64,000 nt of DNA. Source: Epinephelus fuscoguttatus (taxonomy: Eukaryota > Chordata > Actinopteri > Perciformes > Serranidae). The position numbers and the translations under genes were made by a program. Each line of letters begins with the position of its first letter. The first letter of the stretch is position 1. The notes beneath the pieces were generated by a model, which had not been told where the DNA came from, made no database searches, and worked only from the letters and a program-made list of their open reading frames with translations. Where the stretch lies: contig NC_064770.1 of the NCBI RefSeq assembly GCF_011397635.1, forward strand, positions 25,341,603-25,405,602, written 5' to 3'. Of the stretch, positions 1 through 64,000 are shown one piece after another.

Positions 1-101
1 GGTAATTTTAGGTAAATATAAACTACTAAAAATATAGTTAGGATTTTTATATTCCATTTCTGTCAATAGATGCCCCTAAGTTCTACGCACTGGACCTTTA
101 A
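1..101. repeat. Right end of a short terminal-inverted-repeat element, cut by the window edge
   Basis: Positions 78-101 read as the inverted form of the terminal sequence that opens the element at 41747 (TTAAAGGTCCAGTG core). The preceding bases (AGATGCCCCTAAG) also resemble the inner part of that family. The left end lies outside the window. This is inferred from similarity inside the window only; no transposase is present, so a non-autonomous MITE-like element is the best reading. Confidence 0.5.
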
Positions 102-700
102 AGGACTAAATACAACCTCTTTGCCCCTCGCACCATACTCTGCAGCCACATTTAACTAGAGGAAGTGAGTTGGACACACCCTGAATGCACCATGCACATT
201 AGACCACACACTATAGATTGTTTCAATAGGGCCTTTGTGATTAATGGCATTCAGAGTGACAAAAATGGCCCACCATGTGCATGGCCACGTTCATGCATGT
301 GCCTGTATATGTGTTAAGTCAAATTCAGTGGGAAGACAGAAAGGTGTGAGTGTGAGCTCAGCTACTGTGCTGAAGCTCAAAAGTGTTAGATTAACATCAC
401 ACATCCCAGCCCTCCTCCAGGCCCTCCCTCATCCACTGCTCTGATAGACTCAGCCCGGGCAATACAGCATCTGCAGAGATGAGTGTGTGTGTGTGTGTGC
501 GTGCGTGTGTGTGCGTGCATACACTGGAGGAAAAGCCTATGAAACTGTGATCTCTTCCATAATTCACTTTCAGCCACAGCACTGGTGACTATCTGTGCGT
601 GTGGCTTTGTGTGCATGTGTGCAGTTTTTGCAGAGGTGTGAAAAGTGGCACGTTACTGTCTATAAAATAACACTTCAACTCCTCATCAGCCGCTGTCGTA

Positions 701-704
<4 letters not shown>

Positions 705-737
<33 letters not shown>

Positions 738-768
738 GTGTGTGTGCGTGTGTGTGTGTGTGTGTGTG
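705..768. repeat. GT microsatellite with two GC interruptions
   Basis: The stretch is almost pure GT for about 64 bases with GTGC interruptions, and shorter GT runs flank it (481-520, about 800). Alternating purine-pyrimidine runs of this kind are polymorphic and can adopt Z-DNA. No gene is attached to it. Confidence 0.95.
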
Positions 769-1717
769 GAGGGGGTGCGGTTCATGTGTGTAGCAGGTTT
801 GCACGTGTGTGTATTTTTGTTTGTCTTTGTGCATGCTTGGAGGAGGGTGAGGTTTATTTTCAGCGTATCATCCTTGTGCAGAAACGTTTTGTTTTTAGCC
901 ATTTCCAGTCACACAGATCAATGAAAACACGAATAACCGACTCATCAGGTTTGATCTGACCGTGTTCACACTGAGAGAACGGGATCACACTGACAGCTTG
1001 TTAGTCATCCTCCTCTGTCAGGCTGCACAAACACAAAAAAAAAGGCTCTTTGAAAACAAGCCTCGACCTCAGGAGTTTGGCGAGAGCTTCGCCCTGATGA
1101 CGGCTCTCCAACTTGGGACACAAGGAAGACAACCTTCCCATTGTCAGTGCGGGAGCGTGGGTACAGCCGAACAGCCACAAACTGTTACTTCAGCTGTCGC
1201 CATATCTGGATGCGATGTGTTACTCCCTTATTTCCCACCCACAGCATCCACATCCTTTCATACCTAAAGGCTATCGCCTGTAGTGGTGGTGGCGGTGGTG
1301 GTGGGAATGATTAAGCAGGATTTACTGTCGAGCCTCAACCCTCCCCTCCTCCTCCTGAAGTCCGCAGCACTTCAGAGAGTGGTGAGTCATTGAGGGATTG
1401 CCAGCCGTGTCAGAGATAAAGACGATGGAGGGGCACTGACTGACAGAATGGAAAGTGTAAACACAGAGGACCTCCAGGCGTCTTGTCTTTTGACATCTGT
1501 CTCTTCCACCCCTGTGTTTTTGTCTTTGCTGGTGGTTGGTGGAGATTCATTTCCATGTTTTTTTTTTCTTGTCATCCTCTCATTCCTTCCTGCAAACCCC
1601 TCCACTCTGAAAAATGCAAGCATTCCTCACTCTGTAACCATTCCTGTCTTCTCTGCCCAGTAGGAAACTGCTGTCCAATCCATAAGTCATGATAACAACC
1701 GTCTTCCTCCCTCCCTC

Positions 1718-1759
1718 CTACACACACACATACACACACACATACGCACACGCACACAC
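1718..1759. repeat. Imperfect CA microsatellite
   Basis: Runs of CACACA broken by TA and CG steps span about 40 bases. It is non-coding. Confidence 0.85.
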
Positions 1760-3867
1760 TGTAACAGAGGCGGTGGAAAACCTCCTCCTCGCTTAGAGCA
1801 TGATGTCAGACGTCTGCTGGCTGACAGGTCTTGCCATGGGAAAAACACGCATAAGTGTGTTTAAGTGTGTGTGCTCACACCACAGAGACCTCGCAGGCAC
1901 ATCAGCGTACTCGTCCTCATGCTCCATATGTGTGTGAGCACACATGAAACACTGCTGTAATTGAGCTGCATATTCACCAACGGAAGCCCATTAAGAAAAA
2001 GACCCTAATTTTGAAATGACTTAAGTGGATTTATTCCTCAATTTCGGAATGCAAATCTCACGGTGCGTCATAATGATTATGATAAATTTCGCATTCAACT
2101 CCATAAATACCAAAAATGATTAAACATTTATTTATATAATGCACTTTGAAAATCCATCTATTCCTTTATGCCAGAACTCCAGTTCAATTTGGCCTCCCAT
2201 CGTTTAGGCCGCTGTAAGAAATGCCCACTCTCCTCGTATGGCCCCGTGTTATTGATTTGCCATTATGTTGTATGTGGAAGAAAATCCATGGCTCTCCCTT
2301 TAAATAACCATCACATGAAGACAAGAGAGATATATCATGGAGAAACCATATCGAATTGGAACACATGGGACGCCTGGTGTAAGCGAGGCAATCTTCTCTG
2401 TGTGTCTTATGTCTGACAAAGACGAAGCTGGTGAATTATGTTAAGCTTTGCTGAATCAGGCTTTTCTGGAGACCCTGATCTTGCATGTTGTTGTTGGGAG
2501 GGATTCCTCCTCACACGGAGGCTCCTCCAATAAATCTGCATGTATTCATATTAGCCAGTAAGCATGGTGACGTCTGGCTTACTTTAAAACTGGGCTGAAT
2601 TCAGGCATGAAAGTTCGATCTCGACCTTGGAAATAGTTTTTATGGGAAGAATTTAAACACAAAGTGCACTTACTGTTTTTTAGTGGAGGTCAGGGGGAGC
2701 TGGAATAATTTTGGTGGGCTGAATTTGGTTGAAAAGTGAAAGCTTCTTAAATGTCTAGGTAACTGTTTCATGTTTCCCACTAAAATACAGTTAAAGGATT
2801 GGTTCACAGTTTTTCAAGTTTTAAAACAATACCAACAAGCCCACTTGTACATTGAAAGAGTTATTAGTTGCTGCAATTGTCAGTTCCTCCGGGATTTCAC
2901 AGGCTTTTTTTAAATTGGATAAATCTCACCATGGAGTCCAGATTCTGGTGGTGGTGGCTGATGACTCTGAGGCTGATGGCTGCTGAGGTGGATGAATCCA
3001 TAAAGACTGGGTGGCGATGGGGAGGTGGAGGGTGAACACAATGGCAGCAAGATAGAACTATGGCAGAGAAAGAACCATATTTAAAATGAGGAGCAGTAAG
3101 ATGATAAGCTGACAGAGAAGGTATGTCGCTGTACTATTGGTTGTTTGTGAATCAGCTGATGACCCAGACAATGACACCTAGAGACAGTGAGTAAGAATAT
3201 GTGCAAGGAGTGAATGGCAAGGTGAGAAAGAAACTTAGAGCCTGAGCATTAAAAGTGTTGTCTTCCTGACTGAACTTTTGCTAGAGCTTCATTTGGTGAA
3301 ACTCATGAGAAACGACTACGATTGTATTTGTGGAAAAGCTGCAGTAATTGGAGAAAATTGAAAGGTCAAACATAATTTACAGGGATTGGTTGAACTGGCA
3401 TCAGTTGTTGCAACTGCAGCATCTTAGAGGAGCTGAATTGTTCAGTGTGTCCGTTTTGGCTTTTACGAAGTTCATTAGTTCCAAATGTGATTTCAGTGTA
3501 AGAGACGGGGCACAAAATCTACATTTTGAAGTTCAGCCAAATCTAAACTAAAGCTTATGCAGCCTCACTTATTCAAATTAAATGGGAAGCTTCCAGAATT
3601 ACTGTTTTTTTGGGGGTTTTTTTGTCTTTGTGTTATTGTCCCCTCACCAAAGCTCAGCACTGGAGAACTATCTTGGTGAAACAAAGACTAAATTTCGCAC
3701 AAAGAAGATTTCAACTTTGGAAAATACCCACTTCATTTGTCTAAGTCAGACCGCTGAAGCTCCATGTTAACTTTGGATAAACTTCAGAATGCATTTTTGC
3801 ACAGAGCATGGATTTTAACAGGAGGAGGACTCTTTTGAGCTGGCCTGGAGGAGGAACAGTTACAGCA

Positions 3868-5402
3868 GGGTTGTCAAACTCAATTTAGTCCATGGGCCAC
3901 AAGCAACCCGATTTGATCTTAAGTGGGCCGGTCCAGTAAAACCATTACATGATGACCTTTAAATAACAACACCTCCAAATGTTTCCCTGTCTTTAAATGT
4001 AAAAAGAGTTGATTCTGATAACTCTCAACCATTTACAAAAGAGACGGTGAACAGCTTGAGATGGCTCAAGAAAAATAAGTGCAGTTTGAACAATATATCT
4101 CAGTTCTTACACATTCAGCCAGTCTGCTACTCACTGTCCTTTACCTGTGCATTTTTCCAGACATGTCCACTCCTGTGTAGTGATGCTGACATCACCACAC
4201 CAAACTAAAGTGGATTAAGCAGAGCATGTTAAGTTATCCACTGCCTTTGAAACCATTTACAAATCACAAATCTTGGCTGTACCTTAAAGTCATACTTGAG
4301 TAAAAGCACAGATATGTGACCAGAAAATAATTTTGGTAGAGGTTAAAGTCACCTAATTGAATATTACTTGAGTAAAAGTCTTAAAGTAGCTGATATTTAC
4401 TGTACCTAAGTATCAAAATTAATTTTATTTTAAATTAATTTTTGAGCATAAAAGTACAAGTAAATGCAGGTAATAAAAAAGCAAGTGGTCAGAAGTCTAA
4501 AGGCTTTGGCAGTTTTTCTTCCTAACATGTACACCACCTTAAAAATGGAGCACACTCAAAGAAAAACAAGGTCTTTTCCACAACTTAAAAGGATTTAAAG
4601 GAAACCTTTGAGTATCCAGGGCTGACACACTGCAGTGGAACAGTCACCGCACAGTTACCCGTCACAAACCTTTATCTTGTTGGATCATTACTCATCCTCT
4701 CTGCTGTGGGACGCCATTTTCTGTTTCCATCATGAACTCTGCCTCATCATCCAGTCGAGTGTAGTCACTAGCATGTAGCATCTAATCTGACACATAGCCT
4801 GGAGATCCAAACTTAACTGCGGCTTTGAAAGCACTTGTTTGCACTCGCCCTTACAGTACGTGATTAGCCTATGATCTGACTTGCCAGCTCGGACCACTGA
4901 TTCACCAAACCTTCCGATTTTATTGAGAAGAGAAGAATTTGCGGAAACGCCCAGATACTGGGGTAAAACTGGAGTAAAATACTTTTACTCCAAGATGAAG
5001 ATATGTATTGGAGTAAAAGTATACATTTTATTTAGGAAATGTTGTGGAGTACAAGTACAAGTTGACAAAAATATAAAAACTACAGTACAGATACTCCCAA
5101 AACATTCTGACAAAGTATTATTACTTCATCACATTATACCACTGCAACAGGGTTCCACCAATATCATTTTAAGATAGAAGTCTGACACAGATTCTTTGAT
5201 TGTGTAGCTGCTGATTGACAATATTTTGCACAATATTTAACATCTTTAAATATAACCACAATAAGTATTTATTGGTTTTTGGTTTTTGCTCCTGAAACCC
5301 ACCACCTCTTAGCCTTCACAAGTGCATCAACATAGGGTGTGCAAAGCGTCTAGTGGGCCGGATTGCACCCTTTGGCTGGCCTGTGGGTTTTTATGTTTGT
5401 CA
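3868..5402. mobile_element. Decayed non-autonomous hAT-like element with a nested repeat
   Basis: The left end reads GTTGTCAAACTC followed by GGGCCACA and AAGTGGGCCGG. The right end reads AGTGGGCCGGATTGCACCC, then GCCTGTGGG and TTATGTTTGTCAG. These paired ends, with GGGCCGG boxes and a GTCAAAC terminus, are typical of vertebrate hAT-superfamily non-autonomous elements (family knowledge). Inside, about 4283-5100, is a second repeat rich in GAGTAAAAGTA, with copies at 4293, 4371 and 5011, which is probably nested. No transposase reading frame is visible. The superfamily is a likely rather than certain call. Confidence 0.5.
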
Positions 5403-7551
5403 GTAACTAGTTGCTCTTTCAAAAGGAGTAAGGGCTCATGAGTATTGTTTCAAGCCAGCTCTGAAAAAGGGGCCCTATCCTTTAATAAAGCAGCCATTAT
5501 ATGTTCCCAGACACGTAAAAGCTTTTACTTTCCAGGACGTGTTCTTGATCTGCAAATCACCAAATCAATGCAAACTGGGTATCACTGGAGAACAGCTTAT
5601 ACTTGTTCAGGCGTGTAAGTATAGACAGTGCAGGCAGTGTGGTTGCACTGGGGCCCAATTGCCCACTGGAAATACACCTATGTTCAAAGAAGAACTCACA
5701 TTAAATCATAAATGGTGTGATCTTCTATCAAGCCCATCTCCTTCAGGGTTTTCTGTTTTTGTAAAATAGTATCAATCTATAACAAATTACATGCTTATTC
5801 TACATAGATTATAAAAACTATAATTTAACTTTAAAAATATTTAGTTAAACTTATACTTTCCTATTTCCTTTCGTATGTTTTGCCATATACAGGTAAGTAA
5901 TGATGGTTGCTGGGTAATATGTATGTTGATGTCCAATATCAAGTCTCTGTTTAATCATGTAACAAGATGATACCATTTACAGCAGCAGCTTTGCTTTTTT
6001 GGGGGGGTTATTCAGCTGGATTTAAAAGTATATTTTTGTCTAAACAAACCCAAACAGAGCCAACAGGAACACTTGGTGTCAAATCTTAAGCAAACAACCT
6101 CATCATGATTCAAATATTGCTAAATTCTGACTGACAGGGCCTTTTTCCAACTGAGGCAAATCTGTGAGAAGAGATTCAAAGACACAGACGAACATCTCTT
6201 ATCTGTTTTAACTTTTGCAGAATATTTTTTTTTCCCCCATTGCTCATAGTAAGACACCAACTGAGCCTTCTCTCCGCATGCATTTGAATGTTTGTGCTTT
6301 TAGTGTAACACGCTTCATCTGACACATGACTGACACACACACACGGTGCAGTGACAACAGAAGGGGACAATACAGGACATGCAGCAGACAAAGGGCTGCC
6401 TGTGCTGCTCAGGAAGAGACCTTGTTTCGCTCTGATGTGGCGAGCTGCAGTACCTGCAACACACACCGAGTTCCTGTGTTGAGTGTATGAAGTCTGGTGC
6501 ACGTGGCAGGGCGATGAGTGACACAGGCACACACACACACAGGCAGCTCTGTCTGCATGAGTCCTGACAGGCTCGCCGTAGGCCATCAGCGAGGGAGTGA
6601 GAGGTGATTATAGAGCCATGTGGGTATTAAGGCTTATTGTCTGCAAAGTTTTCTATAATGTTGGATATCTTTGAATGCACACAAGACGGGTAAACAGCCT
6701 GAGTGAGTGAGACAGATTTTATTTTTGAATGCCTGAGAGAGAGAAAGCGACAAAGAGGGAATAAGAGCATGAGCCAGAAAACAATAGATAATATTGAGCC
6801 GCACGTTCTTTGTTTACATTGTGATTTAAAACTGCTGCGGATGGCAGTTTCTGAGTGATTGTCACTTTTTGCAGAAAATGGCAGACTCCATTATCTCTTT
6901 AAATTTAATACAAATCTTAAATCCCTGTTGTGCTCTTTGCTCAAGTGAAGAAAGCTTGCTTTATGTATCAGCTCCCCCTCTGAAGCTCCTTCTCTTTGCT
7001 CTCCACGCAGCCAATCAAAACCCCAAAGTGAATTATGATAAAAAAAAAAAGAAGAAGAAGAGGAAGCAGCAGGGCCAACGCCTGTGTGGTTGAATTTCCA
7101 TATAGATAGACGAGCACATTAAAGTTGTCTATCTGCAAGCTCACTGTCCACCCTTCCTCTTATTACATTTTGATGGAGAGATGGCCGCTTCATCTACATC
7201 ATCAACTTGCAAACCCCCCTTTCCCCCTCCTCCCTACCCTCTCTCTGTGTCGTGTTCCTATCTGCCCTGGACACTTGATTGTTTCTGAACCCGTGTTGAC
7301 CCCATAAAGAGGAACCTGCGCCTGGTTTTCCTGCCACAGTTTGTTGTGTTCATTCGAGGTTCTTATTGCTCAATCTAGCCCCTTCCTCCTCCTGTAAAAG
7401 CTACAGTTCATGATTCCCCGGTGGTGAGGAGAAAAATAAAGGAGAAGAAGAAGAAGAAGGGGGGAAAAACAGAAAGGCAGCTCCTCATCATGGTGCTTCC
7501 AGGCTTACATGTAAATTAAAACGCAATTAAAAACAGGCAAATAAGCTGTTC

Positions 7552-7590
7552 CCGGGAGATGGGGAGGGGAGGGGAGGGGAGGAAAGCGAG
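7552..7590 (+). repeat. GGGGA tandem run with G-quadruplex potential
   Basis: Four consecutive GGGGA units start at 7561, preceded by GGGAGAT and followed by GGAAAGCGAGG. Four G-tracts of four separated by single A bases satisfy the usual intramolecular G-quadruplex pattern. It lies about 5.3 kb upstream of the cbx4 start codon. Confidence 0.8.
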
Positions 7591-8273
7591 GAAAGGGCTC
7601 TCAGGATAAGGGCCTGCGTCACTCATCATTAGCATGGCATTAGACTGAGGGGAGCTAAATCTGAACACTGGGTCACAGGCACATTTAGAGGAGCTGCGTC
7701 TGCTATACTGCGAGGTCTCCATGCCGATGAAAATAGCCACACCATCCCGAGCAGAGGGAGTAATTTCTGCCTTACATCAGAGCAAAAAAAATAAAAAATC
7801 CACGCAATTATTCAGTGGATTATTCAGCTATTGTTCTCTGAGGCGTACCATTGTGTGCTTACTATTGTGCTGCAAGCTTACTGTTGTGTTTTCCCGCACA
7901 AAACCAATCGAGTATCCATCATTGATGGCGGCGAATGAATAATTTCGACATACAGTAGCACTGTGCTGCATGCGTGAGCAGAAAGGTGCAGCTGTGCACT
8001 CTCTCAGCACGCAGACACCCATGCTGTCCTCCTCGCTGCAGCTCAATACCGTATCGACAAGTCGTGCATTCAGCCGCATTCTGCCAGAATTCCACTGCAC
8101 CACCTCCTTCCTCCACCCCTGATCTCGGCCCTCACCCCTACCACCCCCCTGGAAGCCTGGTGCTGGGCGTAGGCCCCCCCTTCTTCCTCTTCTCTCCCTC
8201 TCCCAGGCTCCCTGCTACCCCCCCACCTCCTGCTCAGGCTCCTGGGTAGAGGGGGATCAATGGGGGAAGCTTA

Positions 8274-8327
8274 TGTTGGTGGTGGTGGTGGTGGGGGGTG
8301 GAGGTGGTGGTGGGGGTGAACCCCACA
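8274..8327 (+). repeat. GGT/GGTGGG G-rich low-complexity tract
   Basis: The stretch is repeated GGT grading into GGGGGGTGGAGGTGG and GGTGGTGGGGGTG. It is strongly strand-asymmetric and able to form G-rich secondary structure. Proline- and histidine-rich minus-strand frames across it are low-complexity artefacts. Confidence 0.85.
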
Positions 8328-9090
8328 CGACGGCAGCCTTGCAGGCAAGCAGGCAGTAGGGCGCAGAGGGGAAGAGGAAGGAGGGAGGAGAGCCCACCCT
8401 GGCAGAGGAGCACCCCTCTCTGCAGACCTGTCGCCTCGGTGCAACAATGGCCGTGACAATGACACTGGAGGAGGAATTTCCGCTGCCCCCCCAACACACA
8501 CACACACACACACCTCCCCACCCCATCTTCATAGTGCATTAAAATCAGCAGCGCCAAGATGAATGGCTTCCTAATAGCTTTCATTTGTTACAATTATCAT
8601 AATTAAACATATGTCAGGGGCAGACAAAGGAAACGGGAGATTTCTGTTTTAGCACCTGAAGCATGAGGAGATGCAGGCACTGGAGAGGGGTATCCATTGT
8701 TACAGCATAATTAGCCTGAATGTGTGTTGTAATCACACAGCATATTTACATTAAAGGGCCTCTATTTCACTAATTCAGCCAGCGAGTTTCCATCTTGTTT
8801 TCAGCAACAGTGTGAACCTTGATTCTTCCGTCTTCGTGCCCTTTGTGTGCATGTTTCATCTGTATGTCCTTGCTACATCAGCCTGTTTGATAGTCGAGCT
8901 TAATGACCGCCCGCTGAGCGCCGTGAGAATGGCTGTAGGGCCCTCTTAACATTTTTGTAACACCACCACCAGCACCCCCCTCCTTCGCCTAGTCTAAACC
9001 CTGTCCTTGCATTCTGTCCCTTAAACCAATCAACTCTTTTCTTCCTCGTCGCTGTGGAGGAATGAATCGGATGCTTGGCTATGGCCGACG

Positions 9091-9345
9091 CAGAGCTCTT
9101 TCTCTCCTCTCTCCTGTCTCCTTTTTTGTCCCCTCTCTTCCTCTTCCCACCACACCTTTTTTCTTCTCCTTGCCCTCTGCATCAATCACACTTTCCCAGC
9201 TTCTCTACCCCTCCTACTCTCCCCCTCATCTCTCCATTCCCTCAGTTGGCACTCCTGGCACCGTGGGTGGTTGGGTGCCAAGGAAGGGAGGCCTCCTGGC
9301 TCTGCCCCCCACCCCCCACCCCCCCTCTCTCTCCCCTCCTTGAGC
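9091..9345. repeat. Polypyrimidine tract ending in C-rich runs
   Basis: From 9091 the + strand is almost entirely C and T for about 150 bases. At 9304-9325 three runs of C6 or longer occur in a row, separated by single A bases, followed by CTCTCTCTCCCC. The minus strand is therefore a G-quadruplex candidate. No coding function is supported. Confidence 0.75.
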
Positions 9346-12300
9346 CACCATTTTGTGGATTGCTTCTCGAGCAAGCCAGCTGTGTGCATGCAGAGTGAAA
9401 GACAGAAAGAGGGAGAATGACGAAAAGAAAATTGGTGTTGCAATGGAAAAAAGGTCACAAGGCTGAGCTCCCAGTGCTTCCTGCTGAGACCGGATCAGAG
9501 ATCAGGACTTAACCTGACCCTGGCCCTCCTACAAACACATTTACACCCACATAAACACATGACACAAACATTCTTACATGCACAACGTTTCCACACACTC
9601 TCAAATCCACCAGTCTCCTTTAAACTCAGAAAAAGTTAAGAGCTGTGATGTTAAAGTAAATTCCCTGCTTTTACATGTCTTACAGAAATATACTGTGTCT
9701 CTCCAACATGTAATGATATAAAACATTGACACAAAATGACACCATATTGGGAAAAAAAGTCCCCTCAAACAGGAGATAAAAACACAGACTGGTTGACCCT
9801 GAGTTTATCTTCATGTTTTAGATAAGAGCTCGTTTGACCTTGACAGCCTCAGCAAGGACAAAATAAACGCTGAAAGGTTTTTTCTTTTTTTCAAAAGCAC
9901 TCATGGAGCATTAAAAAAATCAAGTCTATAAATTCCAGAATACAAGGACAGTTCTGAGAGCTTCATAAACATCCACAAAGTGGTCTGAGTTTCCGTGTTT
10001 GTTGTTCATTTAGGAGCATTTTCACACCGCGAACAGCTTCGTTAAAACCCAAAGGAGATAAATCAGAAGTGTGTCTGCGCTGCTGAATTTGGGGACTGGG
10101 GTGTTTTCCACAATCAAATCACCTGATCTGATCGATTGAATTTGATCAGCGCCTTGTTTAAAAAAAAAAAATCTGTGAATGTGTGTAGGTGTTTTTATTT
10201 CCCTGCAGTTTGCTTTTTGATGTCGGCAAATCGAAACTGTCCTCTTGATTTCCAGTCAGCGACTTTAATCAACACCGTGCGCCAAAGTCAGAGGTGAACA
10301 AGTGCACAAGAGGCACGAGCTCACCTGAGCGCATTCCTGAGAGGGCGTGCAGACCATGGGATCTCTATAAATGTTCACACTCATGATGAAGATGATTACA
10401 TCTGGACATATCTTAATGCTTCAAAGGATTTGCGGTCACTGAGGTGATGATTTGAGGTCATGATAAGTTCCACAGATGATCAACATTTATAAATGCGCGT
10501 CGGGGAGTGTGGATCTCTCGGCCACAGATGAATATAAAAACACACGCACACACAGGACTGACACAAAAAATATTTTGTAGAGAACGAATGCTTTCTAATT
10601 CCCCAAACCTTAATACTTGATGCGCATCCTGAGTAAATTAAGAAGTCATTCTTGTGTTTGGTGACGCTGCTTCACTTTACAGTGCTGCCAGGTGTTTGCA
10701 GCCCACTCTGGTGAAGCCTATTGATTTTTTTAAAGCATACACAAATATATTTAGATTATATCGAGCTGTGATCACATCACAGACTCCGACAGGCTGAGTC
10801 AGAGGATTTTCCAAATGATTATCTCTTGTCTTGACGCAGACTCCAGGCGTCATCCCCGCCGGTGCAAACACAAAATGATACATAATTTGTATTTTGGGTA
10901 CCTGGTGAGTAAACAGAGCTCACGGTGAATACCTTCCCAACTCTTGAATTTGCTCCATAATGCTCTCACACACCTTTAATGTTTTTTGAATATGCATTTC
11001 GATTCGATTAGATCTATTCAAAGACAAAACAGTGCTTGAGGAAACGACGGCTCCTTGGTGCCATTTTTATCAAGAGCCCGTTTGTTTGTCACAAACTTAA
11101 ATTCTCCCTCTCCCTCTCGGTTTCTCTCCGTCTCTCTCTCCTTTCATGCTGTTGCTAGGGAAGCAGGGCGTATGCGCTCCCTGGCCGCGGCTGAAGGGCA
11201 CAGGAAAAAAGCAGGAATAGGGCGAAAAGACGGAGTTTTAATCGAGCATGTTTGCGACATATGAGCCTTAACCCCCTCCTGCGCACATTTCAAGACCAAA
11301 ACTCGGGAATTAATGAGTGTAAAACGCCATATTTCGGCGCTTTTTCTCCATTGCCTTATATGGCAGGGCAGAGATATATCGTGCCTGTATTTAATAGGCT
11401 GGCCGCTGCCGCTCTGCTTAGAGGCTTCACTTTAACCCTTGTGCTGCTGAATTATTCTTTGAGCAAGAAAAGCCTCACTTTTTAGCCCGTTTAATTCTCA
11501 TTTGACGCAATCAGTGCCAAGTACCCAAACGAACTTTCCTTTTTTAAAGAAAATCACGCGCACAAATGGTGATTTACGCACAGGAACAGGTATTTGACGC
11601 ACGGGCGCGCGTTTTCTCTCGTGTTTCCAATTAAGTGCCCATAAATCCGGTGACTTAATGCGGATGACATTTACAGCACACAGTACATACTCAGTGGTGA
11701 TGTGGTTTATGCTGTCGGATTTAAATTGTCAAGATGCAGATAGATACCCGATATTACGACCAATAACAGGATGTAATGGGGATTTTAGGAGGGGAAACGA
11801 GCTGAGCGCGGTGGCACCATTAGAAAGTTGCCACAGGTAGGCTGAAGGCTGCACAGCAACCCTCTGCTGTGTGTCAAATTAATGGCAGTTGAGCCCAGAG
11901 GACATGGCACTGGTTTGACGACGGGAGTGTGTGTGACCTATATTTGCAGGGCGCTGTCAGTAGATCGAAGTGTAAGCCTCCGTGTGCACATCTTTAACTG
12001 TTTTAAGGGGATCAGAATTCTTGTTTTTTTTTTCTTAAAAAAAAGGGGAACTTGTGTTTCATCAGTGCCTCAGCTCGAGTGATAAACAAGCTTTGATGAT
12101 GCAGTCACCCTCAAGGCTGGAGGACTGCATTGTTTTTGTTATGCAAGTCTCTAAAAGTGTTTTTAAATGAAGTGGAGACAGATGATTGGTTGGCAAAATT
12201 GGTCATTTCAGCTCCCTCAGGTGCAGCTCTGCAGCATCAAAGCGCCTAAAGCAGTTTCTCTTATTTCTGTGTTCAGTTATATGAATTTTAATGGAAGCAT

Positions 12301-12583
12301 AGGGATCTATTACCATTAATTTACACCCACACAGCATATGTAAAACTCAACCACTCAAATTGTTTTTTTCCTCATGTGGATGGTACATTAGCTGTAGGAG
12401 GAGGGATTCCCATGAGCTTTGCTATCGAAATAAACAATAAAGCTGCACGAGTGGATTTTATGCACACATGCTGTGACAGTAAGGTAGTGATTGATTTCAA
12501 TTTCCAGATATCCCTCCCGCAGTCCAGCACGCACGGGATAAACCCCAACCTCTGTGCAAGGTCTCCACCTCCCCCTCCTCTCC

Positions 12584-12591
12584 TGACGTCA
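12584..12591. promoter_or_regulatory. Full palindromic CRE (TGACGTCA) upstream of cbx4
   Basis: TGACGTCA occurs exactly here, 298 bp upstream of the cbx4 ATG, in a CpG-containing stretch. It is the consensus site of CREB/ATF factors (established). A promoter role is inferred from position only. A seven-of-eight version sits upstream of cbx8 at 26829. Confidence 0.6.
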
Positions 12592-12700
12592 TGCAACGAG
12601 CCGAAGCTATTGCACGAAAAGAGCTGCTCGCAGCCGCACTACTGTGAATATCTGTATGCTCATAGCCAGGACTGTGGAGTGTGCAAGGGAGGGAGCGCGC

Positions 12701-12746
12701 GAGAGAGAGAGAGAGCGAGAGAGAGAGCGAGAGCGAGGAGGAGAGG
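12701..12746 (+). repeat. GA-rich tract in the cbx4 leader or core promoter
   Basis: A run of GAGAGA interrupted by GAGCGA occupies about 46 bases, 143-188 bp upstream of the cbx4 ATG. GA runs are bound by GAGA-type zinc-finger proteins (established for fly GAF and reported for vertebrate relatives). Whether this lies in the 5' UTR or the promoter cannot be settled without transcript data. Confidence 0.7.
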
Positions 12747-12888
12747 TGGAGGGAATACAGTTGGATTTGGATACAACTGGAAAACTACCAAGCGCGCACA
12801 GCACGCACCGAGCGGAAGGCACATCGACGGTGCGTTGCCAACATTTCACCTACTCCCCCCTGTCCCCTGCGTTCAGATCCAGGCGAGA

Positions 12889-13647
12889 ATGGAGCTCCCT
12901 GCCGCCGGAGAGCACGTCTTTGCGGTGGAGGGCATCGAAAAGAAGCGCATCCGCAAGGTAACAGAGAGAGGGCATGTTTGCAGAACGCGCTCGGGACGGT
13001 GAGATACTGCGTTTGTGACACGAGCTTCACCAAATTTTTCCTTCTCCACCATCACAGGGCAAGATCGAGTACCTGGTCAAGTGGCGAGGCTGGTCTCCCA
13101 AGTAAGTCCTAATGCAACATAAGCTTCAACAATTAACCCTTGCATGGCATTTTTGCAACAAAATCAAGTGTTGTTACTTAATAAATGCCATTCATCAAGG
13201 GCGTGCGCGCACAGTGTGTGTGGTTGTTTGTGGCTGAGTGTGTGTGTGTGTGTGTGTGTACGCTGGGAGAGCGCGGTCGGTATGTGTTTCGGTGTATCCG
13301 CGGATGCCTTCACTAATTTATGCGAGGGAAGGGGGTAGGCACAGCCATGTAATCCCGTTTTAATTATTTCTGCTCTGCCAGCGAAATTACGAGACAGTGG
13401 TGCTAAAATGGCCGACTGTATGTTGGTGCTGGAGGACTGTTTGGAGAGCACATACACACAATTCGTGTGTGACATGTTGGCTGTGCAGTTGCGTGTCCCC
13501 ATGGTTGTTTTGCTGTAGCGGGAATGTGGCTGATAGATGTTGCAAATTTATATTCAAGTAAACAAATGTGCAGAAACACCTTGTGACAGGAGGCCCTGCT
13601 TTACCTGTCCACTCCTCACTGGCTGCACTGTAAATGAAGATGTGGGA

Positions 13648-13695
<48 letters not shown>

Positions 13696-16600
13696 CAGTC
13701 AGAGGCTGAGGCCTGTGTGTCAGTTAGAAAAAGGAAGTCTGCACGTGACAGCTCTGTGACAGTTGCCCTCTCCTCTCTGCAGATACAACACATGGGAGCC
13801 AGAGGAAAACATCCTTGACCCGCGGCTCCTCGTCGCGTTTCAACACAGGTGAGAGAGATGTGGACTTCGGACGAGGCCGCAGCAGCCTCCAGTTCAGCCA
13901 TGACCATATATGGGCATGGGAGGAGGGGCGCTCCAGTAACTCTAGCACTGATCTCCCCCTCCTCCTCCTCCTCCTCCTCCTCCTCCCCACAGGACTGTCT
14001 CCTGGGGAAAAGGCAGGGGATGTGGTAGTGAGAATTCCTAAATCATACTAATGGGAGGATCGGACACGCAGAAATATGCATGGATGTACACGTAAATTGT
14101 AACAAATTATCATCTGATTACGTGATTTTGCGTCAGGAATCAGAGGCCTTCCATGCCTGCCATGACCCAATTTCACAAAGACAACAGACATAGCTGCCTT
14201 TTTTTGCCAGATGGTGCACGATGGACCGATGAAAATGGGAAAGGAATGTGGATCAGACTACAAATATTGATATAATCATACAAGCATCACATTTTACCGG
14301 TTGCTTTGTAAAGCCTTAGCAGGACAGGTGCTGAATTAGCAGCTGCACTCCAGGGCCTGGCTGTTTTCATTCAGGGTGCAAGACGCAAGCGCAGCAGTTT
14401 GTTGTGGTTTCACATGAGGAGGCCAAGCTGCTGCCTGATGGGATTCTCATCACTATTAGCAGTCAGAGATCTGCCTCTACCTCTGCAGGCTGATGCTAGA
14501 TAGTGTTTTCCTCCCTATCTCGGGGGGTTGCAGGGGTCAGAACCCTCCTCGATATGTAGAACATGTCCATCTGTCTCACCCAGTAAAAACAACAAAGTGA
14601 CAGAGGACTTTTATTTGACAAAATTAAAGACACTTATACCATAGATTGATGCAGAAAAGGCACAAGCTGGTGCATTAAATCTCACCAGAATGCAGGAAAT
14701 TAAGTGTTTGATGCTCAAAATGTGCTGGCAGAGGACACTCCTCTGTACACCTCGGTCAACCTATATAAACAGATATCTTCATATTATTGCAGATGCATTT
14801 TAAAAACAGTCAGATTGCAGTTTGGCTAATCCATTCCGCCTCTCGCTCAAACGTAATCGGTAAACACTACTCGGACTACAAACGGAAAGCAGAACATTTC
14901 AGATACCAATATCTTGTCCCGTCACCTACAGATTCTGCGCACATGTGCAGAATGTGTTTGTAGAGGTCACCCTAGTTTTGAGGCATCACATGCACCTAAC
15001 ATCTGTACTTTGCTGTGTAATGTTGTGGAAACAGAGTATCTCACCTTGGGTGCATAAATGGTCGATCTGCTTTGGTGCAGACATAGGTTTAGTGGAGGCC
15101 TGTGAGTTAATCAGAAACACATCGATGTCCGTCACAGAGGTTGAGATGTTAATGAATACTAATGCTGCTGTCAGTTTAGCCCGGTGGCGCGTGCACGGCA
15201 ACATCTCGTCTGGGTTGCTGGACCCATGAGGCCTGCAAGATACACTCTCTCTGTAGGCCACCAGGCTGCTCGTGGGACTGGGTAAAGACACGATGGCTGG
15301 GGAAAGGAATTCGCATTTCTGAAAAGGCTAATTGACACGCAGTGCTCTCCAGCGTTTCCAGTGTACCGCTCTCATATTCCCCCGCAGCCTGCCTGCCCGC
15401 CCGCCTGTGTGTGTGTGTGTGGCTCTGTGCTGATGGTCATGGAGTGCTGCCTCTGCGCCGTGTGTGTGGATTCCTCTCTGCTCCCAGAGGATGGGGGAGG
15501 GGATCCGACAAGGGAGGCTGTAATTGCCAAATCTTCTGTGAATAGGGGTCACCCCGTTGGACGCTGTTTGAAAATCGCACAGACATTATAGCATTAAAAT
15601 GTAGACTGTTTATTGTGGCAATTTTCTGGCAGCTCTGATAGTTTGAACATCTGTAGCAAGAGGCCAACAATAGGCCAGGCTCACACATGCCTGGTGAAGC
15701 CTGAGTGCTGCCGGCCTTCACCCACCGCTGGTTATTTATGAGCCAATGATGAGTCAAGGTTTATATCAGGCAGCAATATTTCACAGACGGGCCCAGTGCT
15801 TGATGTAGTCAGTACAACAGTAACATGTTTCACTCTCTCCTCCCTTTATAAAAACATTTCCAAGAGATGTTTGTTATTAGTCAGATGTTCATCACCGTAC
15901 ATTTTCAGGGTGGAGGCGTTGTGTTGCACAAGACATTTCGGTTTGCATGCTTTGAACAGCAGCATGTATCCCAGAAGTACTCCACAATGTTGTATTTATC
16001 CCATTTCATCCCTACCTCATGACCCTAATTAGAGATTGAATGTAGAAGGAAGGGCGTGCTGCAGGAGGGAGGATGTTTGAAAGACAAGGAGAGATTTTCC
16101 CCGCTGTAGCCTTAATTGAATTTCTCCGGGATAATGAGAATATGGAATGGGCCGATTACCATGGAGAGCTATGCAAATAAGGACCATAACGCTTTGCAGC
16201 AGGTCACATGTGGGCATTCATTAGTCCTCCAAATCTAAATTCCACTTTTGACCTTGAATAGGTGGAAGAAAATGAACGAACACTCCAAATGTCAAACCTG
16301 TAATTTTCCATGTGATGTAATTAGATTTTTAATGCAGAAAGGTGAAACACTGTCAGTCAGATGAGATGTTCAATGTAGAAGGTAAACATGGTGCAAGGAA
16401 ATGTAATTATCTTTTGTTTTCACAGAGAGAGGCAGGAGCAGCTGATGGGATATCGCAAACGGGGGCCGAAACCAAAACATCTTTTACTCCAGGTAATTAT
16501 CCTCTTCGTCATCGACTAGTCATCACACATAGTTTCTGTTCAAATGCTGCTTTAGCCTTTGTGTAGGTTTTACTCTGCGAGAGGCCTAAAAGGGGAAGAG

Positions 16601-19310
16601 GCCTGTCAGGTGTTTTAGAGCTGCAGTCATTATGGTCGTGGTTATTAATAGATTTCTTTGATAGAGATAGAGTAAGAGGCAAAGAGAGGATGGGGTTCTA
16701 CAGCTGGATTTGCCTGCACACTCATCATGAAACCGGATTTACTGCCTGAGGTTACGCAAGCGCCGCTTGAGTGCACTCGTTTTATGTGCATGTTCATTAT
16801 TTCTTTATGCTAAATAGCTTCATGTGCAAAACACAGTTTTAAACAGAGCATGTTATTGTAGGGTCTTTTTGCACCAAGGAAATCTGTTTCATCAGAATGT
16901 TTTCTTTCATTTCCCTGTTCGCAAAAATAGATGGCTGAAAGCAGCACCCGTGACGTGCTCTGACTATCTTAGCTTCGGCCTTTACAGGAGCGTATTCTGA
17001 GCCAAATGTGATTATATATTTTGAGAGACTCTGAGCTGATTGCTATGCAGTGTCACTCCTTAAGAGGCATACCACTCTGCCAGAGTCACACGTGGCCAGC
17101 AATCAGGGATAAAGCGTGACATGTCTGGTGGCACTTCTCTGACCTGAGGTCACAGCCAAAGCGTCTTGAGCGTTCCGCTGCAGTGCCCCTCTGACGGCCC
17201 GAGGGGTCAGCCTGTACAGGAGGAGGGGGGAGGGCACAAGATGGTAGGAGGATGGTCGTAAGCTGAGCACTGATTGGATGGTCTGTTTTAATTTCCGATA
17301 GGCTTCAGCTTCCTGTAAACTTTAATGTCATCTGTATTATAGTGTGTGGGCTCGCATATTTTAGCTGTAGCTCCTTTTAAAGGGGCACTACAGCAACTTT
17401 ACTCATAAAGGTCAGTCTGTTCGTCATGCTCAGTTTGTGAAAGCAGTTGTGATGTGATAATGACCCCTCTGGCTCTGGAGGAGAAAATAACCCTGATGAT
17501 GTCATAGTGATGTCATCAGGGTGATCTAATCTTGGGCTTGAGACACGTATTTGTAACATAAAACTCTGCATAACAAAATGGGGGAAGGAGTTTGACAGAC
17601 AATAGCATTTGCAGACAGGGAGGGTTAAAAGACATCGATGCAAGTGGAAAGCATTGTGGGAAATGTAGTATCTAGTGTTACGGAACATGATATGTACTAG
17701 TGACTAAAAATCAGGATATGTCAGCCTCTGTTGCACTGATTTTTATCTCTTGTCAGCCTCCCAACAACTGCAATATTAAAATGGTCTAATTTTTATTTAT
17801 CATTTTTAAGACATCCCAGAATTCCAATCATCATTATATTTTGGTCTTGACAGTAAGATTTTGATGAAAATAGGTGAAATGTTAAAGCTGTTGTTTTGTC
17901 TCTTTCATCAAGGTGCCCTCATTTGCCAGAAGATCCAGTATACCTGCAGGTTTCGAGGAATCATCTCAGGATGCAGAGGCCAGCCTCAAGTCCGATCCCG
18001 TCCCATTCCAGCGTCCCCAGCCTCAACAGTACCAGCTCAACAGCAAGAAGCACCACCAGTACCAGCCCAGCAGCCAGGAGGTCCCCGCTGACCAGCCAGC
18101 CAACGGCAAGAAGAAGTTCATCTACCAGCTCAACAGCAAGAAGCACCACCACTACGAGCCTGACCCCAACATGTACGACGCGCAGGCTTCCAGGCTCAAG
18201 GAGGTGGTCAAAGTTCAGGAGCCGGCCAGTAAACCGACAAATCCTGGCTGGAACTTACCGCTGGCTCTGCAGCAGAAATGGGTTCGGGACAAAGACACAG
18301 GCTGCTTGAGCAAAGTCAAAGAGTTGGCGGTGGAGGTGAGGAAACCGGCTGTTAAAGACGCTGAGAGCGAACATGCCCTTAAACCCAACCCTAAAGACGC
18401 AACCCTACCTAGTGCTATTAGCAGCAAAATGAAGATAATCAAGAACAAAAACAAGAATGGACGTATTGTTATAGTCATGAGCAAATATATGGACAGCAAC
18501 AAGGTTCACGGAGCAAAGGGTAAACACGGGGAATCTTCGGGCGAAGTGAAACCCCAGAACACCAAACCGTCAGAGAACAATCCAGCGCACACGACCAAAA
18601 TGGTGGAGCACCCGGAGAACGGTATCCCCAAAGAGCTCTGTAACGGCAGCTCCCCCCCTGCCGCCGAGCATCCTATAAAGTGTTCCCCAAAGGACAGACA
18701 TTTCTCCAAACCATCGCCAAGCACAGCAGAGGAATACAACACCGAAGTTGCTCGTGGTCAGGCTGATTTACCGGATGATCTACCCCTTCAGTTAACCGCT
18801 AGCTCGCCCTTGACATCCTGGGCTGTTGACACCAACATCCCGACCCCTACATCTGTCGACCAGATCAGGATCCCTTCTTTCCCCAACGACCGCAAGCGAA
18901 AGCTGTCAGGTCCCGTGGAGGACAGGAGCGCCTCTAAAACCTACCTGACTTGTAGAAGCTTCAGCATCCCCAGCACTGTGGTCACACCACCTCAGGACAA
19001 ACCTATGGACCTCCACTGCAGTGGACCACGCCACAGCAGCACATGTACATACGAGGTTATGGACTCTGGCAGCCAGGAGGAGCCGATGGATCTCAGCTGC
19101 CCAAAGACTAAGAAGCAGGTGGAGCCGGAAATAGAGCCCGAGCCTGCCGTCACAAACACGCCTCCCGTCGTAGAAGACACTCAGACACCTGCAGAGAAAT
19201 CAAAAGAAGCACCTGTTAAAAAAATCTCCCCTTTTATGGGAAATATCATAATCACTGACATCACGACAAACAGTCTCACCGTCACCTTCAAGGAATATGT
19301 GTCTTTTTGA
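12889..19310 (+). CDS. cbx4: Chromobox protein 4 (Polycomb group, PRC1 subunit), 5 coding exons
   Basis: Exons: 12889-12957, 13058-13101, 13783-13848, 16426-16492, 17913-19310, all joined with GT-AG introns and kept phase, giving 547 aa (human CBX4 is about 560). CBX4 is a canonical PRC1 subunit that reads H3K27me3 and also acts as a SUMO E3 ligase in the nucleus (established). Residues 10-60 form the chromodomain with aromatic cage F11, W32 and W35. YRKRGPKPK (about 70-78) is the AT-hook-like motif. The CBX4-specific YQLNSKKHH motif occurs twice (about 122 and 153). [11 protein letters not shown] (about 265-275) matches SUMO-interacting motif 1. The C-terminal Pc box (about 520-547; GNIIITD then LTVTFKEYV) binds RING1. 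Two CtBP-type motifs, PMDLHC (446) and PMDLSC (473), replace the single human one. The ATG is the first codon of the conserved MELPA start. The last exon holds 85% of the protein. CBX4 rather than CBX8 or CBX2 follows from YQLNSKKHH and the FKEYV end. Confidence 0.95.
13102..13782 (+). other. cbx4 intron 2, with a short GT run
   Basis: The intron begins GTAAGT and ends TTCTCTCTGCAG style (TCTCTGCAG). It contains GT runs near 13240-13258 and 13649-13694. No additional exon is seen. Confidence 0.7.
13649..13694. repeat. Pure GT microsatellite in cbx4 intron 2
   Basis: About 23 uninterrupted GT units end 88 bases before cbx4 exon 3. Such pure runs are highly polymorphic, and this one lies close to the 3' splice site. 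Confidence 0.95.
13956..13988. repeat. TCC trinucleotide run
   Basis: About ten consecutive CTC/TCC units lie just inside cbx4 intron 3. It is non-coding. Confidence 0.85.
16020..16260. promoter_or_regulatory. Candidate intronic enhancer in cbx4 intron 3
   Basis: Within 240 bases are CCTAATTAGAG (16023), CCTTAATTGAATT (16109), an exact octamer ATGCAAAT (16171-16178), CTTTGCAG (16192) and TGACCTTGA (16249-16257). The last is the consensus ERR/SF-1 half-site. The segment is non-repetitive and 170 bases before exon 4. It resembles a conserved non-coding element, but conservation was not tested. Confidence 0.4.
17370..17690. repeat. Interspersed repeat in cbx4 intron 4 with a hyphenated palindrome
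   Basis: The block starts TTTTAAAGGGGCACTACAG and ends AGCATTGTGGGAAATGTAG, text I associate with a widespread fish repeat. Inside, ACCCTGATGA (17490-17499) is the exact inverted complement of TCATCAGGGT (17513-17522), with near-complementarity continuing into the 13-base spacer. No coding capacity is visible. Confidence 0.5.
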
Positions 19311-20825
19311 GAGACTGTTTGTAAAATGGGACTACCGGTGACCGATTGGATGAATCCTGTGAATATGTGCATATGTAAAAACATCAGAATTTTGTATATG
19401 TGGAAATTTATAATTTATCATTCAAATTCAATATGTTTCTTATAATGTTTTATACTGTAACTCCAATGTGACATCATAGCCAAGAAAGTGCCCTCGAGGA
19501 TTTGAGCGAATGCATTCGGGTGGATGTGTTCCACTTCAAAAAAAACAAAAAAAAACAAAAAAAAAAGCTGTTTATTTGTCATATGGAGCTTGATGGGATA
19601 CTTTTGCTGTTGTTTCATACCTGTACCAAACTTATAACCTGAGATGTATGAAGGTTTATACATATTTTGTATGAATAATATCACTTATTTTGGTCCTGAT
19701 AGAAGGTAGAGAGGATGTTGTTGAATATATGGTGATCGAAGATCAATTGAAAGCACTTAATTACATTTTCATACATCGGTTTGTGTCATGAGGAGAGGAG
19801 AAAGTCTTATTTCACTTTTTACTCCACACAGGTGTGCTCAAACTGACTTAGCATATGTAATTACATGTTTTGTTTGTGGGTTGCTTAAGAAAACACGATT
19901 TAGCTGTGACATCCAAATTTAAAAAGCAGGTGTGTCTGCGTACAGTGCAAACACAGCATGAGGCACACTCGACTGTGTCAGAACCTTTAAGAAACGTCCT
20001 GCGCTTTTCTTCCTTTGTCTGATTTTTGTCAGTGAATATGCCGTTGCAACCAGATCTTACTTTATTGCACATTTCAGCTTTTGCAAACATTTAGGGAATA
20101 AAATGTGACATCTCAAAGATCATTTACTGTTAAGAAGACATAAGGATTCATACCATAATTTATTATGTTACTGTTGAGCTCTCATTCTGCTGGAGTTACT
20201 TTAAAAGTACATGATGCTAGTCTCATTAGGAGCCTCCTAATGTTGCACAGATTAGCGATAATCATCTCATTTTGCTTTTGAAGCTCATCACATGATCTGA
20301 AAAACACATTGTACTACTATTTGCTTTAGACAAAGCTTCCATTAATGAGTATGTCACACGGATTTAATGTGAGTGGCGAGGCTATCTTTTTATACTGTTA
20401 CATGCGATCCAATGAGTGCAAGCTGTTTTGATAATGCTGCTGATAAATCAAATGTCAGAACTGTTGGATGTCCCCTACATTTGAGTCTAAATTGCCTTCT
20501 ACGCACGTTTAATGCAAAACCAGTGAGAATGCTGAAATGATAGTAAAAATGAAGCATATTTATTGACGTTTGATTTGTTGTTCAAAAACAACTACAAAGA
20601 TGCTCTCTGCATCCGAAGCTGCACGTGATTCCACTGAACAGTTAGGAAGACATTTTATCTGCTCCATCTCTGACTTTGTTTTGTTCATTCTGTCTCGCAC
20701 TTGGTTCAAAATCAAAATGATTGATATAAAGTATGTTCTACCACACGTTGGCTGACTCATTGTTGTTGGCACAGCTTATTGGATGGTATGTTCCACAATA
20801 AAGAAAGAGAAATGACCTCTGATAT
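19311..20825 (+). other. cbx4: Probable cbx4 3' UTR
   Basis: After the TGA there is about 1.5 kb without repeats of known type. AATAAA occurs at 20097-20102 and again at 20797-20802. The second is followed within 30-60 bases by a strongly GT-rich stretch (GTGGTGGGTTTGGTTGGTG), the classic downstream element of a cleavage site, so the longer UTR seems likelier. A/T-rich runs (about 19536-19567) lie inside. Transcript ends were not observed. Confidence 0.55.
20797..20802 (+). other. Polyadenylation signal AATAAA, probable distal site of cbx4
   Basis: Exact AATAAA followed by a GT-rich downstream element. A proximal alternative is at 20097-20102. Confidence 0.6.
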
Positions 20826-22227
20826 GTTGTTGCATTGATATGTGGTGGGTTTGGTTGGTGTGTGGATATATTGAACGTTCTATTGGCAGTCTTTTCACAG
20901 TTGTTTCTAGCATTCCAGTGGAAGATTTATGTACGATTGTTCTAGCCCCGCAGTTGTTATGAAGCCCTTCTGCTCATATGGAGAAAGAACGGAATAATAA
21001 ACACTAGAAACACTTACTTACTTGTGAACCATGAATAGAAAAACAGATCACGTTGCATAATCACAAACGATCCTGCACAAAGGGCCCTCTGTATTGCATA
21101 ACAGCACCAGCCGCTTGTATTATTAAAACATTACCCCTGCATTATTTTTCTACTGCAGCTCGACTCCGAGCAGGAATGTAAACACACAACATAACTGCAG
21201 GGAAGGCTGTTATGCAATTCTTAGATTTTATCAAGAAGAAAGGCGTCATGTGGAGCAAGTATTTGGCCGTCACATGGCTTGTAAGCGTGTGTGTGCCGTC
21301 CCAACACAATGTAGCAGTGAAGCGCATCGGTTATATGACATTTAAATATGATGTGTCTGCACTGGGCTTTGTGGCATTTCCAGATCATTGGGTAAGTTGC
21401 TATAAATGGCTGTGTTGCCTCGTAAAAAGGCCTGTGTCACCATGACACAGCAGTTCTCCCTACACTGTTATCATACAGTGAAATTTAGAGGCGAGTTCAG
21501 GCCTACAGAGGCACAGATAGACATGCAAACTTCGGATACACGTGTGCACACGTCAGCCTTAACGAATGGACTTTAATAGGCTTTTCTCACAGCAGACATT
21601 TTGACATGTCAAAGCAGGAAAAGCACAGGTGTTGCTAATAACACTGACGATGGCTCTGTTCTCAAGTGCACCAATGACATTGATAGTGAGCCAGCATGCA
21701 AGGATCCTGAAATCAAAGCAGCTTAATTGAATATAGCTATCATATATATATATTATTTACACCTGTTTTGCTCCTGCTGTGACTTGTCAAAAAGGCCTCA
21801 TGCTGACTTTGCATGACATTTCCAAATGCTGCAGACCTCTCTGTCCCTGTCTTGTAAGTATTACCTGTATTGTAATTATATTATACTGGCTATTTACACA
21901 CACAACATGTATTGCTCATCCGTCTGTCCAGGGAGAGGGAGCTCTCCTCAGCTGATCTCTCTGACACTTCCTCCATCTTTTTCCTTATTACAGGGGTGTT
22001 TGGGGAGATTCTCCTTATCCTAAGTGGTGGTCTAAGGACAGAGGGTGTTGTGTGCTGCACAAAATGGAGGTAAATTTGTGATCTGTGATACTGGGCTGTG
22101 TAAATAAAACTGATTTGACTTAAGGAGGATCATTTAAGGGCCTGTAAGCCTGGACAGACGTGAAAATGTGAGCAGAAATTGTTGTTCTACTGGAATCTCA
22201 AGCGTGTAAAAAGGTTAACTCTTGGAG

Positions 22228-22229
<2 letters not shown>

Positions 22230-22266
<37 letters not shown>
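22230..22266. repeat. GT microsatellite
   Basis: About 18 uninterrupted GT units in intergenic DNA. Confidence 0.95.
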
Positions 22267-22268
<2 letters not shown>

Positions 22269-23047
22269 TTATTCATGGGAGTTGCCTATCAAAGAATGTG
22301 ACACAAACAGAAACCTCTAAAAGGAAAAACAAGACAGAAACTGGAGCTCTTTCTATGTCCACTCAGATGGATTGTAGTGAAACGAATGTCGCCATAGTTT
22401 CCAGCATTTCCACCTATTTTTAAAAATGAATCAACCCCCCCTGAACTCTTCCCTGTTATCTTCATTTTGTTGCCAGTTAAGTGTCATTTCTCGCAGAGAT
22501 TGCCTCTGTGGTTTTCTGGGTTTCATGTGCGTAAAATCCACGTTGAGCCAAAGTAAGAAAATATTTTCATATCTTGAAGGCCAGCACTAAAGGCAACACC
22601 ATCCGGCACATTTACAGATCTGTCAGCTACATGGATCTCATGGAGTTTTCACAATAATTACCTCAACTTTATATTTGTCCTAACCTCATGTCGCTCATAA
22701 AAACAGACTTTTAATTCCCTCTCCCTCTCTGAGATCTCGTGTTGGAAATTAAGATAACCAGCCAAGGTGGGAAATGAAGAGTTAATTAACTAAGAATTCA
22801 AATATCGCCGACTTTGGCCTCTTTATCATGGGAATGAATCCATTAATTAATAAATTAAGAATGTATTTCGGGTGTTATTTGGGCTGTGTGAGCTCCTGAA
22901 GTCTAAAAAGGGCAAAAATATGACGATCAATCGATTAGTCCAAACAGGCCCAGAGGGGACTGTCTAAAACTGGCAACCAAAGACGTGAAAGACGCGCGTT
23001 TTCTCAACAGAAATCAAATGATATGAGCGGGATTTCAAAACCCACGA

Positions 23048-23050
<3 letters not shown>

Positions 23051-23108
<58 letters not shown>
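23051..23108. repeat. Pure CA microsatellite, about 29 units
   Basis: It is the longest uninterrupted dinucleotide run in the window, 58 bases of CA, followed closely by a shorter GT stretch at 23124-23140 that could pair with it. Confidence 0.97.
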
Positions 23109-23109
<1 letters not shown>

Positions 23110-23904
23110 CTCGCAGGTCTCACTGTGTGTGTATGTGTGTGAAGGGTATCTATATAGGCCTTTCATGGCTTTGAACCAACTGTGTGAGTCAGTCATGCAT
23201 CCGTAGGAAACTGAAACATCGTTGAGCAGGGGGCAACATATTTATAGACCAAGTGTGATGTTTCACATTCCCCCTTTATCATCGTACCCAGCAGCAGCAG
23301 CAGCCTGCTCAGTGTCGGTTTCATCCCCGCACAGTGCGGCAGCCTCACAGGATCATGTCAGCAGCAGGATCGTTTGGATAATTTAAAGCCCAGTGTGTGA
23401 CCCGGTGGAGGCCTGTTGCTCAGAAAATTTAATAGATCTAAATACAGAGGTAATATTTGAGAATAAAATAATGAAAGGGGCTTGCATTAATTAGGGGATT
23501 ACCTGTGTTTTCTTTTAGAATACATACGAGGTGGAACAAAAGCATCAGTTGGTGTTTCATTTTCATCCAGACAGAGCTGTTAAACACAAATAGATGCAAC
23601 CTAAAAATGTAAAATAGTGTGAGAAATGAGAGCTGCATGACTCTGTGGTGTATCAGGCTGCTGTAAAGGATGCTTTCTAATTCAAAGCATGCGCTGAAAT
23701 GTGGCAAAGCTGCAGGTTTGAGCCACACCGCTTCACAGTTTCTTGCTTGTGGTTTTTTTTTTTCTTCTTAATGTGAGAGCCACCTTCAGTAGAAAATGTC
23801 GCCCGGTAAAGTAGGACAGTGAACAGCGAGCTGTGTGCAGCAGTTGCCCAGAAACCAGAGAGCCAATAATGTTCTCACAGAGCCAGCACTGTTTATTCAT
23901 GTAC

Positions 23905-24260
23905 GGCTGTCGCCATTGCGGCTCCCGCAGACTCACTTTTCATCGACTCACAGCCAAATATGGAGAACCGCAGCAGCGCAGCAGTGTGCGCGAGGCTGCC
24001 TGCGTCTCTGCACGCACCAAGCCGCCTTTCTCTCTGAACACAAACCATGCAGGCTATAGCCATTATAGCACCGACAGGAAATGTCGGTCTACAGGCTATG
24101 ACTATCAAAATGGTGGTTCATATTTCGACGGCAGCCACAACGCATCTTTTGTCCGCGGCGCGCCCGCCTTTGTCTGCTCCACAGCGGGGAGAATTTAAAC
24201 AGATAGCAGCAAATATATCATCCAGTGTCTTTAACGTGATCGACGGTGGAGACGGACACA
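23905..24260. promoter_or_regulatory. CpG-dense patch upstream of cbx8 with YY1-like cores
   Basis: CpG is visibly enriched (GCGAGG, CGCACC, GTCCGCGGCGCGCCCGCC, GATCGACGG) against an A/T-rich background. GCCAT cores occur at 23912, 24059 and 24280, and AAAATGGTGG at 24107. It sits about 2.7 kb upstream of the cbx8 ATG. It may be an alternative promoter, an unannotated transcript start or a Polycomb response element. A 121-aa + frame (23833-24198) spans it but matches no family known to me. Confidence 0.4.
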
Positions 24261-26612
24261 CCGCCTCCCTGCTTATGTTGCCATTTCATTTCACACATCT
24301 GCAGGACACGATCCCACATCCAATCACATCACAAATAATTAGAATTAATTAAGAGACAGCCTTTTTACTTTCATGGATGGCATTTACTGTAGATATTAAA
24401 TCGGGATTTCATGGTTTATAAAACACAATGAAGCGCGCAGATCAAGACAAAAATGGAGACAAGCACATTTGTATGCAATATTTGCCATTAATACTAATAA
24501 TCAGCGGTGAACGCGTGTGAAATAACTATGAGGATTTCTGTTTTACTGTCACCTTAAAGCTGCAACCACTTTAAAAACCGCCACAGTGGCCAAATAATGT
24601 GTTGTCAGTCAGCAGAAATGTGTGGCCCACACACAGTTAGTGGCAGCATCAACAAAAAGCTTTGGTGGTAGACAAGATAACTGATGCGGGGACTTTATAT
24701 CTGCTTTATTCATTAAATAAATCAGCAGTCACAGGCCTGCACAGACTGCACATATATGTTGGCATCCATTTTAATCACACTAAGGGGAAAAAAAGGAAGA
24801 AAATCGAAGTAGAAAATCTGAAAATGATCCAGTCTTGCGCCCATGCTTTATTGTGTTTACAGCATTTTTAATTAATTAAATTATTTTTCAACGTGTTTTC
24901 TGTTTGACCTTCCGTTCAGTTCAGTTAAAAGGCGGATGTGTGTGGCCTGGAGGCTTTGGCGAGATTAAGATAAGCTCATGTTTCTCTTGACAAAATGTAT
25001 CCAAGCTTTGGTCCCACATTTATTGTTTATTTAATTTTCATTATCATTTAAAATGAAGGGCTGATGGGTGTAGAAAATGACACCTGAGGCCTACACAAAA
25101 TTAAGTCACAGTTATGTATTCAGTCATTTTTTTTGTCCATGTTTGTCACTCAATTATGTGAGTAATATTCCGAGTAAATGTTTTTTATTACCACCATGAT
25201 ATTTGTTCAGTATATTACAAAAAAGGCAAAAAATGTAGTAATAATTATTATAATTATAATAGTAATAAATTTCTACTGACTGCAGAAAAACATTTTATTT
25301 TTAATTAAATTATAAGTGCTTCGTTTTATTTGTGACACCCACAAACATAAATCAAAAAACATAATAATAATAATTATTATATTATGTTTCCAAACTCTAA
25401 TAATAAAATTAACACTGTCGTCATGGAGGAGTAACCAAAAAACAAATTTCTTGGACCCAACAGGCCATCATGGTCATATTTATGCAAGGGGAAAAAAAGA
25501 ATATTAAATTTAATTAATTGAGGCATTTTTATTGTCTAAAGATGCACAACACATTCCTCCACTGATTACAGAAATGTAGTTTTTGTTTTACGCAAACCAA
25601 AGACAGTTCATCCGGGTTAATAACACAATTTAAATTTAGCCAAACTTTAACTTTGCAGGTAAATCACACCCTGCCCTGCTGGGTGGGGTCTGCTTTACTA
25701 AATAAAGTAACACCTTGGCTCAATACTTTCCGAAATTCAAAAGTCACCCAAGACTTAAATAATGTCATTTATTAGCTCAGAATAAAAGCTGATGTAGATC
25801 TAAAGGCTGTGGATATTCTGCTTGTTTGTAGGGGAAGAAATCGACATGAAAGCGGTCGTTTTGACCATTGTGTGGTTTTCATGTAGCCTGGTTCCTCTTA
25901 TAAAAATTATATCATAAATAGCTAAATAACCCGACTTCCATTTGGTGCTGATGGGCAATAGATTGAACAAAATATGTAGCCTCTGCATGATCATTAAAAA
26001 CCGACCGAATTAAATGATTTTTTGTTTTTTAATCGCTCTCCATTCTGCATCCAATAAATCTTTGTGCGCTATAGTTGTGCTGCCTCACCGACAGTGCGTA
26101 AATCTCAGTGCGCAAAAGTCCAATTACGCACGGTATTGCTTTATATTGTTGCCCGTGTAATATTTTCTCTTAATATTCAGCACCTGAAAAGCTGGAATTG
26201 ATAAAGAAAATGTGTTGTCGCATTTTTTATTGAACAAATTATTTGAAATAATCAGTCACGCACCTGTAAACTAATGATAACCAAAGTGTGTCTGAGGGTG
26301 AAAGTTTTTACCTGGAGTGGGGCAGATATTGAAACATTAATGTACCCATTTGGTAAACTGGTAACAAAAAAAAATGTATGCAGGGATTTTAATTTTTGAG
26401 GATTTTAATTTATTATTCTTTTTAATTATTAATGATTTTACATATAATATTTGCAGGTGTTTTGTGTGAATGTGTTGTGCGTGAGGATGGCATCTTTTAC
26501 TGAACCACCCATTACCCTCTCTCACTTATTTATTTATTTTTTAATTTATTTCTTTAAATGTTTTTACATGCAAGTGAAATTATTATTTTTCTCCTTTTTG
26601 TTTGGATTTTTA

Positions 26613-26640
26613 GGACCCCCTCAGGGACCTCAGGGGGTCC
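26613..26640. repeat. Short perfect inverted repeat in the cbx8 upstream region
   Basis: GGACCCCCT and AGGGGGTCC form a 9-base stem around a 10-base spacer that itself contains GGGACC. It is about 305 bp upstream of the cbx8 ATG. It could form a hairpin or be a dimeric protein site. Confidence 0.6.
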
Positions 26641-26828
26641 GTGGATCCGCTCCGGGAGCCTCTGACTCTGCTTGTCCCACTGTGCCAGACATTCCTGTAC
26701 AGCAGCCAGAGCAGCGGGGCTCCTCCCCTTCACTCAGAAACCCGGAGCACGTAGCAACAACTGAGCCAATGTGCTCCACCGCGATCCGTCCTACCGACTG
26801 CGGTGCCTGGCAACAGAAAAAGACGTGA

Positions 26829-26836
26829 TGACGTCC
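26829..26836. promoter_or_regulatory. CRE-like site TGACGTCC upstream of cbx8
   Basis: It matches seven of eight bases of TGACGTCA, 109 bp upstream of the cbx8 ATG. The paralog cbx4 carries the full site 298 bp upstream. Function is inferred from position. Confidence 0.45.
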
Positions 26837-26944
26837 TCCCCAGATTGCGTATTATGGGATGTGCGGAATTAAACAACCCGAAGAGGACACGGGGAAGCCA
26901 AAAATAATAAAAGAGACAGAAATAAACGAGGTGCATGGTGAATC

Positions 26945-29398
26945 ATGGAGCTCTCGGCTGTTGGTGAGAGCGTCTTCGCAGCCGAGTCCATCATTAAACG
27001 GCGAATCAGACGGGTATTCGCTGCTTTTTCTGTGGCCCACAGGCTGTGTCTCCACACCTATTACGCAACCATTTGTTTGTGCTGCGCCTACAGGCAACCC
27101 AATGATAACCTGAATGTATTACGGATCTGTTTTGCAGGGTCGCTGGGAATATCTCGTGAAATGGAAGGGCTGGTCTCAGAAGTGAGTATTGTAGCGGAGG
27201 CTGTGAAGGACAGCGCTCCATCCTGGCCGCTCGCACAACTGCACCACCTCACATTATCGTTTATTCAGCTTGTGGATGTTTTTTTAATCATATCATCTGC
27301 TGTGTTTGTGCCGTAGTGCAGTCTGTACGTTTGGTGGCTCCTGTCATGGTGTTGTAAATGCCCGAGCTTCAGCCCGCCAGGATCTATTAAACTAGCTTTA
27401 GCAAATGGCTGGGTTCACCATGCGTCACTGTCCGCTACGTAGTCTGTAATTGCAGCTCACGCAGCGAGATCGCTTTGATTAAAAAAAAGTATTCAACCGC
27501 GTGTGTGCGCGTTGACATGTGATCCGCCCAACGTGTGGTAACAAACACCTCTCCTCTTCGTTGTTTGGACGCAGGTACAGCACCTGGGAGCCGGAGGAAA
27601 ACATTCTGGACGCACGGCTCTTCGCTGCCTTCGAGGAGAGGTGAGGGTTTGACAGCGCAGCAGTAGGCCTCTCTGCTCCGCCGCGCATTCTGTGCCACAA
27701 ACATGTTCATTTAAATAACATGCTAAGCTCACATTTGGACCCTTTAATCGTATATTTTCAGAAAGAAAGTGATAATAAGTGTCAGTGGAGCGAGCTCATC
27801 CAGCTTCCACTTTAGATAGTTGCAATGTGTGAAGCCATTTTCTCATCCCAAACAGCTTATCTGCTTTATTCTGACACGTTTTTCATTCGAATTTAACTTA
27901 CTTCCAATCAAAAAAAGTGCATTGAAACAAGTAAAACTTACTCCATCTGCAGAGTTTGTCATTTGCTTGGCAAATTATATTTTCCGATTTAATTAGAGCC
28001 CAAATAAAAATATATTCGTTAATGTGTTGTGATGAATCGTTTAATGATTTTCATTCGTCAGGGAGCGCGAAAGGGAGCTGTTCGGTCCGAAGAAGAGGGG
28101 ACCCAAACCCGAGACATTTCTCTTAAAGGTTGGTGAATCATTTGATGCGCATTTCTCCGTGTTTCATTTGATCTCGCCGCCTTTCTGAGGCGATACAGCT
28201 GATGAGTAATTTCCTTGATCTGAAAACTACAGCCGTGTTAATTTTGAAACTGTTGGAGCGTGACTCACAAACTAGTGGAATGACAGCTGCAGCCCAACAG
28301 AAAATCTGTCATTCACCCAAATGGTTTTCATGAAGTTAAGTTGGGTACAGTGTCTACACATTTTACGCATCCTTAATATATTATATGAAGTGTTATAGTT
28401 TTATGTATTGGCATGCATTCTTTAAAAGAAGCCAAGCAGCTTCTGGACGAGGCCTCGAACGCCCAGTGTAACCAAACAGATCTGCAGCTGCTTCTCTTAA
28501 ACCTTTAAATTTCCTCAGGAGAATTCAGATGTTCATTTCTTCTCGTAAACGTTATTTGCTCTGTCCTCAGGCCAAAGCCAAAGCCAAAGAAAAGACGTAT
28601 GAATTTAGAAGAGAGGCTCCCAGAGGGATCCAGGTTTCCTATCCCATCCCGGAGCCTATCATAACACCGAGGGCCCGGGAGGGTTTACGCACTGTGGTTC
28701 CCACCATCTTCCCCCCGAGCGCGGTCAACAGAGGGGAGAGCGTCCACGTCCGACCACCGGAGCCAGAGAGGAGGCCCAGACCGACTCCATCAGCTGCTCT
28801 TACAGTCCATGAAGCCGCCCGGTTCCCCAAAAAGAGAGGGCGCAAACCGAAGCTGCATTTGCATTATGATAAAGATGACGGAGAGCCGGACACCAAACGG
28901 AGCAGGTCACTGGCGGAGCCGGTGTCACACGGTTTGTCCAGCATGTCCCGACGCTTGCTTCATCATGGGGAGACGTCAGATCACAGCCTCATCCAGCTGA
29001 CCAGGAGGTTTCAGGAGGAGACCACAATTACACCCAAACACAGCAGCGAGCAGAGACACGCGGGGTTGTCTTACAGCTGCGCGTTCAACCCAGATGTGCG
29101 TAAAAGCGATCACGGGGGACACAGGACTAAATGTTTGAGCAGGATGGCTATTCCTCGGCCTAGCAGCTCTGCAGAGCATCAGAGGCATCGCATGAAGGAG
29201 TGCTGTCCGGCCCGGGAGCAGCCTGCTGACATCTCCACACAGTCCATCCATGAGCAGTCCACGCGACCAACCTCGACCTGGACCCCCAATTTCACCAATC
29301 TGGACACTGTGACCGTTACAGATGTCACCATGAACTTCTTGACAGTCACCATCAGAGAGAGCAGCACGGAGAAAGGCTTTTTCAGAGAGAAAAGATGA
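26945..29398 (+). CDS. cbx8: Chromobox protein 8 (Polycomb group, PRC1 subunit), 5 coding exons
   Basis: Exons: 26945-27013, 27138-27181, 27575-27640, 28062-28128, 28571-29398, in phase with GT-AG introns, 357 aa (human CBX8 is 389). CBX8 is a PRC1 chromodomain subunit that targets H3K27me3 and DNA in the nucleus (established). The start [14 protein letters not shown], chromodomain residues 10-60 with cage F11, W32, W35, and [15 protein letters not shown] match CBX8. [20 protein letters not shown] (about 68-87) is the CBX8 AT-hook-like segment. A second basic patch, KKRGRKPK, occurs near residue 175. The C-terminal Pc box (about 323-357; [15 protein letters not shown], ending GFFREKR) binds RING1. 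The long Arg/Glu/Asp repeat of mammalian CBX8 is absent, which explains the shorter length. Teleosts can carry two co-orthologs (8a/8b); which one this is cannot be told here. Introns are short (124-442 bp). Confidence 0.95.
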
Positions 29399-29423
29399 GT
29401 ATGTGGGTCAGAGGAGGCAAATA

Positions 29424-29442
29424 CATATATATATATATATAT
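29424..29442. repeat. Short AT microsatellite in the cbx8 3' UTR
   Basis: ACATATATATATATATATAT lies 25 bases after the cbx8 stop codon. Confidence 0.85.
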
Positions 29443-29553
29443 GCGTAAATAATTCTTTAACAAGCTACAAACTAACACGCCTACTGTAATACTATATTTT
29501 TTCTATGTAACTTTCAAACGTGTACATACAGATATTTAATACGCTGCTGAGAA

Positions 29554-29559
29554 AATAAA
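29554..29559 (+). other. Polyadenylation signal AATAAA of cbx8
   Basis: AATAAA is 156 bases past the stop codon, followed by a T-rich and GT-containing stretch (GTGAGTTTTTTTTGC). This gives a short 3' UTR compared with cbx4. Confidence 0.65.
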
Positions 29560-29599
29560 AAATGAAATTGACATTGTGAGTTTTTTTTGCACTCAGCTA

Positions 29600-32423
29600 A
29601 CATCTTGTTGTGTCATTTTAACTACAAACTGTTAAAGCATGTCATCATAAACAAGCTTGTCATGACCTTTGTGGAATAATCCCATAATATCCACTTCACT
29701 AAAACGCACCCAGATACCCATTGTGACATCTTCCTCCTAATTAAACAACATTATAAAGTTACAAACTCATATTTATGTGCATTTAACCACCCAAACTAAG
29801 TCTGGGTTTTGAAGATTATTTCCATTCATGTGTGTCACTTTTTAAACAAGAGGCCACTTCTGTCTAATAAGCTTTATGTGTAGTATTTTTGACTCTTTAA
29901 CTAATTATTAAGGATGTTTGCTGGCAGTATTATCACGTCAAATAATCGAAATAATCAGCCACATTTTAAATTAGCAATATCGCTTTGCAGGAAAATTAAA
30001 CTCAAGCATATTTAGACGACCCAAATAAATTAGCCACGTGTTTCACAAAGTGTTGACACCTTTATATTTATAATATAAAACCGCTCACAGGGCAGAAAAT
30101 AGTGATCTTGTAAAAGATTTGCAGTGTTTCTTTGCTGGGGTCAGGCTCTGAAATTGATCATTCCTGCTGTTTTTGTGTGTATGAATTATTCCAACAATAA
30201 TTTTGGGAAGAGGGCTGAATACATGCATGAGATAAAATGTGCTCATGTTGGATTTATTTTGAAAAGGCTTTTCTTCTGGTGGAATTTTGTACCAGGAGCT
30301 TAATTGTGACATTAAAACTCCAGCAACTTTGGTTCTGTGACCCCGACGGTTCACTTGAAGCAATGAGGGCCTGATCTCAAGTTGGAGAAATACTGCAGTT
30401 AATTATTTTAACATTTATTTGATTGCCTTTCTTTTTTTGTAAGCGGCAGTGAAAAGGTTATGAAGCATATCTCATGAGAATGAAAACATGCATTAAAGCT
30501 GTGGGGCTTCGGTGGACCTGATTACTGATTAAAACTTGCGCGTATATTCTTCTTGTTCCATCATCAGCACCGGCACTGATGTTCATTGGTAAGATTACAG
30601 ACCTCAGAGGGCGAGGTAGGCCTTAAAGCCTACAGCGAGTCTATAAAAGTGAGCTGACAGTTTTAATTTAAACAATATAAATGTTTTAAACAGGATAACT
30701 TAAGAACATCAGTGCGCAGACTGCGGAAAGTGCTTCCCAAACGGTGACCCCGTGTCAGGCTCAATAAACGGAGGTTAATGGTTTTATTTCCCCCTTTTTT
30801 TAATGCTGTGTCATTCTAAAATATCATGCAGAGGCCGTGATTTTCCCCATCAATGTCCATGTTTTCTACCAGGACACAATTTGCATCACCTTGCTCCATC
30901 AGGCCTGTACAGTACACGCAGGACCCAGGCTGCACTGCGCCAATAAGAGGCCACTTCTCTCCGGCACAAAGCCTCCATTCATTTGACTTTGCTTTGTCTC
31001 TGTGGGACACATGACCCGATCTGACCATTCGGTACTCCTGTGAGGACACTGCTTCTGGTTTCTGCCTCACCAGTGGTTATTTGCAATGTCTAAATATGCG
31101 TGTGGGCGAATATCTGGATTTGGTGTTGTGGTTTAATGAAAAGTGGAGGAGAAGCGCAGTTTTGTTGAAATACATTTTGACGCAAATATCCTAAAAATGC
31201 ACTGCAGCATTGCCAACTTCGTCATGTTTAAAATGTATCTTAATACTTAATCGTATTCTGCATTCATCCTTAAATGTTTTAGGCCACTAGGCGTGTAGAT
31301 TTTTCAAAGTTGTGGTGACAAATTCTTCCAAACTTCTTAAAGTATCTGAGCATGCGAAGACTTTTCCTGCAGCTGTGACAACATCTGGCTAAATTCTCCA
31401 TGTGAGTGTAATTTACTCAACGACGTACCCATCAAGAAGCTCAACCCTTTGATCTGATGCTGCTGCCCGAGGGCCTATATGCGAGCTATACCTCGAGAGC
31501 CATGAGCCCTGAGAGCGGCCTGCATGGTTCCGCTCCACAGACCTCACCTTCCACAAGATGTCGCCACCAGCAAGACCTTGAAACGGTGCCAAGTTATGTT
31601 CGCACAAAGAGCCTGCAGGACAGGTTAAGAATGAAGCGAAACCACTCACCCCGAGTGGATTAATCATTGGTGAAAGCTGGTAATGTTTGTTTTCATCAAC
31701 AATATTAGCGGCTGTTGAGTTACAGCCTCCTCCTGCTGGAAGCCTGCAGCAGGACTTTGTCCTCCAGATGTGTGAGCGCATTGTGCGGTGCATCATCCCG
31801 CCACTAGATGCAGCTCGAGCACAGAAACACAGGCATTTCTATATCCCCCCCTCTTTATTTATTTATTTCTTTTTTCTGCTGGCCTACTTTTGACATGCAT
31901 ACAGATTGGATTAACTGCTCTTATAGCGCAGCAGAGGAACAAAGTTTGACTCGTGATTTGGTGACTTCGGGAGGATGGGTGGACTCACAGTTTTATCATT
32001 TTTACTCAACTGCTGTATTTCAGTTTTGCTGTTTTCCTGTATAAATGTAAGCTATAAAATAAGAAGTATAACTTACTGAGCACTTGTGTAAAAGTGAAAT
32101 AACTAACAGCGGGAAACTTCTCTGAAGTGGATGAATTATTGTGCAGAAAGGCGCACTGCTGTTAACAGATGGCTGAGGGCTTTCAAACTGATTGCCTCTT
32201 TAGAGAGCAAAGACAAAGACCTGCAGAGTCCAGCAGTCCCCCAACAACTGGATCAGTCCTAATGAGACAGAGAGAGAGAGGGAGGGACAGAGAGCGCATC
32301 TAGTGAAGCTGAGGAGTCAGAGTCGCGGTGCAGCAGAGCTCATGTCCTCTCGATAGCGCACAAACTTTCCAGCCATGCACTTCCGTCCACTTCTGTCTGG
32401 ATTCTTATCTTTATGTGAGTGAG
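29600..32423. other. Intergenic region between cbx8 and the meteorin-like gene
   Basis: No coding exon was recognised. Human gene order predicts cbx2 here on the minus strand, but no chromodomain, AT-hook or Pc-box reading was found. The block 31430-31830 carries moderately long open frames on both strands with no known family and may be an old repeat. The region 32260-32340 is GA-rich (GAGACAGAGAGAGAGAGGG) and is probably promoter or 5' leader of the downstream gene. Confidence 0.55.
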
Positions 32424-35400
32424 ATGTTGCCAAATGTGATCATTTTGATGTGCATCCTGGGTCTTCAGTTGCGGCACTGTGCGGCTGATCTATGCAACTG
32501 GACTGGAAGGTGAGGAACTTCTCTAATTTCTGCAAGATTATTGTGTTTAAAAGAAAGAAATGTTAGGAAAACACTTGCCAATTTAAAGGGCAGTGCCACT
32601 AATGGCTGTACTGGTGTGGTAATGCGTAATAGATCCATTAAAAGCCATTAATAAGAACAACTTTTGGGTTACTGGTGATTCGTTTGACCACTTATTTCCA
32701 GAGATGAGCTGCAGGCGAGCTGCACACACACACGCGCAAAAAGTGTTAAAACTTACTTTTAAAATGGCTTATTAACATGTGTAACTGCAGATTTAATGCT
32801 TATTATATGTCAAGAAACGAATGAGCATTTATTCATGATTTTTAACTGCATTATTGCCAAATAGAAAGGATAAACTTTAGCCTAGAAACCTAAAATTAGT
32901 GTCTTATAACTGATTAATAAAGCCATAAGTAACAATGTGATTCATGCCATAGCAGTAATTTTAATTGCACATTATTCACTTTTTAATTCCCCGTTTTCTC
33001 CCCGTGGATCCAGCGGTTTTGCAGCTGCTGTAGACTCCCGCATTGTCCTCCAGGTGCGGCTGCGCTGCACAGAAGGCTCGGTGAGGTGGATATACCCAGG
33101 CCAGGCTCTCCGGGTGGTCCTGGAGCCCAACCTGTCCTCCGCCCGGCGCACCACCGTCTGCATCAAACCCTCTCCCTCCTTCCGCGGAGCCAGCGTGTTC
33201 ATTGAACGGGCCGGGGAGCTGGAGCTGCTGGTGACGGAGGGCGCGAGGCCCGAGCAGCAGGTGTTCTGTTTCCGGGCAGACGGTCCGCACAGGCCCGCTA
33301 TCTACCTCCAGGCCAGCCCGCAGAGTGATGGAGCCTGGAGCAGACGCACGATGGGCTTCAGATACGAGCTGCTGGGGAACTGGAGTGCTGCATTCGTGGG
33401 CCACAGCGGGCTTCAGAGTGAGTAGCTACTCTGTGACTCTTGATTCATGAAGATCAGTCCAAAATAGATGCATTTATACATTTTGACCCTTTTATATGTA
33501 ACAAACTGCAATATTAATGGTTTATAAATCATTAACTAAAGCTTTATAGAGCAGTTATGAGCCATTAATAAGACCATCCTTTGGGTTGCCAGGTTGGTAC
33601 TTTCTGGAGAACGCCTGCAGAAGATCATAAATCAAAATAATCCATACTGATTAAGCATTTATTAATGGGTCACTAACACCTATACCTGCCTTATCACCAA
33701 ACTGAAAAGATAAATATTAACAAAAGGGATTTTTTTTTTTTACAACCTGGCAACCCAAAGTCTTATTAATGGTTAATAACTGTTTGATAAAGTATTAAGA
33801 CAAGCTAACAACCTATTACAAACTCATTATAAAGGGTGCCTTATTAGAAAGTGGCACTAAAAATTCAAACACAGTTTAAAACCCATGTATTGCACCAACA
33901 GTCATGGAGTATGAGGGACTTACCAGTCCTAATTCCCAGAAAAAAATAGCGCTTATTTAATTACAGACCCCAATCATGCTGACTGGAGCATGCAGCTGCT
34001 GGTCAGTCGTGTGTTTTGTCTGGCTGTCTGGTTTCCATCGTGGGGACAAAGCAGCGAGGATGGAGCAGACCACAGGGCGGCTGAAGGGCACCGGGCCAAG
34101 GGGCCTGAATTGAGACTGCAAATACTTTGCAGATTCCACAAATGCCTTTTTATTGTGCATGTCTGTTTATTAGCATTTATCCATGTGTGCGGGCTGTTTT
34201 CAATGTGGTGATGTCATTCTGTGTCCATAATAGACAGCTGCTGGTTTATCTTCTCTGCACTGCCAGTCTGGCAGAAGTGTTTGACTCCTGCGGTCTCCTG
34301 CATTGGCACGGGGTCATTCAATTAGGTGGACACAATAGAAGTCAAACGCGGGGTCAAGACTAGTGAGGGTTTTTGATCTGGAGGTGGTGTGGTGGGCAGA
34401 GCACTTAAACACAGGAGCAGCATTCCTTCATTGAGCCCCTGGTTTCTTCACTCTTTGACGTGAGGAGGGAGATGAATGGAGTCGGTATGTGTGTCAGATT
34501 TTAGGTCAGTGGAGTGGTAGGGAGGAGAGATGACACCCATCTATCACTCCGTGTCAGTCATAGAGCTTTGGGTCATGGACTGGGAGAAGGTGGTTATGAT
34601 TGACAGATTGGATGCAGGACTTTTTTAAAATGTCATTTTCTGAACTGATTTTGTCTCCTTACAGCTTCATGCCGACCCTGCAATGATACAGAACTCCTCA
34701 TGGCCATCTGCAACAGTGACTTTGGTGGGTACATAACAATCTTACACTACAAACCAAAGATCTGCGGTAAAAACACACTAACAGAGTGTATTCACACTGA
34801 GATATACTGAAGCTACAAAGCAATGTAAAGAAGTAGCCCAAGTGTAAAAACAAATGAAGGAGAATATAAATGAGATTTGGTCTGATAAACACTGTGAGAT
34901 ACCTGACTTGTAAATGGTGGATGTAGTCAAGTGTGATGCAATAGTTGCATCAAAAAGAGCATCACTGTGCAGAAATTTAAATTTTTGAAATTAATATGAC
35001 ACATTCATTTGAGTATTTTACGCAGTATAAGCATTCATGTGCTTGTGTTACATTTAAGCTGTTACATGTTTTTGCAAATTTTTACCCCTCTGCATTTATT
35101 TAAGCTGTGTAAAATATTGTAATTTTTATATTACTACATTTATTTGACAGCTACACTCACTAGTTTCTTCGCAGATTTTACAAAGAAATACTTCACCCAA
35201 AAGAATGATCATTTGTATCTCAATTACTTACCTTGTGTAATGTTGAATTTGTCAAGAAAACTTTTTTAAAAATGCCTCCGCAGTGGATGAAAAATCCAAA
35301 ACTGGGGAGAATTCCTTGTGAACTGAAGTTAGCAACAGCAAAACTGTACCAAAACATCTCTTTACAAACTCTTTCACAACTTGTGCAGTATAATCCAAGC

Positions 35401-37177
35401 CTCATTTATTCAGCTGTGTGCTCAGTACTGACCAAAACACCTGTATTTTTGCTAAAACGTAACTATTTAAAACAATTTGAAACAGTCTCACACATGGATG
35501 AGTAGCATACCTAGGCAAGCATGTACATTTGAACTCTGCTCAGTGGAATGCACGCGCAATGTTCATGCTGTATGCAAAATTTAGAGCATATGAGCATATT
35601 CTCATAACATAGAGGTGGCTAAGCCAGTGGCTGGTGGCTAACAGTGCCATAAACAGCGCTAAACAACAGTAACAGTGCTGACAGAGCTAACAGTGTTAAC
35701 CAGTAGGGAAATGGAGGGCGAGCGCTATGTTTCCACACCAACACTGTCCTGATATCAGCGGTAACTGCCATATGAGCACAGTACAAAGCAGTTGTGATGA
35801 ACTGGGGAAGGGTATACACATATGCACAACATGCGTGCATTGGCGGACTGGTTTGCCAGAAAAAAACACAGAGAAGCTCGGACTACAACAGACACAGAAG
35901 TAGCGTGACTTCATTCTCTGCTCTGGACGCCATTACTCCATGATAACTTAACACAGCAAATAGTGGTTTGCTGATATATTAGTGCTCTCAAAGTCACATG
36001 TTGCACCCATAAATTATAAGATGTTTGGACTGAGTGTACGACTGGATAAATGACACTTGGATTGTACTACAGAAGTTGTGTGAGAGTTTGTAAATGGATG
36101 TTTTGATATCTATAGCTGTTGTTAAACATGAAACTCTATGACTTCAATACGTCAAGAATTTTCTCTGTTTTTGGATTCTGCGTTCACAATGGAGGCATTC
36201 GAGAAAAAGAACGTTTTCTTCATGAATTTAAGGTAGCACGGGATCAGTAATTAATATACAAATGATCATTTTGTGGGTGAAGTATTCCTGCAAGACCATC
36301 TTAGAAAATGTGATTCAGCGTAGTAGATAAAATTAACTCCACCTGGACAAACAACAAAAATAAAATTTTGCTTACATGTTAATGTTGCATCACTATAATC
36401 CAGTAATATCCTATTCACATGTGGCTTCCATGCTGAGAATACGTTTGTACTGTTACTTTTAGTAAAAAAGATTTTGAATGCATGGTCTGAATTTTTCCTC
36501 CACCCCTGAGATGAATATTAAAAGCTGATCCTATCATCTGGTGAATGCCCAGGAGGCAGCAGCTCTGCTGGTAGCACAGAGGAGGTCAAACAGATGTCGA
36601 GGGAGCTGCAGAATGGGAGAGACCTGTGCTTTAGAGCACAAGTAATAGGTCTTCATTTTTGTGCCTCAGTCTCACAAACCTGCCATGTTCATTTAAAGAT
36701 AAGGAATAGTTCAGCAGCGAAGGTGTGATTGGCTAAAGAAGTTTCGTCATCCAAAGCACACTGGTTATTCACTGATTTTTCATTTGCTTCCCTTAATGCA
36801 TGAAGGGTATAGGTATAATTCTGCTCTTTTTTCTTTCAGTGGTCCGAGGCTGCATCAAAAATGTCACCCACAACTCTGAACGCCAGACGTCGTTGGTGGA
36901 GGTGGCAGCTGTGAGGGTGTACTGGCAGCGCAGTGGAGTGTTTGAGCAACAAGCGGCTGCCCCTGTGTCACCTCGGTCCGTCCCGTCTTGGCGTGGACAC
37001 ATCCATACGCTCCTGCAGTGCCACGTGAAGCCTGGGGACGGAGAGTTTCTCTTCACAGGGTCAGAACACTTTGGGGAAGCTTGGTTAGGGTGTGCCCCAC
37101 GATACAAAGACTTCCTGTCCGTCTACCAGACTGCCTGGGCAGCGCGTCGGAATTCCTGTGACTTCCCTTTAGACTGA
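32424..37177 (+). CDS. metrnl: Meteorin-like secreted protein, 4 coding exons
   Basis: Exons: 32424-32509, 33014-33417, 34665-34724, 36840-37177, in phase, 295 aa (human METRNL is 311, METRN 293). Meteorin-family proteins are secreted factors acting in glia, fat and immune tissue (established). MLPNVIILMCILGL is a signal peptide core, with likely cleavage near HCAA-DLC (about residue 21). The family pattern follows: LCNWTGSG, RCTEGSVRWIYPG, TTVCIKPS, a CRPCNDTELLMAICNSDF segment, and the C-terminal FLFTGSEHFGEAWLGCAPR. All ten family cysteines appear present, plus one extra (VVRGC, where human has RGS). Five N-glycosylation sequons are visible (NWT, NLS, NWS, NDT, NVT). The start was chosen at MLPN because it opens directly into the hydrophobic stretch; an in-frame upstream ATG at 32328 would add a non-signal-like 32 residues. 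METRNL over METRN rests on the SARRTTVCI segment and on 17q25 neighbours. Confidence 0.88.
32580..32940. repeat. Interspersed repeat in intron 1 of the meteorin-like gene
   Basis: The segment contains AGTGCCACTAATGGC, AGCCATTAATAAGAAC and CTTTTGGGTTACTGGTG, close to text in intron 2 at 33560-33600. It is therefore a second copy of the same repeat family within one gene. It is non-coding. Confidence 0.5.
33500..33860. repeat. Inverted-repeat element in intron 2 of the meteorin-like gene
   Basis: CCATTAATAAGACC...TTTGGGTTGCCAGGTTG (about 33562-33596) is mirrored by ACAACCTGGCAACCCAAAG then TCTTATTAATGG (33742-33772). The arms are about 30 bases with a 145-base spacer. It is probably a non-autonomous element or a pair of inverted copies. 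Confidence 0.65.
35185..36288. mobile_element. Non-autonomous element with about 40-bp terminal inverted repeats, intron 3
   Basis: The left end GAAATACTTCACCC, then AATGATCATTTGTAT, is mirrored at the right by ATACAAATGATCATTTTG then GGGTGAAGTATTCC. The length is about 1.1 kb. Internal frames match no transposase. Terminal repeats this long on a short body fit a MITE or foldback-like element. Confidence 0.7.
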
Positions 37178-37649
37178 GGAAGTGTGTTGTTTTAGCACTA
37201 TACTGAGCCCGGCCAGTCTTTATCCACAGGCCTCCTCACCCCTGGCACTGTGGGAGACCCTGTAATGTTGTCATGTGCCAGCAAGGTGGCATCCAGCATC
37301 ACCAGCAGGGACGAAGCTATTAAACTGCTGGTAGAAAACACATTTGGAGGAGCAAAGCAGGGGCAAACAGCAGGGCCTCCTGCACTGAGGCTCAGAGAGG
37401 GCTGGCCTTTGTCTCCCTCCCATCACTGCCTTCAGTCCTGGGAGACTGAGAAGGGGTTGGGTTGCTGCTTTCTCTTTGTGCTTCTCCCCACATCAACCGT
37501 TGTTCACTTTACTGGCTCTGTGTGACAATTGCCCCCTGAACTGAGGTGGGAGGGAAGGCTGAAGCGCAGCCATTCATTATGCCCAGTTTGTCCAAGTGAA
37601 TAGGCTTAAACGTATGAGTGAAGTTACTTTTATTCAGATTCATCTGTGC
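37178..37649. other. 3' flank of the meteorin-like gene
   Basis: It is probably 3' UTR for part of its length. No AATAAA is seen in the first kilobase; ATTAAA at 37318-37323 is a possible variant signal. There is no coding evidence. Confidence 0.4.
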
Positions 37650-39403
37650 TTAAAGGTGCAATGTGTAAGACTTAGCCAGAATTTTAGTTTAAAACATTCA
37701 AAAACGGAACTAACATTTTTAAGAAGAAGAAGTAACAGTATAATCAAAGACATCTTTTATTGTGTTGCAGAGATATCAGTGAAATTAGCATGCTAACCAG
37801 CTAGCCATAGCCTGTCCTCTCTTGTAATACCACTTGTATCTCGAGAGGCGATAATGGGGCAATGTAGCGTCCGGTCTGCTCTCAGTCCGATATGGGAGGA
37901 CAGAAAAGTCAAGTCCAGTATTATGGTGCGTTCCATTTGCACTGGGAAGGTGGAATGTTTAAGTTCCCAGATGGGAAGTTCAACTGGAAGTTCTCAAAAT
38001 CCAAGATGGCTATTTGCACATCATCAGTAGTCTTCGTTGTGTCTCATTAAAACAGTCAATCACACTTTGCGATCCAAATATAATCGTCGACATGTTGCCG
38101 TGGTGTTCGTATGTGCAAAAGGCAGCGTAATCCGTTTACTCTGCTACAACTGGTATGTTAACAACATCTTGATGTCATTCCCTGCTTCCACCTCCAGCTT
38201 CCAAGGTAAATGGAACACAGCAGAGGTTTTTGTTGTTTTGAGATACCTGCAATCTCTCCCAACATAAAGTTCAACCATCTTTCTATATCCTTAACTTCCT
38301 CCTTCGTAATTGGAAAAGCCGTCTTTGGTCCCATTTTGTTTGCTCAGTGCAATGTGTATGTGGTCGACCCATAGACCCATATAGAGATGGACAACATGAC
38401 AACTCCCTAAAAGTGAAGCCAAAACATTTCAATCGCCCCCTGGTGGCTGGCTGCAGTGTAAGTCATAGATCCCGCTGCCTCCATGGAGGTGGATGGGACG
38501 TGGGTGAAACTAAAGAATCAAAGTACATGTACTGTAGAATAGATTTTTCCCAGAGATGCTTTGTGTCATTTCGGGCAGTTCTTATCACGCTGATGTTTGT
38601 TCAAGTGTTTGTTTTTCTGATAAGTTTGATTTTAATTAGTTTTTGATGCTATAAATAGAGGTTTTGATGTCATGATTGACAGCTGTGTGAACCAGTCAAT
38701 GTGCTCACAATCAATGGTGTTGCTTACAACTGGTCAGCAGCCAGTGGCATGAGATTTTGGCTTCATTTCTGTAAAGTGGGAGTAAGTGGAGGGGTGTTAT
38801 CATTCTTTATATACAGTCTATGGGTCGACCAAACAGTGTCTGCACAGTGAAAGCACAAACAGATTTCACAGTTGCTACCCACATCAACACAGCTGGGTGC
38901 CAGGAACAGCCCAGCCCACCAAGCCAGGCCCAGCTGGCCAGCAGGCTCACCCCTGTTTGGTCAAAGTCTGTACTCACTATACAGGCAAGAGCAAGAATAT
39001 GTCTCACTTCAGACAATCTGACGTCAGGAGTCCCTGATGCTGGTGTGGTTAGGTCAGCCACTTCAGGCCAGTGTGCAGCCAAGCTAAGCTAGCTACCATT
39101 CGTAGCTCATTCAAGTCTCTGATCTTTAACTGTTGTCTCAGTCCAGGCATTGATCAAAGCCCACATATGTAGAGTCTCAAACAATACAAGGTCTGAGGTC
39201 TGAAACCTAAAATCTATTGTTTTTAGGCAAACACTGTTGAAAACTGGAAAGACACTCGATGCACAGACAGTGCAACTAATGACAACATAGACTGTACCGA
39301 AAAACATTCAGGATGGTGTCGATATATTTGATGTGGCTGTTTTCTTGCTACTATGGACTAAGTTTGGTGTATGTAGCCAGTCATTACACACTGCACCTTT
39401 TAA
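37650..39403. mobile_element. Non-autonomous TIR element, about 1.75 kb, containing a nested smaller element
   Basis: The left end CTTAAAGGTGCAATGTGTAA is mirrored by ATTACACACTGCACCTTTTA at 39384-39403. It is the same family group as the elements at 1-101 and 41747-42626 (TTAAAGGT then GTGTGTA). Inside, 38361-38831 has its own perfect ends. No transposase is visible. Confidence 0.65.
38361..38831. mobile_element. Nested MITE with perfect 16-bp terminal inverted repeats
   Basis: TGGTCGACCCATAGAC (38361-38376) and GTCTATGGGTCGACCA (38816-38831) are exact inverted complements, extending imperfectly inward (CCATATAG against TATATACA). The body is 471 bp and includes CCCCCTGGTGGCTGGCTGCAG, text common in fish repeats. 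No coding frame of known type. Confidence 0.75.
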
Positions 39404-41746
39404 GTTTCAAATCCTCCTTGTTTTGTCTATTTATGTGTTGTGCTCTGTACATTACCTTTTACTTAAGGATTATTGTCTTTATAATGCAAAATAAACCCTC
39501 CACTGTGTTAGTGATCACTTTTTTGGCATTTATTTTGGTTCCACATATTTTCCCATGTTTTATTGTGTCAGAGCAAACACTTTACAAATTTAAATCAGAG
39601 ACTACATAAAATATTTTAGTATTTAAGACTCGATATCTTTATAAGTCTGTCAGGCTTGCGAGAAGTTAGCATCAAATCAAACATTTCCACATTAACCACG
39701 AGCACAGGCTGTTAACAAAAATGAACATTTGATAAACAGTTTTCAAAATGGTGGCCAGTAGAATTTATTTTATCATCAACATGGAAATACAAAATAAGAA
39801 CTCCAACATTGTTACTTGCAGATTTCTTTTTTATTCTGGTCTGGTCAGCTCTTACAGCTGTGCCTGATGAAGTGGTTAGAAATGAACAAAGCTCATGAAC
39901 ACTGCATAAAAATCTAAATTTCATGAGGCCCTCAAGTTCACGTGAATGCTCCAGCCCTTTAAGACTCAGCTTAAATGAACTAACACCCTCATTTCTCATC
40001 ATATGATGCATAATCACATTTTTTTAGGGGAATGGGGCTTAGAAATAAAGCACCCTACAAGCTTATTCTGGCCGTTCTTCCTTCTGTGTCCCATCTTTTC
40101 CCCTGTAATCAGATTCTTATGATAATAGGATAGCCCTACCATTAAATGAAATACAAAAATCTCCTTAGATGGCGAAAAGCTCTGAGCAGACTGAATTGGG
40201 CTTTTCTTTTGAGTTGTGTGGCCCCTGCATCACAGCCCGAGAAGACGGATGGACAGATGTGAGGCCCCAAAGCCTGGGGATCCTCCCCCTCGGCCCCTCC
40301 CAGAAGACAGGGACAATTAATTGACTTTTAAAGCAAGTGTTTTCTTTGCCTATTCCACACTTGTCCTTGGCTGAGCGGGGCTCACAAATTGGTGTGTTGA
40401 ACTTTTTATGAGGACTAAATAGCTGCCAATGAAAGTGTAAATGACTGTGTGGTGAATGGGGCCCGCACAATGGCTCTGCAGTGACAAGGCCTCTGGCAGA
40501 CATAATGACTATTGTCACGGCTGCTGTCATCTAGAAACCATCAGGGCTCATGAATTCAAGAACCTAGAGAAGAGTGATCCCTGCTTTATACTCTCACTCT
40601 ATCTACATTTTGTCTTCTTGTATATTTTCTTTTAATCTTTCCTATTTGTCTCATATTTGCTCCTCTTTGAATGTCTTGTTTCTCAGTTTCAGTTACTTCT
40701 GGCACTATAAGTTTTATATTTATCAAAAATTACTGGTAATATGAAAAAACATTTTCTGTGTGCACCCAGAAATATTGATGTTTGGCAAAAGGTTGCAAAA
40801 ACATCTTACTTTGATAAAAGTTTCCTTAAAAGCAAGCTTTCCAAAAACTTTTTCATCCTACAGAAGCCCAGTCTGAAGTCTCCTCCCTCAGTATTGTCCC
40901 AGGGGGCCACCATGTCAAATTTCCAAGCAAAATATAGCCTCTCTGCAGGCTTTTGAGACCACACAATTCTCATCTCTGGGAATTCCAGCAGGCTCTCATG
41001 GGGAACGAGCCCAGGAGGGCTCGGCCCGGAGCTGCTGCGTGGTGTACCGGCAGGAGTCCACCCAGACTTGGGGGGTAATTGGTTTATCCCACCGCCTGGC
41101 CTGCTTTCCCATGTGGGCCACTGCTGTGGGGAGGCCCAGGGGTACAATATGGAAACAGCATGATACCCTCCAGTGCCGAACAGGCATTCAGTGCTGCAGC
41201 TATAGAGACCAGGGACAGAGTACGAAGAACACAAAGCTGAAGCAGAGATGTCTCTTGGCTTTGAAAAGGTTGCCATTTGGTGTCCTTTTAAGAGTGGGCA
41301 GCATGTGTGGTTGAAAATCTGAAGTAATTGAATTTTAGCTTTTTTGTAAATGTTCTTCTCAATTCAAAAGGTAATGAGTTTGAGAGTTTTTCCAAAGCTC
41401 TACATAATAGTTGTCATCACTCATGCACCTGTCATGCACCTGGCCGAAAACTAGATTTTCCTATTATCCTTTTAGTCTTACATAAAACACAGAGCCAAGG
41501 AATAACAATAACAAAACCAGAATGTATTTCTCTGAACTGGAGAGACAAATTTACTCAGTTTACTAATCATCTACAACTCTGTTTAACTTTAACTGTACCT
41601 ATAGTAGTGTGGTGGGACCAGTATCATATTAACTTAACTTGTAAGCTCAGCATAATAATTCATTCTGTGCAAGCTTACAACCTTTGTTCTTCAACCATCA
41701 AACTGCAGCACCTGCACTTGGAGAATCAAGAGTAAAGTTACACACA
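39404..41746. other. Intergenic region with a conserved-looking block
   Basis: No gene is recognised. The block 40150-40560 is unique, balanced in composition and includes GGGACAATTAATTGAC and several TGGCTCTGCAG-like stretches; it could be a regulatory element. The block 40880-41290 carries a 156-aa minus-strand frame with no family resemblance. The remainder is A/T-rich with nothing nameable. Confidence 0.45.
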
Positions 41747-42626
41747 TTAAAGGTCCAGTGTGTAGGACTTGGGGACATACTAACAGAAAGGGAATATAAT
41801 ATCATATGGTGGTGTGGTGGTCAGCACTCTCGCCTCACAGCAAGAGGGTTGCCGGTTCGATCCCGGGTGTGGGAGCCCTTCTGTGCGAAGTTGGCATGTT
41901 CTCCCCATATCAGTGTGGGTTTTCTCCATTTTTTCCCTTTCCCTAGGTACTCCGGCTTCCTCCCACAGTCCAAAGACATGCAGATTGGGGACTAGGTTAA
42001 TTGATAACTCTAAATTGACCGTAGGTGTGAATGTGAGCATGAATGGTTGTCTGTCTCTATGTGTCAGCCCTGTGATAGTCTGGTGACCTGTCCAGGGTGT
42101 ACCCTGCCTCTCGCCCGATGTAGCTGGGATAGGCTCCAGCCCCCCCGCGACCCTCAAGAGGATGAAGCGGTTAGAAGATGAATGAATGAATGAATGAATG
42201 AATATTTTCTTAAGTGTATAATCACCTGAAAATAAGAATCGTATTGGAATTTTCTAACCTCAGAATGGGACATTTATGTCTACATATGGAGCGGATCCTC
42301 TCCTACAGAGATTGGCATGTTGCACTGCTATGTTTTTACAGTAGTCCAGAGCAGGCAAACCAAACACTGGCTCTAGATAGGGCCACAACAGTTTTTGCAT
42401 TTTCCCATTGGCCATCATAGTCAGCAGCCCCTTCGTTATCCAGTATTTTATCCTGTTTTAATCTCCTGGTCCATTTGTTTTTTAGAGAATATGACCTGGT
42501 AAAAACCTCCTGAACAATGAACACTGAGGGAAATTTAACCACGTAAAGTTTCGGCTGGTTGCAATTTGCAATCCTCACCACTAGATGCCACCAAATCAAC
42601 CTAAATCTTACACAGTGGGACTTTAA
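41747..42626. mobile_element. TIR element (880 bp) hosting a tRNA-headed SINE
   Basis: The left terminal repeat begins TTAAAGGTCCAGTGTGTAGG. The right terminal repeat (42603-42626) is its inverted form, matching 19 of 24 positions. The body is interrupted by a SINE at 41807-42206. The right half contains GGTTGCAATTTGCAATCC then CACTAGATGCCACC, typical of this fish repeat family as I remember it. Confidence 0.7.
41807..42206 (+). mobile_element. tRNA-derived SINE with GAAT tail
   Basis: The head GGTGGTGTGGTGGTCAGCAC resembles a Pol III A box, and CCGGTTCGATCCCGG contains an exact B box (GGTTCGATCCC). The body includes CATGTTCTCCCC, GTACTCCGGCTTCCTCCCAC and GGGATAGGCTCCAGC, hallmarks of a SINE-like repeat abundant in fish genomes. 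It ends in six GAAT units (42177-42203). A head-only copy lies at 46425-46539. Confidence 0.75.
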
Positions 42627-42676
42627 TGTGACCAATAACAAACAAAAGTGCCTTTAATTATGTGAAAAAGTCCAAC

Positions 42677-42682
42677 TTTATT
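42677..42682 (-). other. Polyadenylation signal AATAAA of aqp8
   Basis: Read on the minus strand (CAATAAAG), 117 bases past the aqp8 stop codon. It is the nearest exact signal. Confidence 0.65.
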
Positions 42683-42798
42683 GTATAGCAAAGACAGCAT
42701 TATTGTACACAAACATCTCAGTGGAACAAAAGAAGGGGTAATATTGTAACTGTAGATGATAAAGTAATCTCACTATTTATCTCAACTAAGTTCATGTC

Positions 42799-44320
42799 TC
42801 ATTTCAGAATGAGTCGAATCTTCCTGTCTCCAAGCAGGAGTCTGCGAAAACAGGAAAACAATTAGTTAAGTTGTTCAGTCTAATACAGTAACACAATCCT
42901 TTACAGTATAATATGTATATGTCGCGTTCCCCTACCGAACCAGTACGGCAGCTATTAGACCTCCTGCGATGGGTCCCACCCAGTAGACCCAGTGGTAAAC
43001 CCAGTAGTTGCTCACTACGGCCGGACCGAAGGCTCTGGCTGGGTTCATACAGGTGCCAGATACATCTCCACTGATAAAACAAACAGGTAAGAGGTGATCA
43101 TGTGAGCAGAGAACAATGATATCTATGTTAATTTTAATCCTACAGCAGTGTATGCTTCTGCCGTACTTGCATCACTGCTGCAGCATAAATATGACATCCC
43201 ACAGTCATATGTGATATAGCAATAATAATGCAGATAAATGTGATATTTAAATTTTTTTTTTACTTGAGCAAACCTGTAAAATATCATGAATGCATCCCTA
43301 CATGATATTAAGTTACACACAAACAGACACACTCAATTTCTCATCTGTAGACTCACATTTCTTCTGTTTTACTCACCCAGCCAAGATGTTGAAGATAACA
43401 GTACAGCCCACCAAAAATGGCACCATGGGACTTTTGGTCTTGGTGTTGACTGCCCCCAGCAGCAGCACCATGGTGATTAGGCACGTCATGGCGACCTCTC
43501 CAAACACAGCTCTTCCTACTTCGCTGTCTTCGTGCAGCACAGCAAACGCAGCTCCGTGGGCTTTGGCGAAGTTCTCCCCTGAGGTCATTGCCTGTTGGCA
43601 TCAGCCATGATTCAGGGCTTTTTTATGCACATACAAGAAAGCCTAAGGTGAATGTTTTTATTGACACAAAAATGAGGCAGGTTCACCTTCGCCATCGCAG
43701 CTCCGAGCACCCCTCCAACCAACTGACATACAAGATATGGGGCCACCATGTTCAGCTCCATCCCTCCACATAGATAGATGGCCAGAGTGAATGGTGGGTT
43801 GAAATGGGATCCACTGGAGAGGCAAAAATCAAGACAAAAAATCAGTTCTGCAGAATTTTAAGCAATGTTGTCTTAAAATGTAGAACTTCTTAAATGGGCA
43901 TTATGAATATGAGATATAAAAGTGCAACATGGATTGAATAATTAAGAATAGAATAATAGAATCCTATTTATAAAGAAAAAAAAATCTATATGTAAATAAT
44001 TATTGTCCAGACAGTAAGACAACACTTGGCACAATAAACACTGAAGGTGATCCTCACCTGATCTCAGCCATACAAGTCACCATGACGGCTATAACCAGAC
44101 CGTGCACCAGAGCTGGCTGAAGCCTCCCTGTAGACTCCACATTCTCTATGACCGACACACAGCCGATGAAAACGAAGAAAGTAGTTCCCACCAGCTCACC
44201 CAGACAAGGCTGAAATACCCTCTCAAATGTGCTAAGAGGTCTGGCTGGAGGTGGCTTTGACTCTGAAGTCATAAGAGACGCCCCAACTTCTGCCATCTCC
44301 ATCATCTTCCCATCAGCCAT
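42799..44320 (-). CDS. aqp8: Aquaporin-8 water/ammonia/peroxide channel, 5 coding exons
   Basis: Exons on the minus strand: 44320-44058, 43813-43687, 43591-43377, 43070-42936, 42841-42799; in phase, 260 aa (human AQP8 is 261). AQP8 is a six-helix membrane channel passing water, ammonia and hydrogen peroxide in plasma and inner mitochondrial membranes (established). Seen: [19 protein letters not shown] (helix 1), LQPALVHGL with H73 (helix 2, selectivity-filter histidine), [12 protein letters not shown] (loop B, residues 88-99), [11 protein letters not shown] and ILAGG (helix 5, I199), [15 protein letters not shown] (loop E, C209 and R214), ending [10 protein letters not shown]. Loop B reads NPP where human AQP8 has NPA; loop E is NPA. 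The start is the first ATG of the conserved-length N-terminus. Teleosts carry several aqp8 genes (8aa, 8ab, 8b); the subtype is not settled. The neighbour arhgap17 matches human 16p12. Confidence 0.93.
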
Positions 44321-45286
44321 GAGTCTTCAGTGAGGTCTGGTTGTAAGCGTTGAGGATGTAACACTGAGCCTGCTAACCTGAGGTCTGCATACAAATATCT
44401 CTGTGCCTGCTAATCACACGGACTTTGGTGTGTGAGGTTAGAGTCTGCGGAGAGTTGCTCCACTGACCTGCCCTGAACTCACTGACTCTTTTTCTTATTT
44501 ATCCAAGATAGCTGGCTCATCCGCTCATTACAGGGACGAACTTGCAATGTGTAAATTCATGCATTTGCAGATGAGTTTGTGAAATGCGCCGTGGACTGTT
44601 TAAAAATCAGCCAGTTTTGGTCAATGATTGCAACTTAATAATTTACATCGAAGTTACATAAACATGTTTTCAGGAGCTACTTTTCCATGGCGGGGTCGAA
44701 GCAGGAGGGACTATGGCAACAAAAGCAGACCTTTTGTTATATGTTTGGCTTGACTGATTTATCTGGTATTGTCATATAGATACAGCAGTACTTCCATATT
44801 GTTTAAGTCAAGATTTTTTAAATCTTAATAATTATAAAACTGTGACAAAAATGTATTGGACAATGATGCAAGCCAGAAGACTTACTTAACTAAGCAAAGT
44901 CTTTAACCTGTTTTAAATTAGGAAAAATATCACTGAGTTACCTTAAACTGTATAATCTCATGACAGAATAGATGTTACTCACTAATTTATCATTTCCCAA
45001 AAGTTGTTCACACATTAGCCAAAGAATGCCACAAAAGAGATGGTGCAGACTTTGCGCACTGAGTGGTAATACAGTGTGCATGGTGACCCAAAACACACAG
45101 TGATTTTGAATCCTTCTCTGTTCTCGCAGGATGGTTTGTGCCTGTTCACAGGATGTATGATGATAACAAGAACGGGACAATTGCTAATGGATGCTCAAGG
45201 ATTTTTGCACAGTGGTTTAGATCCACCAGTGGGTGGAGGTATATTGAATGAAAAAGCCCTCAGAATCACTGAAGCTGTACCAAGTT
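44321..45286. other. Upstream flank of aqp8
   Basis: It contains the probable promoter and 5' leader of aqp8 (read leftwards) and then unique A/T-rich DNA up to the satellite. No TATA box is obvious and no other gene is seen. Confidence 0.5.
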
Positions 45287-45868
45287 GATACTATACTATG
45301 ACATTTTTGACATACTATACTATGACTTTTTATGACATTCTATACGCTGACTTTTTTCGACATACTATACTATGACGTTTTTGACATACTATACTATAAC
45401 TATTTTACAACATATTATACTATGATGTTTTATGACATTATATACTCTGACTTTTTTTGACATACTATACTTGATTATTTTGACATAATATACTATGACT
45501 TTTTTGACAAACTATACTATGACTTTTTTGACATAATATACTATGACTTTTTTGACATACTATACTTTGATTATTTTGACATACTATACTATGACTATTT
45601 AATGACATATTATACTATGACTTTTTATGACATTCTATAGTATGACTTTTTTGACATACTATAACCTTTTTACAACATATTATACTATGACTTTTTTGAC
45701 ATACTATAACCTTTTTACAACATATTATACTATGACTTTTTTGACATACTATAACCTTTTTACAACATATTATACTATGACTTTTTTTGACATACTATAC
45801 TATGACTTTTTGATATACTATACTATGACTTTTCAGGACATTCTACACTATGACTTTTTTGACAGCGC
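45287..45868 (+). repeat. Tandem array A, about 26-bp units, inverted relative to array B
   Basis: Units read roughly TGACATACTATACTATGACT followed by a short T-run, about 22 copies with point and length variation (units with TACAACATATTA and TATGACATTCTA variants). The same text appears as reverse complement in the arrays right of 46266. There is no gene; repeated peptide frames (TYYTMTF) are consequences of the repeat. Confidence 0.9.
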
Positions 45869-45884
45869 TGATCAAACATGACTC

Positions 45885-46265
45885 AAGATCTTCAGGTCAA
45901 AGGTTCGATCATTATCCAGGGCAGGTGAATTTTAACGTAAAACAACCAAATGAAAGGTTAAATGCACCTGGAAACATGTGCATATGTGTAGGCAGGATAA
46001 CTCGGTGGGTAAGGCTACTGACCCCAGTGTGGGAGACTGGGGTTCACATCCATTACTACCTCACGAATATGCTACGGCACAGGATGGGTGAATTTTAAAC
46101 TCCAACACCCAAATAAAAAAGGTTAAAGGCTTCTGGAGACATGTGCATATATGTAGGCAGGATAACACAGTGGTTTAGGCTACTGACCTCAGTGTGGGAA
46201 TCTGGGGTTCACATCCATTACTACCTCACAGATATGCTACAGCATAGGATGGGTAAATTTTAAAC
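45885..46265 (+). repeat. Tandem tRNA-like units, 165-bp period, between the two arrays
   Basis: GGCAGGATAAC starts at 45991 and again at 46156. Each is followed by an A-box-like stretch (CTCGGTGGGTAAGGC or CACAGTGGTTTAGGC) and 45-50 bases later by a B-box-like GGGGTTCACATCC, then CATTACTACCTCAC and a GAATTTTAA-containing tail. A partial third unit (AGGTTCGATCATTA) opens the block at 45900. This fits a tRNA-derived SINE duplicated in tandem. No cloverleaf complete enough for a functional tRNA was found. Confidence 0.65.
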
Positions 46266-46424
46266 TCCAATAGTAGTATGTCAAAAAGTCATAGTATAGT
46301 ATGTCAAAAAAGTCAGAGTATAAAATGTCTTAAAAAAGTCATAGAATAGTATGTCAAAATAATCATAGTATAGCGTGACATCCAAAATATCATAAAAAAT
46401 TATAGTATAGTATAACATCCAAAA
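46266..46424 (+). repeat. Start of tandem array B, about 26-bp units
   Basis: Units read AGTATAGTATGTC, an A-run and GTCATAGTAT, the reverse complement of array A. The block is interrupted at 46425 by a SINE head. Confidence 0.85.
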
Positions 46425-46539
46425 GGGCGGCACGGTGGTGTGGTGGTTAGCACTCTCGCCTCACAGCAAGAGGGTTGCCGGGTCGATCCCAGGCGTGGGA
46501 GCCCTTCTGTGCAGAGTTTGCATGTTCTCCCCGTGTCAG
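46425..46539 (+). mobile_element. Head-only SINE fragment inside tandem array B
   Basis: It starts GGCGGCACGGTGGTGTGGTG and matches the 5' 115 bases of the SINE at 41807, ending at CATGTTCTCCCC then GTGTCAG. CATCCAAAA flanks it on both sides (46416-46424 and 46540-46548). That may be a target duplication, but the array itself repeats this word. The 3' half and tail are missing. Confidence 0.75.
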
Positions 46540-49500
46540 CATCCAAAAAATGATAAAAAAGGTCATAGTATAGTATAATGTACAAAATATCATGAAAAAG
46601 TCAAAGTATAGTATGACATCTAAAATATGATAAAAAAAAAGTCATAGCATAGTATGACATCCAAAATATGATAAAAAAAAAAGTCATATTATAGTATGAC
46701 ATCCAAATTATGATAAAAAAGTCATAGTATAGTATGACATCCAAAATATGATAAAAAAAAAGTCATATTATAGTATGACATCCAAAATATGATAAAAAAA
46801 AGTCATAGTATAGTATGGCATCCAAAATTTCATAAAAAGACATAGTATAGTATGACATCCAAAATATGATAAAAAAAAGTCATAGTATAGTATGACATCC
46901 AAAATATGATAAAAAAAAGTCATAGTATAGTATGGCATCCAAAATTTCATAAAAAGACATAGTATAGTATGACATCCAAAATATGATAAAAAAAAGTCAT
47001 AGTATAGTATGACATCTAAAATATGATAAAAAAAAAAGTCATAGCATAGTATGACATCCAAAATATGATAAAAAAAAGTCATATTATAGTATGACATCCA
47101 AATTATGATAAAAAAGTCATAGTATAGTATGACATCCAAAATATGATAAAAAAAAAGTCATAGTATAGTATGACATCCAAAATATGATAAAAAAAAAAGT
47201 CATATTATAGTATGACATCCAAAATATGATAAAAAAAAGTCATAGTATAGTATGGCATCCAAAATTTCATAAAAAGACATAGTATAGTATGACATCCAAA
47301 ATATGATAAAAAAAAGTCATAGTATAGTATGACATCCAAAATATGATAAAAAAGTCATATTATAGTATGACATCCAAAATATGATAAAAAAGTCATATTA
47401 TAGTATGACATCCAAAATTTCATAAAAAAAAAAGTCATAGTATAGTATGATGTCCAAAATATGCTAAAAAAGTCATAGTATAGTATGACGTCCAAAATAT
47501 CATGAAAAAGAGTCATAGTATAGTATGACATCCAAAATATCATAAAAAAGTCATAGTATAGTATGACGTCCAAAATATCATGAAAAAGAGTCATAGTATA
47601 GTATGACATCCAAAATATCATAAAAAAGTCATAGTATAGTATGACGTCCAAAATATCATGAAAAAGAGTCATAGTATAGTATGACATCCAAAATATCATA
47701 AAAAAGTCATAGTATAGCATGACGTCCAAAATATCATAGAAAAGTCATAGTATAGTATGACATCCAAAATATCATAAAAAAGTCATAGTATAGTATGACA
47801 TCCAAAATATCATAGAAAAGTCATAGTATAGCATGACAACCAAAATATCATAAAAAAGTCATAGTATAGCATGACATCCAAAATATCATAAAAAAGTCAT
47901 AGTATAGCATGACATCCAAAATATCATAGAAAAGTCATAGTATAGTATGACATCCAAAATATCATAGAAAAGTCATAGTATAGTATGACAACCAAAATAT
48001 CATAAAAAAGTCATAGTATAGTATGACGTCCAAAATATCATGAAAAAGAGTCATAGTATAGTATGACATCCAAAATATGCTAAAAAAAAGTCATAGTATA
48101 GCATGACGTCCAAAATATACTAAAAAAGTCATAGTATAGTATGACATCTAAAATATCATATGACATCCAAAATATGCTAAAAAAGTCATAGTATAGTATG
48201 ACGTCCAAAATATACTAAAAAAGTCATAGTATAGTATGACATCTAAAATATCATATGACATCCAAAATATGCTAAAAAAGTCATAGTATAGCATGACGTC
48301 CAAAATATACTAAAAAAGTCAAAGTATAGTATGACATCTAAAATATCATATGACATCCAAAATATGCTAAAAAAGTCATAGTATAGTATGACATCCAAAA
48401 TATCATAAAAAAGTCATAGCATAGTATGACATCCAAAATATCATATGACATCCAAAATATGCTAAAAAAGTCATAGTATAGTATGACATCCAAAATATCA
48501 TATGACATCCAAAATATGCTAAAAAAGTCATAGCATAGTATGACATCCAAAATATCATATGACATCCAAAATATGCTAAAAAAGTCATAGTATAGTATGA
48601 CATCCAAAATATCATAAAAAAGTCATAGTATAGCATGACATCCAAAATATACTAAAGCATGACATCCAAAATATACTAAAAAAGTCATAGTATATAGTAT
48701 GACATCTAAAATATCATATGACATCCAAAATATGATAAAAAAGTCATAGTATAGTATGACATCCAAAATATCATAAAAAAGTCATAGCATAGTATGACAT
48801 CTAAAATATCATATGACATCCAAAATATGCTAAAAAGTCATAGTATAGTATGACATCCAAAATATGCTAAAAAGTCATAGTATAGTATGACATCTAAAAT
48901 ATCATAAAAAAGTCATAGCATAGTATGACATCTAAAATATCATATGACATCCAAAATATCATAAAAAAGTCATAGTATAGTATGACATCCAAAATATCAT
49001 AAAAAAGTCATAGTATAGCATGACATCCAAAATATACTAAAAAAGTCATAGTATAGTATGACATCTAAAATATCATATGACATCAAGTCATAGTATAGTA
49101 TGACATCCAAAATATGCTAAAAAAAAGTCATAGTATAGTATGACATCCAAAATATGCTAAAAAAGTCATAGTATAGTATGACATCCAAAATATCATAAAA
49201 AAGTCATAGCATAGTATGACATCCAAAATATCATATGACATCCAAAATATGCTAAAAAAGTCATAGTATAGTATGACATCCAAAATATGCTAAAAAAGTC
49301 ATAGTATAGTATGACATCTAAAATATACTAAAAAAGTCATAGTATAGTATGACATCTAAAATATCATATGACATCCAAAATATGATAAAAAAGTCATAGT
49401 ATAGTATGACATCCAAAATATCATAAAAAAGTCATAGTATAGCATGACATCCAAAATATAGTAAAAAAGTCATAGTATAGTATGACATCCAAAATATCAT

Positions 49501-50108
49501 AAAAAAGTCATAGTATAGTATGACATCTAAAATATACTAAAAAAGTCATAGTATAGTATGACATCTAAAATATCATATGACATCCAAAATATGATAAAAA
49601 AGTCATAGTATAGTATGACATCCAAAATATGCTAAAAAAAAAAAGTCATAGTATAGTATGACATCCAAAATATCATAAAAAAGTCATAGTATAGTATGGC
49701 GTCCAAAATATGCTAAAAAAGTCATAGTATAGTATGACATCCAAAATATGCTAAAAAAGTCATAGTATAGTATGACATCCAAAATATCATAAAAAAGTCA
49801 TAGTATAGCATGACATCCAAAATATCATAAAAAAGTCATAGTATAGTATGACATCCAAAATATCATAAAAAAGTCATAGTATAGCATGACATCCAAAATA
49901 TGCTAAAAAAGTCATAGTATAGTATGACATCCAAAATATGCTAAAAAAGTCATAGTATAGTATGACATCCAAAATATGCTAAAAAAAAGTCATAGTATAG
50001 TATGACATCCAAAATATCATAAAAAAGTCATAGTATAGTATGGCGTCCAAAATATCATAAAAAAGTCATAGTATAGTATAACGTCCAAAATATCATAAAA
50101 AAGTCATA
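46540..50108 (+). repeat. Tandem array B main block, about 38-bp units
   Basis: Units read CATAGTATAGTATGACATCC, then AAAATAT, a variable CAT/GAT/GCT step and an A-run plus GT; roughly 90 copies. Early copies carry GATAAAAAAAA, later ones CATAAAAAA or GCTAAAAAA. In about 48130-49110 a short internal duplication (CATATGACATCC) makes a roughly 57-bp variant unit that alternates with the basic one, i.e. higher-order structure. Minus-strand frames of 80-124 aa through it are repeat translations, not genes. Confidence 0.93.
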
Positions 50109-51092
50109 GTATGGTATGTCAAAAAAGTCAGAGTATAGAATGTCATAAAAAAATCCTAGTATAGTATGTCGAAAAAGTCAGAGTATAGAATGTCATAAAA
50201 AAATCCTAGTATAGTATGTCGAAAAATTCATAGTATAGTATGTCAAAAAAAAGTCATCGTATAGAAGGTCATAAAAAAATCATAGTATAGTATGTCAAAA
50301 AAGTCAGAGTATAGAATGTCATAAAAAAAATCCTAGTATAGTATGTCGAAAAATTCATAGTATAGTATGTCAAAAAAAGTCATAGTATAGAAGGTCATAA
50401 AAAAAATCATAGTATAGTATGTCAAAAAAGTCAGAGTATAGAATGTCATAAAAAAATCCTAGTATAGTATGTCGAAAAATTCATAGTATAGTATGTCAAA
50501 AAAAGTCATAGTATAGAAGGTCATAAAAAAATCCTAGTATAGTATGTCGAAAAATTCATAGTATAGTATGTCAAAAAAATTCATAGTATAGAAGGTCATA
50601 AAAAAATCATAGTATAGTATGTCAAAAAAGTCAGAGTATAGAATGTCATAAAAAAATCCTAGTATAGTATGTCGAAAAATTCATAGTATAGTATGTCAAA
50701 AAAGTCATAGTATAGAAGGTCATAAAAAAAATCATAGTATAGTATGTCAAAAAAGTCAGAGTGTAGAATGTCATAAAAAAGTCATTGTATAGTTTGTCGA
50801 ATAAGTCAGTATAGAATGTCATAAAAAGTCGTAGTATAATGTGTCATAAATAAGCAATACTATAGTTTTTCAAAAAAGTCATAGTATAGTATGTCAGAAA
50901 AACTCATAGTATAGTATGTCAAAAAAAGTCATAGTATAGTATGTCAGAAAAACTCATAGTATAGAATGTCATAAAAAGTCATAGTATAATATATCATAAA
51001 TAAGTCATAGTATAGTATGTCGAAAAAGTCATAGTATAATATGTCATTAAAAGGTCATAGTATAGTATGTCAAAAAAGTCATAGTATAGTGT
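50109..51092 (+). repeat. Tandem array B terminal block, about 26-bp units with a roughly 130-bp higher-order period
   Basis: Here CATCC is lost and units read AGTATAGTATGTC plus an A-run. The word GTCAGAGTATAGAATGTC recurs at spacings near 130 or 200 bases, together with AATCCTAGTATAG and GTATAGAAGGTC variants, showing that groups of about five units were amplified together. The array fades out at about 51092. Confidence 0.9.
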
Positions 51093-51295
51093 GTGCTGTA
51101 CCTCAGCAGAAGCCATTACTGCACTGCTGGAGGTAGGTACAATCAATGTCAAACAATGTCTCTCCATTTCATTACCTCTAAATGCATTTGGCTTCAAAGT
51201 GGAAAACTAGAATGTAATATGCCCTTCTCCTAGGCTCTGTCGTCGTATATGTATAAGTATGTTATAAAAAAGTCAGTGTGTGCACTTTTCGTGTG

Positions 51296-51301
51296 TGGCC
51301 C

Positions 51302-51334
<33 letters not shown>

Positions 51335-51494
51335 TTTATTTATAAATCCCAATATCACAAATAACAATTCGCCTCAGAGGGCTTTACAGCATACGACATC
51401 CCTCTGTCCTTAGGGCCCTCGCAGCGGATAAGGGACAGGAACATCAACAGGAAACATGATAAATTAATAGTAATCCATATGACAACATGATACA

Positions 51495-51550
<56 letters not shown>

Positions 51551-51900
51551 GGACAGACAGTAATGATAATAGCTTACAACAACATTAATTTAAGTAATAA
51601 TATTACAATAATAATTACGGCTATTGTGGTACAATATGTTGTAGGTATATATTAATATATGATAGTATATTATGTATGTGACAATAATCATATGTGTATT
51701 ATGACAGTAGAAGTATGACTAATGATAACAGCAGCAGCAGGAGGCATCAGGCAGGACCACGGCAGCAGCACAACCACACACGTCACACCATCCAGGCACA
51801 GCTGCAATATGAGGTAACCTGCCAGACGGTGGAGCACAAAGGCTCCGGAGAAGAAGCCGAGTTAGTGGCACGCAGTAACAGGACATGAGTGTTAGCAAAG
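51296..51900 (+). repeat. ATCA-headed interspersed repeat with GA microsatellite
   Basis: A run of ATCA (51301-51333) leads into ATTTTATTTATAAATCCCAA, then GCCTCAGAGGGCTTTACAG and a GA run (51503-51546), an A/T-rich stretch and a GCAGCAGGAGGCATCAGGCA segment. I recognise the opening as a common fish interspersed repeat. Its superfamily cannot be fixed here. No intact frame. Confidence 0.55.
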
Positions 51901-52790
51901 GAGAGAGAGGAGCCTGATAGCTGAAGGCTCTGATTGCTCTGAATCATACGTTGAAATGACACTCAGTCATCAAAACTTCAAGAACCCCAGATCTAAGATT
52001 TTTGTTTCAAAATACTGGAAGATACAAAATGAATCAGTCTATTATACCTGCAAAGGTGGCACAATGTGAAAAAATGACAAAAATTGAACATTTTGGTTAT
52101 CATCAGCATGTCGGCATCATCTCTGCACATGGAATGAATGAATACTTTTTGCATTTTAAGAGCCTCTTCTACTTTTTCTGTCAGTGTGAAGCCAAATTTA
52201 ATATGAATAGCTGCTGTAAGGGAAGAGACTATGAAAGCAGCTCTGCAAAGTACCACGTGACAGAAAAGTTTGAGAACTAAACGAGGAACAGATACCCAGG
52301 AAAACAGGAACAAATCAAACCTAATTTTGTCTCTACAGAAGGGAGCATATTCTCTCTCAAACACGTTAAGTGTGGCTCTGAGTTCTCACTTGACTTGATT
52401 TGCTGCTTGCAAATTGCAGGTGTGAAACTATGCCGCTAGTTGTTCTTTAACATCAACAATCCAGGGTTAAAGTACATTGAGCAAGACTTCAGCTATTTAT
52501 GCACATAGGAATGAACACACACCACATGTTTCCCTCCATTTATTGGTATCATATAGTCACCATCAGTCCCATGACGAACAGGGTTTATCAGTCAATGACA
52601 TTACTGCTGCATAGATAGGAATGCTTTTATGATGTATTCATTATTGACTCTCATAATATAGGCCACATGAGGCAGATAAGGCAGAGGCGTGCTCTTTGTC
52701 CGGGAAAAAAACATGCTTTTGAGCAATTAGGAGCCTGAAAATCACCAAGTCAATAACAAGGTCAAAGAGGAAATGTACTATTACCTTCTT
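51901..52790. other. Unassigned intergenic DNA
   Basis: No gene, strong repeat or regulatory signature is seen. A 123-aa minus frame (51993-52364) resembles no family I know. Confidence 0.45.
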
Positions 52791-52854
52791 CATGAAGAAT
52801 GATTTGAGCACCATGAGGAAAAATTTAATTCATTTCTACTGTATCGAGGTGGAA

Positions 52855-53214
52855 GCCATGGATGGATTACTGAACGGTACTGGCTCAGGCTCAAGGGCCC
52901 CAAGTGTCATGTGCCACCCCCCACCCCCTTGCCTTTACCTGCAAAATGTCACTCACACTACTGAAACACGTACCAACCAGGAGAAGAATGCAACAAAGAG
53001 ACACAATAAAAGGCCACAGTGTTTCTAAAGAGACCAAGAATAGACTCTACACAACCAAAAAAAGTCACAAAATTACCTCAGAGAGATGCAAAACAACCAA
53101 AAAAGACAAAAATTAAATCAAAATACACAAAATGACCAAGGATGGATTAATGAACAGGTGTACCAGGCACACAATGTCAGGGTGCCCCCCTGGCCTTCAC
53201 CTGCAAAAAGTCAC
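52855..53214. repeat. Duplicated repeat unit with internal minisatellite, left of the LINE fragment
   Basis: GATGGATTACTGAACGG (52860) and GATGGATTAATGAACAGG (53143) each lead into a C-rich stretch and then ACCTGCAAAA(T/A)GTCACTCA. So two copies of one unit lie about 283 bases apart, separated by AAAGAGACACAA-type minisatellite text. Confidence 0.65.
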
Positions 53215-53765
53215 TCAAGCTAACACTATAACCAGGAAGAAACTCGGTCTGTTATGGTGAAGAGGGAGCTGAGCCAGAAGGCGAAGCTTTCGATTTACTG
53301 GTCCATCTACGTCCCAACCCTCACCTATGGTCATGAGCTCTGGGTAGTGACTGGAGGGATGAGATCGCGGATACAAGCAGCGGAAATGATCTTCTTCCCT
53401 GGGGTGGCTGGGCTCAGCCTTAGAGATAGGGTGAGGAGCTCGGACGTCTGAAGGGAGCTCGGAGTAGAGCCGCTGCTCCTTCGCTTTGAAAGGCGTCAGT
53501 TGAGGTGGTTTGGGCATCTGATCAGGATGCCTCCTGGGCGGCTCCTGCTGGAGGTGTCCCAGGCACGTCCCACTGGTAGGAGGCCCCAGGGCAGACCCAG
53601 AACACACTAGAGGGATTACATATCTTGTCTGGCCTGGGAACTCCTCGGGGTCCCCCAGGAGGAGCTGGAAAGCGTTGCTGAGGATGTCTGGGGTGCTTTG
53701 CTCGGCCTGCTGCCCCCGCGACCTGGCTCCGGATAAGCGGATGAAAATGGATGAATGGATGGATA
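53215..53765 (+). mobile_element. LINE 3' fragment: reverse-transcriptase C-terminal tail, broken
   Basis: In + frame the text reads VKRELSQKAKLSIYWSIYVP, then LTYGHELWVVT and AGLSLRDRVRSSDV before a stop (TGA at 53449-53451). Later fragments (WFGHLIRMPPG, then GRPRT) appear with further stops. This is the C-terminal end of a fish non-LTR retrotransposon. It finishes in GGATGAATGGATGGAT, a typical 3' microsatellite tail. At least two stops break the frame, so it is a dead 5'-truncated copy. The family cannot be named safely. Confidence 0.8.
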
Positions 53766-54400
53766 AAATGACCACAAAGAAACACAAAGAGACACATTAT
53801 TACTTCAAGGACACATAAAATGACCACAAAGAGAATAAAAAAAAGACACAAAATCACCTTAAAGAGACACAAAATTACCTTAAAGAGACACAAAAAGACT
53901 AAATAAAGACACAAAATTACTTCAAAATGACAAAATGACCAAAAAAGACACAAAATTACTTCAAGGAGACATAAAATGACCATAAAGAGACTTAAACAAA
54001 GACACAAAATTACCTTAAAGAGACATAAAATGACCACAAAGAGACAAAAAGAGACTAAAAAAGAGACATAATTACCTCAAAATGACACAAAATAACCAGA
54101 AAAGACACATTATTACTTCAAGGAGACATAAAATGACCACAAAGAGACTAAAAAAAAGACGCAAAATCACCTTAAAGAGACACAAAGAGACTAAATGAAG
54201 ACACAAAATTACTTCAAAATGACCAAAAAAGACACAAAATTACTTCAAGGAGACATAAAATGACCACAAAGAGACTAAAAAAGACACATAATTACCCCAC
54301 AGAGACACAAATTAACTACAATAAGGGATGAAACAACCAAAAAGGAGCACAGAACACCTATAGAGCTGCAATATGCTACAAAAAAGGCAAAATCACTACA
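53766..54400. repeat. Minisatellite of AAAGAGACACAAAATGACC-type units
   Basis: Units of about 25 bases alternate between GACACAAAATTAC(C/T)T and GACATAAAATGACCACAAA with intervening AAAGAGACTAAAAAA; about 25 copies in 630 bases. The same text occurs left of the LINE (53015-53140), so the LINE appears to have landed within this repeat. Confidence 0.85.
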
Positions 54401-55403
54401 GACAGTTTTGCTCCTGTGTAGGAGAGACGGTGTGACCTTTTACATGTCTGTGCCCAGGGACCTGTTGTCTCATAATCCACCCATGGTGGCAGCAAATAAT
54501 CTCAGAGGTGATTATGATAACATCAACATTCTTTGCATCTTCAAATACTGTTTTATGTGTTTTTTTCTGATGAAAAAATCTTATTCTTATTCTGTTAAAA
54601 TATGACAGAAATGAGTCACAGATTCTCAGCTGTCACCACAGGGCAGCAGCCACAAGGTGGCAGCAGAGTGCTGATATAGTAATTAATGACAGCTTGATCT
54701 CCAGTCAGTCCGGAGCAGCTCATTACCTTCCACTGTGACAGACTGACTCTGGCTCGGTGGAATAAGTGCAGTTAAAAGCATCTTAGTCTTTTTTTTTTTG
54801 CAGATTTTTATTTATTTACCTGTGAAGTGTAGTTTAAGTTTTTGTCAGATTTTGATTAGTTCAGCATTTTTTTTTATAAAATACTAAGCCTCATTTAACA
54901 CTTTAATATTTCCTAGTCTACATTATAAAACTACTTTCTACAGTCAACTGAAACGTAAATGACTGAGAGCCATGACCACGACAGCTCAATAGCTGAGTCA
55001 ATGCTTTTTTTCCCTTGCTTAGGTATCACATGTCACCACTGGGCCGTGCAGCTTACAGTAGGGAAGTACAGGCACTTCCTTCTTCCTACCACACTGGTTG
55101 CACTCAAACCAGTAAGTCTTATAGGAAGTCGGATAATCGTGGCGATGGGGATCCAGCAGCCTGCCAGGGACTGTTTCAACTGACTTCTCTGCGCTTCTTT
55201 CCACGGCCAATGTCCCCGAGTGTAACCAGTATAACCAGACAGCTGTAGTGCGTAAAAGTGGTCGGAGCGCAGCCCTGTTTCTGCCACAATGGCTGCGACG
55301 TAGCGCAACTTTTGGATCCGCGGTGGATGAACGACAGAGCTGAGGTGCAGCTAACTTTTACACACTTGCAGGAGACGCAGAGGAGGGCAGAAAACACAAC
55401 AAC
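54401..55403 (+). other. Upstream region and probable promoter/5' UTR of arhgap17
   Basis: The left part is unassigned unique DNA. From about 55240 CpG content rises (GTCGGAGCGCAGCC, GGCTGCGACGTAGCGC, GGATCCGCGGTGG), consistent with a CpG-type promoter and leader just before the ATG. No TATA box is seen. Confidence 0.5.
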
Positions 55404-57239
55404 ATGAAGAAACAGTTTAATCGCATGAGGCAACTTGCCAACCAGACTGTAGGAAGGTGAGTGTTTGTTCTATCATCATGCATTGTTGCATGTTGATGTC
55501 ATGCAGTTATTGTCTGGCAGGCCAGCACTTAGGATTTGTCCGTTGTTTCTTCATTGTCATGTGTCTTCATGTTGAAGGGCTGGGCCATGTTTTTGCGTAA
55601 CTCATACCTGGATAGTTTAAGTTTGAGGAAAGTGAAGTATCCGTTTGCAGTTGGGTAATGTCAGAAAGAAACTAAGCCTGCCCACATGTCACATGAACTT
55701 CGATTTTTGGAGCAATAGGAAGAGTTTCAAAAGGTTAATGGGTTTCCATATGTCCTTGCTTAATTATTATTATTCTCTTACTACCTATGTGAGGACTTAT
55801 AGTGTGTCTGTAAGTCCCCACAGTTATCTTAATTTTGATTGCTGTAAAATTTCAATTAATAGCCTGGGCTATTATTTGCTTAAATCACTGAAATCAACCA
55901 GCCTTTATTTGAGACAGGCCTTTAATTCCTTTCACACAAAACTGTTGCTCAGCAAAGACTGGAAATAGAATCACATTGTTTATTTAAACCAGTATGAATA
56001 TTACTCATATATAAAAAGTAGGCTTCAGATAATATATCCATTATGAATCATTCATTTGATCTAGCTCCAACAGAGAGAACATGAGTTACAGCACCTGACA
56101 TGCAGACACTTCACTTTACACACACATCACTTTATTCCATTAAAACAATACACACAACTTGCATTAATTCTTATGAAAAACCCTTTTGACTCTTTTGATC
56201 AGTGGACCCTTGCGGACCAAAGGCATAGAAATAACATACAGGGTAATCGAGGAATGGACACAATATGAGGTAGCCACCAACTGGTTTTAAACATCTGAAG
56301 AACTTACATTATTGATTAATCTGCCCCTAATTTTCTCCACTAATCGTTTTGTCAATAAAATGTCAGAAAAATAGTGAAGCATTCCCTCTGTTACCTCCGA
56401 CAGACCAAGGTGACATCTTTAAACAGTATATTTTATTCAACCAACAGTCCAAAAATCAAAAGTTATTCAGTTTTTTATCATGTATGACAAAGAAAAGCAC
56501 CAATTTGTCACATTTAAGAATCATGAAAGCAGCACATGTTTTGGCTTTTTGTTTAAGAAATGACCAAGATGATTATTTGGTTATCACCTAGTTGACAGTT
56601 AATTTTCTGTGGATCGACTAATCGATTAATCGGCAATTTTGCTCGATGGAAAAGCTAAAATGTCTAATCAGTTATCAAAATAGGTGCTGATTCATTTTTT
56701 GACACATTGTTTGAGCTTCAGCCACTTTAAGGCAGATGCTATTTACACCAATAATACTGCGCTTAATCCACTTAGCCACCACGTTTCACCATGGACTATA
56801 ATGCTCTTTATTCTGCGTCACATAACTTTCTGGTCGTACATTTGTGAGTTTTTTCTCGTAAATGTACTACTTTAAATTCAGAGTATATCCGAGACTGGCT
56901 ACTACAAGCTCTAACTGCAACCTTTTTGCCCTTATCCAAAGCACTTCCAGCATCGACACGTCAGTGCGACAAGTCCAAGCCCATTCACTGCATGCGTCCA
57001 TAATAACGGGTCGTAGAAATGGTTGTGAATAGCCAAATAGCTGCAGTGTGGCTGTGGCTGTTCTCACTTTCGTGCAAATAGACACTCCACAATATTCATT
57101 ACATGTAATTTGTATATCTATATTGCAGAAGGAATACTGCTCTGCCCGGGGCCCTCTACAACTTCGGGCCCCACATTTCACTCCAGTAGAGGTCTACACA
57201 GTATGTTAGATTTACTGTTATTTATTTCTGCAGTTGCAG

Positions 57240-57284
<45 letters not shown>

Positions 57285-60200
57285 TATCTATACCATTTCC
57301 TCTCCCTTCATGTCCGTCCCCACAGGGGTTTCCAGCCCTGTTCTCTATCAGCAGCCACCACTGAGACCATGTCTCCAGTCATTACTGCATTAACAGTGTC
57401 TGCAGATGATGCCCTTGATATGTCTCTCCAAAATGACTTTCCAACCAACAGCCCGAAGCCACTGGCCTCAAATTCCTCACATACGCTCCTCCATATGTTC
57501 TGTAAGAGCACTAACACTCCACTGAGCAGAGTGACAGCTTGCTCATTGAGAGGCAGAAGTGTTTGCAAGCACACACCCCTCCGCTGTGGATTACTGCTGG
57601 ATACAGGGAAGTCCTTTGGTGCCATTTGTAGCACTGCATGACTAAAGCAAATTGGGAGTGATGATGTTATATGAATAACTGCTTGAGATAAGCCTCTTTG
57701 TGTTTGATTAAAAAGGTGTGTAGGGTGAAACCATGTAGTCAGTGATCACTGGAAGTAACCACCCCGGTCGAATCAGTGTTTCAAATGCCAAGGTATAGGT
57801 TTTCCCCAATCTTAATTTAAACCTAGCGTCAGTGAAGGGAAGCAGTTGTTTTTATTAATTGTTGGGTGGATGACTTTGAAAACCCCAAATCCTCCCAAGA
57901 CAAACTGAAGCATTTTCTCATTACTTTGCGTGATAAATGGCTCAAACCAGAGATAGATAGCCAGTCGTTGCAGCTCTACATCAGTATGACAACACACACA
58001 AAGTTACATCATCATAAAGGTGTAGGCCCATCTTTAGATGTTTGTGATGGATTATTTTGCCTATACTGGGTTCAGAGGAGTCTGTTTTCCATCACATGAT
58101 CCCTCTCTCAGGACACTGTTTTCAATCTGTTTCCATGAATTTTAAGTCTCATCCCTCCGGACATATAAGCCAAATTAAATTTGAATGGACTCTAAACCGA
58201 TTGCCTTTGCTACTGCTGCATGAGGGCCACTCTTTATCTCTTTCACAAACCAGTGAATTTGTCTCCCCCGTGATGATGTGGTTCTCTGTTTTGGCAGGAA
58301 GGGCCGGGCATGGAGGGTTTTTGTGGAGTAAGCATTTCCATGGTTGTTGACGGGGACACAGCAGAGGGCTGGGAACGTCACACAGCCACAGAGGGGTGTT
58401 TTTATAAAAGAGGAAGCCAGTTTGATTTGCATGTAGTTGTTGCAGTGTGGTTTGAGCTTGAATGGCAGCAGTGTTTACGAATCAGTGCATACATGTGGAG
58501 AGATAAGCTCACACAGAGGGCTTTTAACAAAACTTTGATTTGGGATGAAAACGCTGGCAGTTAAACATCATCTGATACATGAATCTGAACAGGTTTTTAG
58601 TATTTGGACTCTGATACGTTTTCTTACAGGCATAGTCATCAAAAGTCCATTTACACAACACACTCTTCTTCTCTTTCTGTCTTTCTGTTGTTTCGCTCCA
58701 AGTTTTTTTTCCGGGTCTGGGCTCCAGCACTGTGGGAGTCTATTCTTAGAACAATAGCTGCTGGCCAGAGTCGAGCTGCACTCCAGTCAAATCAATGCTG
58801 ATTCAATATTGATAGGAATCTAAAGATCGCTCCTGTAGCGAGCCAGTAAAGCCTAATGTGTAATGTGATCATGTGGATGAGTGTGGAGGTATTCTGGCTC
58901 CAAGATCGTATATCATGCCATCACATAGATGCAGCACATCTATTTGTTGACTTGTTAAACAAGCTGTGACTTTGTCATATAAATAAATGGCTTATTTTTC
59001 ATCTCTGTCTGGATTAGTGCTACATGAAAGTCATTTATTTGTACCGATTTTATATACACTCTGTTTTAAACATTAGTTTCCTCTCGGCCTGGAAAAACAC
59101 GTTGCTTAGGATGTGAGGCTGCGTATGTTAAACAAATTAACAAGTTGTAAAAAACAGACAAAAAAAGCCCTGTATATCAAGGTAGAAAATTCAAGAAGCC
59201 GCAGTGTATACAGTTCAGAGATGGGCTGGTTATCAGTGCTGAAACAATACCTGCATTTCTGTACCAATATCTAAACTGTACTTTTTGTCAGTACTTTTCA
59301 TTAAAACACACAAAAAAAATTCTACAAAACAAAAAGAAGCCGAAGTATTAAATGTGGTCCAAACACAAACAGTCAAACTTTGCCTTAAAAAATCCTTAAT
59401 TGTCAAAATTTCTATTTAAATCCAGAACTATCCAATCAAAGAATAAGTGAACTGGTAAATGGGCTGCACTTGTATAGCACCTTTCTAGTCTTTCGATTAC
59501 TCAAAGGGCTTTTACACTACATGTCACATTCACCCATTCACACACATTTACACACTGGTGGCAGAGGTTTCCATACATGATTCCACTTGCTTCTCAGTAA
59601 CTATTCATACACCCTTACACAGGGCTGGAACAGCCATTGGGAACAATTTGGGGTTCAGTATCTTGCCCAAGGATACTTTGACATGCAGACTGGAGGAGCC
59701 AGGGATTGAACCACCGATCTCCGGATTGGTGGACAACCTGCTCTCCCTCTGAGATTATAACTCTGACCAGACATCTGAGGCTAACAAGGGCTGCAGCTTT
59801 TAGTATTTGCCCTCTTCCCACTTTGTATTGCAGCTGGTGCTCAGCAGTTTACCTCTGGATAAATCAAGTCTGATCTTAACTAATGATTATTTTAGTTAAG
59901 TGGCTCAGAGGTAGAGGTTCGATCCCCGGCTCCTCCAGTCTGCATATCAAAGTATCCTTGGGCAAGATACTGAACCCCAAATTGCTCCCGATGGCTGTTC
60001 CATTGGTGTGTGAATGTGTTAAAAACTGCAGCCTGGGCCATCAGTGTGTGAATGGGTGTGAATGGGTGAATGTGACGCGAAGTGTAAAAAGCACTTTGAG
60101 TGGTTAAAAGACTAGAAAGGTGCTATACAAGTGCATTTACCATGTATTGATTTGATCTATCAGTTGTAGGGGTGTAAATCACAAGTTTCAGTACAGTCAA

Positions 60201-63200
60201 AAATGATTGATTCCTTGGAAAATGATTCAGTCTTTGCTCAATCGATTCGATCGTATAGTTGGCCATTATAAGATTTTGATTCAGTTCAGTCCGGGGGTCT
60301 GCGATTGATACTGCTTACCATTATTGCTAGCGCTGTTTAAATGTTTAGGAAGCAGATGTGCTTAGATGGAAATGGTGATACAGATTTGCCATGGGAATTT
60401 CAAAATAAACGCGTATCTTTAAGATGGCAATATCAATATTTTCACTTTGTGTAGATTGATGATATTGGATTTTTGCCCATTTGATCAATATATAAATCAA
60501 GATAGATGTACCCCTACACTCCTAATCGATAGCTCTCTCGTTTAATTGTTTGGTCGGTATTCTGTTAGCAAAGAGCCAAAAATGTCTGTCAAAAGATCCC
60601 AGGGCTGGTGTTGTCACGATACTGGAATTTCTAACTTTGAACAGTACCTCAAAAAATATTGATATTCAATACCATTTTCATTAACAGAGGGAAAATTGAC
60701 ATTTGGGGCATACAATTTAGATTTTTATTAAAGGATAAATAGGTTGTAAAATGACAATGATGATGGCAGAATGATTGTAGTAAACATTAACAGTAAGACA
60801 GGATGAGAAATTGGAAGGTGACACCAGTGAAAATATGAGTGTTGAAACCATAATAAATCTTCAGAATCGATATGGATTGATTTAAAATTTTGACATCAGC
60901 CAGGACCCAAAGTGACGGCTTAAAAGTGTCTTGTTTTGTCTGTCCAACTGTCCAAAACCTAAAAATATTCTGTGTACTATCATGGAAGACCAAGAAAACC
61001 AGGTCATATTCACATTTAAGAGACTTAAAACCAGTAAAGTTTTCAGTTTTCAACACTTTGTGCTCCAATACAAAGTGTCCTCATTACAGTATGATTGCCA
61101 GTACTTAAACTGTGTGCCAAACAGCAAATCATTGATCACATACAATGAAGAACTCTGTGCAAACAGAATCTTTGATTAGTTAGACAAAATATTCTACTCA
61201 TCATGAGCTGGAGTCAGTCGAGAGCAGCCAAAGGCGTGTTCGAATAACGGTGAGGATATTTCAAGCATAAGTGAGGTAAGCCTGAGTCTGTGGGGTGTAA
61301 CTTACAGCAGTATTAGGTAATAGCTCTTGTGTGGGAGAGGGTTAATTGATCCCTGTGAGATTTAAATCTATAGTGTGGGCCTGCTCTGGTGGAGAAAGGG
61401 GAGAGGTCTTCAGGGATTTGTGTGTGTAGATGTAATACGTGTGTGGTCGGTGTATTTGTGAGATATCGACAGAGTGAGCGATGTGCTCGTTTGCTGGTCT
61501 CACTAGCTCAGCAACATTAGCAAAATGGATGGAAATCTGCTTTGAGAGTTAGAGGTCACATTAAGACACGTGCGTATCTTATTTCAGAACAGGTTTTGGC
61601 ATTTCAACATTTCCTAGATGTTTTGGAGTGATGTCACTGACCTGTTTTCTGCAGACTCCACCACAATGCGCAGTGTGTTCAGTGTGTCTCAGACGTCAAC
61701 AAGCCACTTGGCAACTCCCACCCTCCTCCACACAAATACAAACACCTCCCCCCCTGTTGCCATAACAAACAAGGTGCAGATGACACTAGAGGAAGTGTGT
61801 GTTCGGACAGGGTGGAGGAATCCGACAGGTCCATCATGGAAAACATCCTCAGGCACGAGTGGTGATGGGCTTGTGCATGTGTGCATACGTGTCGAGTGTA
61901 CAAAGGTACCCACATAGTTCAGCCGGTCTGTCATGTGACAACATTTCAGTGTGGATTTAAGCATATTATGGGCTATGTAACTTTGCCACAGGCACGAACT
62001 GCAGACAGGTTGGGCAAGAAAGACTTTGCTGCATCAGTCTGATGGTCTTGTTTTCTGTGTGCTCATCAGTTTATCTCAGTTTAACAACAAGTTAGGTCTT
62101 GTTTAGTTGAAATTCAGCTTGTGATATATAAGAAAACAGAGTGCAGAGTGAGACATGTTCAGATTCTCCATGTTTTTTTAGGCATATAATTCAATTTCAT
62201 CATCATAGGACAGGTGTGTATGGGGCTGGGTAACGGTACTCCATACCTTTTAAGGTATCAACTAAAATAACCCAGTATCACAGAGATACCTACCCAACTG
62301 TCTTTGCCCAGGGGACCATGTTTGCAAAATGAGAGGAGGTCATGGTCCAGTCGCAGCAGCCCCTGTTCCTAGGATTTGAGGACATTCAGAGTTTAGCCTG
62401 GACCTCTGTCAGGGGGTACCGTTGAGAACTCCCAAATAGTGCTGCAAGGATTAATCGATTAGTCATCAACTAATATTATTACGCCAATTAATATAATTAT
62501 TGATTAATCTGTTTGTCATTGTTAAAAAAAAGAGTAGAAATTCTTAAGCTTCTTAAGTGTGAATATTTTCTAGTTTCTTTACTTTTATATGACAGTAAAC
62601 TAATACGGACAAAACAAGACATTTAAGGATGCCATCTTGGGCTTTGGGAAACAATGATCAACATTTTCACCATTTTCTGACATTTTATAGACCCAACGAC
62701 TCATTTATCAATCAAAAAAATAATCAGCAGATTAATCGACAGTGAAAGTAATCATTTGTTGCAGCTCCAACAAGCTCTATTATGTTGCTTTGTATACACT
62801 ATGGCACCTACTTTATATTAAAAGTACAAAGAAAATCCCAACATAAATCAATTTATTTTCATTATGAATAGATAATGTTTTGGGGGGCCACCTGGCACCC
62901 TGTCACAGCCCAGATTTGGCCCATGGGCCCTAAGTTAAGAGTCACATTACCTGAATTCGATCCTTTTTGTACACAGATCTAGAAAAAAAATACTATATGT
63001 ATGGTTTCACTCACCACCAATCACCACAACTGTTCTTTAATATAATGCGACACGTGACTGGTCCACTACCACAGCAGCTACCACCCTTACAGTCGGTGCT
63101 GTGGTGAAGTCAGGCCTGGTGTATTTGATGGAGATGGCAGTTATCACTTTAAGAGTACCGGTATTGGTACTTGGTATTGTAATTCTTCGAACGATACCCA

Positions 63201-63421
63201 GCCTAATGTGTGTCCCTTAACTCACATCCTCGGATTGTATTATTATTATTATTTGTTTGGTTGTTTATGGTTTCATGTTTTATCTCTGTATGTTGAAGAT
63301 GTGTTTCTCTATCTGTATTTTATATCTCTATTTGTTGTCATTGTTTGACGTTTGGCTTCATATTTGTGTTTCCCTCAACAGGGCTGAGAAAACTGAGGTG
63401 CTGAGTGATGACCTCCTACAG
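55404..63421 (+). CDS. arhgap17: Rho GTPase-activating protein 17 (RICH1), exons 1 and 2 only; continues past the window
   Basis: Exon 1 is 55404-55456 and exon 2 is 63382-63421. They join in phase to MKKQFNRMRQLANQTVGR then AEKTEVLSDDLLQ, which is nearly identical to the start of human ARHGAP17. The family protein has an N-terminal BAR domain, a RhoGAP domain for Cdc42/Rac1 and a proline-rich tail, and works at tight junctions and in membrane trafficking (established). Only the first 31 residues, the start of the BAR domain, are visible. Donors GTGAGT (55457) and GTGAAT (63422) and acceptor CAACAG (63376-63381) are good. The intron is 7.9 kb and repeat-rich. The neighbour aqp8 agrees with human 16p12. 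Teleost a/b copy is not decided. Confidence 0.9.
56300..56640. repeat. Interspersed repeat of the GATTAATCGATTAG family, copy 1
   Basis: ATTGATTAATCTGCCCC opens the block, AATAAAATGTCAGAAAA follows, and GATCGACTAATCGATTAATC closes it. Two more copies are at 60880-61060 (partial) and 62445-62770. The ends are near-palindromic, suggesting terminal inverted repeats. Confidence 0.6.
57246..57282. repeat. CA microsatellite in arhgap17 intron 1
   Basis: About 18 CA units without interruption. Confidence 0.95.
57308..57634 (-). other. Unrecognised 108-aa open frame in arhgap17 intron 1
   Basis: On the minus strand an ATG-started frame of 108 residues runs with balanced composition and no low-complexity runs (segments such as LLPLNEQAVTLLSGVLVL and FGLLVGKSFWRDI). 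It looks more protein-like than neighbouring frames, but I cannot match it to a family. No acceptor or donor pair was confirmed. It may be an exon of an antisense gene, a pseudogene fragment or chance. Confidence 0.25.
57660..59450. other. arhgap17 intron 1, middle part
   Basis: No exon was found between the two arhgap17 exons here. The sequence is largely unique and A/T-rich, with nothing else I can name. Confidence 0.5.
59456..59756 (-). mobile_element. tRNA-derived SINE, minus orientation
   Basis: On the + strand it starts GGGCTGCACTTGTATAGCAC and ends GGATTGAACCACCGATC then ACAACCTGCTCTCCCTCTGAG. Reverse-complemented, the latter gives a tRNA-like head. It shares TATCTTGCCCAAGGATACTT with the opposite copy at 59897. 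It is non-coding. Confidence 0.65.
59897..60144 (+). mobile_element. tRNA-derived SINE, plus orientation, internally deleted
   Basis: The head AGTGGCTCAGAGGTAGAGG carries an A-box-like stretch joined directly to GGTTCGATCCCC (B box), so the part between the boxes has been lost. The body matches the inverted neighbour at 59456-59756 (GTATCCTTGGGCAAGATACT), ending AAGGTGCTATACAAGTGCA. With that neighbour it forms an inverted pair with a spacer of about 140 bases. Confidence 0.7.
60145..62223. other. arhgap17 intron 1, right-middle part with repeat debris
   Basis: The stretch 60160-60760 is A/T-rich with repeated GATTGAT/ATCGATTCGATCG words, probably decayed repeat. 60880-61060 is a partial copy of the family at 56300 and 62445. 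61190-62200 is unique-looking without recognised exons. Confidence 0.45.
62224..63203. mobile_element. Roughly 980-bp TIR element with a nested GATTAATCGATTAG-family repeat
   Basis: GGCTGGGTA (62224-62232) and TACCCAGCC (63195-63203) are exact inverted ends, with GGTACTC and GGTACTTGG nearby inside. The inner block 62445-62770 opens GGATTAATCGATTAGTC and closes AGATTAATCGACAG, the third copy of that family. A GGGGGGCCACCTGGCACCC hAT-like scrap lies at about 62883. No transposase is visible. Confidence 0.6.
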
Positions 63422-63559
63422 GTGAATATGACTTCTTCTTCTCTATCACTGTTCACATACATTACCTGTCGTTCACACACAGACTGTGTTTAAAGGGCTG
63501 CTGCATTTTTCAACCCCATTTTGTCATTATTTTGTGTCTAAGTGACTAATGAGAACAAC

Positions 63560-63860
63560 AATTTCTGAAAATGGTCCAGTATTGAGCGAGAGGGCTGCAG
63601 CCGACAGCCACAGACCTGCCAACCTGTACGCATTTTGCGTACCAGGCACGCATTTTGACATCAAAGTACGCTGGTACGATTTGATGCTCTAAAAGTACGC
63701 CTATCACTCGATCGTGCATTTCGCCGGTTTCAGTGTATTTGTCTATGCAAGATGTCACTCAAGTTGATACCCGGTGAATATAGGCGCGTAGGCGGAACGA
63801 AAAGATTTCGGCCAATCAGATTGCTGCATATTGCATCCCTGACAGAGTTTTATTTTTAAT
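63560..63860. repeat. Interspersed repeat in arhgap17 intron 2
   Basis: The text CCAACCTGTACGCATTTTGC, then CAGGCACGCATTTTGAC and AGTACGC(T/C), repeats a TACGC word at short intervals and resembles a fish repeat I have met before. It is CpG-rich for the region. The 70-aa minus frame across it is not called as a gene. The remaining 140 bases to the window end show nothing. Confidence 0.4.
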
Positions 63861-64000
63861 TAGCCAGCCTCCGCCAGCATTTTTGATCATATTCATCTTT
63901 CAAGACCCACAGAAGAATTTGTCCTATGAACATGTAAACAGTATGAAACTAAAGAAGAAACCTTCTGTTTTTAAACACAAAAACATTTTATTCTATCCTA

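Follow-up and report, generated by a model that had tools for sequence, protein, structure and literature searches.

A large inverted pair of Lca_38-like satellite arrays near an aquaporin-like gene in Epinephelus fuscoguttatus, possibly derived from a foldback-type DNA element

Introduction

The origin of satellites is an old question, and several described systems bear on it. In the foldback element Tetris of Drosophila virilis, each of the three complete copies is described as having a target duplication of 8-9 bp, and the tandem repeats of the arms as having given rise to satellite arrays named TIR-220; the authors suggest the Mutator superfamily for Tetris (PMC4079207). The MITE-borne satellites miDNA4 and Xstir of Xenopus are described as a vertebrate case of a DNA element with tandem repeats that yields satellite arrays (PMC12628747). 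Among satellites of percomorph fishes, Lca_38 of the Asian seabass (Lates calcarifer) is a 38-bp tandem repeat for which a 38-base FISH oligo gave a pericentromeric signal (PMC4833346). A literature search on foldback elements, satellites, and fish returned no teleost foldback element by title among the matches listed.

The locus analyzed here lies in a 64-kb stretch of DNA, referred to below as the window, and consists of two oppositely oriented satellite arrays. As far as its published description allows, Tetris resembles this locus in having tandem repeats inside long inverted arms, a middle domain, and a satellite apparently grown from an arm, a likeness that is one of layout and drawn by description only. 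Tetris differs in having an outer non-repeated flanking domain and units of about 220 bp, whereas the units at this locus are 24-38 bp and nearly reach the edge (PMC4079207). In miDNA4 and Xstir, the tandem repeat is described as internal to the element, while here the tandem repeats form the inverted arms (PMC12628747). Lca_38 is presented as a pericentromeric tandem repeat, with no inverted pair mentioned in the available part of the paper (PMC4833346), in contrast to the gene-bearing DNA, the two opposite arrays, and the 24/26-bp units at the outer ends observed here.

A mobile origin of the pair would link a pericentromeric satellite already named in fish to a transposon, and a single site would preserve a relative order of events, from 24/26-bp arms through a 38-bp amplification to a later insertion, that could be checked in long-read assemblies of any percomorph. 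If the pair is only an inverted satellite, the locus would be routine, and could serve as a test case for fragile sites or for assembly.

Organization of the inverted pair

The features of the locus are given below by their positions in the window.

45274..45281, plus strand: left copy of the 8-bp direct repeat GCTGTACC, a candidate target-site duplication (exact-match search)
45282..45868, minus strand: array A, the short arm, with units of about 24/26 bp and a 45/90-bp higher-order stretch, the satellite being reversed (first TRF base 45288)
45869..46265, no strand assigned: centre, in which a 165-bp unit is present in 2.1 direct copies (45924-46270, 86% matches)
46266..46373, plus strand: inner block of array B, with units of about 24 bp (TRF 46274-46373; start from direct reading of the sequence)
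46374..50118, plus strand: expanded 38-bp block of array B (AAAAAAGTCATAGTATAGTATGACATCCAAAATATCAT), matching Lca_38 (TRF 46540-50118; Lca_38 alignment)
46425..46539, plus strand: GC-rich tRNA-like interspersed repeat inside array B, flanked by the 9-bp CATCCAAAA
50119..51094, plus strand: outer block of array B, with 24/26-bp units in dimers of about 50 bp, holding the best match of array A
51095..51102, plus strand: right copy of GCTGTACC (exact-match search)

Arrays A (45288-45868) and B (46266-51094) were found to carry the same repeat family in opposite senses on either side of a centre of about 400 bp. This bears out the preliminary description, which had read the region as a large imperfect inverted repeat of one satellite family, by TRF, blastn, tile, and 12-mer comparisons alike. 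In the blastn comparison of A with B (E up to 1e-3), 94 of 94 matches were on the minus strand; the best match covered positions 9-583 of A with 81.3% identity over 604 columns. Similarly, all five counted 100-bp tiles of A scored higher in one sense and all 45 of B in the other, and the four edge tiles left outside the count (45788 and 46288-46488) had the same orientation as the counted ones. A total of 304 of the 570 12-mers of A occurred in B as reverse complements, and 0 of 570 occurred directly. A strand count with three mismatches, which gave eight hits for A and 127 for B in one sense versus 20 and 99 in the opposite sense, was dropped because the near-palindromic core of the unit matches both strands, and the tiles and 12-mers were used instead.

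The two arms are very unequal in length (0.58 kb for A and 4.83 kb for B) and differ in composition. Array A was resolved by TRF as 24 copies of a 24-bp unit (45288-45864), with unit spacings (n = 20) of 23-26 except for three of 45. For array B, TRF reported a 24-bp unit at 46274-46373, 94 copies of a 38-bp unit at 46540-50118, and units of 24, 50, and 75 bp at 50097-51094. Array B, previously given as units of about 38 or 26 bp, is thus not uniform: units of about 24/26 bp occupy both ends and the 38-bp units lie between them. The commonest spacing in B was 38 bp (45 of 128), and its middle also included variants of 37-42 and 57 bp. By eye, the 38-bp TRF consensus corresponds to the 24-bp unit with one base changed plus the 14 bp ATCCAAAATATCAT. 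The 38-type motif was confined to B, where it first occurs at 46377, ahead of the 115-bp insert; it was not found in A with up to four substitutions allowed in 14 bases.

Short AT-rich tandem units are generally hard to assemble, and a satellite region that was collapsed or joined incorrectly could mimic an inversion. Such an artefact is considered improbable here, as the unit variants fall into ordered domains and an 8-bp repeat is common to the two outer edges of the pair, neither of which is expected of a false join.

Relationship to Lca_38

The preliminary description could not assign the family to any named satellite class, a statement that is overturned by a match to Lca_38. A literature search by short stretches of the repeat identified the Asian seabass genome paper as the one fish paper carrying it, and the FISH oligo as printed there was used as the query (PMC4833346). 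The oligo was identical to the 38-bp unit of the window in 28 of 32 columns. It scored 48 against this unit in the forward orientation (maximum of 30 in 300 shuffles), 56 against array B in the forward orientation (maximum of 33 in 60 shuffles), and 49 against array A in the reverse orientation (maximum of 32 in 300 shuffles), while its best score in the window outside the arrays was 32, against 56 inside. Because these scores exceed the shuffled maxima, the family is counted as known on the basis of sequence similarity. The period of about 38 bp that characterizes Lca_38 is present in B; in A and at both ends of B, the period is about 24/26 bp. Additionally, the 20-mer AAAAGTCATAGTATAGTATG had 0 matches in a viral collection (viral_contigs) and one in a prokaryotic collection (genome_contigs), in a Bacteroidia MAG, which was judged to be a chance match.

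Outer edges and origin of the pair

An 8-bp direct repeat bounding the pair is a new observation. Between 45240-45330 and 51050-51140, GCTGTACC was the sole exact direct match of at least seven bases, with its right copy abutting the last TRF base and its left copy six bases from the first. A match of at least eight bases arose in 191 of 20,000 random pairs of positions outside the inverted pair with the same slack (10), in 104 of 12,600 pairs with the spacing seen at the locus, and in 85 of 20,000 random pairs with a slack of 6. The repeat is therefore unlikely but not beyond chance, at a rate of about 0.4-1%. Since GCTGTACC bounds the pair, an inserted element arises as an account of the locus. 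On the favored account, the pair would be a foldback DNA element similar to Tetris, in which the right arm was expanded from units of about 24/26 bp into 38-bp units.

Under this account, a non-autonomous DNA element of the foldback type would have inserted once, about 1 kb from the aquaporin-like gene on its upstream side. The original element would have had two terminal inverted arms of tandem units of about 24/26 bp around a centre of about 400 bp, and a transposase supplied from elsewhere would have placed it, leaving the 8-bp target duplication. Each arm would later have changed in length on its own, and a 38-bp derivative (the 24-bp unit plus 14 bp) would have been amplified to about 94 copies in the right one, probably through unequal exchange or replication slippage. 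The short GC-rich repeat would have landed in the 38-bp block afterwards.

Several observations argue for a foldback element. The long inverted arms of tandem repeats surround a middle domain, in a layout that appears to be that of Tetris as described in the available text (PMC4079207), and both outer arms are composed of units of about 24/26 bp. In addition to the 8-bp repeat, the outer ends of the arms were partially in register. Relative to the starts lying within 1 kb of the outer end of B, the outermost pairing for A ranked 1/33, 1/31, 1/29, and 1/27 at lengths of 150, 200, 250, and 300 bp, the best among the B starts tested, and it ranked 8/35 at 100 bp and 2/23 at 400 bp. Against all B starts, it ranked 4/125 at 80 bp, 5/123 at 120 bp, and 1/122 at 200 bp, such that the register was not special at short lengths (80-120 bp), which counts against the foldback account. 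When ranked over A starts, it was placed 4/17, 4/15, 2/14, 1/13, 1/11, and 1/7 at 100, 150, 200, 250, 300, and 400 bp, respectively.

Other observations point away from a foldback element. The outermost pair ranked 15/595, 14/495, 2/434, 2/377, 2/297, and 2/161 overall across lengths of 100-400 bp, as other pairs of starts always scored higher, if only slightly. The inner ends were out of register (25/127 at 60 bp, 19/126 at 75 bp, and 25/126 at 90 bp). The termini of the arms did not match either: the last 4-8 bases differ, with AAGTTGAT in one arm and ACAC in the other ahead of the first ACTATACTATGAC that the arms have in common. None of the ten frames of at least 60 aa in or overlapping 45282-51094 matched a transposase family in Pfam, and a transposase inside the pair was rejected on this basis; nine of the frames had no family at all, and the tenth, a repeat-derived frame, had a zona pellucida domain at an E value of 0.0068, below the cut-off. 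Tetris itself is described as non-coding (PMC4079207). Neither the centre nor the left flank had a second copy in the window, the former also being a point against a foldback element.

The main rival to the foldback element is a plain satellite inverted in place. It holds that an ordinary dispersed satellite of the Lca_38 family had a segment inverted, or copied back after a break through fold-back repair, with the centre as captured filler, the 8-bp repeat as chance or staggered-break fill-in, and no involvement of a transposase. The family was published as a plain tandem repeat, to judge from the available text (PMC4833346), and the unmirrored inner ends and terminal bases, the slightly higher scores of other register pairs, the very unequal arms, and the chance rate of the 8-bp repeat are all consistent with this explanation. 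Yet an outer direct repeat would not be predicted from a simple inversion within an array, and nor would a best match of the outer ends in register at 150-300 bp. A plain inverted satellite is regarded as a plausible explanation that falls somewhat short of probable. Given the unmatched terminal bases and the single copy observed, a foldback element is considered about as likely as not.

A broader proposal would place the birth of Lca_38 of percomorph fishes inside the arms of a foldback transposon. The locus would then be a surviving intermediate, an element located among genes that bears a target duplication and has one arm already turned into satellite, and a vertebrate counterpart of Tetris. 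This extension is speculative and considered unlikely.

Predicted folding and pairing of the arms

Each unit core had been described as near-palindromic, a property that was detected but proved weak: the predicted folding energy was -4.8 kcal/mol for the 18-base core GTCATAGTATAGTATGAC alone, -2.3 kcal/mol for the 38-bp unit, and -1.0 kcal/mol for the 24-bp unit. The proposed potential for hairpins and double-stranded RNA exists on paper, with a predicted RNA pairing of -564.8 kcal/mol between array A and the outermost 601 bp of array B, compared with -67.3 and -110.5 kcal/mol for the two sequences alone. Fragility of the inverted pair and double-stranded RNA from it are possible.

A functional role as a source of double-stranded RNA or hairpins, where transcribed arms feed small RNAs that silence the satellite or affect the adjacent aquaporin-like gene, would draw on this strong predicted pairing. 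It would also fit the location of the pair, whose left edge lies 962 bp away from where the minus-strand aquaporin-like frame has its first methionine, and the representation of other Asian seabass repeats in the transcriptome of that species, as given in the available text of PMC4110674. AT-rich tandem arms of whatever origin would presumably pair equally well, though, and no Rfam family matched the window at its gathering score. Such a role is seen as very improbable.

Centre of the pair

The centre was considered as a tRNA or another structured RNA, and this candidate was rejected with no Rfam family at gathering score and no tRNA found by ARAGORN in its bacterial setting. A relaxed Rfam scan of 45860-46545 returned three matches, all below their gathering scores. 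Six B-box-like 9-mers (with one mismatch) also occur in the centre; by themselves they prove nothing.

Coding content and neighboring genes

The surroundings of the pair were scanned against Pfam in ten stretches of the window, four of which had no match. Four aquaporin-type frames lie at 42932-44326 on the minus strand, and three of them matched the MIP family. The distance of 962 bp follows from a computed position of 44320 for the first methionine and from the left edge of the pair at 45282, which is thus upstream of the gene. Judging by its sequence, this gene is putatively aqp8. Two further frames, presumably meteorin-like, had no match in the Pfam scan.

When the flanks were joined at the 8-bp repeat, one frame stayed open across the join, with splice-like edges by eye. 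A new intron or the disruption of a gene was rejected as its explanation: two versions of the join-spanning frame had no Pfam family, a peptide from another frame reached only DUF2824 at an E value of 0.2, below the cut-off, and the best PDB match had an E value of 1.1. Elsewhere in the window, the frame at 53224-53451 resembled DUF792 below the cut-off of that family (E value of 0.0085), and the stretches at 17886-19307 and 28472-29395 each matched the CBX C-terminal motif in Pfam.

Genes and repeats around the satellite arrays

The following features were identified in the window.

17886-19307, + strand: CBX-type (Polycomb chromobox) C-terminal frame
28472-29395, + strand: CBX-type (Polycomb chromobox) C-terminal frame
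42932-44326, - strand: aquaporin-family frames
45924-46270: 165-bp unit in 2.1 direct copies, in the centre separating the two arrays
46425-46539: GC-rich interspersed repeat, tRNA-like by eye, within array B, the right-hand satellite array
51302-51413: (TCAA)n run, then segment 51328-51413

The window carries aquaporin-family frames and two CBX-type C-terminal frames, and is therefore gene-bearing DNA. When the flanks of the array pair (45116-45281 and 51103-51133) were joined, a reading frame remained open over the insertion point, and a protein family search with this frame returned no match. Splice-like edges were also seen there by eye.

The GC-rich repeat has CATCCAAAA on both sides (two copies), a sequence that itself also belongs to the satellite unit, and a further copy of the repeat occurs within the window at 41808-41913 (91.5% identity across 106 bp). 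The 165-bp unit contains tRNA-promoter-like letters; in an RNA family search, no family reached its own gathering score. Right of the pair, segment 51328-51413 is similar to 22032-22115 on the opposite strand (74.7%), and is perhaps a retroelement end.
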